NCBI GenBank assembly: GCA_025936115.1
Contig: JAICTZ010000012.1
Coordinates: 62,001 to 126,000 of the forward strand
Source of the DNA: Polyangiaceae bacterium
GTDB taxonomy: Bacteria; Myxococcota_A; Polyangia; Polyangiales; Polyangiaceae
Length of the DNA stretch: 64,000 nucleotides
Reading direction: 5' to 3'
In this document: positions 1 to 64,000 of the stretch, one piece after another
Layout: every line of letters begins with the position of its first letter
Numbering within the stretch: position 1 is the first letter of the stretch
The notes under the pieces: generated by a model
What the model saw: the letters and a program-made list of their open reading frames with translations, nothing else
What the model was told of the DNA's origin: nothing
The model's database searches: none
Made by a program: the position numbers and the translations under genes

Positions 1-1802
1 CGGTCGAGCGCGTCGCGATGATCGCGCACGACCTTGAGCGCGGCTTCTCGCGCTTCGCTCAAGATGCGGCGCGTCTCGCTTTCGATCATGTGAACGGTCG
101 CGTCGCTCGTCGCGCCCTCGGTCGCGAGCATTTGCCCGAGGAACGGGTGTTCGGTGCGATGCTCGTGGTAGACGGGGCCGATCTTTTCGCTCATGCCCCA
201 GTGCGCGACCATCTTGAAGGCGAGCTCGCTCGCGCGCTTCAAGTCGTTTTCGGCGCCGGAGGACGTGTCGCCGAGGACGACGCGTTCGGCGGAGTGTCCG
301 CCCAGCATGACGCGGAGGTTATCGGCGAGCTGCGGCTCGGTGTAGATGTGACGATCGCCGCCCGGGCTCTGCTGCGTCACGCCGAGCGCCATGCCGCGCG
401 GAATGATGCTGACGCGCTGCGGCGGTTCGGCGTTCGGCGAGAAATGGGCGACGACGGCGTGACCGGCTTCGTGCACGGCGATGCGGCGCTTCTCCGCCGG
501 GTCGAGCTTGGTCTCGCGCGGATCACCGAGCACGATCTTGTCGTAGGCCGACAGGAAGTCGGCCATGCTGATGGTTTCGGCGCCGCGGCGCGTGGCGTTG
601 AGCGCGGCCTCGTTCGCGAGGTTGGCGAGATCGGCGCCCGAGAAACCGGGCGTATTGCCCGCGATTTCGTCGAGATCGAGGTCTTGGTCCAGGGGCTTGC
701 CGCGGGTGTGCACGTCGAGGATCGCGCGCCGGGCCGCGAGCTCGGGACGGTCGATGATCACGCGCCGGTCGAAGCGTCCCGGACGGAGCAGCGCGGGATC
801 GAGCACGTCGGGCCGGTTGGTCGCCGCGAGCACGATCGTGAGATCGTTGCGCGAGAAACCGTCCATCTCCGAGAGCAGCTGGTTCAAGGTCTGCTCGCGC
901 TCGTCGTGACCGCCGCCGAGACCCGAGCCGCGCGAGCGGCCGACGGCGTCGATCTCGTCGATGAACACGATGGCGGGGGCGACCTTCTTGGTCTCCTCGA
1001 ACAGCTCGCGCACGCGCGACGCGCCGACGCCCACGAAGAGCTCGATGAATTCGGAACCGTTGATGGAGAAGAACGGTACGCCGGCTTCGCCCGCGACGGC
1101 ACGCGCGAGCAGCGTCTTACCCGTGCCGGGCGGCCCCACGAGCAACACCCCCCGCGGCACCTTGCCGCCGAGCTTACGGAAGCGCTGCGGCTCCTTCAAA
1201 AATTGCACGATCTCCTGCAAATCGCGCTTGGCCGACTGCAGGCCCGCGACGTCGTCGAAACGGACGGGCACTTCGCTCTCTTTTTCGAAACGACGCGAAC
1301 GGCCGCGCATCATCGCGAGCGGACCGCCGGGGCCCATCATGTTCGTGGCGCGACGCGAGAGCCAAATCCACACAGCGCTGATGAGCAAGAGCGGTAGAAA
1401 CGAGAGGGCGATCTGAAAAATCGCCGGCTGCTCCTCGCTGCGTACTTCGACGACCACGCCTTTGTTGCGAAGTAGCGGCAGGAGGTCCCGATCTTCCTGC
1501 GCTGGGAGCACGGTGCGAAACGCGCGCGTCTGCCGGCCGTTCACGGTCGTCGGTTGCTTGAAGGTGCCGGTGACCGTTTGCCCCTTGATGACGACGTGCT
1601 CGATGGTCTGAGCGTCGATGTCCTTGTAGAACGCGGAGTACGAGAGCTGCGGCTCACCGCCGCCCGTGCCGAAGTAGTTCGTGAGACTCCACGAAGCGAC
1701 GAGCAGGCCCGCCAAGAGCACCCACGCGTACCAGCCGGAGCGCGCGGGGGGCGGTGTCTTCTGCGGCTGGTTCGGGGGACCCGGGACTACGCTGTTTCCC
1801 AT
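1..1802 (-). CDS. ftsH: ATP-dependent zinc metalloprotease FtsH (3' end cut by window edge)
   Basis: Membrane-anchored AAA+ protease that extracts and degrades damaged or short-lived membrane and cytosolic proteins. About 600 residues are visible. There is a first membrane segment near residues 25-45, a short periplasmic domain, and a second membrane segment near 130-150. Then come the AAA module with Walker A GPPGTGKT (about residue 222), Walker [12 protein letters not shown], the second region of homology [19 protein letters not shown], and the zinc-binding HEAGH at about residue 444. The [11 protein letters not shown] segment supplies the third-ligand region. The start ATG at 1802 opens with MGNSVVPGP, giving a proline-rich cytosolic leader before the first membrane segment. 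Family members are usually 610-650 residues, so little is missing. Nothing recognisable lies between it and the GtrA gene (1803-2029). Confidence 0.97.
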
Positions 1803-2029
1803 TTTGCCTCAACGTAAGGACGCTGCACTCTTCTGTCCATTCGACCCGCATCTCGCCGTCGGTCTCGACCCCGGATTCGGGGAAAAACGCCCGCATTGTC
1901 CCAGGATGGCGCCACCGGCACGGCCGAGATTTGCCGGGCGGGTTCTACGCGTCTTCGTAAAAAACGCGACTCGGACCACATGTTTCCGGCCTGAGCAGGA
2001 GTCGTGCCAGTGATCACCCGCGAGGTCCG

Positions 2030-2428
2030 TCAGAGCGCGGAGCTCGGCTTACGAAACACGAAATGCCAGAGCGGGAAGCTGTATGCGAGCCAGACCACGT
2101 TCGTGACGATCAGACGACTCACGACGTAGTGCGCCGCCGCCAGAGGCACGAGTCGTAGCAGCAGATCGAAGAGCAACGCCGTGAGCGCGAAGCCGCCGAG
2201 CTGCACGAGCGCGAACAGCCCGAGCTCGCGCAGGCTCGGTTTGCCGCCGCTCTGAAACGCGAGGTACTTCTGTCCGAAGAACATCACGATCGCGCCGAGG
2301 GCGAGCGCCGGCACGCTCGCGGCGCGCGGCGGGACCGCGGCGACTTGCACGAGCAGGGTGAGCGTTGCGAGATCCGTCCCCGCCGCGAGCGCGCCCGCGC
2401 CGCCCGACCGCAGCAGTCGCGTCAGCAC
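2030..2428 (-). CDS. GtrA-like small membrane protein
   Basis: A 132-residue, very hydrophobic protein with four predicted membrane segments, including TLLVQVAAV, ALALGAIVMFFGQKYLAF, FALVQLGGFALTALLF and LIVTNVVWLAYSFPLWHFVF. The FGQKYLAF and NVVWLAYSFPLWHFVF segments match the GtrA family. Such proteins are thought to help move lipid-linked sugars across the membrane or to serve other cell-envelope roles. The GTG start at 2428 lies 24 bases after the DUF1552 gene, in the same direction, so it is probably the last gene of that operon. No glycosyltransferase partner is next to it, so the substrate cannot be guessed. Confidence 0.8.
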   Translation of the reverse strand: MLTRLLRSGGAGALAAGTDLATLTLLVQVAAVPPRAASVPALALGAIVMFFGQKYLAFQSGGKPSLRELGLFALVQLGGFALTALLFDLLLRLVPLAAAHYVVSRLIVTNVVWLAYSFPLWHFVFRKPSSAL

Positions 2429-2452
2429 TCGTAACGTCGAGGCGAGCTCGCC

Positions 2453-3796
2453 TCAGGTGAGGGCCTTGAGCGGCCCGGTGCAGTATTCTTTGCGGCCGAA
2501 GGTCGTGGCAGAGACGCCCATCGCGTTCTGGAGCGTCACGAGCAGGTCGCAGTGCGACGGATTCTTGCCGCCCTCGGCGCAATCGACGTAGCGCCCGGTC
2601 TGGAAATGCCAGCCGCCGCCCATGAGCAGGATGGGCATGTTGGTGTGGGAGTGGACGTTGCCCTCCGAGACCTCGGTCGACCACATGAGCAGGGTACTGT
2701 CGGCGATCGTCGTGTCGCCCTCGGTGACGCTAGCGAGGTTGTCGTAAAGGCGCGCGATGAGCCCGGAGTGCCATTGCGCGCGCGCCACGAGCTCGCTGTG
2801 CGCGTCCGGGTCGTCCGGCGACATGTGCGAGAGTGGATGGCCTTCGCCCATGCTGTTGAGCCACGGATAACGGATACGGTTGAGTCCCGTCGAAACCTCG
2901 AAGCTTGCGACTCGAGCGAGATCGCATGCGAACGCGATCGAGAGCAGGTCGATCTCGAGCTCGGCGATGGTCGGCATGTCGGTTTCGCTCGTCGGATCGA
3001 GCGTGCTCGGCTGCGCGGGCTTCGTACAAGCGATGGACGTCTGGCTCAGGCGGTGTTCGACGTCGCGGACGAGCGTGAGGTGCGCGTCGAGCCGCTGTTT
3101 GTCGTCCGAGGAAACGCGCTTTTCGAGCTCGGCGATCTGGCTGCCCACGGCGTCGAGGACGCTGCGACGTTCGGCGAGCATCGGATCGCTAGGCATCGTG
3201 CCCGACTGATCGGGCGTGACGAGGTCCTTGAAGATGCGGTTATAAACGTCGAGCGGCTGGAGCATGGGCGGCAGCGGCGCGCCCGCACCCGAATAGGCGA
3301 TGCGGCCCTGCACGTCATTTTCAGTGGCGCGCACGCCGAGCTCGAGGCTCGCGTGCGGTGTATTCAGGCCGATTTGACCCGCGATCACCTGATCCACGCT
3401 GATGCCGTCGGCCCAGCCCGCCGTCGAACCGCAGCCGTCGACGAAGTCGCCCTCCTGCAGGTATTGGCCCGTGAAGAGCGTGCCGATACCGCGCTGATGC
3501 GGGCCGCCGGGTCCAGCGCCCGCCGACTGCAAATCGACGTTTTTGAGCAGCGTCATCCTGCTCTGGTGCGCTGCGAGCGGCTGATGGATGTCGTTCAGCG
3601 TGAAGCTCGTCCCGCTGCTGGCCGTGGGCCACCACGCGCTGTGGATCTGGCCGTTCGGCGTGTAGAACGTGACGAAGCGGCGGATGGGATCGGCGGCCTG
3701 GCCACGCGCGCGGAGCGACGGCAAGAGCGGCAGCGCAACGGCGAGACCGGACGCCGCGCGGAGGAAGATTCTGCGGTCGAAGCGCCGTCCTCTCAT
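2453..3796 (-). CDS. DUF1552 family exported protein
   Basis: A 447-residue protein. The N-terminus FDRRIFLRAASGLAVALPLLP has a twin-arginine-like motif followed by a hydrophobic stretch, suggesting Tat export. The body matches DUF1552: a FVTFYTPNGQ opening, GPGGPHQRGIGTLFTG, and near the C-terminus HTNMPILLMGGGWHFQTGRY. Function is not established for the family. It is found almost always beside DUF1592-type proteins in planctomycetes and myxobacteria, as here. The start ATG at 3796 overlaps the TGA of the upstream gene as ATGA, which fixes the start and implies translational coupling. A longer frame upstream of this ATG only reads the neighbour's DNA in the wrong frame. Confidence 0.85.
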   Translation of the reverse strand: MRGRRFDRRIFLRAASGLAVALPLLPSLRARGQAADPIRRFVTFYTPNGQIHSAWWPTASSGTSFTLNDIHQPLAAHQSRMTLLKNVDLQSAGAGPGGPHQRGIGTLFTGQYLQEGDFVDGCGSTAGWADGISVDQVIAGQIGLNTPHASLELGVRATENDVQGRIAYSGAGAPLPPMLQPLDVYNRIFKDLVTPDQSGTMPSDPMLAERRSVLDAVGSQIAELEKRVSSDDKQRLDAHLTLVRDVEHRLSQTSIACTKPAQPSTLDPTSETDMPTIAELEIDLLSIAFACDLARVASFEVSTGLNRIRYPWLNSMGEGHPLSHMSPDDPDAHSELVARAQWHSGLIARLYDNLASVTEGDTTIADSTLLMWSTEVSEGNVHSHTNMPILLMGGGWHFQTGRYVDCAEGGKNPSHCDLLVTLQNAMGVSATTFGRKEYCTGPLKALT

Positions 3797-5478
3797 GGGT
3801 TCTCCAGCGCGGGCCGGTAGCGGAACGCGTCGCTCAGCGTGATCCCGACCAAGAGCTCGCGGAAGGAGCCGTTGCTCGACGTGAAGCGCGACTTCACGTC
3901 GCTCAGGCTGCACTGATCCGTCGTGTCTTCCACGCGGCCCATCGCGTAGCGGTACCACTGCGTCGCGATGCAATCGCGCGCGAGCGGACTGTTCGCGAGC
4001 TTCTGCGAGAGCTCGAGCGCGCCGCTGAACGTCCCGTCGAGCGTCGTGTCGCCGGTGTCCAAGACCTCACCCGAGTCATCGACCGGCAGGTTGTTTTCGG
4101 TCTGCCGGTAACGACCGAGCTGATCGAAGCGCTCGAAGCCGAAGCCGATGCCGTCGAGCACGACGTGGCACCCGGCGCAGTTCGGGTCTTTGGTGTGCTG
4201 AGCGAAACGCTCGCGCGTCGTGGCCGTCTGGTCGACCTCGGGCGGTACGGCGGCGACGTTCGGCGGTGGCGGCTGAACGTCGAGGCAAAGCAGCTGCTGC
4301 AGCACGAAGACGCCGCGGAGCACCGGCGCGGACTGATCGGCGTGCGCCAAGAGCGCCATCAGCGCCGGTTGCGTCAAGAGGCCGCTGCGCTGGGTGGGCA
4401 CGCTCACCGGCGTGCTCGCGTCCGTCGCGCTCAGGCCGTAAAGAGTCGCGAGCTTGCTGCTCAAGAAGAGCTTGGGCGAGGTGTAAAGGCCGTTCACCGT
4501 GCCGCCGTTCCAGATCGCGTCGTCGAGGAACGACGTGAGGGACGCCTTCCAATCCGGTACGAGCTCCGTCGCGCCGAAATTCTCGTCGTTGGCTTGGCGC
4601 GCGGCGCCGTCGAGCCGCGCGAGGCCGAGCCATTGACCGAGGAAGTCTTGCGCCATTTGACGGGCGCGCGGCGTCTCGAGCAGGCGGCGTGCTTGCGCTT
4701 CGACTTGGGCGGTCGTCGCGAGCTGGTTGCTCGCTGCCGCGGCGAGCAACGTGTCGTCCGGGGTCGTGTTCGTGAGGAAGTAAGAGAGCCGCGACGCGAG
4801 CTCGCTCGGGCCGAGCGCGATGGCGCCGGTCTCGGTCGTCGGGGCATGCACCGCGTCGACGCGGTAGAGAAACTGCGGCGATTGCAGCATGGCTCGCAGC
4901 GTGAGCTCGACGGCCTTCGGATAACCTTGGGGGAGCGTCGCGTTGAAGAGCGTGTTGAAGATGCCGGCTTCGCCGTCGGTGAGCGCGCGGCGGAAGACTT
5001 TGGCGCCGAAGGTTTGGATGAAAGTGCTGCCGCACGTCGCGTTGTCGGTGCCGGCGGCGCAGGGGGCGATGGTGCCTAGACGCGTCGCCACGGCTGTCGC
5101 GGCGAGTGACTCGGCGGCCGTTTGGTACGCTTCGACGAGACGGGGGTTCGCCTGGTTGGCAGCGACGTTGTTGCTGAAGCCGACGACGTCGTTTTCTGCG
5201 GGAAACTGCTGCGAAGGGCGCGTCGTGTCTCCGAGCAGATCGGCGACGGTGTTGTCGTACTGCACGTGCGTGAGCAAGCGCAGCGGCGCGACGCCGGGCG
5301 ACGGGCTCGTGCAGACCGGTGCGCCGCCCGAGCCTCCGCTCCCGCTCATGCCGGCCGTTCCCGCGCTCCCGCCGCTTCCCGCGTGCGCCATGTCCGGTGG
5401 CATCGTCGCCGGGGTGTTCGTACACGCCACGGCCCAGAGCGCGCAGAGGCCAAGCGAGCGTGCGGTGAGAGCCTTCAC
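3793..5478 (-). CDS. DUF1592/DUF1588-type exported lipoprotein
   Basis: A 561-residue protein with a lipoprotein signal ending WAVAC, then a Gly/Ser-rich linker (about residues 30-52). The module order is the usual planctomycete-type one. A DUF1587-like segment (PLRLLTHVQYDNTVADLLGD) is followed by DUF1595-like (FGAKVFRRALTDGE), DUF1592 (LRAMLQSPQFLYRVD, SRLSYFLTNTTPDD) and DUF1588 (RSGLLTQPALMALLAH). DUF1588 contains a CAGCH motif that resembles a c-type haem site. A DUF1585-like tail (LARDCIATQWYRYAMGR) ends the protein. Function of the family is unknown; a redox or polymer-degrading role has been suggested from context only. It is the first gene of the operon with DUF1552 and GtrA. Confidence 0.85.
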   Translation of the reverse strand: MKALTARSLGLCALWAVACTNTPATMPPDMAHAGSGGSAGTAGMSGSGGSGGAPVCTSPSPGVAPLRLLTHVQYDNTVADLLGDTTRPSQQFPAENDVVGFSNNVAANQANPRLVEAYQTAAESLAATAVATRLGTIAPCAAGTDNATCGSTFIQTFGAKVFRRALTDGEAGIFNTLFNATLPQGYPKAVELTLRAMLQSPQFLYRVDAVHAPTTETGAIALGPSELASRLSYFLTNTTPDDTLLAAAASNQLATTAQVEAQARRLLETPRARQMAQDFLGQWLGLARLDGAARQANDENFGATELVPDWKASLTSFLDDAIWNGGTVNGLYTSPKLFLSSKLATLYGLSATDASTPVSVPTQRSGLLTQPALMALLAHADQSAPVLRGVFVLQQLLCLDVQPPPPNVAAVPPEVDQTATTRERFAQHTKDPNCAGCHVVLDGIGFGFERFDQLGRYRQTENNLPVDDSGEVLDTGDTTLDGTFSGALELSQKLANSPLARDCIATQWYRYAMGRVEDTTDQCSLSDVKSRFTSSNGSFRELLVGITLSDAFRYRPALENP

Positions 5479-5696
5479 GATGCGTCCGGTTTAAAAGTAC
5501 CCAGAGCGTGCACCGCACCGTCGAACCCGTCAAATAGCAAAGAAATTTCCGCCTGGGCCGGCGCACGCATTGCGCGCCGCGCGTCGTCGCCGCGGCGCCC
5601 CCGCGCGTCTCGCCGCGAACGGGGTCTCGGCGATGCCGAGGGCGTGGCATTTCTCACTCCAGGGCGCGTCGTGTACGCTACGCGCGGAGACCACGC

Positions 5697-5984
5697 ATGC
5701 AGCGCACCGCCACCCTCTCGCTCGCGAGCCTCGTCCTTGGACTTCTCGTGACCGGGTGTCCCGACAAGAAAGTCGAAAAAGAGGAACCGGCCGGGGCCGC
5801 GGCGCCCGCGCTGCCGAAGGCCGCCGCTCGGAACAGCGCCGACGACAAAGCCGCCGAAGAAGAGCATGGCGAGGACCCGGAGGAGCACGCGGCCGACGAG
5901 GGCAAAGAAGAGAAGCGCCCCCGCAAGCGCCGGACGGACAAGAAAGAACAAGCCGGGGAAGACAAGGATCAGGGCGGCTGGTAG
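5697..5984 (+). CDS. Small highly charged lipoprotein
   Basis: A 95-residue protein. Residues 1-21 form a lipoprotein signal with lipobox LVTGC. The mature part is almost all Lys, Glu, Asp, Arg and Ala (for example EEEHGEDPEEH and KRPRKRRTDKKE) and is probably disordered. No enzyme motif is visible. It stands alone, divergent from the DUF1592 operon and about 80 bases before glyS. It could be an envelope spacer or a protein that interacts with the cell wall; I do not recognise a family. The lipobox and high third-position GC support it being real. Confidence 0.65.
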   Translation: MQRTATLSLASLVLGLLVTGCPDKKVEKEEPAGAAAPALPKAAARNSADDKAAEEEHGEDPEEHAADEGKEEKRPRKRRTDKKEQAGEDKDQGGW

Positions 5985-6063
5985 GCGCGGCAGCGGGGCG
6001 GGGGATTCGGTCGTGGTATAGACGCCGTTTTCATGCCGGTTCGCCGGCCAGGAAGGTGCTCCC

Positions 6064-7761
6064 GTGTCTGACGCTACCGTGATGGACAAGATCGTCTCGC
6101 TCTGCAAACGACGAGGCTTCATCTACCCGGCGAGCGAGATCTACGGCGGCATCAACGGCTTCTGGGATTACGGGCCGCTCGGCGTGCTGCTGAAAAATAA
6201 CATCCGCGACTCGTGGTGGCGGTCGATGGTCGAATGTCCGCCGATCGGACCCGACGGTCATCCGATCGAGATGGTCGGCCTCGACTCGGCGATCATCCAA
6301 CATCCGAAAACGTGGGTCGCGAGCGGCCACGTCGGTGGCTTCGCCGACCCGATGAGCACCTGCCGCCAGTGCAAGCGTCTCTTCCGTTCCGACCACGTGC
6401 CGGAGATGCTGCGCGAGGCCGAGTGGGTGAAATCGTTCATCACGGCCCTCGGCACGAGCGGCCTCGACGGCATGGTCGAATTCGACGCCGAATTTCCCGA
6501 AGGCGACGCGACCACGGCGGCGCTCCTGCGTTGGTCGCGCAAGGAGGGCAAGAAGCTTGCGCCGGGCATGGCGCTGGTGCGCAATTTTTCCGCCACGCTC
6601 GAAAGCATGCGCAAGAGCGTGCAGGAGGGACACGGGCAGCCGCTCGCCGGACGCACGGTCACGAATACGGTGGAGGCCCTGCTCCGCGCCGCGGCCCGTC
6701 CGTCCTCGAGCGAGCCGCCGGTCGTGCCGTGCCCGAACTGTGGCGGCGATCTCACCGAGCCGCGCCAGTTCAACCTGATGTTCGAGTCGCATGCCGGCGC
6801 CGTGCAGGACGATGCGAGCAAGGTGTACCTGCGGCCCGAAACGGCGCAGGGCATTTTCCTCAACTACAAGAACGTTCTCGACACCACGCGCGTGAAGATC
6901 CCGTTCGGCGTGGCTCAGATCGGCAAGAGCTTCCGTAACGAGGTCACGCCGCGCAACTTCGTCTTCCGCTCGCGCGAGTTCGAACAAATGGAGATGGAGT
7001 GGTTTTGCCACCCCGACGAAGCCAAGACGTGGTTCGAGTTCTGGAAGACCGAGCGCATGCGCTGGTGGCGTTCGCTCGGCGTCTCGGACACGAACCTGCG
7101 CTTCCGCGATCACGACCAGGACGAGCTTTCGCACTACTCGAAGATGACGGTGGACATCGAGTACAGATACCCGTTCACCGCGCCCGACTACGGCGAGCTC
7201 GAAGGCATCGCGCACCGGGGTAGCTTCGATCTCACGCAGCACCAGCAGCACTCGGGCCAAAAGCTCGACTACTTCGACCAGGAGCTCCAGCTGAGGCTCA
7301 AGGCCGAAGGCGTGGCGGACGAGGAAATCAAGAAGCGGAGCCGCTACATCCCGAACGTGATCGAGCCCGCGTCCGGCCTGACGCGCGCCGTGCTGCTGCT
7401 GCTTTGCGAGGGTTACGCGGAAGACGCGTCACGCGCGAGCCCCACCTACCTGAAGTTCGATCCCAAGGTGGCGCCCGTGAAGCTCGGCATTTTTCCGCTC
7501 GTCAACAGGGACGGCCTGCCCGAGATCGCCGAGAAGCTCTACACGGAGCTTCGCACGCAATTCATGTGCGAGTGCGACGCCAAGCAGTCGATCGGCAAGC
7601 GCTACGCGCGCATGGACGAAATCGGCACGCCCTTCTGCGTCACGGTCGACGGCCAGACGCTCGAGGACCAAACCGTGACGCTGCGCCACCGCGACACGGC
7701 GGCGCAGGAGCGCGTCGCGCTCGACAAGGTGCGCGAACGGATCGCGCCGAGCTTGGCCTAA
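6064..7761 (+). CDS. glyS: Glycyl-tRNA synthetase, dimeric type
   Basis: Class IIa enzyme that charges tRNA-Gly with glycine. The 565-residue chain shows the alpha2-type signature: IYGGINGFWDYGPLG, then MFESHAG, PETAQGIFLNYKNV, motif 2 (FRNEVTPRNFVFRSREFEQMEMEW), GIAHRGSFDLTQHQQHS and motif 3 (VIEPASGLTRAVLLLLCE). A C-terminal anticodon-binding domain follows. It is about 100 residues longer than the common ~460-residue form because of an insertion at about residues 100-235. That insertion carries two CxxC pairs (CRQC and CPNC), which could form a zinc ribbon. The GTG start at 6064 follows a GGAAGG ribosome-binding site by about six bases. An ATG at 6082 is the alternative. Confidence 0.96.
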   Translation: MSDATVMDKIVSLCKRRGFIYPASEIYGGINGFWDYGPLGVLLKNNIRDSWWRSMVECPPIGPDGHPIEMVGLDSAIIQHPKTWVASGHVGGFADPMSTCRQCKRLFRSDHVPEMLREAEWVKSFITALGTSGLDGMVEFDAEFPEGDATTAALLRWSRKEGKKLAPGMALVRNFSATLESMRKSVQEGHGQPLAGRTVTNTVEALLRAAARPSSSEPPVVPCPNCGGDLTEPRQFNLMFESHAGAVQDDASKVYLRPETAQGIFLNYKNVLDTTRVKIPFGVAQIGKSFRNEVTPRNFVFRSREFEQMEMEWFCHPDEAKTWFEFWKTERMRWWRSLGVSDTNLRFRDHDQDELSHYSKMTVDIEYRYPFTAPDYGELEGIAHRGSFDLTQHQQHSGQKLDYFDQELQLRLKAEGVADEEIKKRSRYIPNVIEPASGLTRAVLLLLCEGYAEDASRASPTYLKFDPKVAPVKLGIFPLVNRDGLPEIAEKLYTELRTQFMCECDAKQSIGKRYARMDEIGTPFCVTVDGQTLEDQTVTLRHRDTAAQERVALDKVRERIAPSLA

Positions 7762-7800
7762 AGGTGAGCGGTCTTGGAAGAGCAGATCTCGAGCGGCGTG

Positions 7801-7852
7801 AGCGGCCAAATCGCTAGCGCGAAAAACCGGCGAGGCCGGCGGTTGGGCCGCT
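7801..7852. repeat. Nested inverted repeat downstream of glyS
   Basis: A 7-base perfect inverted repeat, AGCGGCC (7801-7807) and GGCCGCT (7846-7852), encloses a second perfect hairpin CCGGC-gag-GCCGG (7827-7839). It lies between the stop of glyS and the end of the convergent MFS gene. It may be part of a transcription-ending region, but there is no T-run after it. Confidence 0.45.
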
Positions 7853-7888
7853 CGTACATGCGAGAGACGCTCTGACTTTCTGCAACGT

Positions 7889-7926
7889 CTTCAGCGGCCG
7901 GCTACAACGAACCAAGACCGCTGAAG
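7889..7926. terminator. Inverted repeat, possible bidirectional terminator
   Basis: A perfect 9-base inverted repeat, CTTCAGCGG (7889-7897) and CCGCTGAAG (7918-7926), with a 20-base loop. It sits between two convergent genes, where a two-way terminator is expected. The loop is long and no T-run follows, so Rho-independent action is uncertain. Confidence 0.4.
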
Positions 7927-7942
7927 TAGCCTAGGAGCTAGA

Positions 7943-9127
7943 CTAAAGACCGCTCAACTCGAGGCGACGCTGCGCCCCTCCGAGCGCGAGCGCGCCGCTC
8001 GCCACGACCAAACCGACGGCGATGAACGCCGCGGCGTAGCCATACGCCTCCGCGATGAGGCCACCGCACCACACGGCGGACATCGTCCCGGCGGCGAAGA
8101 ACGCCTGGGTGCGCGTGAGCGCCGAACCGGTGCGATCGGCGGGGGCATTTTCGACCGACAGGGCACAGAGCGCCGGCCACGCGAGGCCGTGGGCGAAGCC
8201 GAAGCCGAGCCCGAGCGGGAACAGCGTTGCGGGACGGAGCGCCGCGGCGACGAGCACCGTCAGCGCATAAACCGTGAGGGCAATGCGCGCGGCACGCCGC
8301 CGGCCCCAGCGGTCGACGGCGCTGCCGAGGCCGAGGCGCACGGCGAGGGCCGTCAGCGTGTAGCCGACGAACAGCGCCGCGACGTGCGAAGCGCCGAGCG
8401 ACAAGGCATACGGCTGCGTGAAGGTGACGAGCATGCCGAACCCCGCGCCCGCGGCGAAGGTCGCGTACCCCGCGCGCCAGCGCAGCGCGGTGGTCGTCTC
8501 GAGCGTGGCCGGAAGCGGGGCGTGAACGGGCGCGCCGACCTCGGGTTGCGTGAGGCTCACGCCGAGCGCAAATGCGCACGCGCCGCCCGCGACTTCGTAC
8601 GCGATGGGCCACCCGAACGCGTCGGCAAGGTGCTCGGTGGCCGAAGCGGCGACGGCGTTCATCATCAGCGAAGCCGCACCCGCCGTGCCGAAAGCGCGCC
8701 CGTGGTGCCCCGCTGGCACGAGGCGCGTCACGAACACCGCCGACCCGCTCACGATCAGCAGATTGCCGACTCCGTGAAGCGCGCGCAGGGCGTACGCGAA
8801 CGGCCCGACCGTGTTCAGGTAGCCGAAGCCGAGCGTGCTCGCGCCGAGTAGCGTGGCGCCGCCGATCATGGCGGCGCGGTGTGCGCCCCGGTCGAGCCAG
8901 GCTCCGCAGAGCGGTGCGAAAAGGATGGCGAAAATGGTCGGACAGGCGGCGAGGGCGCCGACTTCACGCGGGCCTGCGCCGAGGCTCACCGTCGCGAACT
9001 TCGGCACCAAAATCAGCGCCGCGTACGCGTAGCCGAACGCCATCTGGAACAGGAGCAGTTGCCTGAACCGTGGGTCGAGCCACTCGGAGTAGTGACTGAG
9101 CGGATGAGAGGAGGAAGAAGAGGCCAT
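7943..9127 (-). CDS. Major facilitator superfamily transporter
   Basis: A 394-residue inner-membrane protein with about 12 hydrophobic segments and the MFS loop motif after helix 2 (GAWLDRGAHRAAMIGGATLL), repeated in altered form in the second half (GSAVDRWGRRRAARIAL). This is typical of drug or metabolite exporters. The substrate cannot be read from the sequence, and no regulator lies next to it. I start it at the ATG at 9127 (MASSSSSHPLS). A TTG start at 9208 would add 27 residues that include an unneeded hydrophobic stretch. No clear ribosome-binding site precedes the ATG; instead a perfect hairpin lies right against it. Confidence 0.85.
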   Translation of the reverse strand: MASSSSSHPLSHYSEWLDPRFRQLLLFQMAFGYAYAALILVPKFATVSLGAGPREVGALAACPTIFAILFAPLCGAWLDRGAHRAAMIGGATLLGASTLGFGYLNTVGPFAYALRALHGVGNLLIVSGSAVFVTRLVPAGHHGRAFGTAGAASLMMNAVAASATEHLADAFGWPIAYEVAGGACAFALGVSLTQPEVGAPVHAPLPATLETTTALRWRAGYATFAAGAGFGMLVTFTQPYALSLGASHVAALFVGYTLTALAVRLGLGSAVDRWGRRRAARIALTVYALTVLVAAALRPATLFPLGLGFGFAHGLAWPALCALSVENAPADRTGSALTRTQAFFAAGTMSAVWCGGLIAEAYGYAAAFIAVGLVVASGALALGGAQRRLELSGL

Positions 9128-9145
9128 CTGGCTCGTGGGAGCCAG
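9128..9145. promoter_or_regulatory. Perfect hairpin directly before the MFS start codon
   Basis: CTGGCTC (9128-9134) and GAGCCAG (9139-9145) form a 7-bp stem with a 4-base loop, adjoining the start codon of the MFS gene. In the transcript it would occupy the position of the ribosome-binding site. It could therefore limit translation or be an operator. The rest of the 320-base gap (9128-9447) has a tRNA-like fragment and no gene I can support. Confidence 0.4.
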
Positions 9146-9359
9146 GAGGAGGAGGGAAGATCCGGCAACGCCTGCCCTCGACCGCCTGGCGGTGAGGGCT
9201 AACGTCAATCAGCGGATTAGCGTGACTGCGCGCCCTCGCCTGCCGGACGGCAGACGATCCAAAGCTTGTGGGCGTGCTTGCGCGTGGTCACGAGTATCCC
9301 GAGCGACTTTTTCTAGCGCTCCCTTCCGATTTCGTCAATGGTCCGGGCGAGGTCCCGCG

Positions 9360-9383
9360 TCTATCCAACTGAGCTCACGAGCC
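9360..9383 (-). other. tRNA-like 5' half (fragment)
   Basis: Read on the minus strand from 9383, the sequence gives a 7-base acceptor-like start GGCTCGT followed by GAGCTCAGTTGGATAGA. The latter is the usual tRNA position 9 and D-arm sequence. The following bases (GGACCTCGCCC region) do not form a proper 5-bp anticodon stem with a 7-base loop, and no T-arm (GGTTCGAAT-like) follows at normal distance. It is therefore a fragment or chance likeness, not a working tRNA. Confidence 0.35.
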
Positions 9384-9447
9384 GTGCAGCCGAGCCATAA
9401 CCACGCGCGGCTCACACTTACGGTTTCTCGAAGACGCCATCTTGCCA

Positions 9448-10419
9448 ATGACACCCTCGTTCGTTCACGGGTTCGCTCTTGCTCTGGTGCTCTCGTTCGC
9501 TGCTTCGGCAGGGGCGCAAACTCCGCCGACGGCAGGGTTCCCCGTTGAATCGGCGCCCACCGGCTCTGCGGCCGCGCCCGCTCCCTCTGCGAGCGCGCCG
9601 AGCGCGCCGACGGCACCGAGCGCCGGTGTTCCCGCACCGCCTGCCCCGCCCGCATCGAGCGCGCCGTCAGCTGCGCCCGCACCGGGCACGACGCCGGCCC
9701 CCGCGACTGCACCGACACGGGTGACGCCCGCGCCCGCTCCCGAAACACCACCAGCGCCGCCGCCCGTGACCCCGCTCGCTGCGCCCGGCGGACTCGACGG
9801 CCTCCCGCCTCCCGACGACGCCGCTTTCTTGCCGCAACCCAATCGCCTGCCTGAAATCGGCTTCGAAACGGACCCGCGCTGGGCGGTCGGCATCGAGGGC
9901 CGCGTGGGCGTCGGCATGCTGGCGCACTCGGATGCGCGCGGTGCCTTCGCGTTCGCGGGCGCGCTCTTGCGCGGCCACGTGAGCTACTTCGAGGCCGGCG
10001 GATTTTACGACCACGCGGACGCCACCGCGACGGGCGGCACCTTCTCCCACGCGGGCGGCTTCGTCGGCGCCTGGCTACCGTACAGCAATTGGGTCGATTT
10101 CGACGCGGCGCTCGGCTTCGGTGTGCGCCACTACACGGACACTGACGCGCGCTACGGCGGGGGCGGCTACAGCGTCAATTGTCCGGCGCTGTCACTCTTG
10201 CTCGGCGTCTCCGACCGCGCCCACGTCGACAAGGTCGGCCTGCGTGTCGGCGGAGGGCTCGTTCTGACCGAGGACTTCGGCCAAAAAGACAAGCAGTGGT
10301 CGTTCCAAGAGATCAACGACGCGGGCGAGGTCGTCAGCACGAACGGCACGACGCACGTCGGCGGCTTTTCCGCGAGCCTGGTGTTCACGCTTGGCTTCGA
10401 CTACGGCGAGAGTCCCTGA
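9448..10419 (+). CDS. Exported protein: Ala/Pro-rich linker plus beta-barrel-like domain
   Basis: A 323-residue protein. Residues 1-24 are a Sec signal peptide ending ASAGAQ. Residues 25-120 are a low-complexity Ala/Pro/Ser/Thr linker. The rest (about 130-323) has alternating polar and aromatic/hydrophobic residues in short strands (RGHVSYFEAGGFYDHAD, WVDFDAALGFGVRHY, KVGLRVGGGLVLTEDF, GGFSASLVFTLGFDY). It ends in an aromatic-rich strand, as outer-membrane barrels do. The function is unknown. The long linker between signal and barrel suggests a periplasmic tether. The start is ATG 9448; a TTG two codons earlier is less likely. Its 3' end overlaps a small minus-strand frame. Confidence 0.7.
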   Translation: MTPSFVHGFALALVLSFAASAGAQTPPTAGFPVESAPTGSAAAPAPSASAPSAPTAPSAGVPAPPAPPASSAPSAAPAPGTTPAPATAPTRVTPAPAPETPPAPPPVTPLAAPGGLDGLPPPDDAAFLPQPNRLPEIGFETDPRWAVGIEGRVGVGMLAHSDARGAFAFAGALLRGHVSYFEAGGFYDHADATATGGTFSHAGGFVGAWLPYSNWVDFDAALGFGVRHYTDTDARYGGGGYSVNCPALSLLLGVSDRAHVDKVGLRVGGGLVLTEDFGQKDKQWSFQEINDAGEVVSTNGTTHVGGFSASLVFTLGFDYGESP

Positions 10420-10601
10420 GCTCGCTCACAAATGGTCGTGCCGCGGTAGGCGACGATCGTATTCTTGTCGCACGCGGGCGGCTCGCCGTCGGAGAGCCAA
10501 CGCGCGATGTCGTCGAGCGGGTAAGCGTCGCCCTGCGCGGCGACGACCGCGAAGTGCCGGCGGCCGAAGCGCCTAGAGGGCCACGCAGAGCCGCCGGACA
10601 T
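10401..10601 (-). CDS. Possible small protein downstream of the FHA-ABC gene
   Basis: A 66-codon frame from ATG 10601, 54 bases after the FHA-ABC stop and in the same direction. Third codon positions are very rich in G/C throughout (for instance in the stretch coding DDIARWLSDGEPPACDKNT), which is the coding signature of this genome. Going further upstream of the ATG, the signature fades. It has two cysteines (ACDKNT and TICERAQ). No family is recognised. It may be a short real protein or the remains of a larger one. The last 19 bases overlap the end of the convergent barrel gene. Confidence 0.4.
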   Translation of the reverse strand: MSGGSAWPSRRFGRRHFAVVAAQGDAYPLDDIARWLSDGEPPACDKNTIVAYRGTTICERAQGLSP

Positions 10602-10655
10602 GTCTCCGTCAGCAAGAGACACGCGAGGGCGGCGCGGCTTGGGTCAGTGCCCCCG

Positions 10656-13600
10656 CTACACGGAGTCGCGGCGCTTCAGGAGCACGAGGATCGCGATCAA
10701 CGTCACCGCCATCATTACGCCGAGCACGACGGGCGGCAGCCACGTCTGCTGATAACTCGTGAAGCCCCAGGCGCCGTTGAAATCGAGGCTCGCGAGCTGA
10801 GCTTCGGCGCAGTGGAATTTGCCCTGAAACACGAAATTGTCGGGCGCGGTCAAATCGGGCTTTTTGAGATCGAGCACCCAAGCGACGTGATTGGCCACCG
10901 CCGCCCGTTCCTGCGCGATGACGCCCTGAAAACCCCAGCGCGCCGGCATCAGCAGCATCGGGATGCGCAGCATCGGATTCGTCGTCATCGGCACCATCAG
11001 CCCGCCGAGCACGACTTGCGGGATCAGCGCGATGGGAGTGAGCGCCATCGCCGCCTCGCTGCTCGAGACGACGGTGCTCAGCAAGAGTCCGATCGCGACC
11101 GAGTTCATCGCCGTGCAGATCATGGTCAGAAGCTCGATGCCGAACGCCTGCATGCCGCCGTTGTAGCCGAGCGCGAAGAAGACGATCGCGAGCAGCATCG
11201 TGCACTGAACCACGCAGAAGAGACTCAGGAGTAGGAACTTCGAGAAGACGTAGTTGAACAAGCGCAGGTTCACCATGCGCTCGCGCTTGTAGACTGCGAC
11301 CTCGCTCACGATCTCGCGCGCGGCGTTGCTCGTTCCGAACCAGACGGCCGAGACCACGAGGAAGAACATGGACGCCGCGTTGTCGGGCGTGACCGCCATG
11401 CTCTTCAGGATGTCGGTCGCGCCGTTGCCCACGTTGCCGGATTTCTGCGCGAGCTCCTGCATCGCGCCGAGGCACCAGTACGGAATGGCGTCTTTTTGGC
11501 CGCCAAATACGCCCGCGAGCAGGACGCCGATGATGGGCGCCTGGAGCAACATGATCGCGGTGCCGCTCACGTCGCGCGCCTTGACCTTGAAGTAACGGCT
11601 GAACAGCAAGCCGAACTGGCCGCTCGCCGAGGCGCGCCCGGGCACGCCCTGCTGCGTCGTGCCCGCGCCCACGGCGCGCTTGCCCGTGTACATCTTTTGG
11701 AAGATCGGGTTTTGCGGACTGAAGAACTCCGCGCTCCATTCGCGCGCGGCTTGCTGGCGCGCAGCCTGCCGTCCAATAGTGGGGTTTTGCGCGCGCATCG
11801 CCTCGTAGAGGGGGCGCTCGCGCTGATTGAGCATGTCGAACATGTCGCGCGGGTTATCGACGTTGTTCGGCTTGCCCTGCCGTTCGAGCAGCGAGCCGAA
11901 GAAGCGGTAACCGTCGTGCGGCGCGCCGAAGAACATCGTGACGCCGCCCGTGCCGAGCACGAGCGCGAGGTTGAACTTCTCGAACTCGTCCTTGGCGGGC
12001 TGGTGAATCGTCGTGATGATCGTCTTGCCCGTCTGCTTGGCGAGATCGTGCAAGAGGCTCACGAGCGCGGCGGTGTCGTCGGCGGCAAGGCCGCTCGTCG
12101 GCTCGTCGAGGAACATGATGACCGGGTCGGTCACGAGCTCCATCGCGATGTTCACGCGCTTGCGTTGGCCGCCCGAGAGGATCTTGCGCTCCGGCTTGCC
12201 GATCTGCAGGTGCGCGACGTTCTCGAGGCCGAGCTGAGCGAGCGTCGTGTCGACGCGGCGGGCGATTTCGTCTTCGGAGAAGTCGGGGGGGAGCCGGAAT
12301 TTGGCGCTGTAGCGCACGGCTTCCCAGACCGTGAGCTCGGGGTGCACGATGTCGTCCTGCGGCACGTAGCCGATCGAGCCGCGCAAGGCGTCATAGATGG
12401 CGTAGAGATCCTCGCCGTTGATGCGCACTTGGCCGGCCGTCGGCGGCAAGTAGCCGTTGAGCGTGAGGAGCAGCGTCGTCTTACCGGCGCCGCTCGGTCC
12501 CATCAGCGCGATGAAATCGCCCGGTAGCGCCTTGAAGCTCACGTGATCGAGCAGGGTCTTGAGCTCGCTCGGATTGTCGCGGTCGGGCACTTGCGAGACG
12601 AGATCCCAGGCCTCGATTTCGTAGAGCGGTCGTCCCTCCCAATGCGCCGTATCCTCGACGACGACGGCCACCTCCTGCCCCGCGACCTGGAGCACGAGGG
12701 GCATCGGTCCGATGAAGACCTTCTCGCCGTTCTGCACCGGGACGCGGTTGCCCGGCGGGATGCGCTGGCCGCGGACGTAGGTACCGTTGGCGCTGCCGCG
12801 ATCTTCGAGGAAGAGCTGGCCGCCCGCGCTGTGCAGGATGGCGTGATGACTCGACACCTGCGGATTCGGGATTTGGATGTCGTTGTCGGGGGTGCGGCCG
12901 ATGGTCTTCTGCCCCCCGCCAGCCGCGCCGCCGCCGAGCTGGAGCTGTCCGATGACCGTCTTGTGCTTGGGACGGCCGCCGCCGGCTTCGGGCGAGGAAG
13001 GTGAGGCTGCGACGGGACCCGAGTGACCCACGGGGGCGGCGCCGGCGTGCAGCGCTGCCGCTGCCGGCACGGGCGCGAATTGTTCTGCGGCTCCCGTCGC
13101 CGGCGCGGGTGCGGCGCTCGCGCCGACGCCGAGCGCTTGCGCGAGCTGCAAGACGAGCGCGACGGGGATCGTCACGGGACCGAGCGCGACGAACGAGTGC
13201 TGCGTCAGCGGATGCGGCTGGCCCGCCACCGCGCGTTGCCGGTCGACATAGGTGCCCGACGTCGATGAGTGATCGACGACGGCGAGCGGCTGTAGCTGAA
13301 ACGTGGCGTGGCGCGCCGAGACGTTCGGATGGTGCACCGTCACGTGGCTCTGCGCGGGTTCGCGGCCGAACACGAGTTGTCCCCGCACGCTCGGCGCCTT
13401 GCCGACCTCGAGCAGCATCAACGTGAGAGCGGGGTGCGCATTCGGGATCGACGCCTGCCCCACCACGAACTGCTTGCGCAAATCGAACGGCACGGTGCTG
13501 CCTGCCGCGACGGGCACGCCGTCCGCGAACGTCGGGCCCGCGCCGAGCTCGACCAGCACGAGCGAGCCTGACCCCTGATGGACGATGCGCGCGTGCTCGG

Positions 13601-13685
13601 GCGCCACACCGGGGCCGCCCAAACGAATGTCGGCGTGCGGCGCGCTACCGACGATGATGGTCTGCTTGCCGAATCCGGGCACCAT
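10656..13685 (-). CDS. FHA-FHA-FHA-ABC exporter half-transporter (Rv1747-like)
   Basis: A 1009-residue inner-membrane ABC protein. Three FHA or FHA-like modules come first. Module 1 is about residues 8-80 (weak). Module 2 is about 105-180, with FGREP, SARHATF and STSGTYV. Module 3 is about 258-340, with IGRTPDNDI, SSHHAIL and GSANGTYV. A Pro/Ala-rich linker separates modules 2 and 3. The ATPase follows: Walker A GPSGAGKTT near residue 396, signature LSGGQRKR near 502, and Walker B VIMFLDEPTSGL near 520. An ABCG-type six-helix membrane domain (about 700-1005) ends the protein. The order matches mycobacterial Rv1747, whose FHA domains bind phosphothreonine made by a Ser/Thr kinase; that protein has two FHA modules, this one three. 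Regulation by phosphorylation is inferred. It is the third gene of an FHA cluster, 119 bases after the vWA-FHA gene. Confidence 0.92.
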   Translation of the reverse strand: MVPGFGKQTIIVGSAPHADIRLGGPGVAPEHARIVHQGSGSLVLVELGAGPTFADGVPVAAGSTVPFDLRKQFVVGQASIPNAHPALTLMLLEVGKAPSVRGQLVFGREPAQSHVTVHHPNVSARHATFQLQPLAVVDHSSTSGTYVDRQRAVAGQPHPLTQHSFVALGPVTIPVALVLQLAQALGVGASAAPAPATGAAEQFAPVPAAAALHAGAAPVGHSGPVAASPSSPEAGGGRPKHKTVIGQLQLGGGAAGGGQKTIGRTPDNDIQIPNPQVSSHHAILHSAGGQLFLEDRGSANGTYVRGQRIPPGNRVPVQNGEKVFIGPMPLVLQVAGQEVAVVVEDTAHWEGRPLYEIEAWDLVSQVPDRDNPSELKTLLDHVSFKALPGDFIALMGPSGAGKTTLLLTLNGYLPPTAGQVRINGEDLYAIYDALRGSIGYVPQDDIVHPELTVWEAVRYSAKFRLPPDFSEDEIARRVDTTLAQLGLENVAHLQIGKPERKILSGGQRKRVNIAMELVTDPVIMFLDEPTSGLAADDTAALVSLLHDLAKQTGKTIITTIHQPAKDEFEKFNLALVLGTGGVTMFFGAPHDGYRFFGSLLERQGKPNNVDNPRDMFDMLNQRERPLYEAMRAQNPTIGRQAARQQAAREWSAEFFSPQNPIFQKMYTGKRAVGAGTTQQGVPGRASASGQFGLLFSRYFKVKARDVSGTAIMLLQAPIIGVLLAGVFGGQKDAIPYWCLGAMQELAQKSGNVGNGATDILKSMAVTPDNAASMFFLVVSAVWFGTSNAAREIVSEVAVYKRERMVNLRLFNYVFSKFLLLSLFCVVQCTMLLAIVFFALGYNGGMQAFGIELLTMICTAMNSVAIGLLLSTVVSSSEAAMALTPIALIPQVVLGGLMVPMTTNPMLRIPMLLMPARWGFQGVIAQERAAVANHVAWVLDLKKPDLTAPDNFVFQGKFHCAEAQLASLDFNGAWGFTSYQQTWLPPVVLGVMMAVTLIAILVLLKRRDSV

Positions 13686-13804
13686 GGGTCCGGCAGCTTA
13701 GGAGACGCGGCGGCCGCTGGGAACCAGCGCATTCAGGCCGCATTCGCGCGGCCGATCTCGGCCTAGGGCGCCGCCTGCCGTGCGGCGAGCTTCGGTCGCG
13801 ATGC

Positions 13805-15982
13805 TTAGCCGATGCGCGCGCTGAACTCGACTGGGCCGAGGCGTACGATGGAGCCTTGCGGCACGGGGCTCCACACGCCGGGAGCGATGCGGTTGCCGTT
13901 GACGAGCGTGCCGTTGTTGCTGTTTTCGTCGCGCACCCAGAGCTGGCCGCCGTCGAGCTTGAGTGTGGCGTGAACGGCGGAGACGCGCGGTTCGTTCAGG
14001 ACGATTCCGCACTGAGCCGCGTCGCGCCCTGCGCGTAGCTCCTGCCCGGCGAGCAACGTGAAGATGCCGGCTTGGCCTTGGAGCGTGGCGGTCGTGCCGC
14101 CCACGCCGCCGTAGGGGCTCGGGGGCGCGGCTTGGGGAGCTGGAACTGCGACGCCGAGTCCCGCGGCTTGTCCCGGTGCGCCGTACATGAACTCCGGATG
14201 TGGAGCCGCCGGCGGAGCACCGTATCCACCCGGTGCGGCGGGTGCGCCATAGGTGGGTGCCATCGGGACGGGCGCGCTCCCGCGCTTCTTGCTACCGCCG
14301 CTCTTCACGATCACGAGCGCGAGCAGCGCGAGTACGACGACCGCGAACGCGGCGCCCAAAATCAGCATCAGATTGAGCGGCGGCGACGTGCCTTTGAGCG
14401 AGACAATCGTGTCGGCCGTGAGCCCGCTCGTGCGGTGCGCGCGGTTGTCGTAGACGACGAGGCGTACGACGGCCTGGTCACCCGTGCCCCAGAGGATCTT
14501 GTCCTTGTCGGGGGCTTGGACTTCGACGTACGTGTCCGCGGCTTCGACGGCGGTGCCCTTCATGCCCATGGCGATGAGCTGCTGTTGCGTCCGCTTCGCC
14601 TGGTCGATGTCGGCGCCGACGAGGGCCGTCGGCAGCGGCTGCCCCGAGGGCAAGAAGTAAATTTCCGCGCGGCTCTTGTCGCCGCCCCAGCAGAAATCGC
14701 CGTAAATACGGAAAGTGCCGTTCGGGTAGACGGGGTGCGTCTGTGCAATCTGCGCCGAGTACTGCGTGTTCACGTCGAGCGGCCACGTCGTCGGATCGAT
14801 GCCGACCGGCACGTCCTTGAACGTGTTGTCGCCGAGGAGCGGCGTGCTCATGTTGTTGAAAAAGAGCTTGAACGTCTGCGTGACGCTCGGAGCGACACAC
14901 GCGACCTTCCAGTGCACGATGCTCATCTTCGAGAAGCGCTGGCGCACCGTGCCGACGATGGCGGGCGCGCGCGCTCCGCCGCCCTCCTGCACCACCGTGA
15001 AAAACCCGCCGATCTCGGGGTTCGCGAGGTTTTGCATGAACTCGAACGAGTTCTGGCGGAACTCGTCGAGCGTCTTGAGCGGGAAGTAGATGCTGACGAC
15101 CGGCACGGGCGACTTCGGCAGCGCGGTGTTGTCCTCCGGAAAACGACCGCCCGTGAGGTACTGCTGGAGCTGGAGCGCGCCTGGGCCCGTGGTGGACGGG
15201 TCGGTGCCGCCGAAGCCGCTCGAGAGCACCACCATCGCTTGGTGGAGCGGCACCTTCACGTTCTCGCCCACGTTGCCGAGCGAGCCGAAGCCGTCGGTCG
15301 CGGCGTTCTTGATGATGGTGAGGAGCGAGCGATTGCGGCCGCTCGACGCGTAAGTTTCGGGGTTCGCGTTGATGAAGGCGGCGCCCGTCTTCTGCGCGCC
15401 TGCGAGCCACTTCGAATCTTTCACGACCTGACGGTCGTTGAAGAACATGAGGTCGATGATGTCGTTCGGGCCGAGGCTCGCGACGAGCTGCTGCGCCACT
15501 TGGCGCGCGTCGTTGAAGCTGCCGCCCATGCGGCGATCGGCGTCGATCAGCACGAGCCAGGCCGTGCCGACGCCGGGCTGCTGCTGGCTGTCGCCCCACG
15601 TGGCGTGGTCGACGTACTTGGCGGGGAATTCCGCGCCGTCGATCGTGACCGTGAAGATGGCGTTCGTCGCAGGGAACGGGAAGGGCGTGTACAGCGCGAA
15701 CGGCTGCTCGAGCGCTTGGCTCATGCAGTCGAGCTGGCCATTGCCCGTGAGCGAGCCGCAGGCGGCCGTCGCGTCGCTGATGCGCTTGGTTTGCGACACC
15801 TCGATCACGGTCGTGAGGACCGGGTTGCCGTTTTGCTGCGCGGCGCGCGGATCGACGCGCAGAATGCGTGCTTGCGGCGCCGCGAACGCGGCGCTCGTCA
15901 CGAGCAAGAGCGCTGCGGCGAGCGCGCACACGATGACGCGGCCGGCCTGCCGCGCGAGCCCCGATCGACGATGATCCTTCAT
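13805..15982 (-). CDS. Exported vWA-like protein with membrane segment and cytosolic FHA domain
   Basis: A 725-residue protein. Residues 1-35 form a signal peptide or anchor (VIVCALAAALLLVTSAAFAA). A von Willebrand A-like domain follows (GTAWLVLIDADRRMGGSFNDARQVAQQL; LMFFNDRQVV; VVLSSGFGGTD). One strong membrane segment, LNLMLILGAAFAVVVLALLALVIV, is near residue 530. A Gly/Pro-rich linker leads to a C-terminal FHA domain (LRAGRDAAQCGIVLNEPRVSAVHATL; DENSNNGTLVNG). This topology could carry a signal between periplasm and cytosolic phosphoprotein networks; that is inference. The start ATG at 15982 lies 8 bases after the zinc-ribbon FHA gene. A longer reading frame upstream only mirrors that neighbour. 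Confidence 0.88.
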   Translation of the reverse strand: MKDHRRSGLARQAGRVIVCALAAALLLVTSAAFAAPQARILRVDPRAAQQNGNPVLTTVIEVSQTKRISDATAACGSLTGNGQLDCMSQALEQPFALYTPFPFPATNAIFTVTIDGAEFPAKYVDHATWGDSQQQPGVGTAWLVLIDADRRMGGSFNDARQVAQQLVASLGPNDIIDLMFFNDRQVVKDSKWLAGAQKTGAAFINANPETYASSGRNRSLLTIIKNAATDGFGSLGNVGENVKVPLHQAMVVLSSGFGGTDPSTTGPGALQLQQYLTGGRFPEDNTALPKSPVPVVSIYFPLKTLDEFRQNSFEFMQNLANPEIGGFFTVVQEGGGARAPAIVGTVRQRFSKMSIVHWKVACVAPSVTQTFKLFFNNMSTPLLGDNTFKDVPVGIDPTTWPLDVNTQYSAQIAQTHPVYPNGTFRIYGDFCWGGDKSRAEIYFLPSGQPLPTALVGADIDQAKRTQQQLIAMGMKGTAVEAADTYVEVQAPDKDKILWGTGDQAVVRLVVYDNRAHRTSGLTADTIVSLKGTSPPLNLMLILGAAFAVVVLALLALVIVKSGGSKKRGSAPVPMAPTYGAPAAPGGYGAPPAAPHPEFMYGAPGQAAGLGVAVPAPQAAPPSPYGGVGGTTATLQGQAGIFTLLAGQELRAGRDAAQCGIVLNEPRVSAVHATLKLDGGQLWVRDENSNNGTLVNGNRIAPGVWSPVPQGSIVRLGPVEFSARIG

Positions 15983-15990
15983 ATACGCCC

Positions 15991-17052
15991 TCAAACGATT
16001 TTGATGATCGTCACGTAGCCACCGAAGCGGACGACGTCGCCGTCCTTGAGCTCGTGCTTTTTGCCGCGCTCGAGCATGAGATCGCCGACGAAGGTGCCGT
16101 TCGTGCTTCCCATGTCCTCGATCTTCATGCGACCCGGTCGCGCGCTCGCGAACAGTGTCGCGTGGCGCGACGACGTGGTGCCGTGCTCGAGCTCGATGTT
16201 GAGCCCCGGCGCGGCGCCCTTCCTGCCCACGAGGTTTTGTCCCTGGAAGATGGGATAGAATACGCCGAGCTCGTTGCCCTCGTAGCTCACGAGAAAGCCC
16301 GCGAGCGCGCGCGGCGCGTGCGCATCGAGGAACTCGGGATCGGCCGCGGGCGGGTGCGCGGACGGACGGGGTGCAGGCGCCGGTGCGGCGACGGGTTGCG
16401 GCGCCGGCGCAGGTGCAGCGACGGGCTGCGGCGCCGGTTGCGCGTAGGCGGGCGGCGCCGCGCGGGGCGGCTCTTCGGCGGCCGGAGGGACGCTGGCGCC
16501 GAACCCGGCTTCGCCCGTCCACGACTGCTGCGGCGCTCCGCCGCTCGGTGCATTCGGGGGCCCGACCGTCGCCCCGAACGGGTTCAACCCTTCGGGCGAG
16601 CCCACCCGCAGGTGTGCCGGGGCTGGACCAAAACCGCCCGCGGGACCTTGGTTCCAGCCGCCCGGTGGCTGCTGTGGGGGTGCATTGTTGCCGCCCCAAG
16701 CGGCGTTCGGAGCTGCGGGATTGGCGGGCTGCTGACCCCAGCCACCCTGTTGTGGGGGCGGCTGCTGGCCCCAACCCTGCTGCGCCGGAGCCTGCGGCGC
16801 TTGCCCCCAACCAGGCGGGGGTGGTTGTTGGCCCCAAGCTGGTGGGGGTGGCGGCTCGGGCGCCGGCTGGCCCCATTGAGGCTGCGGCGGCGGAGGAGCA
16901 GCCCACGGCTGGGGGGCAGGTGCGGGCGGATTATTGGCGGGGGCAGGTGCCGCAGGGGGCTGTTGCCCCGGCTGTTGAACGGGAGCTCCGCACGATAAGC
17001 AGAACTTGTTCGTCGGCTGGTTCTGGGCGCCACAGCGAGCGCAGACGATCAT
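15991..17052 (-). CDS. Zinc-ribbon protein with Pro/Trp-rich linker and FHA domain
   Basis: A 353-residue cytosolic protein. Residues 1-24 form a zinc ribbon (CARCGAQNQPTNKFCLSCG, four Cys). Residues 25-220 are a low-complexity linker with repeated WGQQPPP-type units. Residues about 250-350 are an FHA domain with LVGRKGAAPGLNIELEH, SSRHATLF and DMGSTNGTFVG. These carry the Gly-Arg, Ser-x-x-His and Asn-Gly positions that bind phosphothreonine in the family. It is the first gene of the FHA cluster, 59 bases after rplS. A scaffold or adaptor role is inferred. The ATG at 17052 is preceded by a GGAG. Confidence 0.88.
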   Translation of the reverse strand: MIVCARCGAQNQPTNKFCLSCGAPVQQPGQQPPAAPAPANNPPAPAPQPWAAPPPPQPQWGQPAPEPPPPPAWGQQPPPPGWGQAPQAPAQQGWGQQPPPQQGGWGQQPANPAAPNAAWGGNNAPPQQPPGGWNQGPAGGFGPAPAHLRVGSPEGLNPFGATVGPPNAPSGGAPQQSWTGEAGFGASVPPAAEEPPRAAPPAYAQPAPQPVAAPAPAPQPVAAPAPAPRPSAHPPAADPEFLDAHAPRALAGFLVSYEGNELGVFYPIFQGQNLVGRKGAAPGLNIELEHGTTSSRHATLFASARPGRMKIEDMGSTNGTFVGDLMLERGKKHELKDGDVVRFGGYVTIIKIV

Positions 17053-17111
17053 GCGAGGACTCCGGGGAGCGCGAGCATAGCCGCTCGGGCTCGCCAGCGG
17101 AACACCGCGAT

Positions 17112-17471
17112 TCAGCGGTCCTTCTCGTCCTGAACGCGAGCGGCTTTACCGGAGAGGTCGCGCAGGTAAAAGAGGCGACCTTTGCGTACGACACCGCGAG
17201 AAACGACGTCGATTTGCTCGAGGCGCGGGGAGTGCAGCATGAAAATGCGCTCGACCCCGACGTTGAAGCTCACTTTTCGCACCGTGATGGTGGAGCGCAC
17301 TCCCGCACGGTGGCGCTTGATGACGACGCCGCGGAAAATCTGCACGCGGAGCTTGTCGCCTTCGACGATCTTGTAGTGGACGGCGATGGTGTCGCCAACC
17401 CGGAACTCCGGAAGATCCTTGCGGATTCCAGCTGACTCCAGGGCGTGAATTTTGGACAGCGTCGCGGTCAT
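17112..17471 (-). CDS. rplS: 50S ribosomal protein L19
   Basis: A 119-residue protein with the L19 features EFRVGDTIAVHYKIVEGDKLRVQIFRGVVI and GVERIFMLHSPRLEQIDVV. It is at the usual family length (about 115-120). L19 sits at the 30S-50S interface. The start is ATG 17471 (MTATLSKIHALE); a frame beginning 17 codons earlier has no family support. It stands alone here, not in the usual rpsP-rimM-trmD-rplS order, followed in the same direction by the FHA genes. Confidence 0.96.
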   Translation of the reverse strand: MTATLSKIHALESAGIRKDLPEFRVGDTIAVHYKIVEGDKLRVQIFRGVVIKRHRAGVRSTITVRKVSFNVGVERIFMLHSPRLEQIDVVSRGVVRKGRLFYLRDLSGKAARVQDEKDR

Positions 17472-17575
17472 GACAAAGCTCGTTTTCCGGCGGTGGGAGG
17501 AGGAGGGGCGGCGATTATGCACTCGGAGCCGATCGCGTCAAGCCGCCAGGGCCGCGGCGAGCAAGTCTCTGAGAA

Positions 17576-19309
17576 TTGTGCATTTCTGCTCTGCTTATCG
17601 CGCGCGTCTCCTTCGCGAGGCGGCCGGCGAAGCTCCGCGCGTTATCTTCCCGCGCCTTGGCGTTCGAACGATTGCTCGAGCCGCTCCGCGCCGCGCGCGT
17701 CTTGCATCACGCCGGCGGCCTACTCGTCGTCGACAAGCCCCCGGGCATCCCGGTCCACGGCGGCGACGAGGCGCTCGGCGGCGATCTCGTGACGCGGCTC
17801 GGTGCTTGGCTGCGCGCCCAGGGCGAGAGCGACTACGTCGGCGTGCATCAGCGGCTCGACGAGGGCACGTCGGGCGTCCTCCTCTTCACGACCAGCCGCG
17901 AAAGAAACTCCGAGCTCGCGCGCGCGTCGAGTGAGCACGGACTCGAACGCCGTTATCTCGCGGCGGTGACGCTGCGCTCGCGCTCCTTCGCCGAGCGCTT
18001 GAGGCGCGGACGCGTGCGCCTCGAGCACCGGCTCGAAACCGTGGACGGCCGCTCGCGTGTCGTCGAATCCGGCGGCGTCGTCGCGAGCTCGCACGTGTCG
18101 CTCGTCGAGCGACACGGCGAACGCGCGCTCGTCGCGCTCGAGCCCGAAACGGGGCGAACGCACCAACTGCGGGTTCAACTCGCGCACGAGGGTGCTCCCG
18201 TCGGCGGCGACGCTCTGTACGGCGGCGATCCGGCGCCGCGCCTCTTGCTCCACGCGCTCGAGCTCGCGCTCGGCGGAGAGCGGTTTCGCGCGCCGGAGCC
18301 GCACGGTTTTTCAGCCTGGGTACGGGGCGAAGCTCCGCTGCTCCCCGAGCCGGCGGCGCTCGCGGCGCTGCTCGAAGACGCGGCTCTCTTGCGTGCGCCG
18401 CTCGCGAAGTTCACCGACGCGTATCGGCTCGTCAACGAGCTCGGTGACGGCTTGCCGGGCGTCACGATCGATCGCTACGGCGATTATGCGGTGCTCCAAG
18501 TCGCGTCGCCCGAAGCGGAAGCGCGCACGGCCGAGCTCGCGGCGTTGCTCGTCGAGCTCGGTGCGCGCGGCGTGTACTTGAAGCGCCGGCTGCGCGGCGA
18601 CGTGCGGCGCGCCGGCCCGGAGCGCACGCCGCCGCTGCCCATCGCGGGCGAGCCTGCGCCCGAAGATTTGACGGTGAACGAGCACGGCTTACGGTTGCAC
18701 GTCGCGCTCGGTGACGGTCTCTCGACGGGACTCTTCGTGGATCAGCGTGACAATCGCAGGCGCGTGCGCGAGCTCGCCCGCGGCAAGTGCGTGCTCAACC
18801 TCTTCTGTTATACGGCAAGCTTTTCGGTGGCCGCGGCGGCCGGGGGCGCGCGGCGCGTCGTGAGCGTCGATCAAGCGCGCCGCCCGCTCGCGATCGCGCG
18901 CGACAATTTTCGCGACAACGGGCTGCCCACCGAAGCGCACGCCTTCTTGCAAGCCGACGCGCTCGACTGGCTCGCGCGGGCAGGCCGCGGCAAGGAGCGC
19001 TTCGAGCTGATCGTGCTCGATCCGCCGAGCTTCGCGAGCTCGGCAGGTGGCGCGCCGTTCAGCGTCACCAAGGGCTACGGCCTGCTCGCCGAACGCGCAC
19101 TCGCAATCCTCGCGCCCGCCGGGCATCTTTTTGCCGTGACCAATCATCGCGGCACCTCGCTCGGCCGCCTGCGCCGCACGCTGCGCGAGGCCGCCGCGCG
19201 CGCCGGCGTGAACATCGCAAAGCTCAAGGATCTCGCGCCGGGACTCGATTGCCCCGACGGGCCCGACGGCCCCGCGCCGAGCAAGAGCGTGCTACTCACC
19301 CGAGCGTGA
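17576..19309 (+). CDS. Fused RNA-modifying enzyme: RluA-type pseudouridine synthase + RlmI-type methyltransferase
   Basis: A protein of about 577 residues with two enzymes in one chain. The N-terminal half (about 40-250) is an RluA-family pseudouridine synthase: VVDKPPGIPVH, the catalytic-Asp motif HQRLDEGTSGVLLF and GRTHQLRVQLAH..VGGDALYGG. The C-terminal half (about 275-577) is an RlmI/RlmK-like SAM-dependent RNA methyltransferase: YRLVNELGDGLPGVTIDRYGDYAVLQ, GLSTGLFVDQRDNRRRV, LNLFCYTASFSVAAAAGGA, and the DPPSFA motif for cytosine-C5-type chemistry. The PUA domain that normally begins RlmI is missing, with the synthase in its place. The start is uncertain: TTG at 17576 or TTG at 17657. Its stop overlaps rlmE as GTGA. 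Confidence 0.88.
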   Translation: MCISALLIARVSFARRPAKLRALSSRALAFERLLEPLRAARVLHHAGGLLVVDKPPGIPVHGGDEALGGDLVTRLGAWLRAQGESDYVGVHQRLDEGTSGVLLFTTSRERNSELARASSEHGLERRYLAAVTLRSRSFAERLRRGRVRLEHRLETVDGRSRVVESGGVVASSHVSLVERHGERALVALEPETGRTHQLRVQLAHEGAPVGGDALYGGDPAPRLLLHALELALGGERFRAPEPHGFSAWVRGEAPLLPEPAALAALLEDAALLRAPLAKFTDAYRLVNELGDGLPGVTIDRYGDYAVLQVASPEAEARTAELAALLVELGARGVYLKRRLRGDVRRAGPERTPPLPIAGEPAPEDLTVNEHGLRLHVALGDGLSTGLFVDQRDNRRRVRELARGKCVLNLFCYTASFSVAAAAGGARRVVSVDQARRPLAIARDNFRDNGLPTEAHAFLQADALDWLARAGRGKERFELIVLDPPSFASSAGGAPFSVTKGYGLLAERALAILAPAGHLFAVTNHRGTSLGRLRRTLREAAARAGVNIAKLKDLAPGLDCPDGPDGPAPSKSVLLTRA

Positions 19310-19899
19310 AACATAACCCCTACGCGCGTCCCGACGCCCGCACGCGAGCGGCCAAGGCGCAGGGGTATCCGGCGCGCAGCGTGTTCAAGCTCGAGGAGAT
19401 CGATCGGCGCGTGAAGCTCTTCGCGCCGGGGCAGCGCGTGCTCGATCTCGGTGCAGCCCCCGGCTCGTGGTCGCTTTACGCGGCGGGCCGCGTCGGCGAG
19501 CGCGGCGCCGTGCTCGCGATCGATCGCCAGCCGATTGCGCAGGCGTTTCCTCCCAACGTGCGCGTCGTCGAAGGCGATGCGCTCACGCTCGAAACGGCAG
19601 AGCTTTCGGCGTTTGCCCCTTACGAGGTCGTTTTGAGCGACATGGCGCCGAACACGTCCGGCTTGAAGGGCGCCGATCAGGCCCGGAGCTTCGAGCTGTT
19701 CATGCGCGCCGTGGACGTCGCTCGGCGGCTCGGCGGCGCCGGGTCCCATTTCGTCGGCAAGCTGTTCATGAGCTCCGACTTCGAGGCGGCACGCGCGGCG
19801 CTCACGAGCGCTTATGAAAAGTGTCAGGTGATTCGTCCCGAAGGGACGCGCAGCAGAAGCTCCGAGGTGTTCCTGGTGGGTCTCCGGCGTCGGGCGTGA
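19306..19899 (+). CDS. rlmE: 23S rRNA 2'-O-ribose methyltransferase RlmE (FtsJ/RrmJ)
   Basis: A 197-residue SAM-dependent methyltransferase of the FtsJ family. In E. coli it modifies U2552 of 23S rRNA late in 50S assembly. SAM-binding motif: VLDLGAAPGSWSLYA. The K-D-K-E catalytic tetrad is present: Lys in RSVFKLEEID, Asp in LSDMAPNTSG, Lys in HFVGKLFMSSDF, and Glu in RSRSSEVFLVG. The GTG start at 19306 overlaps the TGA of the preceding fusion gene, so the two RNA-modifying proteins are probably made together. The length fits the family (about 200). Confidence 0.94.
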   Translation: MKHNPYARPDARTRAAKAQGYPARSVFKLEEIDRRVKLFAPGQRVLDLGAAPGSWSLYAAGRVGERGAVLAIDRQPIAQAFPPNVRVVEGDALTLETAELSAFAPYEVVLSDMAPNTSGLKGADQARSFELFMRAVDVARRLGGAGSHFVGKLFMSSDFEAARAALTSAYEKCQVIRPEGTRSRSSEVFLVGLRRRA

Positions 19900-19927
19900 T
19901 CGGCGAACCTTTGCTAAGCTCGATCTC

Positions 19928-20506
19928 GTGCCGACGAACAAGCTCTGGATCGAGCACACCGAGCGTGCCGCCTGGCAGTCCGTCGACGCACTGCGGGAGA
20001 AGCTCGCGCTCGCCGAACAACGGCAGCAGCGTCTAGCTCCGCCGGTCGAGGGCTGGCGCGAGCTCTTCGACGCGCTCGACAACGCGAAGCAAGAGCACGC
20101 GCTCCCCGGCGAGACCTACGCGGCGATGCTCCGTTCATTGCTCGAGCGCGTCGCGTCCGCAGAGAGCCGCGTGCGCGAGCTCGAGCGGGCAGGACTCGCG
20201 GCTCCCATCACCGTGTCGGTCGAAGCGGCGCGTGCACCTTCGCCCGTGGTGACGCACGCTCTCGCCGACGACGAGGACGCGAACGAGGACGACCGCTCGT
20301 CCGGTGAAGCGCGCCTGTCTCGCGAGATCCACGCGCGCTACCAGCGGCTCGTGCGCGAGCGTGAACGCGACGCGCCAGGACTGCTCGCGGACGTCGAGGA
20401 GCGTCTCGCCGAGTTGCCCGATCTCGATCCGGGTGAGCTGGCCGACGCCGCCGCCGATCTCGGCGCCTTGGCGTTGCTCTTGGGACGCCGCCCGCATCAG
20501 CCGTAG
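19928..20506 (+). CDS. Hypothetical protein with N-terminal coiled coil
   Basis: A 192-residue acidic, soluble protein. Residues 15-35 and 60-90 have heptad-like Leu/Ala spacing (VDALREKLALAEQRQQRL; AAMLRSLLERVASAESRVRELE), suggesting coiled coils. A Pro/Ala and acidic linker precedes a helical C-terminus. No catalytic motif or membrane segment is seen. The GTG start is 28 bases after rlmE in the same direction, so it may be the last gene of the RNA-modification operon. Its function is not known. Confidence 0.65.
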   Translation: MPTNKLWIEHTERAAWQSVDALREKLALAEQRQQRLAPPVEGWRELFDALDNAKQEHALPGETYAAMLRSLLERVASAESRVRELERAGLAAPITVSVEAARAPSPVVTHALADDEDANEDDRSSGEARLSREIHARYQRLVRERERDAPGLLADVEERLAELPDLDPGELADAAADLGALALLLGRRPHQP

Positions 20507-20564
20507 TCGTCGAAGAGCGCCGAAAAGTTGGTCCGGCCCGTTGGCCTGTGGCTAGCAGAAGAGG

Positions 20565-22217
20565 TTGGCGGCGTTTTGCGGAAAGCGGTTCGGTGAGTTC
20601 GCTCGCTCGACGGGCGTGCTGCTTGCTGGGTTGAGCTTGGTATTGGCGTGCTCGGGCAGCGAGTTCGAGCTCGTGTCGCCGGGCCGTGCGTCGGTGACGC
20701 GGGCGAGCATGGCGCTCTTGGCGGCTGTTTCGAAGCCGGAGTCGGGCGCCGAGGGGCGCGCGGCGACCGCAATATTGGGCGAGCCGCGCGGTGAGACGGC
20801 ACCGTCCGGCGCGGCGGCGGAGCCGGACACGGACTTGACGGCGCCGAACGCGCCGAACGCGCCGAACGCGCCGGCAGCGGAGCCGAACGTGCCGCGGACG
20901 GAGCCGAACGACGCGCCCGCGGAGCCGTTCACTCCGCGCGAGCTCGTTGCGACTGCGCGTGAAGTCATCGTCTACGCGTCGCCCACGCGCAGCGCGAAGA
21001 AGCTCGGCTACCTGCGGCTCGGCGCGCGTGTGCAGCGCGCAGCGCTGCCGGCAAGCCACGACGGTTGCTCGCAGGGTTTCTACCGTATCGCGCCGGAAGG
21101 CTACGTCTGCGTCGGCAACGCCGCGAGCCTCGACGAGCGGCAGCCGCTCGCCGAGCTCGCGCGCACACGGCCGGATCGCGAAGCGGCTTTGCCGTACGTT
21201 TACGGCCACTCCAAAGCCGAACCGCCGCCGCTCTACACGCACCTGCCGAACGCGGCCGAAACCTTCGCTGCCGAGGGCAAAGCGTCACGCGCGGCCACCG
21301 GGTTCGGCGATCTCGCGCCGCGCCCCTTACCGGCGGCACTCGAGAATGGCGGTTCCTTGCCGATGCCGTTCGGCTACGCGCGCGCGCCGAGCAGCGAGAC
21401 GCCGCGCGCGCTTCCGAACAGCGCCTTCGCGTTGCTCGACAGCGTCGAGCACGACGGGCGCCGCTTCGGCATCACGACGGATCTCGAGCTCGTACCGCTC
21501 GATCGCTTGACGCGCATCGAGCCGAGCGCGTTCCACGGCGTCGTGCTCGACGAGACCACGACGTTGCCGCTCGTCTTCGTCCGTGGGCGCCGTGCGCTGC
21601 TCTTCGCGGGCAGCCCCGAGCACGGCTTTCGTCCCGCGCGCACCCTCGCGTATCGCGAAGCCGTTTCGCTGGGTGCGCGCAGCGCCACCGTCGCCGGCCA
21701 GCGCTTTCTCCAAACGCGAACGGGCGAGTGGCTCGCCGATCTCGAGCTCGTGCGGGTCGAGGCGCACCCGCGACCGCCCGCCGTGCACGGCGATCGCACG
21801 TGGATCCACGTCTCGATCGGCGACCAGACCCTCGTCGCCTACGCGGGCGAGCGGCCCGTTTACGCGACGCTCGTCTCGACCGGCCGCGACGGGCTCGGCG
21901 ATCCGGAGACGACACATTCGACGCCGCGCGGAGAATTCGTGATTCACACGAAGCACGTCTCGGCCACGATGAACGGCGACGAGGTAGGCGACGAGTTCGA
22001 CCTGCGGGACGTGCCGTACGTCGAGTATTTCACGCAAGGCTTCGCCTTTCACGCGGCGTATTGGCACGACGCGTTCGGCACGCCGCACAGCCACGGCTGC
22101 GTGAACCTGTCGCCGCTCGACGCCCGCTGGCTATTTCACTTCACCGAACCAGCCGTACCGCAGGGCTGGCACGGCGCTTTTTCGCGCGAAGGCAGCTACG
22201 TGTCGATCACGCCGTGA
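20565..22217 (+). CDS. L,D-transpeptidase (YkuD domain) lipoprotein
   Basis: A protein of about 550 residues with a lipoprotein signal ending LSLVLAC (Cys about residue 29). A low-complexity Pro/Ala/Glu linker (about 60-130) follows, then a central region with an SH3-like opening (IVYASPTRSAKKLGYLRLGARVQR). The C-terminal YkuD catalytic domain (about 400-550) has WIHVSIGDQTLVAYAGERPVYATLVSTG, STPRGEF and the active-site motif HSHGCVNLSPLDARWLF, with Cys as nucleophile. These enzymes make 3-3 peptidoglycan cross-links or attach proteins to the wall. The TTG at 20565 gives a positively charged leader (KRFGEFAR). A GTG at 20616 is the alternative start. It converges with and overlaps the next gene by 11 bases. 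Confidence 0.88.
   Translation: MAAFCGKRFGEFARSTGVLLAGLSLVLACSGSEFELVSPGRASVTRASMALLAAVSKPESGAEGRAATAILGEPRGETAPSGAAAEPDTDLTAPNAPNAPNAPAAEPNVPRTEPNDAPAEPFTPRELVATAREVIVYASPTRSAKKLGYLRLGARVQRAALPASHDGCSQGFYRIAPEGYVCVGNAASLDERQPLAELARTRPDREAALPYVYGHSKAEPPPLYTHLPNAAETFAAEGKASRAATGFGDLAPRPLPAALENGGSLPMPFGYARAPSSETPRALPNSAFALLDSVEHDGRRFGITTDLELVPLDRLTRIEPSAFHGVVLDETTTLPLVFVRGRRALLFAGSPEHGFRPARTLAYREAVSLGARSATVAGQRFLQTRTGEWLADLELVRVEAHPRPPAVHGDRTWIHVSIGDQTLVAYAGERPVYATLVSTGRDGLGDPETTHSTPRGEFVIHTKHVSATMNGDEVGDEFDLRDVPYVEYFTQGFAFHAAYWHDAFGTPHSHGCVNLSPLDARWLFHFTEPAVPQGWHGAFSREGSYVSITP
20841..20867 (+). repeat. Short tandem repeat, 9 bp x 3
   Basis: Three perfect copies of GCGCCGAAC within the L,D-transpeptidase gene, coding for repeated Ala-Pro-Asn in its linker. 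Such repeats can change in copy number by slippage without shifting the frame. Confidence 0.8.
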
Positions 22218-23781
22218 GCACGCCGCGCGCGCGCTCGACGATGCTCCCTTTGGTTTGCCCACGCAGCCGCTCGAGCGCCCACAGCACGGGGTAGGCGGCG
22301 CCTCCGTCGGGCGTGACGAGCTCGAAGCGCAGCGGTCCGAGCGGCACGTCCGTGTTCTCGCTCCAGCGCGCGCCTCCGTTGAGGCACAAGACTTCGCCCA
22401 CGTAGGCGCCGGTGAGCACGGCCGCACGGCGCGCCCAGCCGCCGCTTGCTTCGGCGACGGAGGCGCTCGTCGCGAGCAAGGCGAGGTACTGATCCACGGC
22501 GCCGAGACTCGCGATCGAGCGATCGAGCGGGACACGCGCGACGCGCGCCGCCCACGTCCCGAGCACGGAGCCGGGCACGACGCGCCCGATCCGGTGAAAC
22601 AGCGCGAACGGCGGCCAAGGCTCCGGGGCCCACGCCGACGGCGGGTCGACGGGTCGCCGCACGTCCGAGCTACTGAGCCCCGGCTTCGTGCCGCCGGCGC
22701 TCAGGTGCACCGCGCGGCCCTCCGTGAGGGCGAGGTGGACGGCGCGCCACGGCTGAAAGCTCTCGCCACGCGGCCGTTCGATCGTCGCCATGTCGGGCTC
22801 CGCGAGTCGGCCGAGCCACCTGCCGCCCGCGGCACGGCGCACGCACTCGCCGACGTAGGCGCTGAGCAAGACCGAAAGCGCGTAGCGCGGCGCGCGCTGT
22901 GGGCGCCGCGCGAAGAGCGCGAGGGCGGCGTCGAGTCTCGCGAGGCTGCCGAGCGAGAGATCGTAGGCAGGGAAATGACAGACAATCGGCGAGCTCGCGA
23001 GGAAGTCCGCGGCTTGCTCCGCGACGGCTTCGAATTCGGGCATGCGCCGCGCGACGAGCTGATCGAGTCGCAGGCCCGCCTGCTTCTCGAGCGCTGAAAG
23101 CGCGGCTTCGACGCGGCCCGAAGCGAGATCGAGCTCGACCGGGTCCCAGATACCTCGCGCCGTGACGCTCGGCGGCTCGGGTTCGAAGCGAGGCAGCTCG
23201 GCCGACGAAGGCTCGCTCGGTGGTGGCGCCGGATCGGTCGGTAACTCCGAGCGGGGCGGCTCGAGCGTACCGAGATCGGCAGTCCTGGGCCGGACGGGCG
23301 CATGCACGACGAGCGGCGGCACGCGCGGCGTTTCGAGCCTGAGGGGACGCCCTGACGGAGGACCTGACACCATGCGCGTCGAGACCGTGAGCGGTGGGCG
23401 CGCCGCGCGAATGGAGCGTGGCATCGGCGCCGGTGCCGGTACCGTCGGCAGGCGCGCTCCGTGCGGATCGAGACTACCCGCGAGCGTGGGCGCGTGCGCG
23501 ATGTCGAGCACCGGCGGCGGCCGAACCGAGCTGAGGTAGCTTTGCGCTTCGGGAAAATCCGGTGCTTCGGCGAGCACGTCTTGCATGCGCTCGGTGATGG
23601 CGACGGCGTCGAGGCGGCCGCGTTGCGCGAGCAGGCGCGTCGTCAGGTAGGCGACGCCGGGTCCGAGCGCACGCACGCCGCCGAGCCCCACGAGCTTGTG
23701 CTGGGCCTCGTCAAAGCGCCCCTCGTTGAGACAGGCTTCCACCTCGCGCAGGCGAGGGTCGTCTAGCGGCCCACCAGCCAT
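22207..23781 (-). CDS. Hypothetical protein with TPR-like N-terminus and an internal repeat
   Basis: A 524-residue soluble protein. Residues 1-70 look helical and TPR-like (REVEACLNEGRFDEAQHKLVGLG). Residues 85-210 are Pro-rich. The C-terminal half contains two similar stretches, LSAYVGECVRRAAGGRWLG and LTGAYVGEVLCLNGGARWSE, each followed by a segment on an input such as RGESFQPW or GPLRFEL. This suggests a duplicated domain. I do not recognise the family. The ATG at 23781 (MAGGPLDDPRLRE) is chosen because the upstream extension has poor coding signal. It lies 226 bases downstream of the kinase gene, in the same direction. Confidence 0.7.
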   Translation of the reverse strand: MAGGPLDDPRLREVEACLNEGRFDEAQHKLVGLGGVRALGPGVAYLTTRLLAQRGRLDAVAITERMQDVLAEAPDFPEAQSYLSSVRPPPVLDIAHAPTLAGSLDPHGARLPTVPAPAPMPRSIRAARPPLTVSTRMVSGPPSGRPLRLETPRVPPLVVHAPVRPRTADLGTLEPPRSELPTDPAPPPSEPSSAELPRFEPEPPSVTARGIWDPVELDLASGRVEAALSALEKQAGLRLDQLVARRMPEFEAVAEQAADFLASSPIVCHFPAYDLSLGSLARLDAALALFARRPQRAPRYALSVLLSAYVGECVRRAAGGRWLGRLAEPDMATIERPRGESFQPWRAVHLALTEGRAVHLSAGGTKPGLSSSDVRRPVDPPSAWAPEPWPPFALFHRIGRVVPGSVLGTWAARVARVPLDRSIASLGAVDQYLALLATSASVAEASGGWARRAAVLTGAYVGEVLCLNGGARWSENTDVPLGPLRFELVTPDGGAAYPVLWALERLRGQTKGSIVERARGVLTA

Positions 23782-24007
23782 GCACGCAATTCGTCGAGTT
23801 CGGCCGTGTTGGCAGGAAAGATCACGATACGGAGCGACTCTGGCGCACGTTAGTACCTCGAACGTATTGTGCTCCGAGAACCGAGTCACGGGTACCTACA
23901 TCGCGCAGCCGATGAAATCGCGAAACGGGGGTGGGCTCAGCAGCACCGATGTAGGCGGCGGTGTGTTGGAAGTCGAGGCGTGCCCGGCAAGCGGCAGGGC
24001 GTGAGCG

Positions 24008-26071
24008 TCAGAGATCGGCCACGCAGCGAAAGCCGATGCCGTAGCTCAACGCCGCGGGATCCTGAGCGTAACGAAATGACGGTCTGAGCCAGCTCGCGAA
24101 GCTGCCGTTCCAGGCGCCGCCGCGGATGACTTTCTTGTCGCCGCTCTCGGGGCCTTTGGGGTTCGTTTGCGCGTCCGGGGTGTAGGGCGCGTACCAATCG
24201 GACACCCACTCCCAAACGTTGCCCGCCACGTCGTACGGGCCGAAGCGCGAGCGGCCGGCTTCGAACTTCCCGACGGGCGCGGTCGTCGCGTACCCGTCGT
24301 CGGCGGGGTAGAGCGCCGGCAAGGTCACGCCGTGCTTTTGGCCCCAAGCCACGCATTCGCTGCCGCACGCGTTCACGTGCTTGGGAGTCGGCGCTTCGTC
24401 ACCCCACGGGTAGATGCGACCGTCGGGACCCCGCGTGGCGTACTCCCATTCGGCTTCGGTCGGCAGGCGTTTGCCTTGCGCCTTGCAGTAGGTCTCCGCC
24501 ATCGCAAAGCTCACACAGTTGATCGGATGGTCGTCGAGCTCCGGTTTGCCGAACGTGCAGAGCGGCGAATAGAGCTTGCGATCCGCGGGCGTGATCTTCG
24601 GCCACTCGACTTCGTTCGAGGGGCGGCGGCATTTGCCGATGTCGGAGCAGGCTTTGTATTCCTTCGCCGTGGTCTCGTAGAGGTCCATGCAGAAGGCGTT
24701 CACGCTCACGTTATGCGACGGCTTTTCGTTGTCGGCGGCGTCCTTGGTGTCGGAGCCCTGGAAGTATTGGCCGGCGGGAATCTTGGCGCTGCGTTCGGGG
24801 CAGGTCGGGTCGGGCGCGGCCGCGCTCGGCGCTGGTGCGGCGCTCGCGAGGACGGGAGCAGGGGCGCTCGCCATCGAGGCGGCCGCAGTCGGCTTTTGGG
24901 GTGCGGGCTTGTTACGCAGCGCGAGCGCGGCCGCCGCGGCGAGGCCGAGCGCAGCCACGCCAGCGACGACGATGCCGATTTTCGACTTGGTTTCGACAGG
25001 GCGCGGGCCGGTCGTGGCGGTGCCGCCCTCGGTCGTGCTCGGGCCCGTGCGCACCGGAGCCGTCGCGGGCGCGAGTTCCGTCGGCGCCGTGTGCGGGCGC
25101 ACCGACGACCGCAAGGTGCGCGCCGCGGTGGTCGTGGTGCCGAGCGCGCGTTCGAAGGCGGCCCAAAATTCGGCGGCGCGCGCGTAGCGTTCCTCGGGTC
25201 GCACCGCGAGCGCCCGCGCGAACACGCTTTCGACGGCGTCCGGCACCGCCAGCCCGAGCGTGCGTGGCGTCGGACGGCGCGTGGGATTGCCCGCCGCAAA
25301 CCCGAGCTGCACGAGGTCGTCGCCCTCGAGGGGCGGCTTGCCCGTGAGCATCTCCACCGCGACGAGCGCGAGCGCGAACACGTCCGTCCACGGTCCGGTC
25401 GCGCCGTAGGAACGGCTGAATTGCTCGGGCGCGCCGTACTGCGGCGTGAAGGACGTGACGCCCATCCCCGTCTTGGCGAGCGCGGCTTTGAGCTCGGTGT
25501 CGTCGCTCATCATCTTGGCGACGCCGAAATCCAAGACTTTGACGGCCGCGGCCGGGTTGCGTTCACCGTTGCCGAGCACGAACAGATTCGGCGGCTTGAT
25601 GTCGCGGTGGGCGATGCCTTTGCCATGGGCTACGTCGAGCGCTGCGGCGACCTGACCGAGTAGGCCGAGCACCTCCGCGAGCGTCCACGGCGCGAGCCCC
25701 GCGCGCTTCTCGCGTTCGAGTAGCTCGTCGAGCGCGAAGCCCTCGAGCCACTCGAGGACCATGTACGGCATCCACTGCCCGTCGAGCGAGGTGTACGTGC
25801 CGACGTCGCGCGCTTGCACGATGGCCGCCGTATGGCTCGAGAGCTCGGTGAGGAGCGCGCCTTCTTGAATGAAGGCTTGCTGAAAATGAGCGCGCTGGTC
25901 GACGGGCGCCGACGAGAGCCCGTTGAAGAACTTGATCGCGACCGGCTTGTTCCAGATCGTGTGGACGGCGCGATAGACGAGCGCGAAGCCGCCTTCACCG
26001 ACGAGCTTCTCGATGCGGTACTTCTCGGCGACGAGCGTGCCGACGATACGAAGGGGATCACGAGCGCTCAT
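24008..26071 (-). CDS. Ser/Thr protein kinase fused to a formylglycine-generating-enzyme-like domain
   Basis: A 687-residue transmembrane kinase. The Hanks-type kinase domain (about 15-290) has a glycine loop GEGGFALVYRA, Lys in PVAIKFF, the catalytic loop IAHRDIKPPNLF (about 157) and DFG in KVLDFGVAK (about 178), so it looks active. A Thr/Pro-rich juxtamembrane linker and one membrane segment (IGIVVAGVAALGLAAAAALAL, about 365) follow. After an Ala/Pro linker there is an extracytoplasmic FGE/SUMF1-like domain (about 425-687: PTEAEWEYATRG, YDVAGNVWEWVSDW, VIRGGAWNGSF, GFRCVADL). The two cysteines that do catalysis in true formylglycine-generating enzymes (in the stretch after RGGxW) are absent, so a sensor or binding role is likelier. 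The start ATG at 26071 lies inside the 3' end of the HvfC-like gene (14-base overlap). Confidence 0.9.
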   Translation of the reverse strand: MSARDPLRIVGTLVAEKYRIEKLVGEGGFALVYRAVHTIWNKPVAIKFFNGLSSAPVDQRAHFQQAFIQEGALLTELSSHTAAIVQARDVGTYTSLDGQWMPYMVLEWLEGFALDELLEREKRAGLAPWTLAEVLGLLGQVAAALDVAHGKGIAHRDIKPPNLFVLGNGERNPAAAVKVLDFGVAKMMSDDTELKAALAKTGMGVTSFTPQYGAPEQFSRSYGATGPWTDVFALALVAVEMLTGKPPLEGDDLVQLGFAAGNPTRRPTPRTLGLAVPDAVESVFARALAVRPEERYARAAEFWAAFERALGTTTTAARTLRSSVRPHTAPTELAPATAPVRTGPSTTEGGTATTGPRPVETKSKIGIVVAGVAALGLAAAAALALRNKPAPQKPTAAASMASAPAPVLASAAPAPSAAAPDPTCPERSAKIPAGQYFQGSDTKDAADNEKPSHNVSVNAFCMDLYETTAKEYKACSDIGKCRRPSNEVEWPKITPADRKLYSPLCTFGKPELDDHPINCVSFAMAETYCKAQGKRLPTEAEWEYATRGPDGRIYPWGDEAPTPKHVNACGSECVAWGQKHGVTLPALYPADDGYATTAPVGKFEAGRSRFGPYDVAGNVWEWVSDWYAPYTPDAQTNPKGPESGDKKVIRGGAWNGSFASWLRPSFRYAQDPAALSYGIGFRCVADL

Positions 26072-26978
26072 GGGGGTCCTTGTTCGAGCCGCGCATGGTC
26101 GAGGTTTCTCGCGCGCCTCGCAAGCCGCGCGCCGACGGGCCGGCGCCGTCCGGGTCCACAATCGCGCCGCGCGCCGGGGGAGCGGCGCCGTCCCCGGCTG
26201 CGGCGCCCAATAACGCTCCGCGTGCCGCGAGGTCCGCGAGGAGGCGCGCCGTGCCCTCGAGGGCCGCGGTGGGATCCGTCGCCGTCTCTGCGCAGGCCGC
26301 GAGCAAGCTCGCCTTGAGCGTCTCCCCGCGCAATAACCGCTCGAGCAGCGCCGCGGCGAGCGGCGAAAGCTCGAGGTAGCGCACGTCGTGCTCCGGATCG
26401 CGGTACACGAAGAGCGCTGTCGGCACTCGCTCGGGCGGCGTGCGATCGGTCTCGTCACTCACGAGCCGGTGCACCGCGAACGCATAGCGCGCGACCCGCG
26501 CCGCCTCCACGAAGCAAAGGCCACGCTCGAGCTCGAGCGGCCCGAGCTCCCGCGCGGTCACGGCCTCGCGTAGCGACGAGACCACGATCTGGAGCGCTTC
26601 GTGCCGCGCGAGGTCGTGAGCCCACGCCGGCACGCGCGCGTCCTCGGCCCAGAGCGGCGCGCAAAAGTCGAGGAGCTCCGTCGTCACGTCGCGCAGGTAA
26701 TGCGTGCGTGGCCCGCGTTCCGCCAAAAAACGTTCGAAATACTCGTCGAATACGCTGCCCAGGCGCGCGAGCGTGCGCGGGATCGCCAGCGCTACGGCCT
26801 CGCGCAACGTGCCCCGCACGAGCCCGCGGTAAACGAGCAGGCGCTCGAAGTCGGCGCGCAAAACGGCCCGATCGTCCGCGGAGAAGTCGTACCGGGCGAG
26901 AAAGGCGTCCGCGTCCCGGGCGTCGACCGCGGGGCCGTGCACGAGCGCGCTCACGGCCGCTTCAAGCGACGACTGCAC
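26058..26978 (-). CDS. HvfC-like (DUF2063-type) partner protein of the MNIO enzyme
   Basis: A 306-residue protein. Its first half has the shape of the DUF2063/HvfC domain: FLARYDF..LRADFERLLVYRGLVRGTLREAVALAIPRTLARLG, EYFERFLAERGPRTHYLRDVTTELLDF. A second helical part follows (LVSDETDRTPPERVPTALFVYRDPEHDVRYLEL...), like the extended partner proteins of some MNIO systems. Partners of this kind bind the precursor and help the MNIO act on it. The GTG at 26978 is chosen because AGGAGG lies six bases upstream and because it overlaps the MNIO stop by 17 bases. A longer frame upstream merely mirrors the MNIO gene. Family assignment is from the conserved pattern and position. Confidence 0.75.
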   Translation of the reverse strand: MQSSLEAAVSALVHGPAVDARDADAFLARYDFSADDRAVLRADFERLLVYRGLVRGTLREAVALAIPRTLARLGSVFDEYFERFLAERGPRTHYLRDVTTELLDFCAPLWAEDARVPAWAHDLARHEALQIVVSSLREAVTARELGPLELERGLCFVEAARVARYAFAVHRLVSDETDRTPPERVPTALFVYRDPEHDVRYLELSPLAAALLERLLRGETLKASLLAACAETATDPTAALEGTARLLADLAARGALLGAAAGDGAAPPARGAIVDPDGAGPSARGLRGARETSTMRGSNKDPHERS

Positions 26979-27849
26979 GTCGTCCCTCCTGCCGCAGACG
27001 GTGCGCTGCGGCCGCTCGGTCGCAGACGGCGCGGAGCGCTCGCACCTCCCCGAGCAGCACGGCGAGCTCGGGCACGTGATTGTCGCGCTCGAGCAAGACG
27101 GGCAGCGGTCCGGTGCGCTCAAGCGTGAAAGCGAGCAGCTCGAGCACCTCGGGGACGACGGGCGCGCCGTGCGTGTCGAGAATGAGGCCCGACGGCGTCC
27201 GCGTGTGCCCGGCCACGTGGAGCTCGACGGCGCGTTCGAGCGGGAACGACTCGAGCACCCTGCGCGCGTCTTGGCCGTGGTTCTGCGCGTTGACGTAGAC
27301 GTTGTTCACGTCCAGCAAGAACCCCGCTCGGGTGTGCTCGAACAGCGTGTGGAGAAAGTCGCCCTCGGAGAGCTCGGCTTTCCCGAGGTGCGCGTAGTAG
27401 GTGACGTTTTCGATCGCGACGGGGCGAGCGAGCGTTTCGGCGAGCTCTTCGAGGCGGGCAGCGACGCGCTTGGCCGTATCGACCGCGAACTTCAACGGCA
27501 AGAGCTCGTGAAAAGCGCGCCCGGAGCCGCTCGTGAAGGCGAGGTGATCGGAGTGCCACGGCGCGTCGAGCCGCGCGACTTCGTTCGCGAGCTCGGCGAT
27601 GTACTCGCGATCCGGCGGGCTCGCCGCGCCGATCGACAGCGTGAGTCCGTGCGTGACGAGCGGGTAATTGCGGCCGATGCGCTCGAGCGCCGCCGGGTAG
27701 TAGCCGCCGCGGCGCATGTAGTTTTCGGGCGAAACCTCGAAGAACGCGACGTCCTCGAGCACGGGTGCCTCGAGCACCTCCTCCAGGAATTCCCAGCGTA
27801 GGCCGAGCCCAACGCCGCTCTTCAACGCGCGTCGGGCTCCGGTCAGCAT
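26962..27849 (-). CDS. MNIO/DUF692 multinuclear non-haem iron oxidase
   Basis: A 295-residue TIM-barrel enzyme of the DUF692 family, relatives of which (MbnB, TglH, HvfB-type) modify cysteine residues of ribosomally made peptides. Motifs: GVGLGLRWEFLEEV, FFEVSPENYMRRGGYY, VTHGLTLSIGA, WHSDHLAFTSG, IENVTYYAH, LLDVNNVYVNAQNHG, ELHVAGHTR, ILDTHGAPV and LLERDNHVPEL. They supply the His, Asp, Glu and Asn residues expected for the iron cluster. The start ATG at 27849 is 19 bases after the small lipoprotein gene. The stop overlaps the partner gene, so precursor, enzyme and partner form one operon. Confidence 0.93.
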   Translation of the reverse strand: MLTGARRALKSGVGLGLRWEFLEEVLEAPVLEDVAFFEVSPENYMRRGGYYPAALERIGRNYPLVTHGLTLSIGAASPPDREYIAELANEVARLDAPWHSDHLAFTSGSGRAFHELLPLKFAVDTAKRVAARLEELAETLARPVAIENVTYYAHLGKAELSEGDFLHTLFEHTRAGFLLDVNNVYVNAQNHGQDARRVLESFPLERAVELHVAGHTRTPSGLILDTHGAPVVPEVLELLAFTLERTGPLPVLLERDNHVPELAVLLGEVRALRAVCDRAAAAHRLRQEGRRAVVA

Positions 27850-27868
27850 GAGCTCACGTTGGGAGCGC

Positions 27869-28216
27869 TCAGCCGCACGTGCCCGGACCACAACCGGCCT
27901 TGGCTCCGGCGGCTTTTTTCTTGCCGGCGGGCTTCGGCGCATCGGCGGCCTTGTCGGTCGCCGCCGGCGTGGCCGGTACGGCGTCCGCCGTCGCGGTGGC
28001 CGGGGCTGCCGGCGTGGATGCAGCCGCGCCCGGACTTGCTGCGGCATCCGCCGCGGCGGGAGCGGGACTGGCGGGCGCGGGGTCCGTGGCGGCTGGAACC
28101 TCCTTGGCGGCGACCGGGCTCTGTGCGGGCTCGGGCGACGCGCTCCCACCACAAGCGGCGAGTCCGAGCGCGGCGAGCGTGCTGGCGAAAGCCTGGAAAC
28201 TGAGCTTCTGATTCAT
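27869..28216 (-). CDS. Small lipoprotein, likely MNIO substrate (C-terminal Cys-x4-Cys)
   Basis: A 115-residue protein with three parts. A lipoprotein signal has lipobox LAAC (Cys22). A long Ala/Pro/Thr linker (about 23-95) leads to a Lys-rich segment (KPAGKKKAAGAK). The tail GCGPGTCG has Cys109 and Cys114, the only cysteines besides the lipid-carrying one. Short CG-rich tails like this are typical substrates of MNIO enzymes. The gene is the first of the MNIO operon, with an excellent ribosome-binding site (GAGGAG, about 6 bases before ATG 28216). Prediction: the tail is oxidised by the MNIO and binds metal (copper is the usual case) while lipid-tethered to a membrane. The residues after Cys22 (Gly-Gly) do not signal inner-membrane retention by the E. 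coli rule. Confidence 0.8.
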   Translation of the reverse strand: MNQKLSFQAFASTLAALGLAACGGSASPEPAQSPVAAKEVPAATDPAPASPAPAAADAAASPGAAASTPAAPATATADAVPATPAATDKAADAPKPAGKKKAAGAKAGCGPGTCG

Positions 28217-28300
28217 CGAACACTCCTCTAAAAAACGAGTAAGGCGCTCTCTCTCGAGCCGGCCGTGGGGAAAATCGCGAGGCGCTACTTTAGCTCCGAC

Positions 28301-29083
28301 TCAACGGGGGACGAAGACGAGTTCGAAGCTGACCTTGGCTTCCGTACCCACATCGTCACCGAGTAACGCGAGATCCTTTGCGACTGGAACACCGTGCTCG
28401 TCGCGAGGCCGAATATCATGGGTATTCAGGCTCACTACGAGCGGCCGGCGGGATCGGATCAGGAGCTCCACCGGCGGCCCCACGGGGTCCGGACCGGGGA
28501 CGAGCGACAAGTTCACCTCTGCCGTGACGGGCACGCGCACGCCGTGCAGGCTGAGCTCGCCACGCACCGTCCATCGGCTCTCGAGCTCGCGCCGGGGCAG
28601 CCGGCGGTCGCCGTTCGGCGCCGCAACGAGGTGCCCCGCGTCGAGCGAGCTGATGAGAAAGTTCGCGTTGGCGGCGAGATCTCGCTTTTCGACGCCCACG
28701 TCGCGGCCGAGCTCGAGCCAGGCGAGGGCCCGCGCCGTGTTGGCGCCATCGGGCTCGCCGCCGGCGCGCGTGATGACGAGCTCGCGCAGATCGAAGGCGA
28801 CGCTGCCCGTCGTGTGCGAGAGATCGTCGAGGTCGACGTCGAGCTCGCCGCGCGGATGCGTGAGCTTGCCGTGGGGGGTCGCGTGGCGAGCGGGCAGCTC
28901 GAACGAAACGTCGCCGCGCTCGAGCCCGTAATGCAAGCGGCGGAGCAACGGCGCCGCCGACGCCGAAGGACCCGCGGATGCGGGCCAGGGCGCCGTGCGA
29001 TCCGGCTTCTTGGGCGCGTGACGGCACTGGACGAGCGCGAGTCCCAGCGCGAGCGCCGCGAGCCTCTGCGTCTTCAATGCCAC
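28301..29083 (-). CDS. YceI-like lipoprotein
   Basis: A 260-residue protein with a lipoprotein signal (LALGLALVQC). The body shows the YceI lipocalin-like pattern: GDVSFELPARHATPHGKL, DVDLDDLSHTTGSVAFDLREL, FLISSLDAGH, ESRWTVRGELSLHGVRVPVTAEV and TEAKVSFELVFV. YceI-type proteins bind isoprenoid or other amphiphilic molecules in the periplasm. The GTG start at 29083 overlaps the stop of the barrel gene by 10 bases. It ends 84 bases before the MNIO precursor gene in the same direction, so read-through into that operon is possible. Confidence 0.75.
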   Translation of the reverse strand: MALKTQRLAALALGLALVQCRHAPKKPDRTAPWPASAGPSASAAPLLRRLHYGLERGDVSFELPARHATPHGKLTHPRGELDVDLDDLSHTTGSVAFDLRELVITRAGGEPDGANTARALAWLELGRDVGVEKRDLAANANFLISSLDAGHLVAAPNGDRRLPRRELESRWTVRGELSLHGVRVPVTAEVNLSLVPGPDPVGPPVELLIRSRRPLVVSLNTHDIRPRDEHGVPVAKDLALLGDDVGTEAKVSFELVFVPR

Positions 29084-30546
29084 ACTCCGAACGTGATGCC
29101 CCAGCCGAGGTAATCGCGCGCAACGTCGAGCGAGCCGCCGAGCCAAAACCAATTTCCCTCGGGAAACGTGCCGAACACGTCCCAGGGCAGCAGGCGCAAG
29201 CTGCCGCCGAGCGTCGCGTGGGTGCGCCCGCCGTCCTCGTTCGCCCGAAAGCGCGTCGGCTCGTAGTAAATGCCGCCGCGCATCTGCAGCCAGTTCGGGA
29301 TCGGTTCGATTTCGAGCCCGAGCCGCGGCGACAAGGTGATCTGCTCGCCCGAACGCTGCCATTCGCGCTTCAGGAAGCCTTCGATCCCGACTCCGTTGTG
29401 CACGGCGCCCGTCATCAGCATCGAGCTCATCAGTAACACGTGGAAGCGCGGCAGATCGTGGCTCTGCTGGCGCAGCGTGCGCGCCACGTCGCGTTCGGCG
29501 CGCTCGAGCTCCGCGCGATCGAGCGTCGCTTCGGCCTCGTCTTGGGCTCGCAAAATCCGCGCGAGCTCCGTAACGTCGCGGCCCTCGGCGCGGGCGCGCG
29601 CGAGCGCCTCGCGCGTTCTGCGTTCGCGCTCGCGCGCTTGCCACTCGAGGTAACGCCGCTTGTGCGCGAGGAGCTCGCTCGGACTCACCCAAGGCGGATT
29701 GAGCGGCCGGCTGCCGAGTTGCACCGCGGTTCCGAGGTTCAAGTCCCACGGCAGCGTGATGTGCGAGGGCAAGTAGAGCTCGTCGGGCGTGCCCTGGTAC
29801 AGGATTTTGCCTTGCGCGTTCGCGGATACGGTCGAACGAAAGGCGCCGCCGAGCCGAATGCGCTCGCTGTTCGGGCGCCAGATGAAGCCGAGCTCGGCGC
29901 CCACGCCGCGCGTGTCGAGCGAGTTGATGCCGTTACTCAAGAAGGTCGCGCGCGTGCTCACGTCGAGCGCCACGACGCGCGCACCCGTGCCGATCACGAG
30001 CTGGTCGTCGGCAAATGCGTAGGCTGCGAGCAGATGCGTGACCATGATCTGGCTCGTGAGCGAGGTGACCGTGGGTTCGGCGCTGCGGCGCAAGCTGTAC
30101 TGCTGGAGATCGATCGTCACGCCGAAGCCCAGGCGGTCGATTTGCAGGTTGAAGGCGCCGTTCAGAAAGACGTAGAGGTTGTTGCCGGCGACGACCTTGG
30201 TTTTGCTGCCCGAGTTGAAGAAGTCGCCCGAGCGCCCGAGGCCGCCGGGAAAGACGAGCCCCGCGCCGATGTCGTAATCCACGTCCGTGAACGAGTAGGT
30301 CGTGCGGACGGCCGGCGAGGCGGGGTTCTGGCTGTCGCCATCGACGCCGTCGGCCATCGCGACGAAAGCGCCCGCAAGCCCCACGACGCGGTTGCTCGCG
30401 AGGACGGGCCCTTGCGTCAAATCGATGGCATAGTCGTTGGTTTTTATGCGCGGCGCCGTCTGGGCGCGGGCCTCTAGAGCGAGCGCGAGGCAGAGCCCGA
30501 GACATTTCGTCCAGGTCCGGCCGAGGCGCATGCGCGCGCCTACCAT
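29074..30546 (-). CDS. FadL/OmpP1-like outer-membrane protein with a coiled-coil insert
   Basis: A 490-residue protein with a signal peptide ending LEARAQ. A beta-barrel follows that resembles the FadL/TodX family: VGLAGAFVAMADGVDGDSQNPASPAVRTTYSFTDVDYDIGAGLVFP near the N-terminus matches the family opening (AGAFVA..NPA). A charged, helical insert of about 65 residues (about 300-365, rich in Arg, Glu, Ala: ARERERRTREALARARAEG, LDRAELERAERDVARTLRQ) interrupts the barrel and probably forms a coiled coil. The chain ends in a strand finishing FGVWH. FadL-type channels import hydrophobic molecules. The start is ATG 30546, or ATG 30531. Confidence 0.75.
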   Translation of the reverse strand: MVGARMRLGRTWTKCLGLCLALALEARAQTAPRIKTNDYAIDLTQGPVLASNRVVGLAGAFVAMADGVDGDSQNPASPAVRTTYSFTDVDYDIGAGLVFPGGLGRSGDFFNSGSKTKVVAGNNLYVFLNGAFNLQIDRLGFGVTIDLQQYSLRRSAEPTVTSLTSQIMVTHLLAAYAFADDQLVIGTGARVVALDVSTRATFLSNGINSLDTRGVGAELGFIWRPNSERIRLGGAFRSTVSANAQGKILYQGTPDELYLPSHITLPWDLNLGTAVQLGSRPLNPPWVSPSELLAHKRRYLEWQARERERRTREALARARAEGRDVTELARILRAQDEAEATLDRAELERAERDVARTLRQQSHDLPRFHVLLMSSMLMTGAVHNGVGIEGFLKREWQRSGEQITLSPRLGLEIEPIPNWLQMRGGIYYEPTRFRANEDGGRTHATLGGSLRLLPWDVFGTFPEGNWFWLGGSLDVARDYLGWGITFGVWH

Positions 30547-30575
30547 AGCCTCGATCCCACGAGTATAGTGCGCGC

Positions 30576-31901
30576 GTGCCCTACCGTGCCGAGTTCCGCT
30601 GCTTCAATGGCTGCGAGGGATCGTATGCCGTCACCGAGCCCATGTACCGCTGTCCGAAATGCGACGGCCTGCTCCAGGTCGTCCATGACGTGGAAGCGCT
30701 CGCTGATCGCAGCGGCCCCGTGTGGATGAAGCTTTTCGACGAGCGCTATCGGCAAAATTCCTGGCCGTACGGCTCGGGCGTGTGGGGCAAGCGCGAATGG
30801 GTCATGCCACAAGTGCCCGACGAGACCATCGTCTCGATGTACGAGGGCGGCACGAACCTGTTCTGGGCCGAGCGTTACGGCAAGCAGATCGGCCTCGACG
30901 ATTTGTGGGTGAAGCTCTGCGGCAACAGCCACAGCGGCTCGTTCAAAGATCTCGGCATGACCGTGCTCGTGAGCGTCGTGCGCATGGCCATTCAGCAGGG
31001 CCTGAAGGTAAAAGCCATCGCCTGCGCTTCGACGGGGGACACGAGCGCGTCACTCGCTGCCTACGGCGCCGCCGCCGGGCTGCCGGTCGTCGTGCTCTTG
31101 CCCTACGGCAAGATCTCGACGGCCCAGCTCGTGCAGCCGCTCGCTCACGGCGCGTTGGTGCTCGGCCTCGACACCGATTTCGACGGCTGCATGGCGATCG
31201 TGCAGCGCCTCGCGGCCGAGGGCATCGTGTACCTCGCCAACTCGATGAACCCCTTGCGCATCGAGGGGCAAAAGACGGTCGCGATCGAGATCGTCCAGCA
31301 GTTCGACTGGCAAATCCCCGACTGGGTGATCTTGCCGAGCGGCAACCTGGGCAACGCCTCGGCGCTCTACGCCGGCTTCAAGCTCCTGAAGGACCTCGGC
31401 ATCATCGCGCGCTATCCGCGGCTCGTCGTCGCGCAAGCCGAGAACGCCAACCCGCTCTACCGCGCCTGGAGCGCCGGCAAGCGCACCGTTGACCCCATCG
31501 TCGCGCGGCCGACGCTCGCGAGCGCGATCCAAATCGGCAACCCCGTGAGCGCTCCGCGGGCCGTGCAGGCGCTCGAGGCCATGAACGGCATCGTCGAACA
31601 AGCGAGCGAGCAGGAGCTCTGCGACGCCGCCGCGCGCGCCGATCGCACGGGCATGTACACCTGCCCGCACACGGCCGTCGGCCTCGCCGTGCTGCAGAAG
31701 CTCGTCGAGCGCGGCACGATTCAACGCGGCGAGCGCGTCGTCAGCGTCTCGACGGCCGCGGGGCTCAAGTTCACCGAATTCAAGGTGCGCTACCACGAGT
31801 CGGAGATCGAGGGCGTACGTGCCGATCTCGCGAACCCGCCGGTGAAGCTCAAGCCGGACTACGGCAGCGTCGTGGACGCGATCGCCAAACGCTTCTCGTG
31901 A
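30576..31901 (+). CDS. thrC: Threonine synthase
   Basis: A 441-residue PLP enzyme that turns O-phosphohomoserine into threonine. The PLP lysine lies in [13 protein letters not shown]. The phosphate/glycine loop [21 protein letters not shown] and [15 protein letters not shown] are family hallmarks. The N-terminus adds a zinc-ribbon-like part (FRCFNGC..YRCPKC), seen in one subgroup of these enzymes. The GTG start at 30576 is divergent from the barrel gene, with 29 bases between them. Confidence 0.93.
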
Positions 31902-31935
31902 GCGAACTTCTCCGTTCGGGTTCGGCGTTCCATAC

Positions 31936-32556
31936 GTGACGCAAACGCTCGCGCTCTTCGACTTCGACGGCACGATCACGACCGTCGATACCTTCACGCC
32001 TTTCGTCCGGCAATGCGCGGGCCGCTGGCGCAAGCTCTTCGGCGCGCTGGCACTGAGTCCCCTGATCGCGGCGTACAAGCTCGGCCTCATCGGCGGCAGT
32101 CCGCTGCGCCGCGCCATCGCGTACCTCTGCTTTCGCGGCCGTAACGTGGAGGAGGTGTACCGGCTCGGCCGGCAGTACGGTGCGACCCTTCATTCGAGGG
32201 CGCGCGCCGAGATGCTCGAGCGGATCCGCGCGCATCGCGCGAACGGCGATACCGTCGTCATCGTGTCGGCGTCGCTCGCCGTATACCTCGGGGATTTTTG
32301 CGGTCGCGTAGGCGCCGAGGTGATCGCGACGGAGCTCGAAGCTCGCGGTGGCGTGCTCACCGGGCGTTACCTGAACGGCGACTGTACGGGCGAAGAGAAA
32401 GCGCGCCGGGTGCGCGCGCGCTACGACCTCGCGCGCTACGATCTCATCGTTGCCTACGGCGACACCGCCGAGGACGAGGCGCTGCTCCGCTTGGCGGCTC
32501 GCCGGTTCTTTCGTGGGCGCGAGCTCACGCTGCCGGCGCCTAGCGCGAGCTCGTGA
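31936..32556 (+). CDS. HAD-IB phosphatase (SerB-like)
   Basis: A 206-residue haloacid-dehalogenase-like hydrolase of subclass IB. Motif I is ALFDFDGTITTVDTF, with the nucleophile Asp. Motif II is VVIVSASLAVYL, and motif III/IV are EEKARRVRARYD and IVAYGDTAEDEALL. Helical cap residues 25-90 are hydrophobic. The family includes phosphoserine phosphatase and lipid phosphate phosphatases; the substrate is open. It starts at GTG 31936, 34 bases after thrC, and could be co-transcribed, which would fit amino-acid metabolism. The 3' end overlaps the convergent vWA gene by 17 bases. Confidence 0.82.
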   Translation: MTQTLALFDFDGTITTVDTFTPFVRQCAGRWRKLFGALALSPLIAAYKLGLIGGSPLRRAIAYLCFRGRNVEEVYRLGRQYGATLHSRARAEMLERIRAHRANGDTVVIVSASLAVYLGDFCGRVGAEVIATELEARGGVLTGRYLNGDCTGEEKARRVRARYDLARYDLIVAYGDTAEDEALLRLAARRFFRGRELTLPAPSASS

Positions 32557-34942
32557 CGGCGGGCTCGTCGAAGGTCGAGCCGATGCACGCAACGAACGTG
32601 GTCGAGCCGTTCGCGGGCAAGCCGTCGCCCACGAAGCGCAGGCTGCGCTGATTCGCCGCCGGGCAGGTTGCAACGAGCGCGGGGTTGCCGATGCCTTGCT
32701 CCGGATCGACGTAGCAGTACCCGAACATGGAGGCGTCTTCGTTCCCGTCCTCGCAGGCGTCGCGGCTCGCCCCGGCGAGCGGCGCGATCTTGCAGAAGCA
32801 GTAGTCGTGGCAATCAATCCCGCTCTGCCCTCCGCACTGCCCCTCGGACCAGAGCTCGTCGATCACCGTCGCAGAGAGTTTCGCGTCGCTTGCGCCGAAC
32901 GCGCTGCGGCCACGGCTTTCGTCGCACGTGCACGTGGCAGCGCGTCCGGGCAGCGCTTCGACGACGGCGCAGGGCACCTCGCCGCGCGACGGCGAGCTCG
33001 GATCCGTGTCGACCGACAGCGGGCGCGGCAGACATTGCCGTGCGAGCCGGGCGACGATGATGTTGCCCATGGCGCTGACGGCCGGGTTATAGCCATAGGA
33101 GGTGTCGGCCGCCTCCGTCAGACCGGGCGCGGGCTGCGTGTGTTTCGCGCAGATGCTCGCGACGATGCCGTTGTCTTTGACGCCCTGCAGCACGCCGAGC
33201 TCGCGCAAGCCTGGATACGCCTTGGCGAAACGCTGAACACCGTGCGCTTTCGGATCGGCCGGATATTCGCAGAGCGGGCGCTCGTAAGGCGCGAAGTCGG
33301 CGGCGCAGTCGCAGGACTCCGCGTTCTCGTCCGTGCACTGGCGCGGCGCGGGCAGCGGGAAGATGCACGCGTATTGCAAGTCGTCGTTTCCGACGACGTT
33401 CTGCTCGTTGCCGTTGATGGGGTTGGCTGTGCCGGTCGTGCCGGGCTGAACGAGCGCTGCGTTCAGTACCGGGTTCGTGCCGCTACGTGGTGCAATCGAC
33501 TCGCGCATGAGTGGATCGCTCGCGGGGCTGCCGTCCGGACCGCCGAGGATCATGGGCCAGCGATCACGTTTGCTGAGCTCGGTTGCCGTGAGATAGGTGA
33601 GTCCGTCGCCCGTCAAGCTGTCGTCCGTGGCAATGTCTTGCCAGGGCACGCCGATGATGCCGGCGAGGAGCACGAGGTCTTTGCTGCGCGGAGGCTCGCC
33701 GGGGGGTGCGGCGAAGATGGGGTTCGGTACCTCTTGATTCGAGTGGTCGCGGACGGTCGGCTTCGTGAGCCCGTCGATGTAGCGGTCGAGCGGGTACAGG
33801 AGCTCGAGGCCGAAACGGCGCTTTTGTTCGAAGCAGCGCAGGTTGTTGTTGTCGGCGTCGGGCTCGAGCGACGTGTGTTTTTTGCATTCCGGGTCGCTGT
33901 CGTTCGGGGTGCAACCGTCGGGTGCGGGGAGCCCGCAGGAATGGCAGCAGCGATCGTTCGGCGCGGTCGCGCAGATCGCGGCGGCGCGCGGGAGGTGTAT
34001 CGCGTGGCCGTCGCCGTCGGTGGTCGTCGTCACGAGCCAGCCCTGTGCGCCGTCCTCGTCGTCGATCGAACAATCGTTTTCGTCGGTGAGCATCACGATC
34101 GCCAGCAGCGAGTCCGGCCTCAGGAACGCCTTACGCTCCGCGAGCAAGGTCTGATTCACCGGCCCGAACGACGTGTGCACGGAGCCCTGCGCATCCGTCG
34201 CCTTGCCGACGCTCGTCGGCGGCGCGGGGTCGATGAGGAAGCGGTACCAAGCTTCGAGCGAGCCCTCGAAGCCGCAGCCGTTCTCGCCGGCCTTCTGCAC
34301 CTGGTCGCTGAAGGCGCCGCTGAAGTGCCGGAGGTCGGCGTCACCGGGGGGTGCGTTCTTGGTTTGGGTCGGATCCCAAGCGAGAAACCCCTTTTGATTC
34401 CACGAATCGATTGGGCCGCGCACGCCGGGATTCGCGGTCGGCAAGAGCTCGGCTCGATCGTCGGGGGTGCGATGCTTGGCGGCGTCGTCGTCCGCGGGCT
34501 TGCATTCGGTGCCGCCGTGGCTGCCGAGACTCGAGGTGATCACGCCGACGTGGATGTCCTTCACCGCCGTGAACTCCGGGCGGCCGCTCACACAGTGCCC
34601 GAGCGTGTCCGTGACCTCGCCCGTCGGCGTGCCGGCGCTGTCGAGGCAACGCGGCGTCGCGAGTCGCTCGACGAGCACCGGCACTGCTTTGGCGAGGATT
34701 TGCTGCTTGTCGGCCATCGAGATCGAGTTGTCGATCATGAAGAGCAGATCGGCCTTGTCGACGACGTGGTTCGGGAGCGTGTGCACGTAGAGATTCGTCG
34801 TCGTCGGGCGTGCGGGCGAGACGGGACGATCGAGGCAAGCGGGCGTCGCCACGAGCGCGAGCAACGGCGCGAGGCGGATTAGCTTTCGGAACGACGTAGC
34901 GAGAGGTGCGACACGAGTGAGCTCCACGAGCGGCTTCGACAT
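32540..34942 (-). CDS. Cys-rich vWA-like lipoprotein
   Basis: An 800-residue exported protein with lipobox ATPAC (lipid-carrying Cys about residue 36). It has a von Willebrand A-like fold with the metal site DxSxS in LLFMIDNSISM, then IHVGVITSSLGSHGG and LAIVMLTDENDCSIDD. Many paired cysteines (RCCHSCGLPAPDGC, SCDCAADF, DCHDYCFCK) suggest disulfide bonds outside the cytoplasm. Large vWA-type lipoproteins of this kind are common in myxobacteria; their roles are mostly unknown. The start is ATG 34942; a longer frame has no signal-peptide sense. Confidence 0.78.
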   Translation of the reverse strand: MSKPLVELTRVAPLATSFRKLIRLAPLLALVATPACLDRPVSPARPTTTNLYVHTLPNHVVDKADLLFMIDNSISMADKQQILAKAVPVLVERLATPRCLDSAGTPTGEVTDTLGHCVSGRPEFTAVKDIHVGVITSSLGSHGGTECKPADDDAAKHRTPDDRAELLPTANPGVRGPIDSWNQKGFLAWDPTQTKNAPPGDADLRHFSGAFSDQVQKAGENGCGFEGSLEAWYRFLIDPAPPTSVGKATDAQGSVHTSFGPVNQTLLAERKAFLRPDSLLAIVMLTDENDCSIDDEDGAQGWLVTTTTDGDGHAIHLPRAAAICATAPNDRCCHSCGLPAPDGCTPNDSDPECKKHTSLEPDADNNNLRCFEQKRRFGLELLYPLDRYIDGLTKPTVRDHSNQEVPNPIFAAPPGEPPRSKDLVLLAGIIGVPWQDIATDDSLTGDGLTYLTATELSKRDRWPMILGGPDGSPASDPLMRESIAPRSGTNPVLNAALVQPGTTGTANPINGNEQNVVGNDDLQYACIFPLPAPRQCTDENAESCDCAADFAPYERPLCEYPADPKAHGVQRFAKAYPGLRELGVLQGVKDNGIVASICAKHTQPAPGLTEAADTSYGYNPAVSAMGNIIVARLARQCLPRPLSVDTDPSSPSRGEVPCAVVEALPGRAATCTCDESRGRSAFGASDAKLSATVIDELWSEGQCGGQSGIDCHDYCFCKIAPLAGASRDACEDGNEDASMFGYCYVDPEQGIGNPALVATCPAANQRSLRFVGDGLPANGSTTFVACIGSTFDEPAVTSSR

Positions 34943-35080
34943 GCGTGCTCGTTTCGCAAGCCGCGTGCCGTGGGCGAACCGGCAGCAATTCGGCGCGATC
35001 GTCGAGCAACGCCGCCAACCCAGTTGAAGCGAGGGCGCGGATGCCAACGCCGGTTGTCGGAGTCCGCTTGCCTCTACCCC

Positions 35081-35117
35081 AAAAAAGCGAACGGCCCGCC
35101 GCGTGGGCGAGCCGTTC
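35081..35117 (-). terminator. Rho-independent terminator of the PEGA/TPR gene
   Basis: On the minus strand, a stem of GAACGGC (35117-35111) and GCCGTTC (35095-35089) with additional inner G/C pairing is followed by GC and six T (35086-35081). It lies about 30 bases after the stop of the PEGA gene. Confidence 0.75.
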
Positions 35118-35148
35118 CGTTGCGACGCTCGAGGCGTGCGTCGCGCGT

Positions 35149-36219
35149 CTAGAAGGTGAGCTTCGCCGAAGCTCCGCCGCCCTTCGGTCCCGCGTACGGC
35201 AGGATGTCGAGGCGCGCGCGCTTGGTCGGAGCGAGGTGCGATGCGGCTTTGGCGGGCGGCGGCGAGTCGTCGCTCGTGAGCAGGACGATGCCGGTCACGC
35301 CGAGCGTGATCGCGACGCCGAACGCCATGTCGGCGATGAGCGCGCTGCGCTCGGTGTCGTCCGCGGTTTTCGTCGTCGGGTGCTTGTCGAAATCGCTCTT
35401 GGAGCTCAGCGCTTTGACGCCGAAAACCGTCCCCACGACGGCCGCGGCGCCCGCGATGCCGATCGTGACGTACGCCGGGACCATGCTGTGCTCCTCGGGC
35501 GGCGGGGGAGGAGGCGGCGGGGGTGCGGGCGGGGGCGGCGCGGCGACGACGGCAGCGGCGACCGGGGGCGGCTCCTTGATGAGGGCGATGGTCTGCTTTT
35601 GCTGCTCGCCGCCCTTGACGTCGATGTCCAAGTCCTTGGTCTGATAGCCGTTCGAGGAGACGGTGATGCGGTGCTTGCCGGGGGTGAGCTTGAGGGTCAT
35701 CGGCGCTTCCCCTTGTTGGGGCGCGCCGTCCACGAAGACACTCGAGAGCGCAGGGTCGGTCTCGACCGTGACCTCGGCCGGTAACGTCGCTTTCAGCGCC
35801 TCGAGGCGCGCCTTGGCGTCATTCAGCTTTTGTTCACCCACCTTGCTCGAGTCGGGTCCGGCCAAGAACGACTCGTAGGCGGCGATCGCGTCGGCCGTCT
35901 TGTTTTGTTGATCGAGGCTCTTCGCGATCCAGTAGTCGGCCTGCGGCGACTTGATGGCGTCGTTCGCCTTCTGGAACGCTACGACGGCCGTGGCATAGTC
36001 CCCGCTGTTGTAGGCCTTCTCGCCCTCGGCGTAGGCCTTGCGCGCGGCATCCTTCTGCTTCTTGGTCGGAGGCTTGGCGGCAGCTGCGGCGTCCGTCTTC
36101 CCGGTTGTCGCTTTCGGTGGCGCGTCCGCGGCAGAGGCCGGGGGCGCGACGAGCGTGGTCGCAAGGAGCCCGGCGACGAGTCCGATGACGACGCGCGCTG
36201 ATTGAGCCGTGTTCCGCAT
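35149..36219 (-). CDS. Exported TPR + PEGA-domain protein
   Basis: A 356-residue protein with a signal peptide (VVIGLVAGLLATTLVAPPASAA). A TPR-like helical part (about 45-140: ARKAYAEGEKAYNSGDYATAVVAFQKAND) is followed by a PEGA domain (about 145-220: EVTVETDPALSSVFVDGAPQQG..LKLTPGKHRITVSSNGYQTKDLDI). A polyproline stretch and two membrane segments (YVTIGIAGAAAVVGTVFGV, MAFGVAITLGVTGIVLLT) end it. PEGA domains are thought to bind surface polymers. This architecture is very common in myxobacteria. The start ATG at 36219 has GGAGG about six bases upstream. Confidence 0.82.
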   Translation of the reverse strand: MRNTAQSARVVIGLVAGLLATTLVAPPASAADAPPKATTGKTDAAAAAKPPTKKQKDAARKAYAEGEKAYNSGDYATAVVAFQKANDAIKSPQADYWIAKSLDQQNKTADAIAAYESFLAGPDSSKVGEQKLNDAKARLEALKATLPAEVTVETDPALSSVFVDGAPQQGEAPMTLKLTPGKHRITVSSNGYQTKDLDIDVKGGEQQKQTIALIKEPPPVAAAVVAAPPPPAPPPPPPPPPEEHSMVPAYVTIGIAGAAAVVGTVFGVKALSSKSDFDKHPTTKTADDTERSALIADMAFGVAITLGVTGIVLLTSDDSPPPAKAASHLAPTKRARLDILPYAGPKGGGASAKLTF

Positions 36220-36311
36220 GTGTGTCCTCCGCCGTCCGAATGCCGGACGGTGCCCCATAGGCTAGACCGCCCGAGACCAGGCGGACAAGCCCTGGTTTCG
36301 CCTATAGTGTC

Positions 36312-39300
36312 TTGGGGTTTCCCGGCTCGGCCCCTCCGCCAGAGATGCCACCTTCGACGCCTTCGGATCGCGCGCAACACAGCGTCTCGGTGACGCCGCG
36401 CCGCACGTTGCCCCCTCCGGAATGGCAGCCGAGCGAAGCCCCACGTTCCGCCGCGTCACTCTTACTCGAGCGTCCGGCATGGGGCGAGCCTATCCCACAC
36501 CGGAGCGGCCCGCGCGCGGAGCTCACGGTGCTGTTCGCCAAGCTCGAGAGCTCGGGTGGAGACGAGGCCGCCGAGCGCGCCGCCGCCGGGGCGCTCGCGC
36601 GTTCGCTCGCCACGCGCGGCACACAGCTCGACGTGGCGACGCGGCTCGCACGCCGCGCGCTCCTGCTCGGCGACGACCCGGCGCTGCGCGAAGAGCTCGC
36701 TGGTTGGTTCGTCTCGCTCGGTGAGCCGGCGCTCGCGGCGGCGACGCTCCGGCCGCTCGTCGCCGCGAACGCCGGCGCCGAGAGCGCGACGCTGCTCGTA
36801 CGCATCGGCGTGTTGCTCGCGCGCGCGGGCGAGGCACGTGCAGCGAGCGAGGCGTTCGCGGACGCGGCGCTCGCCGAGACGAGTGACCCCGTACCGCTCG
36901 AGCTCGAGGCGTCACTCGCCGTCTGGGCGCCCGCGGCCGTCGCGGCTGCGTCGGCGGCCGAGCTCTACGTTCGCGCCGCCGAACGCCGCGAGGCTCGCGC
37001 CGAGAAAGCCGCTGCGTTCGAGGATCTCTTGCGCGGCTTCGAGCTCGCGCCGGGCCACGCGGGCGTCGCCGAACGCTTGGCGCTCGCGCTCGCGGCGCGC
37101 GGCCGTATCGGGGCCGCCGACGAAATCCGGCGCGAACACGCCGCCGCGCTCGGCGACGGCGCGCGCGGCGCGCAGCTTCGCCGCATGCGTCAAGCCGTCA
37201 AGGACGGCGATTTGCCGCGCGCGCTCGGGGCTGCCTTCGACGCCGGGCTCGACTCCGAAATCGACTTGAGGAGCGTGCTCGCCGCCATCGATCCGGTGAC
37301 GGGCGCCGACGAGGCGCCGCTCGGTATCGACGGGCTGCTCGAGCGCACGGGCATGCACGAGCTGCTCGCGGCACGCGTCGAGATGGCGGCGGATTTCTTG
37401 GCCGGTCGCGAGCGGGCGCGCGCGAGCGTCGCGCTCGGGCGCTTGTACAGCGGGCCCCTCGGCCGTCCTGACCGCGCGCTCGAAGCGTGGATCGACGCGC
37501 TCGTCTCGCACCCGGCGTGTGAACCGGCGCTCGAGGCGTTACGGCGGCACGCCGCGCTCGCGCGCGATCGCTCGAGTCTCGTGGAGGCGCTGATTCGCGC
37601 CGGCGGCTCGCCGCTCGTCGGCGCTCGCAGCGAGCAGGCTGCCTGCCTCGAAGAGCTCCTCGTGCTCGCCGAAGAGCGGCTCGGCGATCCGGGGCTGGCG
37701 TTCTGGGCCCTCGGTAAGCTGCGCGAGCTTGCGCCGCGGGACGAGCTCGACGCGATCGAGGCGCGTCTTTTGCCGCGGCTCGAGGTGCAGGACGAAGCGC
37801 TCGCCGCGGCGAACGCCGAGCTCTCGACGCTGACGGGCCCGGCGCGCGTGCGTCCGCTCGCGCGCGTCGCCGCGATCCTCGCCGGGCGGCCCGATCGCGC
37901 CGACGCCTACCTCGAGAGCGTGCTCGAGCTCGTCGAGCTCGTCCCCGAGGAACGCAGCTACGCCGCGGCCGCCGAACGCGTGCTCGTGCGCCTCGGCCGG
38001 CACGCCGAGCTCGAAGCGCTGCTGGCCAAACTCGAAGCGCGCGCGCCGTCGGGCGTCGAGCGCGGGCGCGTGCGGTACTCGCTCGCCGTGCTGCACCGGC
38101 GCCGGGGCGATATCGCACGCGCGCTGCGCGAGCTCCTGCCGCTCCTCGCCGAGCCGGGCGCTCACGGACCGGCTTATCACCTCGCGCTCCTGCTCGCGGC
38201 GCAGCTCGGCGAAAGGCAGGCGCGTGCACTCGCGCTCGCACGAGTGGCGGCCCAGCTCGCGCCGTCGCTGCGCGCCGTGCTGCTCGCCGTCGCCGCCGAA
38301 GAACAGCTCGCGTCGGGGGACGTCGAGGGCGCGCGCTCGACGAGCGAACAGGCGTGCAACGCAGACCCTTCGCTCGCGCGGCCCGCCGCGGCGCGCGCCC
38401 GCGTCGGAGTCGCGCTCGGCGGACGCTGGGGCGCAGAAGTGATCGAGCGCGCGCTCGGGATCGTCGTGCCGCGGCCCGCGCTTTCGAATGCGCTCGCCGA
38501 TATCCTCGAAGCACTCGGCGAGCCGCTGCTCGCGGCAGCGTGGGCGCAGCGCGCCGGAGCGCTGCGTCCCGGCGACCTCGACGCTGCGTGCGCGCGGCTC
38601 GCCCGCGCCACGGCGAGTGACGACGGCTCGCGACTCGCCGATACGCTCGCTTGGCTCCTCTCGCAGCCACAGCGCTTGACGGCGGCTACTCCCGCCATCT
38701 GCGAGGCGCTCGAGAAGCTCGCGCGCTTGGCGCCGGGACGCGCTGCGGCGCTCGCGCGCCGCGCGCTCGACGTGCTCGGACCGCGTGATCCCGCGCTGCG
38801 CGCTGCGGCGCTGTCCGTCGCGGACGCCGTGGGGGAGCGCGGGCTCGGCATCGCCGCGGTCGAGCGCTGGCTCGCCACGGGCTCGCTCGGGGCAGAGCGT
38901 GGCCAGGCGCTGCTCGAGCTTTCGCGCCGGCGCAAGCTCGCGAACGACGCGGACGGCGCCGCTCGTGCGCTCTGCCGCGCGCTCGCCGAAGGCGCGGCCG
39001 CGAGCGAGGTGCTCGGCGAGCTCGACACCGCCCTCGCGACTCGGAGCTCCGACGGCGAAATTGCGATGCTGCAAGCGCGCGCCGAAGCGCTGAGCGCGCT
39101 GCCGGAGGCGGATCAAGCGCTCACGGCCGCCGCGTGGCGCGAGCTCGGCGCCGCGCTCTGGGATCTCGCGGGCGACCAGGCCGGCGGCGTGCGCGCGTGG
39201 GAGCGCGCCGCCGCGATCGACGTAGAGCACGGAGCCGAAAACCTCGCGAGCGATTTGCTCGCGTTCGCGGGCGAGGACGCGGCGCTCGAGCGACTCGTGC

Positions 39301-42300
39301 AGCACGCCGAGCGGCGCGGCGGCACGCCCGAAGCTGCGCGCTACTACGGGCTCGCTGCCGCCCTTGCCCTCCACGCGGCGCGGCCCTCCGACGCGCTCGC
39401 GTTCGCGTGCCGGACGCTCGAGCTCGACTCGGCACGCAGCGAAGCCATCGCCATCGCGGAGCGCGCGGCCGGCGACGGGGATCTCGACGTGCTCGACGCG
39501 CTCTACGACCGCTTGGCGGCCGCGGCGCTCGGTTGCTTCGGGGAGCGCGCCGTGCGTTATCGGGCGGCGCGTCAGTTCGAGCGGCGTGGCTTTCCTGGTC
39601 GTGCGCTCAAGCATGCGCTGTCCGCGTTCGAGGCGGTTCCGTCCGAGGGCGTCGTGCTCGTCATGCTCGCGCGAGTCGCCGAAAGAAGCGAACAGCGCGC
39701 TGAGCTCGTGCGTGCGCTCGAGCGCGTCGCGGAACGCAGCGAACATCCCGAGCTCGGCGCCGCATGGCTCCGCCGCGCGGCGCTCTTCGCGGGGGAGAGC
39801 GAGGAGGGACGCCGCCAGCGTGTGGAGATGCTCCTGCGCGCGCTCGCCGTACGCGTAGACGCGGACCTCGTGCGCTCGCTCGCCGAAGCGATGCGCGAGC
39901 TCGTCGAGGAGCAGCCGGAGGAGCGGGACGCGGCCGAGCTCCGCTTCCGCCGCGCGGCGCGCTCGGTGCTCGCGCGCGCCGAAGGACCCGAGGGCGCGCG
40001 CATCGCGCTGGAAGTGGCGCAGGGCGCGCTCGCGGCCTTCGGCGACGCCGCGCTCGCCCTGGACGCCGTCGCGCGCGCGGCGACTTGCGACGGTGATCTG
40101 CCCGAGTTCGCTCGGCTCGCGCCGTTTGCGACCGAGCTCGGGCGCGCTCCAGAGGCGGCCGGGCTCGTCGAAAAGATCGCCGAGCTTGCGGCGCAGCGCT
40201 TCGCGAGCGTCGGCGCGGCGCTGCTCGAGCTCGGCGCCGCCGTCGCGGCCGCGCGCGGTGACGGCGCGGCCGCCGCGCGGCTACTCGTGAGCGCCGCGAC
40301 GCGCGAGCCCGAAGCCGAGGGCCTCGCCGAGCGCGCCGAGTCGGCGGCGCGCAACGTGGGCGACCCCGAGCTCGTGGCCGCCGCGCTGGATGCCATGCCG
40401 GATCGCGGGCGCTTCGAGCTCGTGCTCGAGCTCGCACACCGCGCCGAAGAGAGCGGGGACGTAGCGCAAGCGCTCGACGCCTTGGCACGCGCGCGGGGCC
40501 TCTCCGACATCGACGCGAGTCAGCGCACGCGCGTGTTCGAGCAGAGCGCAGCTTTGTTCGCGCGACTCGGCAGAAGCGACGAGCTCGAGGAGCTCTTGCG
40601 CGTCGAGCTCGAACGCAGTGACGTGTCGCCGGACGCCGTCGTGCGAATCGCGAGCGAGCTCGCGAGCGAGCTCGCGGGCCTGCTCGCGGCGCGCGAGCGA
40701 ACGTCCGAGGCGCTCGCGGTCGTCATGGCGGCCCAGGGGCGCGTGCCCGACCATCCGGCTCTGCTCGGCGATACGGTGACGCTCGCTCGTCAGAGCGGCG
40801 ATCGCGAGCGGCAAGCGTGGGCTCTCGGGCGGCTGATCGACACGGCGGCCGACCCCACGGAAGACAGCGAGCGGCTGCGGGAGCTCGCTCTGCTGCTCGA
40901 AGCGCTCGGTGATCAGCAGGGCGCGCTGGCGCGTTGGTCCGCGCTCGCCGAGCTCAATCCGAACGACCCGGACGCGCTCGCCGCCCTCGAACGCGACGCC
41001 GAACGGCAGGGGGACTACGAAGCGGTCGTCAAGCTCGTCGATCGACGAGCGACGCTCGCGGAGCGAGTCGAGGACGTGCGGCAATTGAGGTTGCGGCGGG
41101 CCGGCGTCCTCGAGCAGCGCCTCGGGCGTCCGGACGAGGCGCGGAACGAGCTCGAGCAGCTCCTGAGCGCGACGGGCGATCACGCGAGCGTCGTCTCCGT
41201 GCTTGCCGATCTGGACGAGCGGCTCGGTGACGCCCTCGCCGCGGCGCCGCTTTGGCTCCGTGCGAGCGGGCTCGCGAGCGACCCCGCGGAAGCGACGGAG
41301 CTCGCGCGCCGCGCGTGCGAGGCCTACCTCGCGGGGGGCGACGTCGAGGGTGCTCACCGCACGCTGCAAAGCATCGGCGGCGGGGTCGAACGTGCGAAGT
41401 TGCTCGAGCTCAGTGTCGAGGTCGAACGCAGGCGCCAAAATCCAGCGGGTCTCGCGGACGCTCTCGACGAGCTGGCGTCACAGACCGAGCGCGGTGCCGC
41501 CGAACGCGCTTCGCTACTCGTCGAAGCCGCACGTGCGGGACTTGCCGCAGGTGATACGCAACGAGCACTCGAACGGGCGCGGCGCGCGGCCCAGAGCGCG
41601 CCCGACCATGTCGAAGCTCAGCTGCTCGCGCGCAAGCTCGAATACCTCGCGCGCGGTGCCGGTTCGGCCGAGGACGCGCGCGCGACCATCGCCGAGCTCG
41701 AACGCCTGCCCGCTGACCTCGCGCCCGAAGCGGCCGAGCTTCGCAGCTTCTTGCTCGCTGAAGCGCTCGAGTGCGTCGACAGTGCCGCAGGCGGCCTCGC
41801 CGTGCTCGAGCGCGAAGTGGCGGTGCTCGGCCTGCGGCCGCTCCTGGCGCTCGGCATCGCCGAGCGCTTCGCGGCGCTCGGGCGCGGCCCGGAGGCGCTC
41901 CAACATTTCGAGGTCGCGCTCGCGGGTGAGCTCTATGGCCTGCGCTCGCGGACGCGCACGGCGCTGCTCGCGGGCGAGACGGCGCGCCGAGCCGGCGAGT
42001 ACGATCGCGCGCGGACGTACCTCGAGCAGGCCGCGCTCGACGGCGAAACACAACAAGCGGCGCGGGCCGCGCTCGAAAATCTACGGCTCGAGCGTGAAAG
42101 CCGTGAAGCGCCGCCGCCCACGCTCGAGGTGGAAGAGCTCTCGCCGAACGCGGCCGCCGATCTCCTCGATGACGGGCGGCCCATCCGCGAGCACGTCGTG
42201 CTCGACCAGGACGAGGACCAAGGCGAGGCCCGCGACAGGCAGGCGGAGGATCTGGGGCTTTTGCCCATCCCGCTCGTCACGACCGCGCCCGAGCCGCGGC

Positions 42301-43505
42301 TCGAGTCCGTCAAGCCGCCGAGCCCTCCCGCCACGGAGACGCCCCTGCCCGTGGAATCGAGCAAGCCGCCGAGTCCGCGCGCGCCGCAGCTCTCGGGCAC
42401 CTTCGCGGGCAACTCGGCGGAGGAAGTGAGCTTGCACGTCGCGCTCGCCGACGGCTCCGAGTCAGCGGGTCGTGAGCTCCTGACGCTGCTCGCGGGCGAT
42501 CCAGCGCGCGCGCACGATCGCGTCGCGGTGTGTCGTCGTCTCGTCCAGCTCGCGCCCGGCAATCGCGAGCTACTCGGCGAACTTTCGCAAGCAGCGCGCG
42601 ACGATCGCAACGTCGCGTACGCGGCCGCCGTCGAGCACGTCTCGGCCGTGCTGCGCGGGGAGGCGCCGCCCGCGCCGCCGCCGCTCGATGAGCTCGACGT
42701 GCAGCCAGAGACGGTGAAAAGCCTTTTATTTCGCGAGACGCAGAGTCCGACGCTCGAAGCGCTCGCGTGCGTCTGGGAGACCGCCGGGCACCTCTTCCGG
42801 CGCGATCCTGGCGCCTACGGCATCACCGGGCTCGAACGCGTGCAACCGACTGCGCCGACCACGCTCGCCAAGGTATACGCCGACACGGCGCGCGCGCTGG
42901 GAGCGCTACGCACGCCGCTCTACCAGCGCCGCACGGCAGGCCCGGTCACGATCGGTATCGCTTTGCTCGCGACCCCCTCGGTCGTCTTGTCCGGTGACGT
43001 GGCGGACGAGTCGCCTGAGCTCATGTTCCATCTGGGTGCGATGCTGGCGGCGTCCGCGCCGCAGCTCGTCATGCTCTTCGGTCTGCCTGAAGCGCAGGCG
43101 CGGTCGGTGCTCCGCGCGCTCGGATTCGCCTTCGGTCCGGCGCGTCCCGACGCGAGCGGCATCGGTCCGGCGCTGAACCTAGCGGAGATGCTGTGGGAAA
43201 GCATTCCTGCCCGACCGCAGCGTCGGTTGCGCGAGCTCTGCCACGACGTGGACGCCCTCGATTACGATCAGGCCATGCTTCAAGCGCGCATCGCGGTCCG
43301 CCGCGCCGGCCTGTTCACGTCCGGACAATTCGGTGTCGCCGTGCACCAGATCGAAAGCGAGGATCGACTCGCTCCGGCGCTGCTCACCGAGCCGGACGGC
43401 ATGGCTCGCCTCGTGGCCGAAAGCCCGTCGATCCAGAGCCTCTATCAACTCGCGCTCGGCGCCGAATACGCCGAGACCCGCTGGCGCGAGGGCCGACAAC
43501 GATGA
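36312..43505 (+). CDS. Giant TPR-like helical repeat protein (about 2,390 residues)
   Basis: One uninterrupted frame of 2397 codons. Almost the whole length is helical repeat of TPR/SEL1-like character, rich in Ala, Leu, Glu and Arg (for example EALERHAELEALLAKLEARAP-like units). About residues 1930-2050 form a Pro/Ser-rich linker (ESVKPPSPPATETPLPVESSKPPSP). The C-terminal 350 residues differ (VTIGIALLATPSVVLSGDVADESPELMFHLGAMLAASAPQ) and may be a separate globular domain. No signal peptide is seen, so it is probably a cytosolic scaffold. The TTG at 36312 or ATG at 36345 is the start; neither has a good ribosome-binding site. Its stop overlaps a frame leading into the next lipoprotein gene. 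Confidence 0.85.
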   Translation: MGFPGSAPPPEMPPSTPSDRAQHSVSVTPRRTLPPPEWQPSEAPRSAASLLLERPAWGEPIPHRSGPRAELTVLFAKLESSGGDEAAERAAAGALARSLATRGTQLDVATRLARRALLLGDDPALREELAGWFVSLGEPALAAATLRPLVAANAGAESATLLVRIGVLLARAGEARAASEAFADAALAETSDPVPLELEASLAVWAPAAVAAASAAELYVRAAERREARAEKAAAFEDLLRGFELAPGHAGVAERLALALAARGRIGAADEIRREHAAALGDGARGAQLRRMRQAVKDGDLPRALGAAFDAGLDSEIDLRSVLAAIDPVTGADEAPLGIDGLLERTGMHELLAARVEMAADFLAGRERARASVALGRLYSGPLGRPDRALEAWIDALVSHPACEPALEALRRHAALARDRSSLVEALIRAGGSPLVGARSEQAACLEELLVLAEERLGDPGLAFWALGKLRELAPRDELDAIEARLLPRLEVQDEALAAANAELSTLTGPARVRPLARVAAILAGRPDRADAYLESVLELVELVPEERSYAAAAERVLVRLGRHAELEALLAKLEARAPSGVERGRVRYSLAVLHRRRGDIARALRELLPLLAEPGAHGPAYHLALLLAAQLGERQARALALARVAAQLAPSLRAVLLAVAAEEQLASGDVEGARSTSEQACNADPSLARPAAARARVGVALGGRWGAEVIERALGIVVPRPALSNALADILEALGEPLLAAAWAQRAGALRPGDLDAACARLARATASDDGSRLADTLAWLLSQPQRLTAATPAICEALEKLARLAPGRAAALARRALDVLGPRDPALRAAALSVADAVGERGLGIAAVERWLATGSLGAERGQALLELSRRRKLANDADGAARALCRALAEGAAASEVLGELDTALATRSSDGEIAMLQARAEALSALPEADQALTAAAWRELGAALWDLAGDQAGGVRAWERAAAIDVEHGAENLASDLLAFAGEDAALERLVQHAERRGGTPEAARYYGLAAALALHAARPSDALAFACRTLELDSARSEAIAIAERAAGDGDLDVLDALYDRLAAAALGCFGERAVRYRAARQFERRGFPGRALKHALSAFEAVPSEGVVLVMLARVAERSEQRAELVRALERVAERSEHPELGAAWLRRAALFAGESEEGRRQRVEMLLRALAVRVDADLVRSLAEAMRELVEEQPEERDAAELRFRRAARSVLARAEGPEGARIALEVAQGALAAFGDAALALDAVARAATCDGDLPEFARLAPFATELGRAPEAAGLVEKIAELAAQRFASVGAALLELGAAVAAARGDGAAAARLLVSAATREPEAEGLAERAESAARNVGDPELVAAALDAMPDRGRFELVLELAHRAEESGDVAQALDALARARGLSDIDASQRTRVFEQSAALFARLGRSDELEELLRVELERSDVSPDAVVRIASELASELAGLLAARERTSEALAVVMAAQGRVPDHPALLGDTVTLARQSGDRERQAWALGRLIDTAADPTEDSERLRELALLLEALGDQQGALARWSALAELNPNDPDALAALERDAERQGDYEAVVKLVDRRATLAERVEDVRQLRLRRAGVLEQRLGRPDEARNELEQLLSATGDHASVVSVLADLDERLGDALAAAPLWLRASGLASDPAEATELARRACEAYLAGGDVEGAHRTLQSIGGGVERAKLLELSVEVERRRQNPAGLADALDELASQTERGAAERASLLVEAARAGLAAGDTQRALERARRAAQSAPDHVEAQLLARKLEYLARGAGSAEDARATIAELERLPADLAPEAAELRSFLLAEALECVDSAAGGLAVLEREVAVLGLRPLLALGIAERFAALGRGPEALQHFEVALAGELYGLRSRTRTALLAGETARRAGEYDRARTYLEQAALDGETQQAARAALENLRLERESREAPPPTLEVEELSPNAAADLLDDGRPIREHVVLDQDEDQGEARDRQAEDLGLLPIPLVTTAPEPRLESVKPPSPPATETPLPVESSKPPSPRAPQLSGTFAGNSAEEVSLHVALADGSESAGRELLTLLAGDPARAHDRVAVCRRLVQLAPGNRELLGELSQAARDDRNVAYAAAVEHVSAVLRGEAPPAPPPLDELDVQPETVKSLLFRETQSPTLEALACVWETAGHLFRRDPGAYGITGLERVQPTAPTTLAKVYADTARALGALRTPLYQRRTAGPVTIGIALLATPSVVLSGDVADESPELMFHLGAMLAASAPQLVMLFGLPEAQARSVLRALGFAFGPARPDASGIGPALNLAEMLWESIPARPQRRLRELCHDVDALDYDQAMLQARIAVRRAGLFTSGQFGVAVHQIESEDRLAPALLTEPDGMARLVAESPSIQSLYQLALGAEYAETRWREGRQR

Positions 43506-43585
43506 GCGTCGGGGTGCCGTGTAGTACGACAGCGCTGTCACACCCCGGACGTGATCCGAAGAGCGTCCGGGGGCAATTGTCCAGA

Positions 43586-44146
43586 GTGGCACGAAGGTCG
43601 CAGAGCCCCGCAGCAATGCTCGTTTCTGCGTTCGCACCCGCTTTACTCACCGCCGGGTGCATCGTCCCCGAGGCTCCCGAGTACGGTGCGCCGCGTCAGA
43701 CTCCCGTCTTCGTCGAAGCGGAGTCCATTTTCCCGAACCCGCGCAGCATGCAGCGCTACACCAACGCGGAGAACAACCAAGCGGAATTTCGCATGAACGT
43801 CCGCTCGGAAGATGCCGGTGAGGAGCTCGTTTCGGTCCTCTACCTCGACTACAAGCACAAATCGGGTCACTACATCGATCACAAGAACTACAAGCCGCAA
43901 TCCTTCGAGCAGGAACGGCTGATCTCGTGGACTCACGCCTTTCCGGATTCCAACATCGGACAGGGCCCGGAGTGTCACATCTTCACCGTCACGGTGCTGC
44001 ACGCGAGTGGCTGGGACTTCGAAAACAACAAGCAGATCGGTGCGCCGCCTGACCTCGCGGCCGTGAGCTGGTACGCGCGCTTCAACGACGACGACGAAAC
44101 CGGGCTGCTCGCGGACTGCCCCGACTCGTCCTCCGAGGGCCCGTGA
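43586..44146 (+). CDS. Lipoprotein of unknown function
   Basis: About 186 residues, with a lipoprotein signal ALLTAGC preceded by a basic stretch if the GTG at 43586 is used (ARRSQS). An ATG at 43502 that overlaps the stop of the giant TPR gene as ATGA, and an ATG at 43616, are alternatives. The mature part is rich in aromatic and acidic residues (MQRYTNAENNQAEFRMNVRSED, SGHYIDHKNYKPQSFEQERL) with two Cys near the C-terminus. No family is recognised. The stop overlaps the start of the next lipoprotein gene (GTGA), so the two are co-translated and may form a complex. Confidence 0.7.
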   Translation: MARRSQSPAAMLVSAFAPALLTAGCIVPEAPEYGAPRQTPVFVEAESIFPNPRSMQRYTNAENNQAEFRMNVRSEDAGEELVSVLYLDYKHKSGHYIDHKNYKPQSFEQERLISWTHAFPDSNIGQGPECHIFTVTVLHASGWDFENNKQIGAPPDLAAVSWYARFNDDDETGLLADCPDSSSEGP

Positions 44147-46125
44147 CCCGCGTGCGTTGCTTCGTGCTGCTCTTCGCGCTGCCGCTCGGCGCCTGCGCGG
44201 TCTCGGGCGCCGGCATTTCACGCAACGATGTCGCGCAAAACGAGTGTCAAGACAACAGCGATTGTGAGAACGCCAACGGCACTTGCAATCAGAGCGAGAA
44301 GATTTGCCAGGGCACGAACGCCGCACTCACGTCGTTGCTCATCGCCGTGTCGCCGCCGACGACGCTCGTCGGCGTCAACAGCTTCACCTATTTCATCGAT
44401 AAGCCGAAGCCGGGCGAGGGCACCAGCCTCACCGGGTCGAGCAGGCTCGACCTCGACGTTGACCCCGCAGTCTCCGTGAACGGCACCGTGCGCATCGACA
44501 CGACGGGGTGTCTTCCCAGCTGGCTCGGTCCCAAAGGCGAATCGATTCCGACGAACAGCGACGACGGGATCATCCCGGCGACGGTGACGTTCACTCCCAG
44601 CCAGCGTGCCTTCGGGGTCGCGACCGACAGCTACATTTCCAAGCCGTATGATGAAACGGATCCCGAGAAGATGCCCGGTTACCATGTGCAGCAGGCGCTG
44701 CCCGCCGGCCAATACGACATCTACATCGAACCTTTTCCCATCGACGACAGGACTCAGTGCCCGGACGGCAGCCAACCAAGCGTGCCGCCACGACTATTTT
44801 TGCACCAGTCCGTGTCGTCCATCCTCGATATTAAACTACCCGCTGCGTCACCATTGACGGTCAACGTCACCTGGCCGCTCGCTGCTCAGTACGTGGACGG
44901 CGCCGAGCAGGCGGACGCCTTCCTCGCGAATCCGCTCTGGGGCTGGACACTCGACCTCGTCGACCAGAGCTCGGGTCACGTGCTCTCGACCGTTCAGACG
45001 CTGCCTGCGCCGTCGCCGCCGCGGGTCGGCGACACGAGCGTGACGTACACGGCGACGCTCACCTACTCGCCGGTTTACACCCCCGGCACGACCACCCCCG
45101 AGCCGGTGAAGGTCGGCAGCGAGATCATCCGGCTCAAGCCCCCGGCCTATGACATGCGGTTCGGGAAGGACGTTCCCTACACGGCGCCGACCATCCTCGC
45201 TCAACTCGACGGTGCGCTCGTCGACGCGGACGGCAAGCCAGCGCCCGCTCAGATCGTCCAAACCGCTCCGCTGCCGACCCCCGTCACCGTGCAGTTCCAG
45301 ACTGGGCTCGGCGACGGTACGCCCATCGAAGCCGGTGTCCTGCTCACTGCCGAGGAAATCGACGGCATCAGCGGGCTATCCACCGCGTTCTCGCGCACGA
45401 TCCAAGTCGGGGCCGACGGCACGGCCTCGGTCGATCTGTTGCCTGGAACATATCGAGTCATCGCTTCGCCGAAGAGCGGCTGCGCGGACGGCGCGTGCCT
45501 TGCGCTCGTGGAGACGGAGTGGGTCGTCCGCGCGACACCGCCCTCGCAGGCGGGCAAGTACATCCAGTTCGAGCAAGCCCAAATTTACGACGGCAGCGTG
45601 TTCATCACGGACGGCCGACCAGCTGCCGGAGCGACGGTGCACGCCGTGGCCTCGTCTCTCTTTTCGGATCCGAACGTGCTCAACGTGGGTAACGCCGCGG
45701 TCGCCGTCGTGCCGCGCGCGAGCTCGGGTCTCGTCGACTCGGACGGCTCGTTCTCGCTCCAGGCCGACGCAGGCGTCTTCGATCTGCGGGTCGAGCCCGA
45801 TCCGAGCACCGGTTACGGCTGGCTCGTGAAGCCCGGCTTCGAGCTCCCCGCGCGCGGTGACGAGCTCGCGCAAGATGCGCTCGAGCTCGAGCTGCCAATC
45901 GTTTATCGCGGCACGGTGAGCTTTTTAGGCAGCGACCGCTCGACTACGCCCATCCCGAAAGCCTTGATCCGCGCCTACGCGTACGTCAAAGACGGCAAGA
46001 TCTCGACCAAGACGGACGGCGCCGTCGCCATTCAAGTGGCGGAGGCGTATTCGGAAGATCAGACAGGCGACGTCGGGGCCTTCCGCCTGCTCGTTCCGAG
46101 GACGCTCGACTTGCCGGCTCCCTAA
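44143..46125 (+). CDS. Large lipoprotein with Cys-rich head and beta-rich repeats
   Basis: A 660-residue protein with a lipoprotein signal ending LPLGAC. A short Cys-rich knot follows (ECQDNSDCENANGTCNQSEKICQG), typical of myxobacterial surface lipoproteins. The rest is beta-rich with carboxypeptidase-regulatory-like or Ig-like segments (GSVFITDGRPAAGATVHAVA; GSFSLQADAGVFDLRVEPDPS; YRGTVSFLGSDRSTTPIPKALIRAYAYV). These folds usually bind or display rather than catalyse. The GTG start at 44143 overlaps the preceding stop, indicating coupling to the smaller lipoprotein. Its function is not known. Confidence 0.78.
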   Translation: MTRVRCFVLLFALPLGACAVSGAGISRNDVAQNECQDNSDCENANGTCNQSEKICQGTNAALTSLLIAVSPPTTLVGVNSFTYFIDKPKPGEGTSLTGSSRLDLDVDPAVSVNGTVRIDTTGCLPSWLGPKGESIPTNSDDGIIPATVTFTPSQRAFGVATDSYISKPYDETDPEKMPGYHVQQALPAGQYDIYIEPFPIDDRTQCPDGSQPSVPPRLFLHQSVSSILDIKLPAASPLTVNVTWPLAAQYVDGAEQADAFLANPLWGWTLDLVDQSSGHVLSTVQTLPAPSPPRVGDTSVTYTATLTYSPVYTPGTTTPEPVKVGSEIIRLKPPAYDMRFGKDVPYTAPTILAQLDGALVDADGKPAPAQIVQTAPLPTPVTVQFQTGLGDGTPIEAGVLLTAEEIDGISGLSTAFSRTIQVGADGTASVDLLPGTYRVIASPKSGCADGACLALVETEWVVRATPPSQAGKYIQFEQAQIYDGSVFITDGRPAAGATVHAVASSLFSDPNVLNVGNAAVAVVPRASSGLVDSDGSFSLQADAGVFDLRVEPDPSTGYGWLVKPGFELPARGDELAQDALELELPIVYRGTVSFLGSDRSTTPIPKALIRAYAYVKDGKISTKTDGAVAIQVAEAYSEDQTGDVGAFRLLVPRTLDLPAP

Positions 46126-46130
46126 TATCT

Positions 46131-46162
46131 CGCGCCGGGCGGTTTCGATGTCCGGCGCGTTT
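46131..46162 (+). terminator. Hairpin terminator after the lipoprotein pair
   Basis: Perfect 8-base stem CGCGCCGG (46131-46138) and CCGGCGCG (46152-46159) with a 13-base loop, followed by TTT. It begins five bases after the stop codon and separates the lipoprotein genes from ureD. The T-run is short, so strength is uncertain. Confidence 0.55.
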
Positions 46163-46248
46163 CGTGCCGCCCCGGCGGCAGCGTGCAGCTTGCGCGGCGA
46201 TGTTTCGTCCGTTGCTTCGAAAGCCGCCTCGTCGTACTCGGGGGCGAG

Positions 46249-47100
46249 ATGGCTCTGCTCGAGCTCCGCCCCACGAAGCCCGAGTCCTGGCGCGCGCGGC
46301 TCGCGCTCCGGTTCGAGCGGCGGGGCGAGCGGACGATCGTGGCGGCGCGCGAGCACGTGGGGCCGCTCGTCGTGCAGCGGCCGTTTCATCCCGAAGCCGA
46401 CGGGACCTGTCATGTCTACGTCTTGCATCCGCCAGGCGGCGTCGTGGGCGGCGATGCGCTCGAGCTCGAAGTCGACGTGCAGCCGAACGCCGCGGTCCTC
46501 GTCACCACGCCCGCCGCGACGAAATTCTATCGTAGCGCCGGCAGGACCGCGGTCGCGCAGCAACGCTTGACGGTGCGTGCGGGTGGGCTACTCGAGTGGC
46601 TACCGCAGGAGACCATCGCGTTCGGCGGCGCGCTCGTCTCGACCAGCACCGAGATCATGCTCGAGCCGGGCGCGCGCTTTTTCGGCTGGGAAATCAGCTG
46701 CCTCGGGCGGCCGGCGTCGGGTGACTCGTTCGTGAGCGGCCGGCTCGAGCAGCGCCTTTCGCTGAGCGAGGCCGGGCGTCCACTGCTCGTGGATCGCTTG
46801 CTCACCGAGGGTGGTGGCTCGGTCGCGCGCGGCCCGTGGGGGTGGGGTGGACGTACCGTCTACGGCTGTTTCGTCGCCACGGGCGCTCCGCGCGAGCTTA
46901 CCGGCGTGCTGCGCGAGGCCGTGCGTCCCGACGGCGCGGGCGAGCTCTTTGCCGTGACGCACGTCGGCGGCGCCTGCGTGTGCCGTTACCTCGGAACGAG
47001 CGCGGGGCGCGCGCGAGAGCAACTCTGCCGCGCCTGGGGCGTGGCGCGAGAGAGCTTGCAGCAGAAGGCGGCGTGTCCGCCACGTATCTGGGCCACCTGA
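46249..47100 (+). CDS. ureD: Urease accessory protein UreD
   Basis: A 283-residue scaffold that binds apo-urease with UreF and UreG and channels nickel. Hallmarks: VQRPFHPEADGTCHVYVLHPPGGVVGGDALELEVDV, TTPAATKFYRS and EWLPQETIAFGGA. First gene of the urease operon. The ATG at 46249 is chosen because GGGGGCGAG precedes it and because the family starts at about this point. A frame beginning 22 codons earlier is possible but unsupported. Six bases separate it from ureA. Confidence 0.95.
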   Translation: MALLELRPTKPESWRARLALRFERRGERTIVAAREHVGPLVVQRPFHPEADGTCHVYVLHPPGGVVGGDALELEVDVQPNAAVLVTTPAATKFYRSAGRTAVAQQRLTVRAGGLLEWLPQETIAFGGALVSTSTEIMLEPGARFFGWEISCLGRPASGDSFVSGRLEQRLSLSEAGRPLLVDRLLTEGGGSVARGPWGWGGRTVYGCFVATGAPRELTGVLREAVRPDGAGELFAVTHVGGACVCRYLGTSAGRAREQLCRAWGVARESLQQKAACPPRIWAT

Positions 47101-47106
47101 GGAACC

Positions 47107-47409
47107 ATGGAGCTTAGTCCCCGCGACAAAGACAAACTGTTGATCTTCACGGCCGCGCTCCTCGCCGAGCGGCGTAAGGCACGCGGACTGAAGCTCAACT
47201 ACCCCGAGGCCGTGGCCTACATCACGGCCGCCATTCTCGAAGGCGCCCGCGACGGTCGCACCGTGGCCGAGCTCATGAGCTACGGCGCGACGCTGCTCAA
47301 ACGCGAGGACGTGATGGATGGCGTGCCCGAAATGATCCTCGAAGTGCAGGCGGAAGCGACGTTCCCCGACGGGACCAAGCTCGTCACCGTGCATCACCCG
47401 ATTCAGTGA
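47107..47409 (+). CDS. ureA: Urease gamma subunit
   Basis: A 100-residue small structural subunit of urease (gamma). Typical features: [51 protein letters not shown], and [23 protein letters not shown]-type ending. The length equals the family standard. Separate gamma, beta and alpha subunits are the usual bacterial arrangement. Confidence 0.97.
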
Positions 47410-47447
47410 ATGCGTTCAGGGTCAAAGGCGAACTCGTAGAAGGACGA

Positions 47448-47768
47448 ATGATGATTCCCGGTGAAATCATGGTCGAGCAGGGGGAAATCGAGCTCAACGC
47501 GGGCCGCGCGACATTGAAGGTGCGCGTGGCGAACACGGGCGATCGGCCGATCCAGGTGGGCTCGCACTATCACTTCTACGAGACCAACCGCGCGCTCGCC
47601 TTCGACCGCGAGCCCACGCTGGGCTATCGGCTGAACGTCGCCGCGGGCACCGCCGTGCGCTTCGAGCCCGGCCAGGAGCGCGAAGTCGAGCTCGTCGCGT
47701 TCGCGGGTGCTCGCGTCGTGTACGGATTTCAGGCGCGCGTGAGCGGGCCGCTCGGAGGCGGCTCGTGA
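47448..47768 (+). CDS. ureB: Urease beta subunit
   Basis: A 106-residue beta subunit: [68 protein letters not shown] place the start at ATG 47448 because AGAAGGA lies five bases upstream, the protein then begins like other UreB chains (M-IPGE), and the stretch before it has poor third-position GC. A GTG at 47406 that overlaps the ureA stop (GTGA) would add 14 residues and cannot be excluded. Confidence 0.93.
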
Positions 47769-49468
47769 CGCGCATCGACCGCCGAGCGTACGCCGCCATG
47801 TACGGCCCCACCGTGGGCGATCGCGTGCGGCTGGCCGACACCGAGCTCATCATCGCCGTCGAGCGCGATCTCACGCTGTACGGCGAGGAGGTGAAGTTCG
47901 GCGGCGGCAAGGTGATTCGTGACGGCATGGGCCAGAGCCAGCGCACGAGCGCCGAAGCCGTCGACACCATCATCACGAACGCGCTCATCATCGACCATTG
48001 GGGCATCGTCAAGGCGGACATCGGCCTCAAGGGCGGCCGCATTCACGCCATCGGCAAAGGTGGCAATCCCGACGTGCAGCCGGGCGTCGACATCGTGATT
48101 GGTCCCGGCACGGAGGTCATCGCAGGCGAAGGTCTCATTGCGGTTCCGGGCGGCATCGACGCGCACATCCACTTCATTTGCCCGCAGCAAATCGACGACG
48201 CGCTCATGAGCGGCGTGACCACGATGATCGGCGGGGGCACGGGTCCCGCAGCGGGCACGAACGCCACGACCTGCACGCCCGGTCCATTTCACCTCGCGCA
48301 GATGTTGAAGGCGGCCGACGGCTTGCCGATGAACCTCGGTTTTCTCGGCAAGGGCAACGCGAGTCAGCCGGCCGCGCTCGACGAGCAGGTCGTCGCAGGC
48401 GCGCTCGGCCTGAAGCTCCACGAGGATTGGGGCACGACGCCCGCCGCCATCGACTGCTGCCTCGGCGTCGCCGAGCGCTTCGACGTGCAAGTGGCGATTC
48501 ACACCGACACGCTGAACGAATCGGGCTTCGTGGAGGACACGTTCGCGGCCTTCAAGGGCCGCACGATTCACGCCTATCACACGGAAGGCGCGGGCGGCGG
48601 CCACGCGCCTGACATCATCCGCGCCTGCGGCGAGCCGAACGTGCTCCCGTCCTCGACCAACCCCACGCGCCCGTACACGGTGAACACCATCGACGAGCAC
48701 CTCGACATGCTCATGGTCTGTCACCACCTCGATCCGAGCATTCCCGAGGACGTGGCGTTCGCCGAATCGCGCATCCGGCGCGAGACGATCGCCGCCGAGG
48801 ACATCCTCCACGACCTCGGCGCCTTCAGCATGATCTCGTCCGATTCGCAGGCGATGGGCCGCGTCGGCGAGGTCGGCATCCGCACCTGGCAAACCGCGCA
48901 CAAGATGAAGGTGCAGCGCGGGAGCTTGCCCGAGGATCCGCAGGAGCACGACAACTTCCGCGTGCGGCGCTACCTCGCGAAATACACGATCAATCCCGCC
49001 ATTGCCCACGGCATCGCGCACGAGGTCGGCTCGCTCGAGGTCGGCAAGCTCGCCGATATCGTGCTCTTTTCGCCCGCCTTCTTCGGCGTGAAGCCCGCCA
49101 TGATCATCAAGAGCGGCACGATCGTGGCCGCGCCCATGGGCGACCCGAACGCGTCGATCCCGACGCCGCAGCCCGTGCACTACCGCCCCATGTTCGGCGC
49201 GATTGGCGGCGCGCTCGCGACGACGAGCGTCACCTTCGTCTCGCAAGCGGCGCTCACGACGGGCATCCCCGAGCAGCTACGTTTGCAAAAGCGCGCCGTC
49301 GCCGTGCGCGGGACGCGCACCGTCACCAAGCGCGACATGGTGCACAACGCGTTGTTGCCGAAAATCGAAGTGGACCCGCAGACGTACGAAGTGCGAGCCG
49401 ACGGCGAGCTCCTCAGCTGCGAGCCGCTCGAGGCCTTGCCGATGACGCAGCGCTACTTCTTGTTCTAG
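47765..49468 (+). CDS. ureC: Urease alpha (catalytic) subunit
   Basis: A 567-residue nickel enzyme that hydrolyses urea to ammonia and carbamate. All active-site parts are seen: HIHFICPQQ (nickel His), LKLHEDWG with the lysine that is carbamylated to bridge the two nickels, [25 protein letters not shown], and the mobile flap MVCHHLDP with its Cys and His. The length equals the family standard (about 567-570). The GTG start at 47765 overlaps the ureB stop. It has no internal change that would suggest inactivity. Confidence 0.98.
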
Positions 49469-49471
49469 GCG

Positions 49472-50044
49472 ATGAAGCGCGCTTCACGTTCGACCAAGGC
49501 CGTGCCCCGAGAGCTCGAGGGTGTCGTCGTGCTCGACTTCGACGCTCGCCAAAAGCATCGATTTTTGGCCAAGCTCGAGGGCGGGGAAGAGCTGGCTGTC
49601 GAGCTACCGCGTGGGACCGTGCTCGCCGACGGCGACTACCTCGAGACGGGTAAAGACGCGGGTGTGCTCGTGCGGGCCGCCGCCGAGGAGCTCAGCGTCG
49701 CGCGCGCGGCCGATGCGCTGCTCGTCGCGCGCGTCGCGTATCACCTCGGCAATCGCCACGTGGCGCTCCAGATCGAACGCACGTGCGTGAAGTATCGCCA
49801 CGACCACGTGCTCGACGACCTCTGCCGCCGGCTCGGCGCCGAGGTGAGCTTCGCGTCCGGGCCGTTCTCGCCGGAAGGCGGCGCTTACGGTCGCGGCGGT
49901 CATCACGAGCATCGGAGTCACCCGCACGACCACGCTCATCAGCACGAGCACGACCACGGCTATGAGCACGACCACGGCCACGAGCACGACCACGGCCATG
50001 AGCACGACCAGGCCCACGCCCACGACCACGGGAGGCGGCGATGA
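49472..50044 (+). CDS. ureE: Urease accessory protein UreE with His-rich tail
   Basis: A 190-residue nickel chaperone that delivers metal to the UreDFG-urease complex. The peptide-binding domain (LEGVVVLDFDARQKHRFLAKLEGGEELAVELPRG) and metal domain (VAYHLGNRHVALQIE, RHDHVLDDLCRRLGAEV) are normal. The tail, about residues 145-190, is nearly all His, Glu, Asp and Gly in EHDHG-type repeats and can store many nickel ions, as in Klebsiella UreE. The stop overlaps the ureF start (ATGA). Confidence 0.95.
   Translation: MKRASRSTKAVPRELEGVVVLDFDARQKHRFLAKLEGGEELAVELPRGTVLADGDYLETGKDAGVLVRAAAEELSVARAADALLVARVAYHLGNRHVALQIERTCVKYRHDHVLDDLCRRLGAEVSFASGPFSPEGGAYGRGGHHEHRSHPHDHAHQHEHDHGYEHDHGHEHDHGHEHDQAHAHDHGRRR
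49946..50017 (+). repeat. 18-bp tandem repeat coding the UreE His tail
   Basis: Four consecutive 18-base units beginning GAGCACGACCACGGC. The first three differ only at their last codon (TAT, CAC, CAT); the fourth has changed to GAGCACGACCAGGCCCAC. Units keep the frame, so gain or loss of units would change metal-storing capacity only. Confidence 0.85.
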
Positions 50045-50787
50045 ATGCGCTCGGAGAGCGCGGCCACGCGGCACTCCGGCCAGTCGAGCCGCCCGCGGAT
50101 GAAGTCGCCGTTTCATTGGCGACCCCCGCGCTGCTCCGCCTGCTCCAGCTCGCGAGCCCCGCCTTACCCATCGGCGCCTTCGCCTACTCTCAAGGCCTCG
50201 AAACCGCCGTCGAGCTCGGCTTCATCCGGGACGAAACGAGCGCCCGCGACTTCCTAACGGGCGTCTTCAAGGACGGCCTCGCGCTGCTCGAGCTCCCGTT
50301 GCTCGCACGGCTGCACGCAGCGTTCCTGCGCCACGACGACGCGGCCACCGAACGCTGGTCGTCGTTCCTCGTCGCTTCGCGCGAAACCGCCGAGCGGCGT
50401 GAAGAGGAGCGGCACCTGGGACGCGCGCTCGCGCGTTTACTCGCCGATCAGGGCGTAGCGGAGGCTGCCGCGTGGCACGGGCGCGACAACGTGACGCACG
50501 TCGCGCTGTTCGGGCTCGCCGGAGCCTCGTTCGGCGTCCCCGTGGAGGCGCTCGTGCCCGCCTACGCGTTTTCGTGGGCGGAGAACCAAGTCAGCGCGCT
50601 CTCGCGCCTGCTGCCGCTCGGTCAACTGGCGGCGCAGCGCGTGCTTGCGGCGCTCGGTGTGCTCGTGCCCGCGGCGTGCGCGCGCGCCGCGCTGCTCGAT
50701 GACGCCGAAATCGGCTCGACCTTACCGGGACTCGCTCTCGCGAGCGCCTTGCACGAAACCCAATACACGCGCCTGTTCAAATCGTGA
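50041..50787 (+). CDS. ureF: Urease accessory protein UreF
   Basis: A 248-residue all-helical protein that bridges UreD and UreG. Family features: [29 protein letters not shown] near the N-terminus, [32 protein letters not shown], and [21 protein letters not shown]. An N-terminal extension of about 30 residues ([21 protein letters not shown]) precedes the conserved part. Starts by ATGA overlap with ureE; seven bases before ureG. Confidence 0.95.
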
Positions 50788-50794
50788 GGAACCC

Positions 50795-51424
<630 letters not shown>

Positions 51425-52875
51425 GCGAGGCCTCGTGTTCCGGGGCCGTCTCGTCCAGGTTGTGACCGCGCGTTTCGTCGACGCCGTACCCGAACAGGAC
51501 GAGGCTCGCCACGCCCGTGAACGACAAGAGCGCGATGGCATGCGCGACGCCTCCGAGCGGCCCGACCAGCGCCGCCACGAGCAAGTTCGAGAGGCCGGTC
51601 GCGAGCGCGCCCGCGAGCGCGATGAAGCCCATGATCGTTACCCGGAGCGCCGTCGGAAAGAGCTCGACGCTCGCCGTCGTCTTCGCGGTGCCGGAAGATG
51701 CCGCGCCGAGCCCGCTGAAACACAACCCGAGCCCGATCCAAACGCCGGGCAGCGCGAAGGCGTGCGGCGGTCCGAGGTAGAGCCAGAGCGCCGCGGCTTG
51801 ATGCAAGAGGCCGAACACCACGGCTGTCTTGACGCGCCCGTAGCGTTCCGCCGCGAGCATGCCGACGCGGTAACCCACGAAGCCGGTGGCCGTGGCGGCC
51901 AGCGACCAGCCGCTCATGGTCTGGGGCGAGATGCCGACGACGCTCACGCCGTAGTAGTAGGACCAGCTACCGACGGCCGCGCCTTCCACGCCGCCGAGCA
52001 AGCTCGCGCCGACGATCACGAAGGCGCGGCGCGCCCAGCGGCCCGTGAACACGCTGAAGAGCGACGAGCGCAGCACGACCCCCGTCGAGCGCGCCTGCTT
52101 CCAACGCGCGCTCTCGGGCACGAAACGCCGGAGCGCCGGCACGAACAGCACGCCCGAGGTGGCCCCCAAATAGATCCAGCGAAAAGAATGCGGCAGACGC
52201 GCTGCGATGGGCATCACGGCGAGCAAGCTCGCGCCGCCGAGCGCCGCCGCCATGCCGAGCTTGCCCACGGCCGAAGCGCGCGCGGACGAATCGGACGCCG
52301 CTTCGGCGTGCAACGTGATCGCGCTGTTCGTGATGGCGCCGACGCTCGAGAAGCGCAAGAGCTCGCACACGGCGAACGTCACGATTGAATTGGACAGCGC
52401 GGCGCCGAGCGCCATCACCGACGTCGACACGAGGCACCAGACCAGTACCCGCCGGCGGCCCACGCGGTCCGCGAGCCGCGCGGCGCCGAACGTCACGAAG
52501 GCCGAGAGCGACATCAGCGCGTAGAGCTCGGCGAGGGTCGTCGCCGTGAGCCCGAAGCGCTTGACGACCCAAGGTGCGCTCACGCCGAGAATCGGAGTCG
52601 TGAGGCCTTGGTAGGCCATGATCGCGAGCAGCGTGTAGCGGGCGGCGCGTCCGAAAGCCACGGGCTCGGTCGCATGCACCGCCGTCGCGTGGTCCGCGTG
52701 CTCCGCCGTACGAACCAACGGTTCGAGCGACGAGTGGCCTTCGGCGCTGCTCACGGGACGTCCTCGCGGGTCTGAAACCTCCAGCCAGGTGCAAGTCTCG
52801 GACCTGGTCGGATCCCGAAGTGCCGTTTTATTGGCGCATGCGGCCGGCGCTCTCGTGACGGCGGAACGCTTTCAA

Positions 52876-53568
52876 TTATACGGTCAAATGGCGGCTCACG
52901 AGCTCGTCGGTGAGCTCGCTCATCGCGCCCGTCGCGACGGACCGACCGCGATCCATGATCACGAAGCGCGAGGCGACGCGGCGCGCGAACGCGAGCTTCT
53001 GTTCGACGAGCAAGAGCGTGAGTCCCTCCTCGCGATTCAAGCGGATCAAGATGTCGCCGATCTCGCTCACGATGTTCGGCTGAATGCCTTCGGTCGGCTC
53101 GTCCAAAATCAAGAGCTTGGGACCGAGCGCGAGCGCGCGTCCGATCGCGAGCTGTTGCTGCTGGCCGCCCGACAGATCGCCGCCGCGACGGTGGAGCATG
53201 CTCTTGAGCACGGGGAAGAGCTCGAACACGCGCTCGGGGAGCTTCTTGCGCCGGCCGCTCGCGACCACGCCGAGCTCGAGGTTCTCGCCGACGGTGAGCT
53301 GCGGAAAAATCTCGCGACCTTGCGGTACGTAACCGACGCCCCGGCGCGCGCGCGTTTCGGGCGGCGAGCCCGTGAGCTCAATGCCCGCGAAGGTGATTTT
53401 TCCGCTCATGATCCTGGCCGAGCCCATGATCGAGCGGAGCAGTGTCGTCTTGCCGACGCCGTTACGGCCCATCACGCAGGTGCACGAGCCTTCCGGCACC
53501 TCGAGCGCCATGTTCCAGAGGATTTGGCTGCCCGCGTAACCCTGATTCAGCCCAGCGACATCAAGCAT
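52876..53568 (-). CDS. urtE: Urea ABC transporter ATP-binding protein UrtE
   Basis: A 230-residue LivF-type ATPase: Walker A GRNGVGKTTLLRS, GVGYVPQGREIFPQLTVGENLELG, signature LSGGQQQQLAIGRAL, Walker B LLILDEPTEGIQPNI. The EPTEGIQP text is typical of UrtE. It pairs with UrtD to power the permeases. The start overlaps the urtD stop by eight bases. Last gene of the urt operon. Confidence 0.95.
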   Translation of the reverse strand: MLDVAGLNQGYAGSQILWNMALEVPEGSCTCVMGRNGVGKTTLLRSIMGSARIMSGKITFAGIELTGSPPETRARRGVGYVPQGREIFPQLTVGENLELGVVASGRRKKLPERVFELFPVLKSMLHRRGGDLSGGQQQQLAIGRALALGPKLLILDEPTEGIQPNIVSEIGDILIRLNREEGLTLLLVEQKLAFARRVASRFVIMDRGRSVATGAMSELTDELVSRHLTV

Positions 53569-54478
53569 GACCGGCTCCGAGATAGACCTCGACGACTTCG
53601 GAATTCGCTTGCACCTGATCGAGCGAGCCCTCGGCGAGGACGCGACCTTCGTGCAGCACGGTCACGCGGCTCGCGATGTTGCGCACGAATTCCATGTCGT
53701 GCTCGACCACGACGACCGTGCGCTCGCCCGCGAGTGACACCAGGAGCTCCGCCGTGCGTTCCGTCTCGGCGTGCGTCATGCCGGCGATGGGCTCGTCGAC
53801 CAACAGGACGCGCGGCTTTTGAGCGAGCAGCATGCCGATTTCGAGCCACTGCTTCTGCCCGTGCGAGAGCTGACCCGCCGGGCGGTCGCGCGCCTCTTTG
53901 AGCCCGATCGTCTCGAGCGTCTGATCGATGACCTCTGCTTCCGCTTTGCTGAGCCCACCGAAGAGGGCCCGCCACACCGAGCGATTGCCGGCGAGGGCGA
54001 GCTCGAGGTTTTCGAACACGCTGTGCCCGCCGAAGACTGTGGGTCGCTGAAATTTGCGGCAAATGCCGAGTGCAGCAATCTCGTGCTCGGAGAGGCCAAT
54101 CAGGTCCTCGCCGTGGCCGACGAGGTAGACGCTGCCTGCGTCGGGCCGCGTCTTGCCGGTGATGCAGTCCATCAGCGTCGTCTTGCCGGCGCCGTTCGGT
54201 CCGATGATGCAGCGAAGCTCGCCCGCGTCGAGGATCAGCGTGAGCTCGTTCAGCGCTTTGAAGCCGTCGAAGCTCACGCTCACGTTGTCGACGCAGAGCA
54301 CCGCCTTGCGGCCTTGAACCAGTGACGCGAGCCGCTCCTGGCTCACGGCGCGGCGCCGGCCCGACTTCGGCCGGCCCGGCGTATCCCGCGCGAGCGGGAC
54401 CGTGGGAGGTTCGGTCGTCGGGCGATCGTCTTCGACTTCTTGGCTCGAAAGGGCGCTCGTCGGCGCGGACACCGTCAT
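53561..54478 (-). CDS. urtD: Urea ABC transporter ATP-binding protein UrtD
   Basis: A 305-residue LivG-type ATPase with an extra N-terminal stretch of about 55 residues of low complexity. Walker A IIGPNGAGKTTLMDCITG, GICRKFQRPTVFGGHSVFENLELAL, signature LSHGQKQWLEIGMLLAQ and Walker B VLLVDEPIAGMTHAE. The LSHGQKQWLEIGMLL signature marks UrtD. ATGA overlap with urtC. Confidence 0.95.
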   Translation of the reverse strand: MTVSAPTSALSSQEVEDDRPTTEPPTVPLARDTPGRPKSGRRRAVSQERLASLVQGRKAVLCVDNVSVSFDGFKALNELTLILDAGELRCIIGPNGAGKTTLMDCITGKTRPDAGSVYLVGHGEDLIGLSEHEIAALGICRKFQRPTVFGGHSVFENLELALAGNRSVWRALFGGLSKAEAEVIDQTLETIGLKEARDRPAGQLSHGQKQWLEIGMLLAQKPRVLLVDEPIAGMTHAETERTAELLVSLAGERTVVVVEHDMEFVRNIASRVTVLHEGRVLAEGSLDQVQANSEVVEVYLGAGHA

Positions 54479-55608
54479 GACGACTTACCTCCTGCGGCGA
54501 CGGCGACTTTGACGCCGCGTCTTTCGAGGAGCTTGTTGAAGGCGCCTACGAGCCCTTCGGGCAAAAACAGCGTGACCAGGATGAAGAGCGCGCCGAGCAC
54601 GTACAGCCAGAGCTCCGGCAGCGCGACGGTGAACCAGCTCTTGGCGCCGTTCACGACGAAGGCGCCGAGCGCCGCGCCGACGAGCGTGCCCCGTCCGCCG
54701 ACCGCGGCCCAGATCGCCATTTCAATCGAGTTCGACGGCTGAAGCTCGCTCGGGTTGATGATGCCGACTTGCGGCACGTAGAGCGCGCCGGCAAGTCCAC
54801 ACAGCACCGCGGAGAAGGTCCAGGCGAAGAGCTTGTACTTGCGCGTATCGTAGCCGAGAAACATCACGCGGCTCTCGGCGTCGCGCACGGCGCGGAGCAC
54901 GCGGCCCATCTTGCCCGTGACGACGTAGCGGCAGAGCAGGTACGTCAGGAGCAGCGAAGCCGCCGTGAGCACGTACAGCATGCGCTTGGTCTGCGAGAGC
55001 GCCAGGGGCCAGCCGTAGATCTGCTTGAAGTCGGTGAGGCCGTTGTTGCCGCCGAGGCCCGTGTCGTTGCGGAAGAAGAGCAGCATCAAGGCGTACGTCA
55101 GCGCCTGCGTGATGATCGAGAAGTACACGCCGCGGATGCGCGAGCGGAACGCGAAGTAGCCGAACACGTACGCGAGCAGGCCCGGCACCCACAACGCCGC
55201 GAAGAGCGCGAAGAAGAAGCGATTGAACCCGTGCCAGAACCACGGCAGCTCCTTCCAATCCAAAAACACCATGAAATCGGGCAAATTGCTGCGGTAGACG
55301 CCCTGGCTGCCGATGCCGAGCATCAGGTACATGCCCATGGCGTAGCCACCGAGCGCGAAGAACACGCCGTGGCCGAGGCTCAGCATGCCCGTGAAGCCCC
55401 AAATCAAGTCGAGGGCGACGGCCGTGATGGCGTAGCAACAGAACTTGCCGAGCAGCGCGATCAAGCGATCGGAAACCGCGAGCGGCGAAGTCGGCGGGAG
55501 CGCGCTGTGAAAGAGCGGGATCAGCACGAGCGCCACGAGGGCGCACGCCCCGAACACGAGCCAGCCGCGCGTCGAATGCATGCGGCGGAAGACGGCGAGA
55601 GCGCTCAT
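54475..55608 (-). CDS. urtC: Urea ABC transporter permease UrtC
   Basis: A 377-residue LivM-type permease with about 9-10 membrane segments. Typical UrtC text: LDLIWGFTGMLSLGHGVFFALGGYAMGMYLM, FRSRIRGVYFSIITQALTYALMLLFFRNDTGLGGNNGLTDF, and AVGGRGTLVGAALGAFVVN. The start ATG overlaps the urtB stop by one base (TGATG), fixing the start against a longer frame that runs on through urtB. Confidence 0.95.
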   Translation of the reverse strand: MSALAVFRRMHSTRGWLVFGACALVALVLIPLFHSALPPTSPLAVSDRLIALLGKFCCYAITAVALDLIWGFTGMLSLGHGVFFALGGYAMGMYLMLGIGSQGVYRSNLPDFMVFLDWKELPWFWHGFNRFFFALFAALWVPGLLAYVFGYFAFRSRIRGVYFSIITQALTYALMLLFFRNDTGLGGNNGLTDFKQIYGWPLALSQTKRMLYVLTAASLLLTYLLCRYVVTGKMGRVLRAVRDAESRVMFLGYDTRKYKLFAWTFSAVLCGLAGALYVPQVGIINPSELQPSNSIEMAIWAAVGGRGTLVGAALGAFVVNGAKSWFTVALPELWLYVLGALFILVTLFLPEGLVGAFNKLLERRGVKVAVAAGGKSS

Positions 55609-57239
55609 CAGACCTCCGCGGCGCGTCCTTTGAGCGCGAAGATGCCCTGCGGGCGTTTTTGAATGAACAAGATGATGAGTCCCAAGATGATGATTTTGCC
55701 GAGCACGGCGCCCGCGAGGGGCTCGAGCAGCTTGTTGACGACGCCGAGGCCGAGCGCTCCCACGATGGTGCCGACGATTTTGCCGACGCCGCCGAGCACG
55801 ACGACCATGAACGAATCGACGATGTAACCCTGGCCGAGCTCGGGGCCGACGTTGCCGAGCTGCGACAGCGCGACCCCGCCGAGTCCGGCGATGCCGGAGC
55901 CGAGACCGAACGTGCCGAGGTCGACTTTGCGCGTCGCGATGCCCATGGCCGCGGCCATTTCGCGGTTTTGCGTCACCGCGCGCACGCGCAGCCCGACGGG
56001 CGTCTTGTTCATCCAGAGCCACACGAACAAAACGACCACGACCGCAAACACGATCACGGCGAGCCGGCTGTAGGTGAGCACGACGCCCGGCAAGAGCTCG
56101 TAGCCGCCCGAGAGCCAGCTAGGATTCGCGACCGTGACGTTCTGCGCGCCGAAAATCAGGCGCACGGTCTGAATCAAACCGAGCGAGATGCCCCAGGTGG
56201 CGAGCAGCGTTTCGAGAGGCCGCCCGTAAAGGAACTGAATCACCGTGCGCTCCAGCAGCGCACCGACGGCGAAGCAGACGATGAACGCTGCCGGCACGGC
56301 CGCGACGATGTACCAATCGAAGTGGTTCGGCAGGCTCCGCTGGAAGAAGTTTTGCACGACGTACGTCGTGTAGGCGCCGATCATCAGCATTTCGCCGTGA
56401 GCCATGTTGATGACGCGCATCAGGCCGAAAGTGATGGCGAGACCGAGCGCGGCGAGCAGCAGCACGCTGCCGAGGCTCAAGCCGTAAAAGAGATTCCCGG
56501 CCATCGCGATGAACATCACGCGCGTTTCGATGCTATGCAGCGCGGCGCGCGCGGCGTCGCGCACGGCGGGATCTTTCTCGGTCGGTGCGTTACCGGAACG
56601 GCCGAGCATGCGCTCGAGATCGGCCTTGAAATCGACGCTGCCGTTTTCACGGATGAGCTCGAGCGCGCTCAAGCGGCGCTTCGGATCCTCGCTGGCGAGG
56701 TCGAGCTCTGCGACGCCGAGGCTCAACGTGGCCTTGATCTTCGAGTCTTTTTCCCTGGCGAGCGCCCCGCGCATCAGCACGGCGACGTCGTCGCTCGAAT
56801 GCTTGGCGAGCTCCTCGGCCGCGGCGAGCCGTGTGTCGCGATCGGGGGAGGAGAGGCGCAGCGCCGCGAGGGCAGGCAACAGTGCGCGGCGCACGCTGTT
56901 GTCGGCGTCGACGCTCTTGAGCGCTCCGTTCGGTTGCGCGGTGCCGCCCGGCAGCGCCGGCTTCACGCCGGTCTTCGTCTGAATGAAGGGATTGCCCGCC
57001 GTGTCGACGCGCAAGCTGCCGTCGTCGAGCGCCTGCAACGCGGCTAGGGCCGCGCGATCGCCCGCGGCTTTCAGGTGATCGAGCGCTGCTGCGGCTCGCT
57101 CCGAATCGTCACCCGTGACGGCTCGGAGCTCCATCGCCACATCGACGGCCGCTTGCGCCGTCCGAACGCTCCATGGCGCGAAGAGGCTGAGCCAACCGGC
57201 CAGGAAGGTAACCGCCCAGCGCATGCCTCTCCGCGCCAT
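55608..57239 (-). CDS. urtB: Urea ABC transporter permease UrtB
   Basis: A 543-residue LivH-type permease with a signal-like first segment, then an N-terminal extension of about 210 residues outside the membrane. The extension is built of helical HEAT-like repeats (VRRALLPALAALRLSSPDRDTRLAAAEELAKHS) and is usual for UrtB of proteobacteria-like organisms. The permease core follows: GLAITFGLMRVINMAHGEMLMIGAYTTYVVQ, RPLETLLATWGISLGLIQ, LGSGIAGLGGVALSQLGNVGPELGQGYIVDSFMVVVLGGVG. It begins 24 bases after urtA. Confidence 0.95.
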   Translation of the reverse strand: MARRGMRWAVTFLAGWLSLFAPWSVRTAQAAVDVAMELRAVTGDDSERAAAALDHLKAAGDRAALAALQALDDGSLRVDTAGNPFIQTKTGVKPALPGGTAQPNGALKSVDADNSVRRALLPALAALRLSSPDRDTRLAAAEELAKHSSDDVAVLMRGALAREKDSKIKATLSLGVAELDLASEDPKRRLSALELIRENGSVDFKADLERMLGRSGNAPTEKDPAVRDAARAALHSIETRVMFIAMAGNLFYGLSLGSVLLLAALGLAITFGLMRVINMAHGEMLMIGAYTTYVVQNFFQRSLPNHFDWYIVAAVPAAFIVCFAVGALLERTVIQFLYGRPLETLLATWGISLGLIQTVRLIFGAQNVTVANPSWLSGGYELLPGVVLTYSRLAVIVFAVVVVLFVWLWMNKTPVGLRVRAVTQNREMAAAMGIATRKVDLGTFGLGSGIAGLGGVALSQLGNVGPELGQGYIVDSFMVVVLGGVGKIVGTIVGALGLGVVNKLLEPLAGAVLGKIIILGLIILFIQKRPQGIFALKGRAAEV

Positions 57240-57263
57240 GTGTGCCTTTGCTCGACTCCTGGC

Positions 57264-58682
57264 CTATTTGGCCGGAGCCGCCTCCGCCACGGGGGCCAGC
57301 GCAACCTTGTATTTGGGCTCGGTGCAGTTGCCGCACACCCAGGGGTACGTCCAATCCGCGACCTTGGTCTTGCTCTCCGGAACGAACGGGCTCCACGGCA
57401 TGGCGCGGATCGGTCCGTCCGTCTTCCATACCACCTTGAACTGACCGTTTGCCTGAACTTCCCCGATGTACACGGGTTTGTGCAGGTGGTGGTTCTTGTA
57501 GTCCATCGTGATGTCGAAGCCGGACGGGGCCGCCACGCTCTGACCGGCCACCGCTTGGCGTACGGCGTTCACGTCCGTCGTGCCGGCTTGTTCCACGGCG
57601 TGCGCCCACATCTTGATGCCGATGTAAGTCGCTTCCATCGGATCGTTGGTGACGCGCTTGTCGCCGTCCGGCAGGTTCTTCTCCTTGACGTACGACTTCC
57701 AATCCGCGATGAACTGCTTGTTCACCGGGTTATCGATCGACATGAAGTAGTTCCACGCCGCGAGGTGACCGACGAGCGGCTTCGTGTCGATGCCGCGGAG
57801 CTCTTCCTCACCGACGGAGAACGCGACCACGGGAATGTCCGTGGCCTTGAGCCCCTGGTTCGCGAGCTCCTTGTAGAACGGCACGTTCGAGTCGCCATTG
57901 ATGGTCGAGACGACGGCCGTCGGCTTGCCCGCGGCGAACTTCTTCACCTCGGCGACGATCGTCTGGTAATCCGAGTGTCCGAACGGCGTGTATTTCTCGA
58001 GGATGTCGTCGTCCTTCACGCCCTTTTCGTGCAAGAAATAGCGGAGGATCTTGTTGGTGGTGCGCGGGTACACGTAGTCCGTGCCGAGCAGGACCCAGCG
58101 CTTCGCGCCGCCGCCCTTGGGACTCATCAGGTACTCGACCGCGGGGATCGCCTGCTGGTTCGGCGCCGCGCCCGTGTAAAACACGTTGTACGACGACTCC
58201 TCACCTTCGTATTGCACCGGATAAAAGAGCAGGCCGTTCAGCTCTTCATAGACGGGCAGCACGGATTTTCGCGAAACCGACGTCCAGCAACCGAACGTGA
58301 CCGCGACGTTTTCCTTCTGAATCAGCTCGCGCGCCTTTTCGGCGAAGAGCGGCCAGTTCGACGCCGGATCCACGACGACCGGCTGGAGCTGGCGGCCGAG
58401 CACGCCGCCCGCCTTGTTGATGCTCTCGATCGTCATGAGCGCCACGTCCTTGAGCGACGTTTCGCTGATGGCCATCGTGCCCGAGAGCGAATGCAGAATG
58501 CCGACCTTGATCGGGCCGGTTTCGGCGGCCTTCGGTGCGGCTGCGGGGGCCGCCGCGGGGGCCGCTGCTGCCGCCGAGCTCGAAGCCGCCGGTGCGGGCG
58601 CGGGTGCTTCTTTACCCGGCCCTTCGCACGCGCCGAGCAGCGCCGCGCTCACTGACACCGTCATCTTTAACCAAGTTTTCAT
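57264..58682 (-). CDS. urtA: Urea ABC transporter substrate-binding lipoprotein UrtA
   Basis: A 472-residue periplasmic binding protein anchored by lipid (signal ending LLGAC). A Pro/Ala linker (about 25-50) precedes the binding domain: VGILHSLSGTMAISETSLKDVALMTIE, QPVVVDPASNWPLFAEKARELI, TFGCWTSVSRKSVLPVYEE, GLLFYPVQYEGEESSYNVFYTGAAPNQQAIPAV and FMSIDNPVNKQF. These identify the urea/amide family. Gene one of urtABCDE. AGGGAG lies about eight bases before ATG 58682. Confidence 0.95.
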   Translation of the reverse strand: MKTWLKMTVSVSAALLGACEGPGKEAPAPAPAASSSAAAAAPAAAPAAAPKAAETGPIKVGILHSLSGTMAISETSLKDVALMTIESINKAGGVLGRQLQPVVVDPASNWPLFAEKARELIQKENVAVTFGCWTSVSRKSVLPVYEELNGLLFYPVQYEGEESSYNVFYTGAAPNQQAIPAVEYLMSPKGGGAKRWVLLGTDYVYPRTTNKILRYFLHEKGVKDDDILEKYTPFGHSDYQTIVAEVKKFAAGKPTAVVSTINGDSNVPFYKELANQGLKATDIPVVAFSVGEEELRGIDTKPLVGHLAAWNYFMSIDNPVNKQFIADWKSYVKEKNLPDGDKRVTNDPMEATYIGIKMWAHAVEQAGTTDVNAVRQAVAGQSVAAPSGFDITMDYKNHHLHKPVYIGEVQANGQFKVVWKTDGPIRAMPWSPFVPESKTKVADWTYPWVCGNCTEPKYKVALAPVAEAAPAK

Positions 58683-58709
58683 GAGTGTCTCCCTGGACCG
58701 TCTGGCCGC

Positions 58710-58732
58710 GCCCCCTTCTGCGTGAAGGGGGC
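58710..58732 (-). promoter_or_regulatory. Perfect hairpin in the urt leader
   Basis: GCCCCCTTC (58710-58718) and GAAGGGGGC (58724-58732) make a 9-bp stem with a 5-base loop, 28 bases before the urtA start codon. It could be an operator for a nitrogen regulator or an RNA leader hairpin. There is no T-run to call it a terminator. No sigma-54 promoter (GG then GC spaced by 10) was recognised by eye. Confidence 0.5.
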
Positions 58733-59068
58733 AATCGACGTCGCTCGGTCACAGCACTCGGGTTTCCCTCGTTCGTTGTTTCCGATTTTTTTCGTGAACG
58801 CGGCTCAGCGGTAACCGCGTATCAAACCGCCCCGGCTCGGATCTTGCCGGGTCGGCTGAAATGGTCGGCAGATCCCAGTACAGCGCGTCCGCCGCGATCT
58901 CGGCGTCGCGGTCTTCCTCGCGGAATACCCGGGGCCTCTGCGTGGGCTCGCGCGGCCTTTCTCGTCTTAGGATCGGACGTACTCACCTTTTGAGACCGAG
59001 CACGCGATCGTCGGTGGAGTTGTCGCAGACGTAGAAGTCATCCGCCTCGGTGGCACCGTCCGGGCCGC
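58733..59068. other. Non-coding region upstream of the urt operon
   Basis: About 340 bases without a supported gene. It must hold the urt promoter (leftward), but no convincing -35/-10 pair was found by eye. A short minus-strand frame end at 58983-59065 reads ADDFYVCDNSTDDRVLGLKR before a stop; it looks coding-like and may be the remnant of a gene's 3' end. Confidence 0.4.
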
Positions 59069-59731
59069 TCAAAACGTGATCCCGCTCGGCTCGATCCCGA
59101 AACCACCCGGCAGCTTCAGCCGGGCCGAGCGCTGCGTGACGGTCACCCAGCTCTTCTTGTCGCGGATACGCGCGACGAGCATCACGATGCCCGCCGCGCC
59201 GACGGCGGCTCCGGTGAGGGCCAAAACGACGCCGCCGACCATGATCGCACCGCCCTTGCCCTGATCCGACATCTCGCTGTCGGCCTGGTCCTGCACGGCG
59301 TTGCCGGCCAGAGTCAGCGAGTTGCCGACGATCATCGACGTGAAGCCGAGGGCGATCATCGCGATCGGCAGCGCTCGGGACTTGCGCGTGAGCGTCGCGC
59401 TGACAATTACTCGGTTCTCCGCAGCGAGCAGCACGAACGGATCGGAAGGGTCGAAATCGTAGCCAGCGACACGGAACGTCGCGCTGGCCGGTACTCGCCT
59501 GGTACAGGGAGCGACGCACACGGTGTACCAATCCGAGTTCTGCCCCGCCGAGCGAAAGTTCGCCTCTAGCCACGCGGGCCGTCCGCCGGCGTCGAGACCG
59601 ACGAGCGTCGTGTGCTGCGCGGCCGGCAGGGTGTCCACGGCCTCCTGCGCGGCGACATGAGTCGGCCAGGTGGTGACTGCGGCGAGCGCTAGCACAACTC
59701 GAGCGAGCCTGAGGTGCGTCTCTACATGCAC
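59069..59731 (-). CDS. Exported membrane protein of unknown function
   Basis: A 220-residue protein with a signal peptide (LARVVLALAAVTTWPTHVAAQ). A beta-like domain contains two Cys (WYTVCVAPCTRRVPASATFRVAGYDFDPSDPF). Two membrane segments follow (ALPIAMIALGFTSMIVGNSLTLAG and GGAIMVGGVVLALTGAAVGAAGIVMLVARI), then a short basic tail. Proteins of this build are common in myxobacteria next to PEGA proteins; no function is known. The GTG at 59731 is chosen as it gives a compact signal peptide; an ATG at 59773 is the alternative. Confidence 0.65.
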   Translation of the reverse strand: MHVETHLRLARVVLALAAVTTWPTHVAAQEAVDTLPAAQHTTLVGLDAGGRPAWLEANFRSAGQNSDWYTVCVAPCTRRVPASATFRVAGYDFDPSDPFVLLAAENRVIVSATLTRKSRALPIAMIALGFTSMIVGNSLTLAGNAVQDQADSEMSDQGKGGAIMVGGVVLALTGAAVGAAGIVMLVARIRDKKSWVTVTQRSARLKLPGGFGIEPSGITF

Positions 59732-59813
59732 GAGCGCAGCGTACTCGACATACTCGCGGCCTGGGCCCAGCATTCGTCATCGCCCTACACGTCCGCTCGC
59801 GCACGTCTGCTGA

Positions 59814-59909
59814 CGCTCCCACGAACTCGATCGGCCGTTCCCACATGATGAGGACGAGGCAGCCGTCGGCGCTCTCGACGCTGTGGGCGCCGCCGTCGCG
59901 ATTGACGAC
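59814..59909 (-). pseudogene. Stop-less 3' fragment of a cupin gene
   Basis: These 96 bases read, on the minus strand, 32 codons that match the last 32 codons of the complete cupin gene at 61878-62252 (common text HSVESADGCLVLIMWERP). By my base-by-base count 88 of 96 positions agree; 7 of the 8 differences are at third codon positions and 6 are silent. The stop codon is replaced by TCA. The rest of the cupin gene is missing, so this is a remnant. Confidence 0.8.
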
Positions 59910-60009
59910 CAGTAACCTTCGCAGGTGTCGAACCGGTCATCGGCGCGGCGTCGAGCTCAACGAGGCGGGGGGCGCTTTTTTTCGTTCGGGTGCCGCGGAG
60001 TTGCTCTAG

Positions 60010-60276
60010 CCGACGCGTGATGAACGTCGGTCCTCTTAGCCGCTCCCGTGGGCCGCACGTTCGCGGCGAGGACGTTGCACTGTCGCGGTAGCATGCGAAC
60101 AACTTCGCATATCGACGCTGAGGCAGCGGATGATTACGCGAACGCAACGATGGCGTTGCGTGAGCACGCGCAGCCGTCCGACGTCATCATGCGCGACCGG
60201 CTACGTCTTGCGATAGTTGGTTGATTCCGAGGCGCGGAGAGTGGTACTCACGGTGCCGTCGCGAATTTGCGACGGC
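60010..60276. repeat. Hairpin-rich non-coding region before the protease gene
   Basis: Within the gene-free stretch 59910-60296 there are four perfect inverted repeats. They are CCGACG/CGTCGG (60010-60015, 60025-60030), ATGCGAA/TTCGCAT with a 4-base loop (60093-60110), ACGCAACG/CGTTGCGT with a 4-base loop (60142-60161), and GCCGTCGC/GCGACGGC with a 6-base loop (60255-60276). The last lies just before the ribosome-binding site of the protease gene. No gene is supported here; the hairpins may be operators or structured RNA. Confidence 0.5.
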
Positions 60277-60296
60277 GGGACAGGGAGGTCAGAACC

Positions 60297-61778
60297 ATGC
60301 TGAAACGGGCGTTTGGGATTTGCGGCGTCGCTGCGTCGCTTTCGATGGGCTGCGCCAGTGCCGATGTGGCCACGGAGTCCACGACACAGATTAATGAAAG
60401 CGTCGTGCGCGGGACTCCCGTCCCCGTGAGCGACGTGCCGTCCGTCGGGCGGCCCTATGTCGTCCTGCTGCTTTTTATCCAGTTTTCGGGGCAAATCAGC
60501 GCGTGCTCAGGCACTTATTTCGCGCCGCGGGTCGTGCTCACCGCCGCCCACTGCGTTCCGAGCGAATACACGCCAGAAGTCATCGTCTACTACGGGACGG
60601 ATTTTGCGGCCGACACGGCGGCGCCCGTGACGATCCCTCCGCCCGGGCAGCCGTCCGTTTGGGCCTACGCTGACAGTTGGGAGGCGAACCCCGGCTTCGC
60701 TGCCGATTACTACGACGCCGATCTTGCCGTCGTCTATCTCGATCGCAAGCTGCCCTTCGATCCGTTGCCCCTGTTCCGCAATCGCATCGACGGCTCGTGG
60801 ACGAACAAGCGAGGAACGCTCGTCGGCTGGGGTGCCAACAAGGCGCTCACCGAAGACACGTCGGAAAATGAAGGCTTCGGCGTCAAGCGCACGGGCCAAG
60901 CGACCATCGTCGGGACACCGACGCTCGCCGATTACCAGCCCGCGCCGGAGGAGGTCCCGCTGCTCAGCTCTACCGTGCGCGGCCACAACCTGAAAATCAA
61001 CGGCAAGGCGCCGAACGCGAACCTCTGCTCGGGTGACTCCGGCGGCCCCTTACTCGTGAATCAATATGGGCAGGATTACGTCGCTGGGGTCGCGAGCCGT
61101 ACCGGGCCGTGGTGCGAGAACATGTCGCTATACACGCGCATCGACCCGTACCTGCCCTTCCTCGACGAGGCGTATCGCAAGGGCGGCCAGGCGCTGCTCA
61201 TCCCGCGCTTCGACTGCATCGACTCCTGGAACGGCAAAACCACTGCCTATTTCGGCTACAAGAACGACAACGGCGTGAACGTGAGCGTGCCCTACGGGCC
61301 GAACAACTCCTTCCCCCTCGATACGAAGAACCAACGCCCGTCGCTCTTCGAGCACGGCAATCACGGCTTCCAGTTCGGGCTGGACGTGAAAGCAGGGCAG
61401 ACCTTCTATTGGAAGCTCAGCCCGCCGAACAGCCCGACCACGGTGGTGCGCGCGACGAGCTCGTCAGCGCGCTGCGGCTACAGCGTCGAGCGAACGTGCG
61501 CTAGGTACTGCCAAAACATCCTCGCGTCCGAGTGCGCTCCGAACTTCGGCGCCACCTGGCAGACGTGCTTCAACCCCTGCGTCGACGGCTACAATAACCA
61601 GTTCACCGGCACCGCCTGCACGGACGAGTGGGACGCTTACTTGAACTGCGTCGCAACCACGCCCCCCGCCGCCGACAATTGGGTGTGCCAACCGTCGCAA
61701 TTCGACTACCTGCCGCGAGCGTTCGCGTGTGATGCGCTCATCGATCCCGCCTTGAACTGCCTCTACCCGACCCAGTGA
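60297..61778 (+). CDS. Trypsin-like serine protease lipoprotein with Cys-rich C-terminal domain
   Basis: A 493-residue exported protease with lipobox SMGC (Cys about residue 18). Catalytic triad of family S1: His in VLTAAHC (about 85), Asp in YDADLAVVYLD (about 142), and Ser in CSGDSGGPLL (about 247). After residue 290 there is a domain of about 200 residues with many Cys (RCGYSVERTCARYCQNILASEC; WQTCFNPCVDGY; TACTDEWDAYLNCV), similar to the Cys-spaced repeats of myxobacterial lipoproteins. It likely acts on proteins outside the cell. GGAGG lies about eight bases before ATG 60297. The gene stands alone, opposite to both flanking operons. Confidence 0.88.
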   Translation: MLKRAFGICGVAASLSMGCASADVATESTTQINESVVRGTPVPVSDVPSVGRPYVVLLLFIQFSGQISACSGTYFAPRVVLTAAHCVPSEYTPEVIVYYGTDFAADTAAPVTIPPPGQPSVWAYADSWEANPGFAADYYDADLAVVYLDRKLPFDPLPLFRNRIDGSWTNKRGTLVGWGANKALTEDTSENEGFGVKRTGQATIVGTPTLADYQPAPEEVPLLSSTVRGHNLKINGKAPNANLCSGDSGGPLLVNQYGQDYVAGVASRTGPWCENMSLYTRIDPYLPFLDEAYRKGGQALLIPRFDCIDSWNGKTTAYFGYKNDNGVNVSVPYGPNNSFPLDTKNQRPSLFEHGNHGFQFGLDVKAGQTFYWKLSPPNSPTTVVRATSSSARCGYSVERTCARYCQNILASECAPNFGATWQTCFNPCVDGYNNQFTGTACTDEWDAYLNCVATTPPAADNWVCQPSQFDYLPRAFACDALIDPALNCLYPTQ

Positions 61779-61877
61779 CCCGATGCCGGCAGGGTGCACG
61801 TCAAGCACTCCAAAGGCATCGTCTACCTCGGTACGCTGCGTACGGTCCGATGGCAAGTCGGGCGCTCGCGCGTCTTC

Positions 61878-62252
61878 CTACGCTCCCACGAATTCGATCG
61901 GTCGTTCCCACATGATCAGCACGAGGCACCCGTCGGCGCTCTCGACGCTGTGGGCGTCGCCTTCGCGATTCACGACGAGCGTGCCGGCGCCGTACGTCCC
62001 GCGTTCGTCGCTTTGCGCGCCGGAAAGCACGTAAATCACCTCGAACCCTAGGTGCCGATGCGCCGGAACGTGCGCTCCCGGCTGATACCGAAGGAGCGCC
62101 ACACTCGGGCCGCTCTCCGCGTTGCCGCACAGGCGCAGGATATCGACGCCGTGTCGCAGCGATTGCCAATCGGCGCCGAGCCTGCCGAGCTCGAGCGCCC
62201 GAGCCACGAGGCGCGGCAATGCGGGCGAGCTCGCCCCCTCGTCGCGCTTCAC
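61878..62252 (-). CDS. Cupin-domain protein
   Basis: A 124-residue single-domain cupin. The metal-site pattern is LLRYQPGAHVPAHRHLGFEVIYVLSGAQSDERGTYGAGTLVVNREGDAHSVES, with His in PAHRH, Glu in FEVIYVL and His in DAHSV. This resembles the ChrR-type cupins that sense or bind metal or small acids. The GTG at 62252 overlaps the stop of the ABC gene (GTGA), so it is the last gene of the leftward operon. Role in the operon is not known; it may be an isomerase, lyase or regulator. A broken 3' copy lies at 59814-59909. Confidence 0.82.
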   Translation of the reverse strand: MKRDEGASSPALPRLVARALELGRLGADWQSLRHGVDILRLCGNAESGPSVALLRYQPGAHVPAHRHLGFEVIYVLSGAQSDERGTYGAGTLVVNREGDAHSVESADGCLVLIMWERPIEFVGA

Positions 62253-63826
62253 GCGTGGCCGGCCATGTGGCGGCCGATTTCCCGGACATCCGCCGTCTGC
62301 GCCGGCGTCTCGTGCACGATGCGACCCTCGCTCATCACGAGGATGCGATCGGAGAGCGCGAAGATCTCTTCGAGATCGGCGCTGATCAAGAGCACCGCCG
62401 TGCCGGCGTTTCGCGCGTCCATGATCCGCGAGCGGATCTCCGCCACGGCGCCGAAGTCGAGGCCGAAGCAGGGATTGGCCGCGATGAGGACACGCACCTC
62501 GCCCGCGAGCTCGCGCGCGAGCACGGCGCGCTGCACGTTGCCGCCGGAAAGCTGGCCGATGGGCGAGAGCGGTCCGGGCGTGCGGATGCGAAACGCGCGG
62601 ATCGCTTCTTCTGCACGCTTTTTGAAGGCCGCCGGTCGGAGTGCCCAGCGCAAAAGCGTGAAGGGCGGCCGGTCGTAGTCGCGAAACGCGATGTTGTGCG
62701 CGAGCGTCATGTGCGAGACGCACGCGTTCTTGAGCGGCGCCTCGGGCAGGAGCCGCACGCGACGGGTGCGGATGTGTTCGCGCGTCGAGCGATAGTGGTC
62801 GCCTGCGACGCGCACGCTGCCGCTCCGGAGCGGACGCTGTCCGGCGAGCACCTCGACGAGCTCGTCTTGTCCGTTGCCGCTCACGCCGGCGATGCCGACG
62901 ATTTCGCCCGCCCGCACGTGGAGCGTGACGCCCTCGAGCACGCGTAAACCGATGTCGTCGTCGGCTTCGACCCGCTCGAGCTCGAGCGCGAGCTCGCGCG
63001 GAGCCGAGTCGGTGCGCGACGACGACTGCTTGGGCGGCTCGGCGCCGACCATGAGCTCGGCCATTTGCGCGGGCGTAAGGTTCCGGACGCGATCGCTCGC
63101 GACGAGCTTGCCGCGGCGCAAAATCGTCACGTGGTCGGCGAAGGCGAGCACCTCGCGGAACTTGTGCGTGATGATGAGCACGCTGAGCTCGCCGCGTTCG
63201 GCCATTTGCCGGACGAGGCCGAGCACCTCGTCCGCTTCGTCCGGCGTGAGCACGCTGGTCGGTTCGTCGAGGATGATGACGCGGCTGCCAAGGTAGAGCT
63301 GCTTCAAAATCTCGAGCTTTTGCTTTTCGCCCGCCGCGAGCTGGCGCACGAGGCGCGTGGGCTCGATGTGAAACGGCATGCGCCGCATGAAAGCCGTCAA
63401 ATCGGCGAGCTCGCGCTTCCAGTCGATGATGGCCGGCAGCGTCTGGCGCGCGATGAGCAGGTTCTCGGCGACCGTCATGTTCTCCACCAGCGTGAAGTGC
63501 TGGTAGACCATGCCGATGCCGTGCGCCTGGGCGTCGCGCGGGCTCTTCACGGCGACGACCTCGCCGTTCACCAGGAGCTCACCCGCGTCGGCCTGGTAAA
63601 ATCCCATCAAGCATTTGACGAGTGTGCTCTTGCCCGCGCCGTTTTCGCCGAGCAAGGCGTGCACGGTGCCGGGCTCGAGCGTGAGCGACACCTGGTCGAG
63701 CACGACATTGCCGCCGAACTGCTTGGTCATCGCGCGCGCTTCGACGCGTGGTGGCCCCTTCACGCCGATGCCGCTCACGTCCACGCCGAGTGCGGTCTGC
63801 CGTCCGGAGACTGCGGCGGCGCTCAT
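62249..63826 (-). CDS. ABC transporter ATP-binding protein, BMP/nucleoside type
   Basis: A 525-residue protein with two ATPase halves. First half: Walker [35 protein letters not shown], signature-like [15 protein letters not shown], Walker [16 protein letters not shown]. Second half: degenerate P-loop [18 protein letters not shown], signature [26 protein letters not shown]. The [12 protein letters not shown] and GVSGNGQ features mark the family that serves BMP-type nucleoside or base uptake systems. The permease and binding-protein genes are not in the window. ATG 63826 overlaps the stop of the upstream hydrolase (ATGA); a GTG two codons earlier is possible. Confidence 0.9.
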
Positions 63827-64000
63827 GCCCACACCTCGAGCAACGCCGTCGAGCTAGAAACCGCACCGAACACGCCGTTTTGCATCGTGACCATCTTGAG
63901 CGCGGCCGCGTGATTCCCGGTGTCCGTCGCCGCGCAACAATCGCCGAGGATCAAGCACTCGTAGCCGCGATCGTTGCCTTCACGCATCGTCGTGTGAACG
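63823..64000 (-). CDS. Isochorismatase-like cysteine hydrolase (5' end cut by window edge)
   Basis: Only the last 58 residues are visible: [20 protein letters not shown], then [24 protein letters not shown]. This is the C-terminal part of the cysteine-hydrolase/isochorismatase fold as in biuret and ureidoacrylate amidohydrolases. The catalytic Cys is likely within LGDCCAATD. It would release ammonia or CO2 from a small amide. It overlaps the ABC ATPase gene by ATGA, so uptake and hydrolysis are probably made together. The exact substrate cannot be read from this fragment. Confidence 0.75.

Follow-up and report, generated by a model that had tools for sequence, protein, structure and literature searches.

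Judged from its genes, the operon described here probably makes a lipid-anchored relative of the captophorin RiPPs, a lipoprotein whose two tail cysteines would be oxidised and which would serve as a membrane-bound copper buffer. The operon lies within the 64,000-nucleotide stretch of Polyangiaceae DNA that was analysed as a whole (hereafter the window), and its features are collected in Table 1. It is sound to read the lipoprotein as a peptide that an MNIO modifies and a lipid anchors, and the transmembrane kinase and YceI-fold protein encoded beside it probably work with it.

Results

Operon layout and gene families

The original prediction described three adjoining leftward genes, for a lipoprotein, an MNIO and an HvfC-like partner, linked by short gaps or overlaps, and this layout is what we find: the MNIO gene starts 19 nt after the lipoprotein stop, and the HvfC-like gene overlaps the MNIO end by 17 nt. 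The predicted enzyme identities also hold, since the MNIO matches PF05114 (E 2e-85; 286.5 bits, cut-off 25) and the partner matches NGO1945_C (E 4e-17; 62.9 vs 27 bits) and DUF2063 (E 1e-6; 29.4 vs 27.2 bits), all above the curated cut-offs. Past the HvfC-like gene the operon runs on, through a 14-nt overlap with the HvfC-like stop, into a kinase gene, a continuation absent from the original prediction. The type of gene found downstream of the kinase was seen next to the operon only in near relatives. A promoter scan of the locus found none, and the search for terminator-like sites gave a single weak one, inside the MNIO gene, against an average of 3.7 after shuffling.

Table 1 Features of the operon and its surroundings, in window coordinates
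Feature	Position	Strand	Remarks
Gene of unknown function, downstream of kinase	22207..23889	-	No Pfam match
Ser/Thr kinase, hydrophobic (TM-like) stretch, FGE-like ectodomain	24008..26071	-	687 aa
HvfC/PME-type 1 partner (DUF2063 + NGO1945_C/RRE-like domain)	26058..26978	-	GTG start after GGAGGG, 306 aa
MNIO (DUF692, PF05114)	26962..27849	-	ATG start, 295 aa
Precursor lipoprotein gene	27869..28216	-	115 aa, ATG start, GAGGAG at 28223-28228
C-terminal CGPGTCG, Cys109 and Cys114, predicted MNIO sites	27872..27892	-	Alignment, pattern search
Low-complexity Ala/Pro linker, Lys-rich at end	27893..28150	-	86 residues
PVAAKEVPAA segment just past lipobox	28088..28117	-	Conserved in many close relatives
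Signal peptide and lipobox LAAC, predicted lipidated Cys22 then Gly-Gly	28151..28216	-	Read from sequence
YceI-fold protein, possible lipoprotein	28301..29083	-	Upstream of lipoprotein; GTG start at 29083 inferred

For HvfC as an NCBIfam equivalog the partner falls short of the cut-off (105 vs 142), and a PDB sequence search with it returned nothing at E 0.01. Its AlphaFold model (pLDDT 88) has 3dee and TglI (8hci/8hi7) as best PDB fold matches, so that in fold the protein resembles NGO1945 and TglI. The YceI-fold protein, searched as the frame 28301-29113, comes just below the Pfam cut-off; its AlphaFold model (pLDDT 81) has PDB fold matches, and a gene of this type recurs beside the relatives' loci (23 frames, 19 distinct sequences).

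The precursor lipoprotein

The 115-residue lipoprotein had been described as carrying a lipobox, a linker of about 70 Ala/Pro residues, a Lys-rich stretch and a GCGPGTCG tail. The lipobox (LAAC, behind a signal peptide) and the tail are as predicted; the linker is indeed rich in Ala and Pro (58% together) but runs for 86 residues up to Cys109. No Pfam family was matched. The reading frame is under purifying selection (dN 0.18, dS 1.38 against the nearest relative, L033).

For alignment, we took the window and 24 relatives from as many genomes, all 25 rows having been chosen for a lipobox and paired cysteines. The relatives were drawn from a set of 27 loci, L033-L059, omitting L042, whose lipobox appears only with a late start and whose tail is CGEDNCG, L045, which gave no candidate, and L052, which has repeats but lacks a terminal pair. 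Cys22, Cys109, Gly110 and Cys114 are invariant in all 25 rows, and the linker between them is variable in sequence and in length (40-143 residues, median 89). A PVxAxEV-like segment was called by script in 13 rows, among them 11 of the first 14; the call failed in L044, L048, L049, L051, L053 and L055-L059, and in L040 and L041 only the Pro differs, as judged by alignment. It is possible that this segment, PVAAKEVPAA in the window, acts as a recognition element for the partner protein. The suggestion of a single site rather than a multi-repeat peptide applies to the window and 13 other precursors, which have the terminal pair only, but not to the remaining 11, which carry one to five further cysteines; the single-site form is thus one end of a continuum.

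Conservation beside the MNIO gene

The tail pattern was found at 14 places in 39 genomes, the window's own included, as compared to 15 places for a reversed control, and its rarity was therefore rejected as evidence in itself. Its genomic place, unlike the pattern, is not due to chance: 8 of the 14 places sit just upstream of an MNIO, a count that refers to the real pattern alone, and in its own 8-Mb genome the pattern occurs once, at the lipoprotein gene. The original prediction had been staked on conservation of the lipoprotein beside the MNIO gene, and there it is conserved, a Cys-pair lipoprotein adjoining the best MNIO in 24 of the 27 relatives examined.

This conservation bears on an alternative that we consider very improbable, namely that the two genes are conserved neighbours only, with an unmodified envelope lipoprotein whose Cys pair is a disulfide and an MNIO that acts elsewhere. 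While Cys-x4-Cys could form a disulfide, the recurrence beside the best MNIO argues against this reading, as do the multi-Cys variants, which fit MNIO substrates.

In 39 of 47 Myxococcota loci, among which we tallied MAGs titled 'Proteobacteria' or 'delta', a crude regular expression, rather than SignalP, recognised a lipobox. Four lipobox negatives within the phylum trace to the procedure, L121 and L161 having lipobox-like sequences that were missed and L100 and L115 an unrelated frame that was taken, and of the seven positives outside it, six belong to Holophagaceae or Geothrix and have an internal start that is doubtful. Across these relatives the tails grade from CGEGKC (Bacteroidota, one gammaproteobacterium) through CGKGSC (Geothrix) to the CGAGTC/CGEGSC lipoproteins of Myxococcota, and because of this gradation we place the window tail in the same series. 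Counts from the 27-locus set and from a larger set of 80 loci are not independent, since seven loci are common to both (L092=L034, L094=L038, L098=L039, L099=L035, L102=L045, L120=L051 and L123=L046).

Relation to published MNIO systems

The operon had been put forward as an undescribed system, which was not borne out: captophorins (PMC12668002), DAG-RiPPs and a predicted CxxxxC lipoprotein cluster (PMC12636315) are on record. Captophorins are 5-thiooxazole copper peptides, with fontiphorin, oxazolin and gonophorin in their EGKCG (Lys-Cys) group (PMC12668002). The window resembles this group in that precursor, MNIO and PME1 genes lie together, the precursor is predicted to be exported, and its Cys units are repeated as a C-x4-C pair with Gly after each Cys. 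It differs in having Thr for Lys before the second Cys, so that the units read KAGCG and PGTCG instead of the Lys-Cys EGKCG motif, and Pro where the group has Glu (relatives have Ala, Glu or Ser there), as well as in the one unit pair at the extreme C terminus, the lipoprotein signal and the Trp/Asn gate residues of the enzyme. According to PMC12668002, the two-unit EGKCGEGKCG was the shorter of two lengths tried that FonBC modified, and this pair of proteins tolerated Thr at position 3, preferred a small residue after Cys and did not process substrates with Pro in both units, whatever the Pro position.

A predicted lipobox combined with a Cys motif for an MNIO is shared with the DAG-RiPPs NedA and DybA, which are modified, and with 'cluster X', for which this is predicted. 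In the window the LAAC is present by sequence and the MNIO adjoins, with the lipoprotein as its putative substrate. NedA, the EGKCG lipoprotein produced together with NedBC, was recovered from E. coli in triacylated form and with a change of -12 Da for its three motifs (PMC12636315), whereas the window precursor has one terminal Cys pair. Cluster X, predicted in the same paper as a lipoprotein cluster with a conserved CxxxxC, has both lipobox and CxxxxC in common with the window lipoprotein, a likeness of descriptions rather than of sequences. Antoine et al. 2025 (PMC12452194) reported a CxxxxC precursor family and lipoprotein bufferins. With the former the window shares, again by description and not by profile, a signal peptide, CxxxxC and a PME-type 1 partner, but 54% of those clusters have Lactamase_B_2 and their core includes DoxX, neither of which was recognised among the eight genes scanned at the window locus (22207 to 31901); nor was a metal-transport gene or a metal regulator. 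The lipoprotein has no DUF2282, and with two tail cysteines plus that of the lipobox, not six, it differs from the bufferins Buf1 and Buf2.

Against the NCBIfam models for BufB and HvfB, the enzyme itself does not reach the cut-offs. Ten of its residues (His67, His102, His114, Glu147, Asp180, Asn182, His211, Asp225, His227 and Glu254), which we take to be candidate iron-site ligands, are invariant in all 28 MNIOs of an alignment that omits L045 and L056. 3bww can be aligned with it over most of its length, and mapped through that alignment by eye, by way of 3bww rather than FonB, the gate residues fall at Arg18-Trp19 and Asp256-Asn257. In MNIOs of the EGKCG (Lys-Cys) group the gates are Arg-Arg and Asp-Phe (PMC12668002), and because of this difference, as mapped here, the product could differ as well. 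One could speculate that the Cys pair receives another modification, such as an oxazolone-thioamide, a cross-link or a macrocycle as in ChrH products. The distinct gate residues, the Pro inside the motif and the varied chemistry that MNIOs catalyse (PMC12452194) speak for this possibility, which we nonetheless regard as quite improbable, given that all characterised MNIO-PME1 cases make 5-thiooxazole, according to the authors of PMC12668002, and that the ChrH model reaches just 56 of 600 bits on this MNIO, far under its cut-off.

A membrane kinase linked to the operon

The kinase carries an FGE-sulfatase domain (PF03781, E 2e-52), and an FGE-sulfatase domain is likewise tied to an MNIO system in the Buf1/cytochrome c/FGE-sulfatase fusions listed in PMC12452194. 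All 27 full-length kinase relatives (23 distinct sequences) have HRD and DFG motifs, and all 27 lack the FGE catalytic Cys pair, the stretch from the last RGG to GFRC being free of Cys; the same is true of the window kinase. The catalytic Cys positions were placed by alignment to human SUMF1. In contrast to FGE/SUMF1-fold domains, the domain here sits on a transmembrane kinase without the catalytic pair, whose absence led us to reject copper-dependent FGE activity of the ectodomain.

Among 55 genomes bearing the ectodomain, it is linked to an MNIO in 25 (12 genera) and has no listed MNIO inside 10 kb, and so is scored as not linked, in 24, where the two lie on different contigs (19 genomes) or on the same contig at 13 kb to 7.3 Mb (5 genomes). 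Six are undecided, two having no MNIO at threshold and four only weak MNIO matches. Compared to this wider survey, our near sample, with 16 of 21 genomes linked (own included), overstated the link. In the 80-locus set the kinase is linked in 15 loci, those with only a distant kinase (29-35% identity) not being tallied as linked; in the 15 linked loci of the 27-locus set it lies downstream in 12, upstream in L050 and L054, and divergent in L059.

These observations raise the possibility, doubtful as we find it, that the lipoprotein is a sensor ligand and not a buffer, the pseudo-FGE ectodomain reading whether its tail is copper-loaded, oxidised or unmodified and the kinase signalling this to the cytoplasm. 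Such a role would fit the overlap of the kinase start with the partner gene, which in L033 becomes one frame covering both, the retained HRD and DFG motifs beside a lost Cys pair, and the repeated linkage to MNIO loci, in 15 of the 27-locus set as against only 6, all near relatives, for a threonine-synthase-like neighbour gene; a single stoichiometric site would also suit a signal better than bulk storage. It is at odds with the 24 unlinked genomes, with the 71-74% identical copy found 164 kb to 7.3 Mb away in three single-contig genomes, with the four changes that the linked state needs on a tree (82 of 83 rows, one being too short), and with distant Myxococcota that have the lipoprotein and MNIO without a kinase nearby. 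An unlikely elaboration is a RiPP envelope sensor, in which the lipoprotein with its one thiooxazole-copper site would be the ligand of the co-encoded kinase and the YceI-fold protein an accessory, the ectodomain, with its copper-enzyme fold, reading the metal or oxidation state of the tail.

None of the words kinase, YceI and polyisoprenoid occurs in the main text of PMC12452194, PMC12636315 or PMC12668002, and in the wider open-licence PMC literature none of the matches listed reported a kinase or YceI gene in an MNIO system. Earlier publications cover the peptide class and its anchoring by lipid; the kinase and YceI-type partners are the new part.

Discussion

For the preferred reading, a membrane-bound copper buffer, we propose that the HvfC-like protein would bind the precursor near its N terminus in the cytoplasm and bring the C-terminal CGPGTCG to the MNIO, which would oxidise both cysteines to 5-thiooxazole groups (predicted -4 Da each), a step that would come before, or compete with, Sec export. 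The lipoprotein pathway would put diacylglycerol on Cys22. Gly rather than Asp after the lipobox Cys leads to outer-membrane sorting, and since Gly follows Cys22, onward transfer to the outer membrane is probable. The disordered Ala/Pro/Lys tether would then present, in the periplasm, a single Cu(I) site with two ligands.

This proposal draws on the C-x4-C spacing, which is that of EGKCGEGKCG, and on the family matches of MNIO and partner, together with the invariant candidate iron-site residues, the partner's fold, the graded series of tails, the frequent lipobox in Myxococcota and the precedent of NedA. Several points count against it: the gate residues differ from those of EGKCG enzymes, the MNIO falls short of the BufB and HvfB cut-offs, none of the eight genes from 22207 to 31901 ties the system directly to copper, and Pro111 is position 1 of the second unit, in view of the rejection by FonBC of substrates with Pro in both units. 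This Pro occurs in just 3 of the 25 rows (those of L033, L050 and the window), so that either the second Cys may go without modification or the enzyme may have become adapted to it.

Taken over the family, the data suggest that in Myxococcota this branch of MNIO peptides is as a rule lipid-anchored, and not just exceptionally so, and that many Polyangiaceae have come down to the minimal pair of Cys units. They also suggest that where the substrate letters next to the Cys differ, the gate residues tend to differ too, which opens specificity to testing. The repeated linkage with a membrane kinase offers a lead, namely that a signalling protein may read such a product, and the RiPP envelope sensor, if true, would connect the post-translational chemistry of peptides with signalling by kinases.

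Operon structure and conservation of the lipoprotein

The original prediction of three consecutive genes, for a lipoprotein, an MNIO (DUF692) enzyme and an HvfC-type partner, was right in its coordinates and description, and the operon extends past the partner gene into a kinase gene.

Features of the operon and its upstream neighbors (window coordinates)
Feature	Position	Strand	Remark
Kinase gene	24008-26071		start codon overlaps partner stop by 14 nt
HvfC-type partner gene	26058-26978	minus	17-nt overlap with MNIO gene
MNIO gene	26962-27849	minus	19-nt gap after lipoprotein gene
Precursor lipoprotein gene	27869-28216	minus	115 residues
PVxAxEVPAA segment	28088-28117		shortly after lipobox
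YceI-fold protein gene	28301 to about 29083		upstream of lipoprotein gene
490-residue protein	29074-30546		overlaps YceI-like gene

Since the lipoprotein matched no Pfam family, it was compared with that of the nearest relative (locus L033), to which it is 74% identical; over the 115 codons dN is 0.18 and dS 1.38, and of the shifted frames one contains a stop and the other gives the reverse dN/dS ratio. An MNIO was found at E 1e-10 in 33 of 39 genomes, the window's own included, and of 144 genomes taken from the order, 120 matched the family profile at E 1e-40. One locus was read in each of 27 relatives, over as much as 18 kb about its best MNIO; 24 of these loci contributed to the alignment a lipoprotein whose C-x4-C is terminal or subterminal. 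The lipoprotein is thus conserved beside the MNIO, a point on which the original prediction had been made to depend.

We aligned the window precursor with these 24 (25 genomes), a lipobox together with a Cys pair being the criterion for taking a row. Cys109, Gly110, Cys114 and the Cys of the lipobox are the same in all 25, and Gly112 nearly so; the criterion itself accounts in part for the constancy of the Cys, and far less for that of the Gly. The linker shows little sequence conservation (mean column identity over the whole precursor alignment is 27%), with a median length of 89 and a range of 40-143. Within this otherwise variable linker, the PVxAxEVPAA segment recurs in many Polyangiaceae precursors and is a candidate recognition element.

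The tail as one end of a graded family

A coded pattern for a terminal CGxGxCG, with Thr, Ser and the like before the Cys, occurs at 14 places in the 39 genomes against 15 for the reversed control, and the idea that the pattern by itself exceeds chance was rejected. By position the tail is beyond chance: eight of the 14 places lie directly before an MNIO, the MNIOs having been found independently, and the single place in the window's own genome is the lipoprotein gene. A single tethered site had been proposed in contrast to soluble repeats. This predicted layout fits the window gene, but the gene occupies one end of a graded family, in which 14 of the 25 aligned precursors have the terminal pair alone and one to five further Cys occur in 11.

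The best 80 loci among the matches listed (here the named set, numbered from L092; seven contigs are shared with the 27 loci) include Sorangium, Polyangium, Minicystis, Labilithrix, Nannocystis, Myxococcus and Archangium and, outside Myxococcota, among others Geothrix and relatives, Obscuribacterales and Bacteroidota. By a crude rule, the precursor in these best 80 carries a lipobox at 39 of 47 Myxococcota loci (four without, two with no candidate, two at contig edges) and lacks one at 24 of 33 others (seven with, one with no candidate, one at an edge), six of those seven being doubtful Holophagaceae or Geothrix starts. Motifs run from CGEGKC in Bacteroidota and CGKGSC in Geothrix to repeated SCG units in Nannocystis and CGEGSC, CGAGSC or CGAGTC in other Myxococcota.

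In Nannocystaceae and relatives (L103, L104, L108, L112, L114, L124), lipoprotein precursors of repeated EGSCGG/DGSCGA-like units, which lack the C-x4-C spacing, adjoin close MNIO relatives. The Bacteroidota precursors L136, L140, L144, L146, L152, L154 and L155 share an LGSGxE(V/L)R segment, perhaps a recognition element, ahead of EGKCG-like repeats. The window's own genome has two further MNIO loci, L060:9352-9684 and L061 (contigs 35 and 26); the repeats are of CKGKGGCK type in one precursor, by sequence also a lipoprotein (lipobox ITAC), and of CKGQNACKGQGGCK in the other, which has no lipobox.

The enzyme, its partner and the gate residues

The MNIO scores 286.5 bits against PF05114 and in alignment retains the motifs around the candidate metal site. 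Its scores fall under the NCBIfam cut-offs for BufB (260.5 against 310) and HvfB (248.7 against 360), and it is thus called related to both and an equivalog of neither. In the partner, Pfam recognizes DUF2063 and NGO1945_C domains; the best matches of its AlphaFold model (pLDDT 88), and the only three to reach E 0.001, are NGO1945 (3dee) and TglI (8hci, 8hi7).

According to PMC12668002, Arg15, Arg16 and Phe250 of the captophorin enzyme FonB adjoin the substrate's Cys unit, whereas the window MNIO has Arg-Trp and Asp-Asn at the matching gate positions, which were mapped by eye via 3bww (L133 did not align there). Arg-Trp recurs in its nine clade mates of the MNIO tree, together with Asp-Asn in eight and Asp-His in one; the Myxococcus and Archangium enzymes have Arg-Arg and Asp-Gln, and the two others of the window's genome, whose precursors carry CKG motifs, Arg-Val/Asp-Asp and Arg-Thr/Asp-Ala. 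Asp-Phe is found in the nine Bacteroidota MNIOs, the majority of them with EGKCG-like substrates, where the other pair is Arg-Arg, Arg-Lys or, in L158, whose precursor is cut off by the contig end, Arg-Leu. Phe at the gate goes with Lys often but not always, because CGEGKC occurs with Asp-Asn (L164), CGAGKC with Asp-Gln (L171), and last motifs with Thr before Cys with Asp-Phe (L144, L155, L166).

A kinase and a YceI-fold protein near the MNIO

The kinase gene encodes a kinase domain (E 4e-32) and an FGE-sulfatase domain (E 2e-52), here the ectodomain, with a hydrophobic stretch between. Since all 27 full-length relatives (23 distinct sequences) keep the HRD and DFG motifs, the kinase is likely to be active. 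Copper-dependent FGE activity of the ectodomain is unlikely, because none of the 27 has a Cys between the last RGG and GFRC, the interval that holds the catalytic Cys pair in human SUMF1.

The kinase is linked at 15 of the 27 loci and at 15 of the best 80 among the matches listed, which overlap them; of the latter, L095 and L096 show the kinase part only, and L111 the ectodomain only, before contig ends. Among near genomes with the ectodomain 16 of 21 show linkage, but in a wider sample only 25 of 55 such genomes do (12 genera). In the remaining 30, ectodomain and MNIO lie on different contigs (19) or 13 kb to 7.3 Mb apart on one contig (five), MNIO matches are only very weak (four), or no MNIO reaches threshold (two). 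The link is not obligate, since in three genomes assembled as a single contig a copy with 71-74% identity lies 164 kb to 7.3 Mb away.

Could the link simply reflect an inherited neighborhood? It exceeds one, because the kinase stands beside the MNIO in 12 genera and, at the loci read, three orders, whereas the threonine-synthase-like gene next door was seen at no more than 6 of the 27 loci, each from a near relative. At the loci read the kinase is downstream at 12, upstream at L050, L054 and L111 (there the ectodomain at a contig end), and divergent at L059. In the MNIO tree (82 rows) the window falls within a ten-row clade that is entirely kinase-linked (99/97), and over the whole tree the linked state requires 4 changes against 14.9 in shuffles. 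In L033, a single draft genome, an open frame of 980 codons (L033:5131-8070) runs through partner and kinase alike, which may reflect a natural gene fusion or an error of assembly.

The YceI-like protein falls just under its Pfam cut-off (21.5 against 23.7). Sixteen PDB entries match its model (pLDDT 81) at E 0.001 or better, among them 2x34, 5ixh, 7bwl, 3q34 and 1y0g, comprising YceI proteins, polyisoprenoid-binding domains, BcnA/BcnB and an 'antibiotic sequester', which we take to be one family. Relatives occur at 23 of 107 loci scanned (19 distinct), with no close kinase nearby at L046, L107, L123, L130 and L135 (L046 and L123 share a contig). The protein repeatedly lies upstream of the precursor, in the window and at L092-L094, L096-L098, L100, L107, L123, L126, L130 and L135. 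The adjoining 490-residue protein, kept in near relatives, matches no Pfam family above cut-off and gives the impression of an outer-membrane protein.

Discussion

Chen et al. (PMC12636315) name DAG-RiPPs, report NedA as triacylated and -12 Da, and also predict a cluster of lipoproteins that share a conserved CxxxxC motif. The CxxxxC family of Antoine et al. (PMC12452194) comprises 76 proteins, all from Pseudomonadati, and the same authors state that about 16% of Buf2 bufferins are predicted to be lipoproteins. Gadgil et al. (PMC12668002) group the products of MNIO-PME1 systems together under the name of 5-thiooxazole captophorins. Neither kinase nor YceI occurs as a word in these three main texts, and among the matches listed from the wider literature no MNIO system with either gene is reported. 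The kinase link would come as a surprise to specialists, and it is a purely statistical association.

Weak points of a captophorin account include the unusual gate residues, and Pro111, because FonBC did not accept substrates that carried Pro in both units together (PMC12668002). With these weighed, the best-supported account, which we hold to be reasonably probable, is that the lipoprotein would be a lipid-anchored captophorin with one predicted two-Cys copper site.
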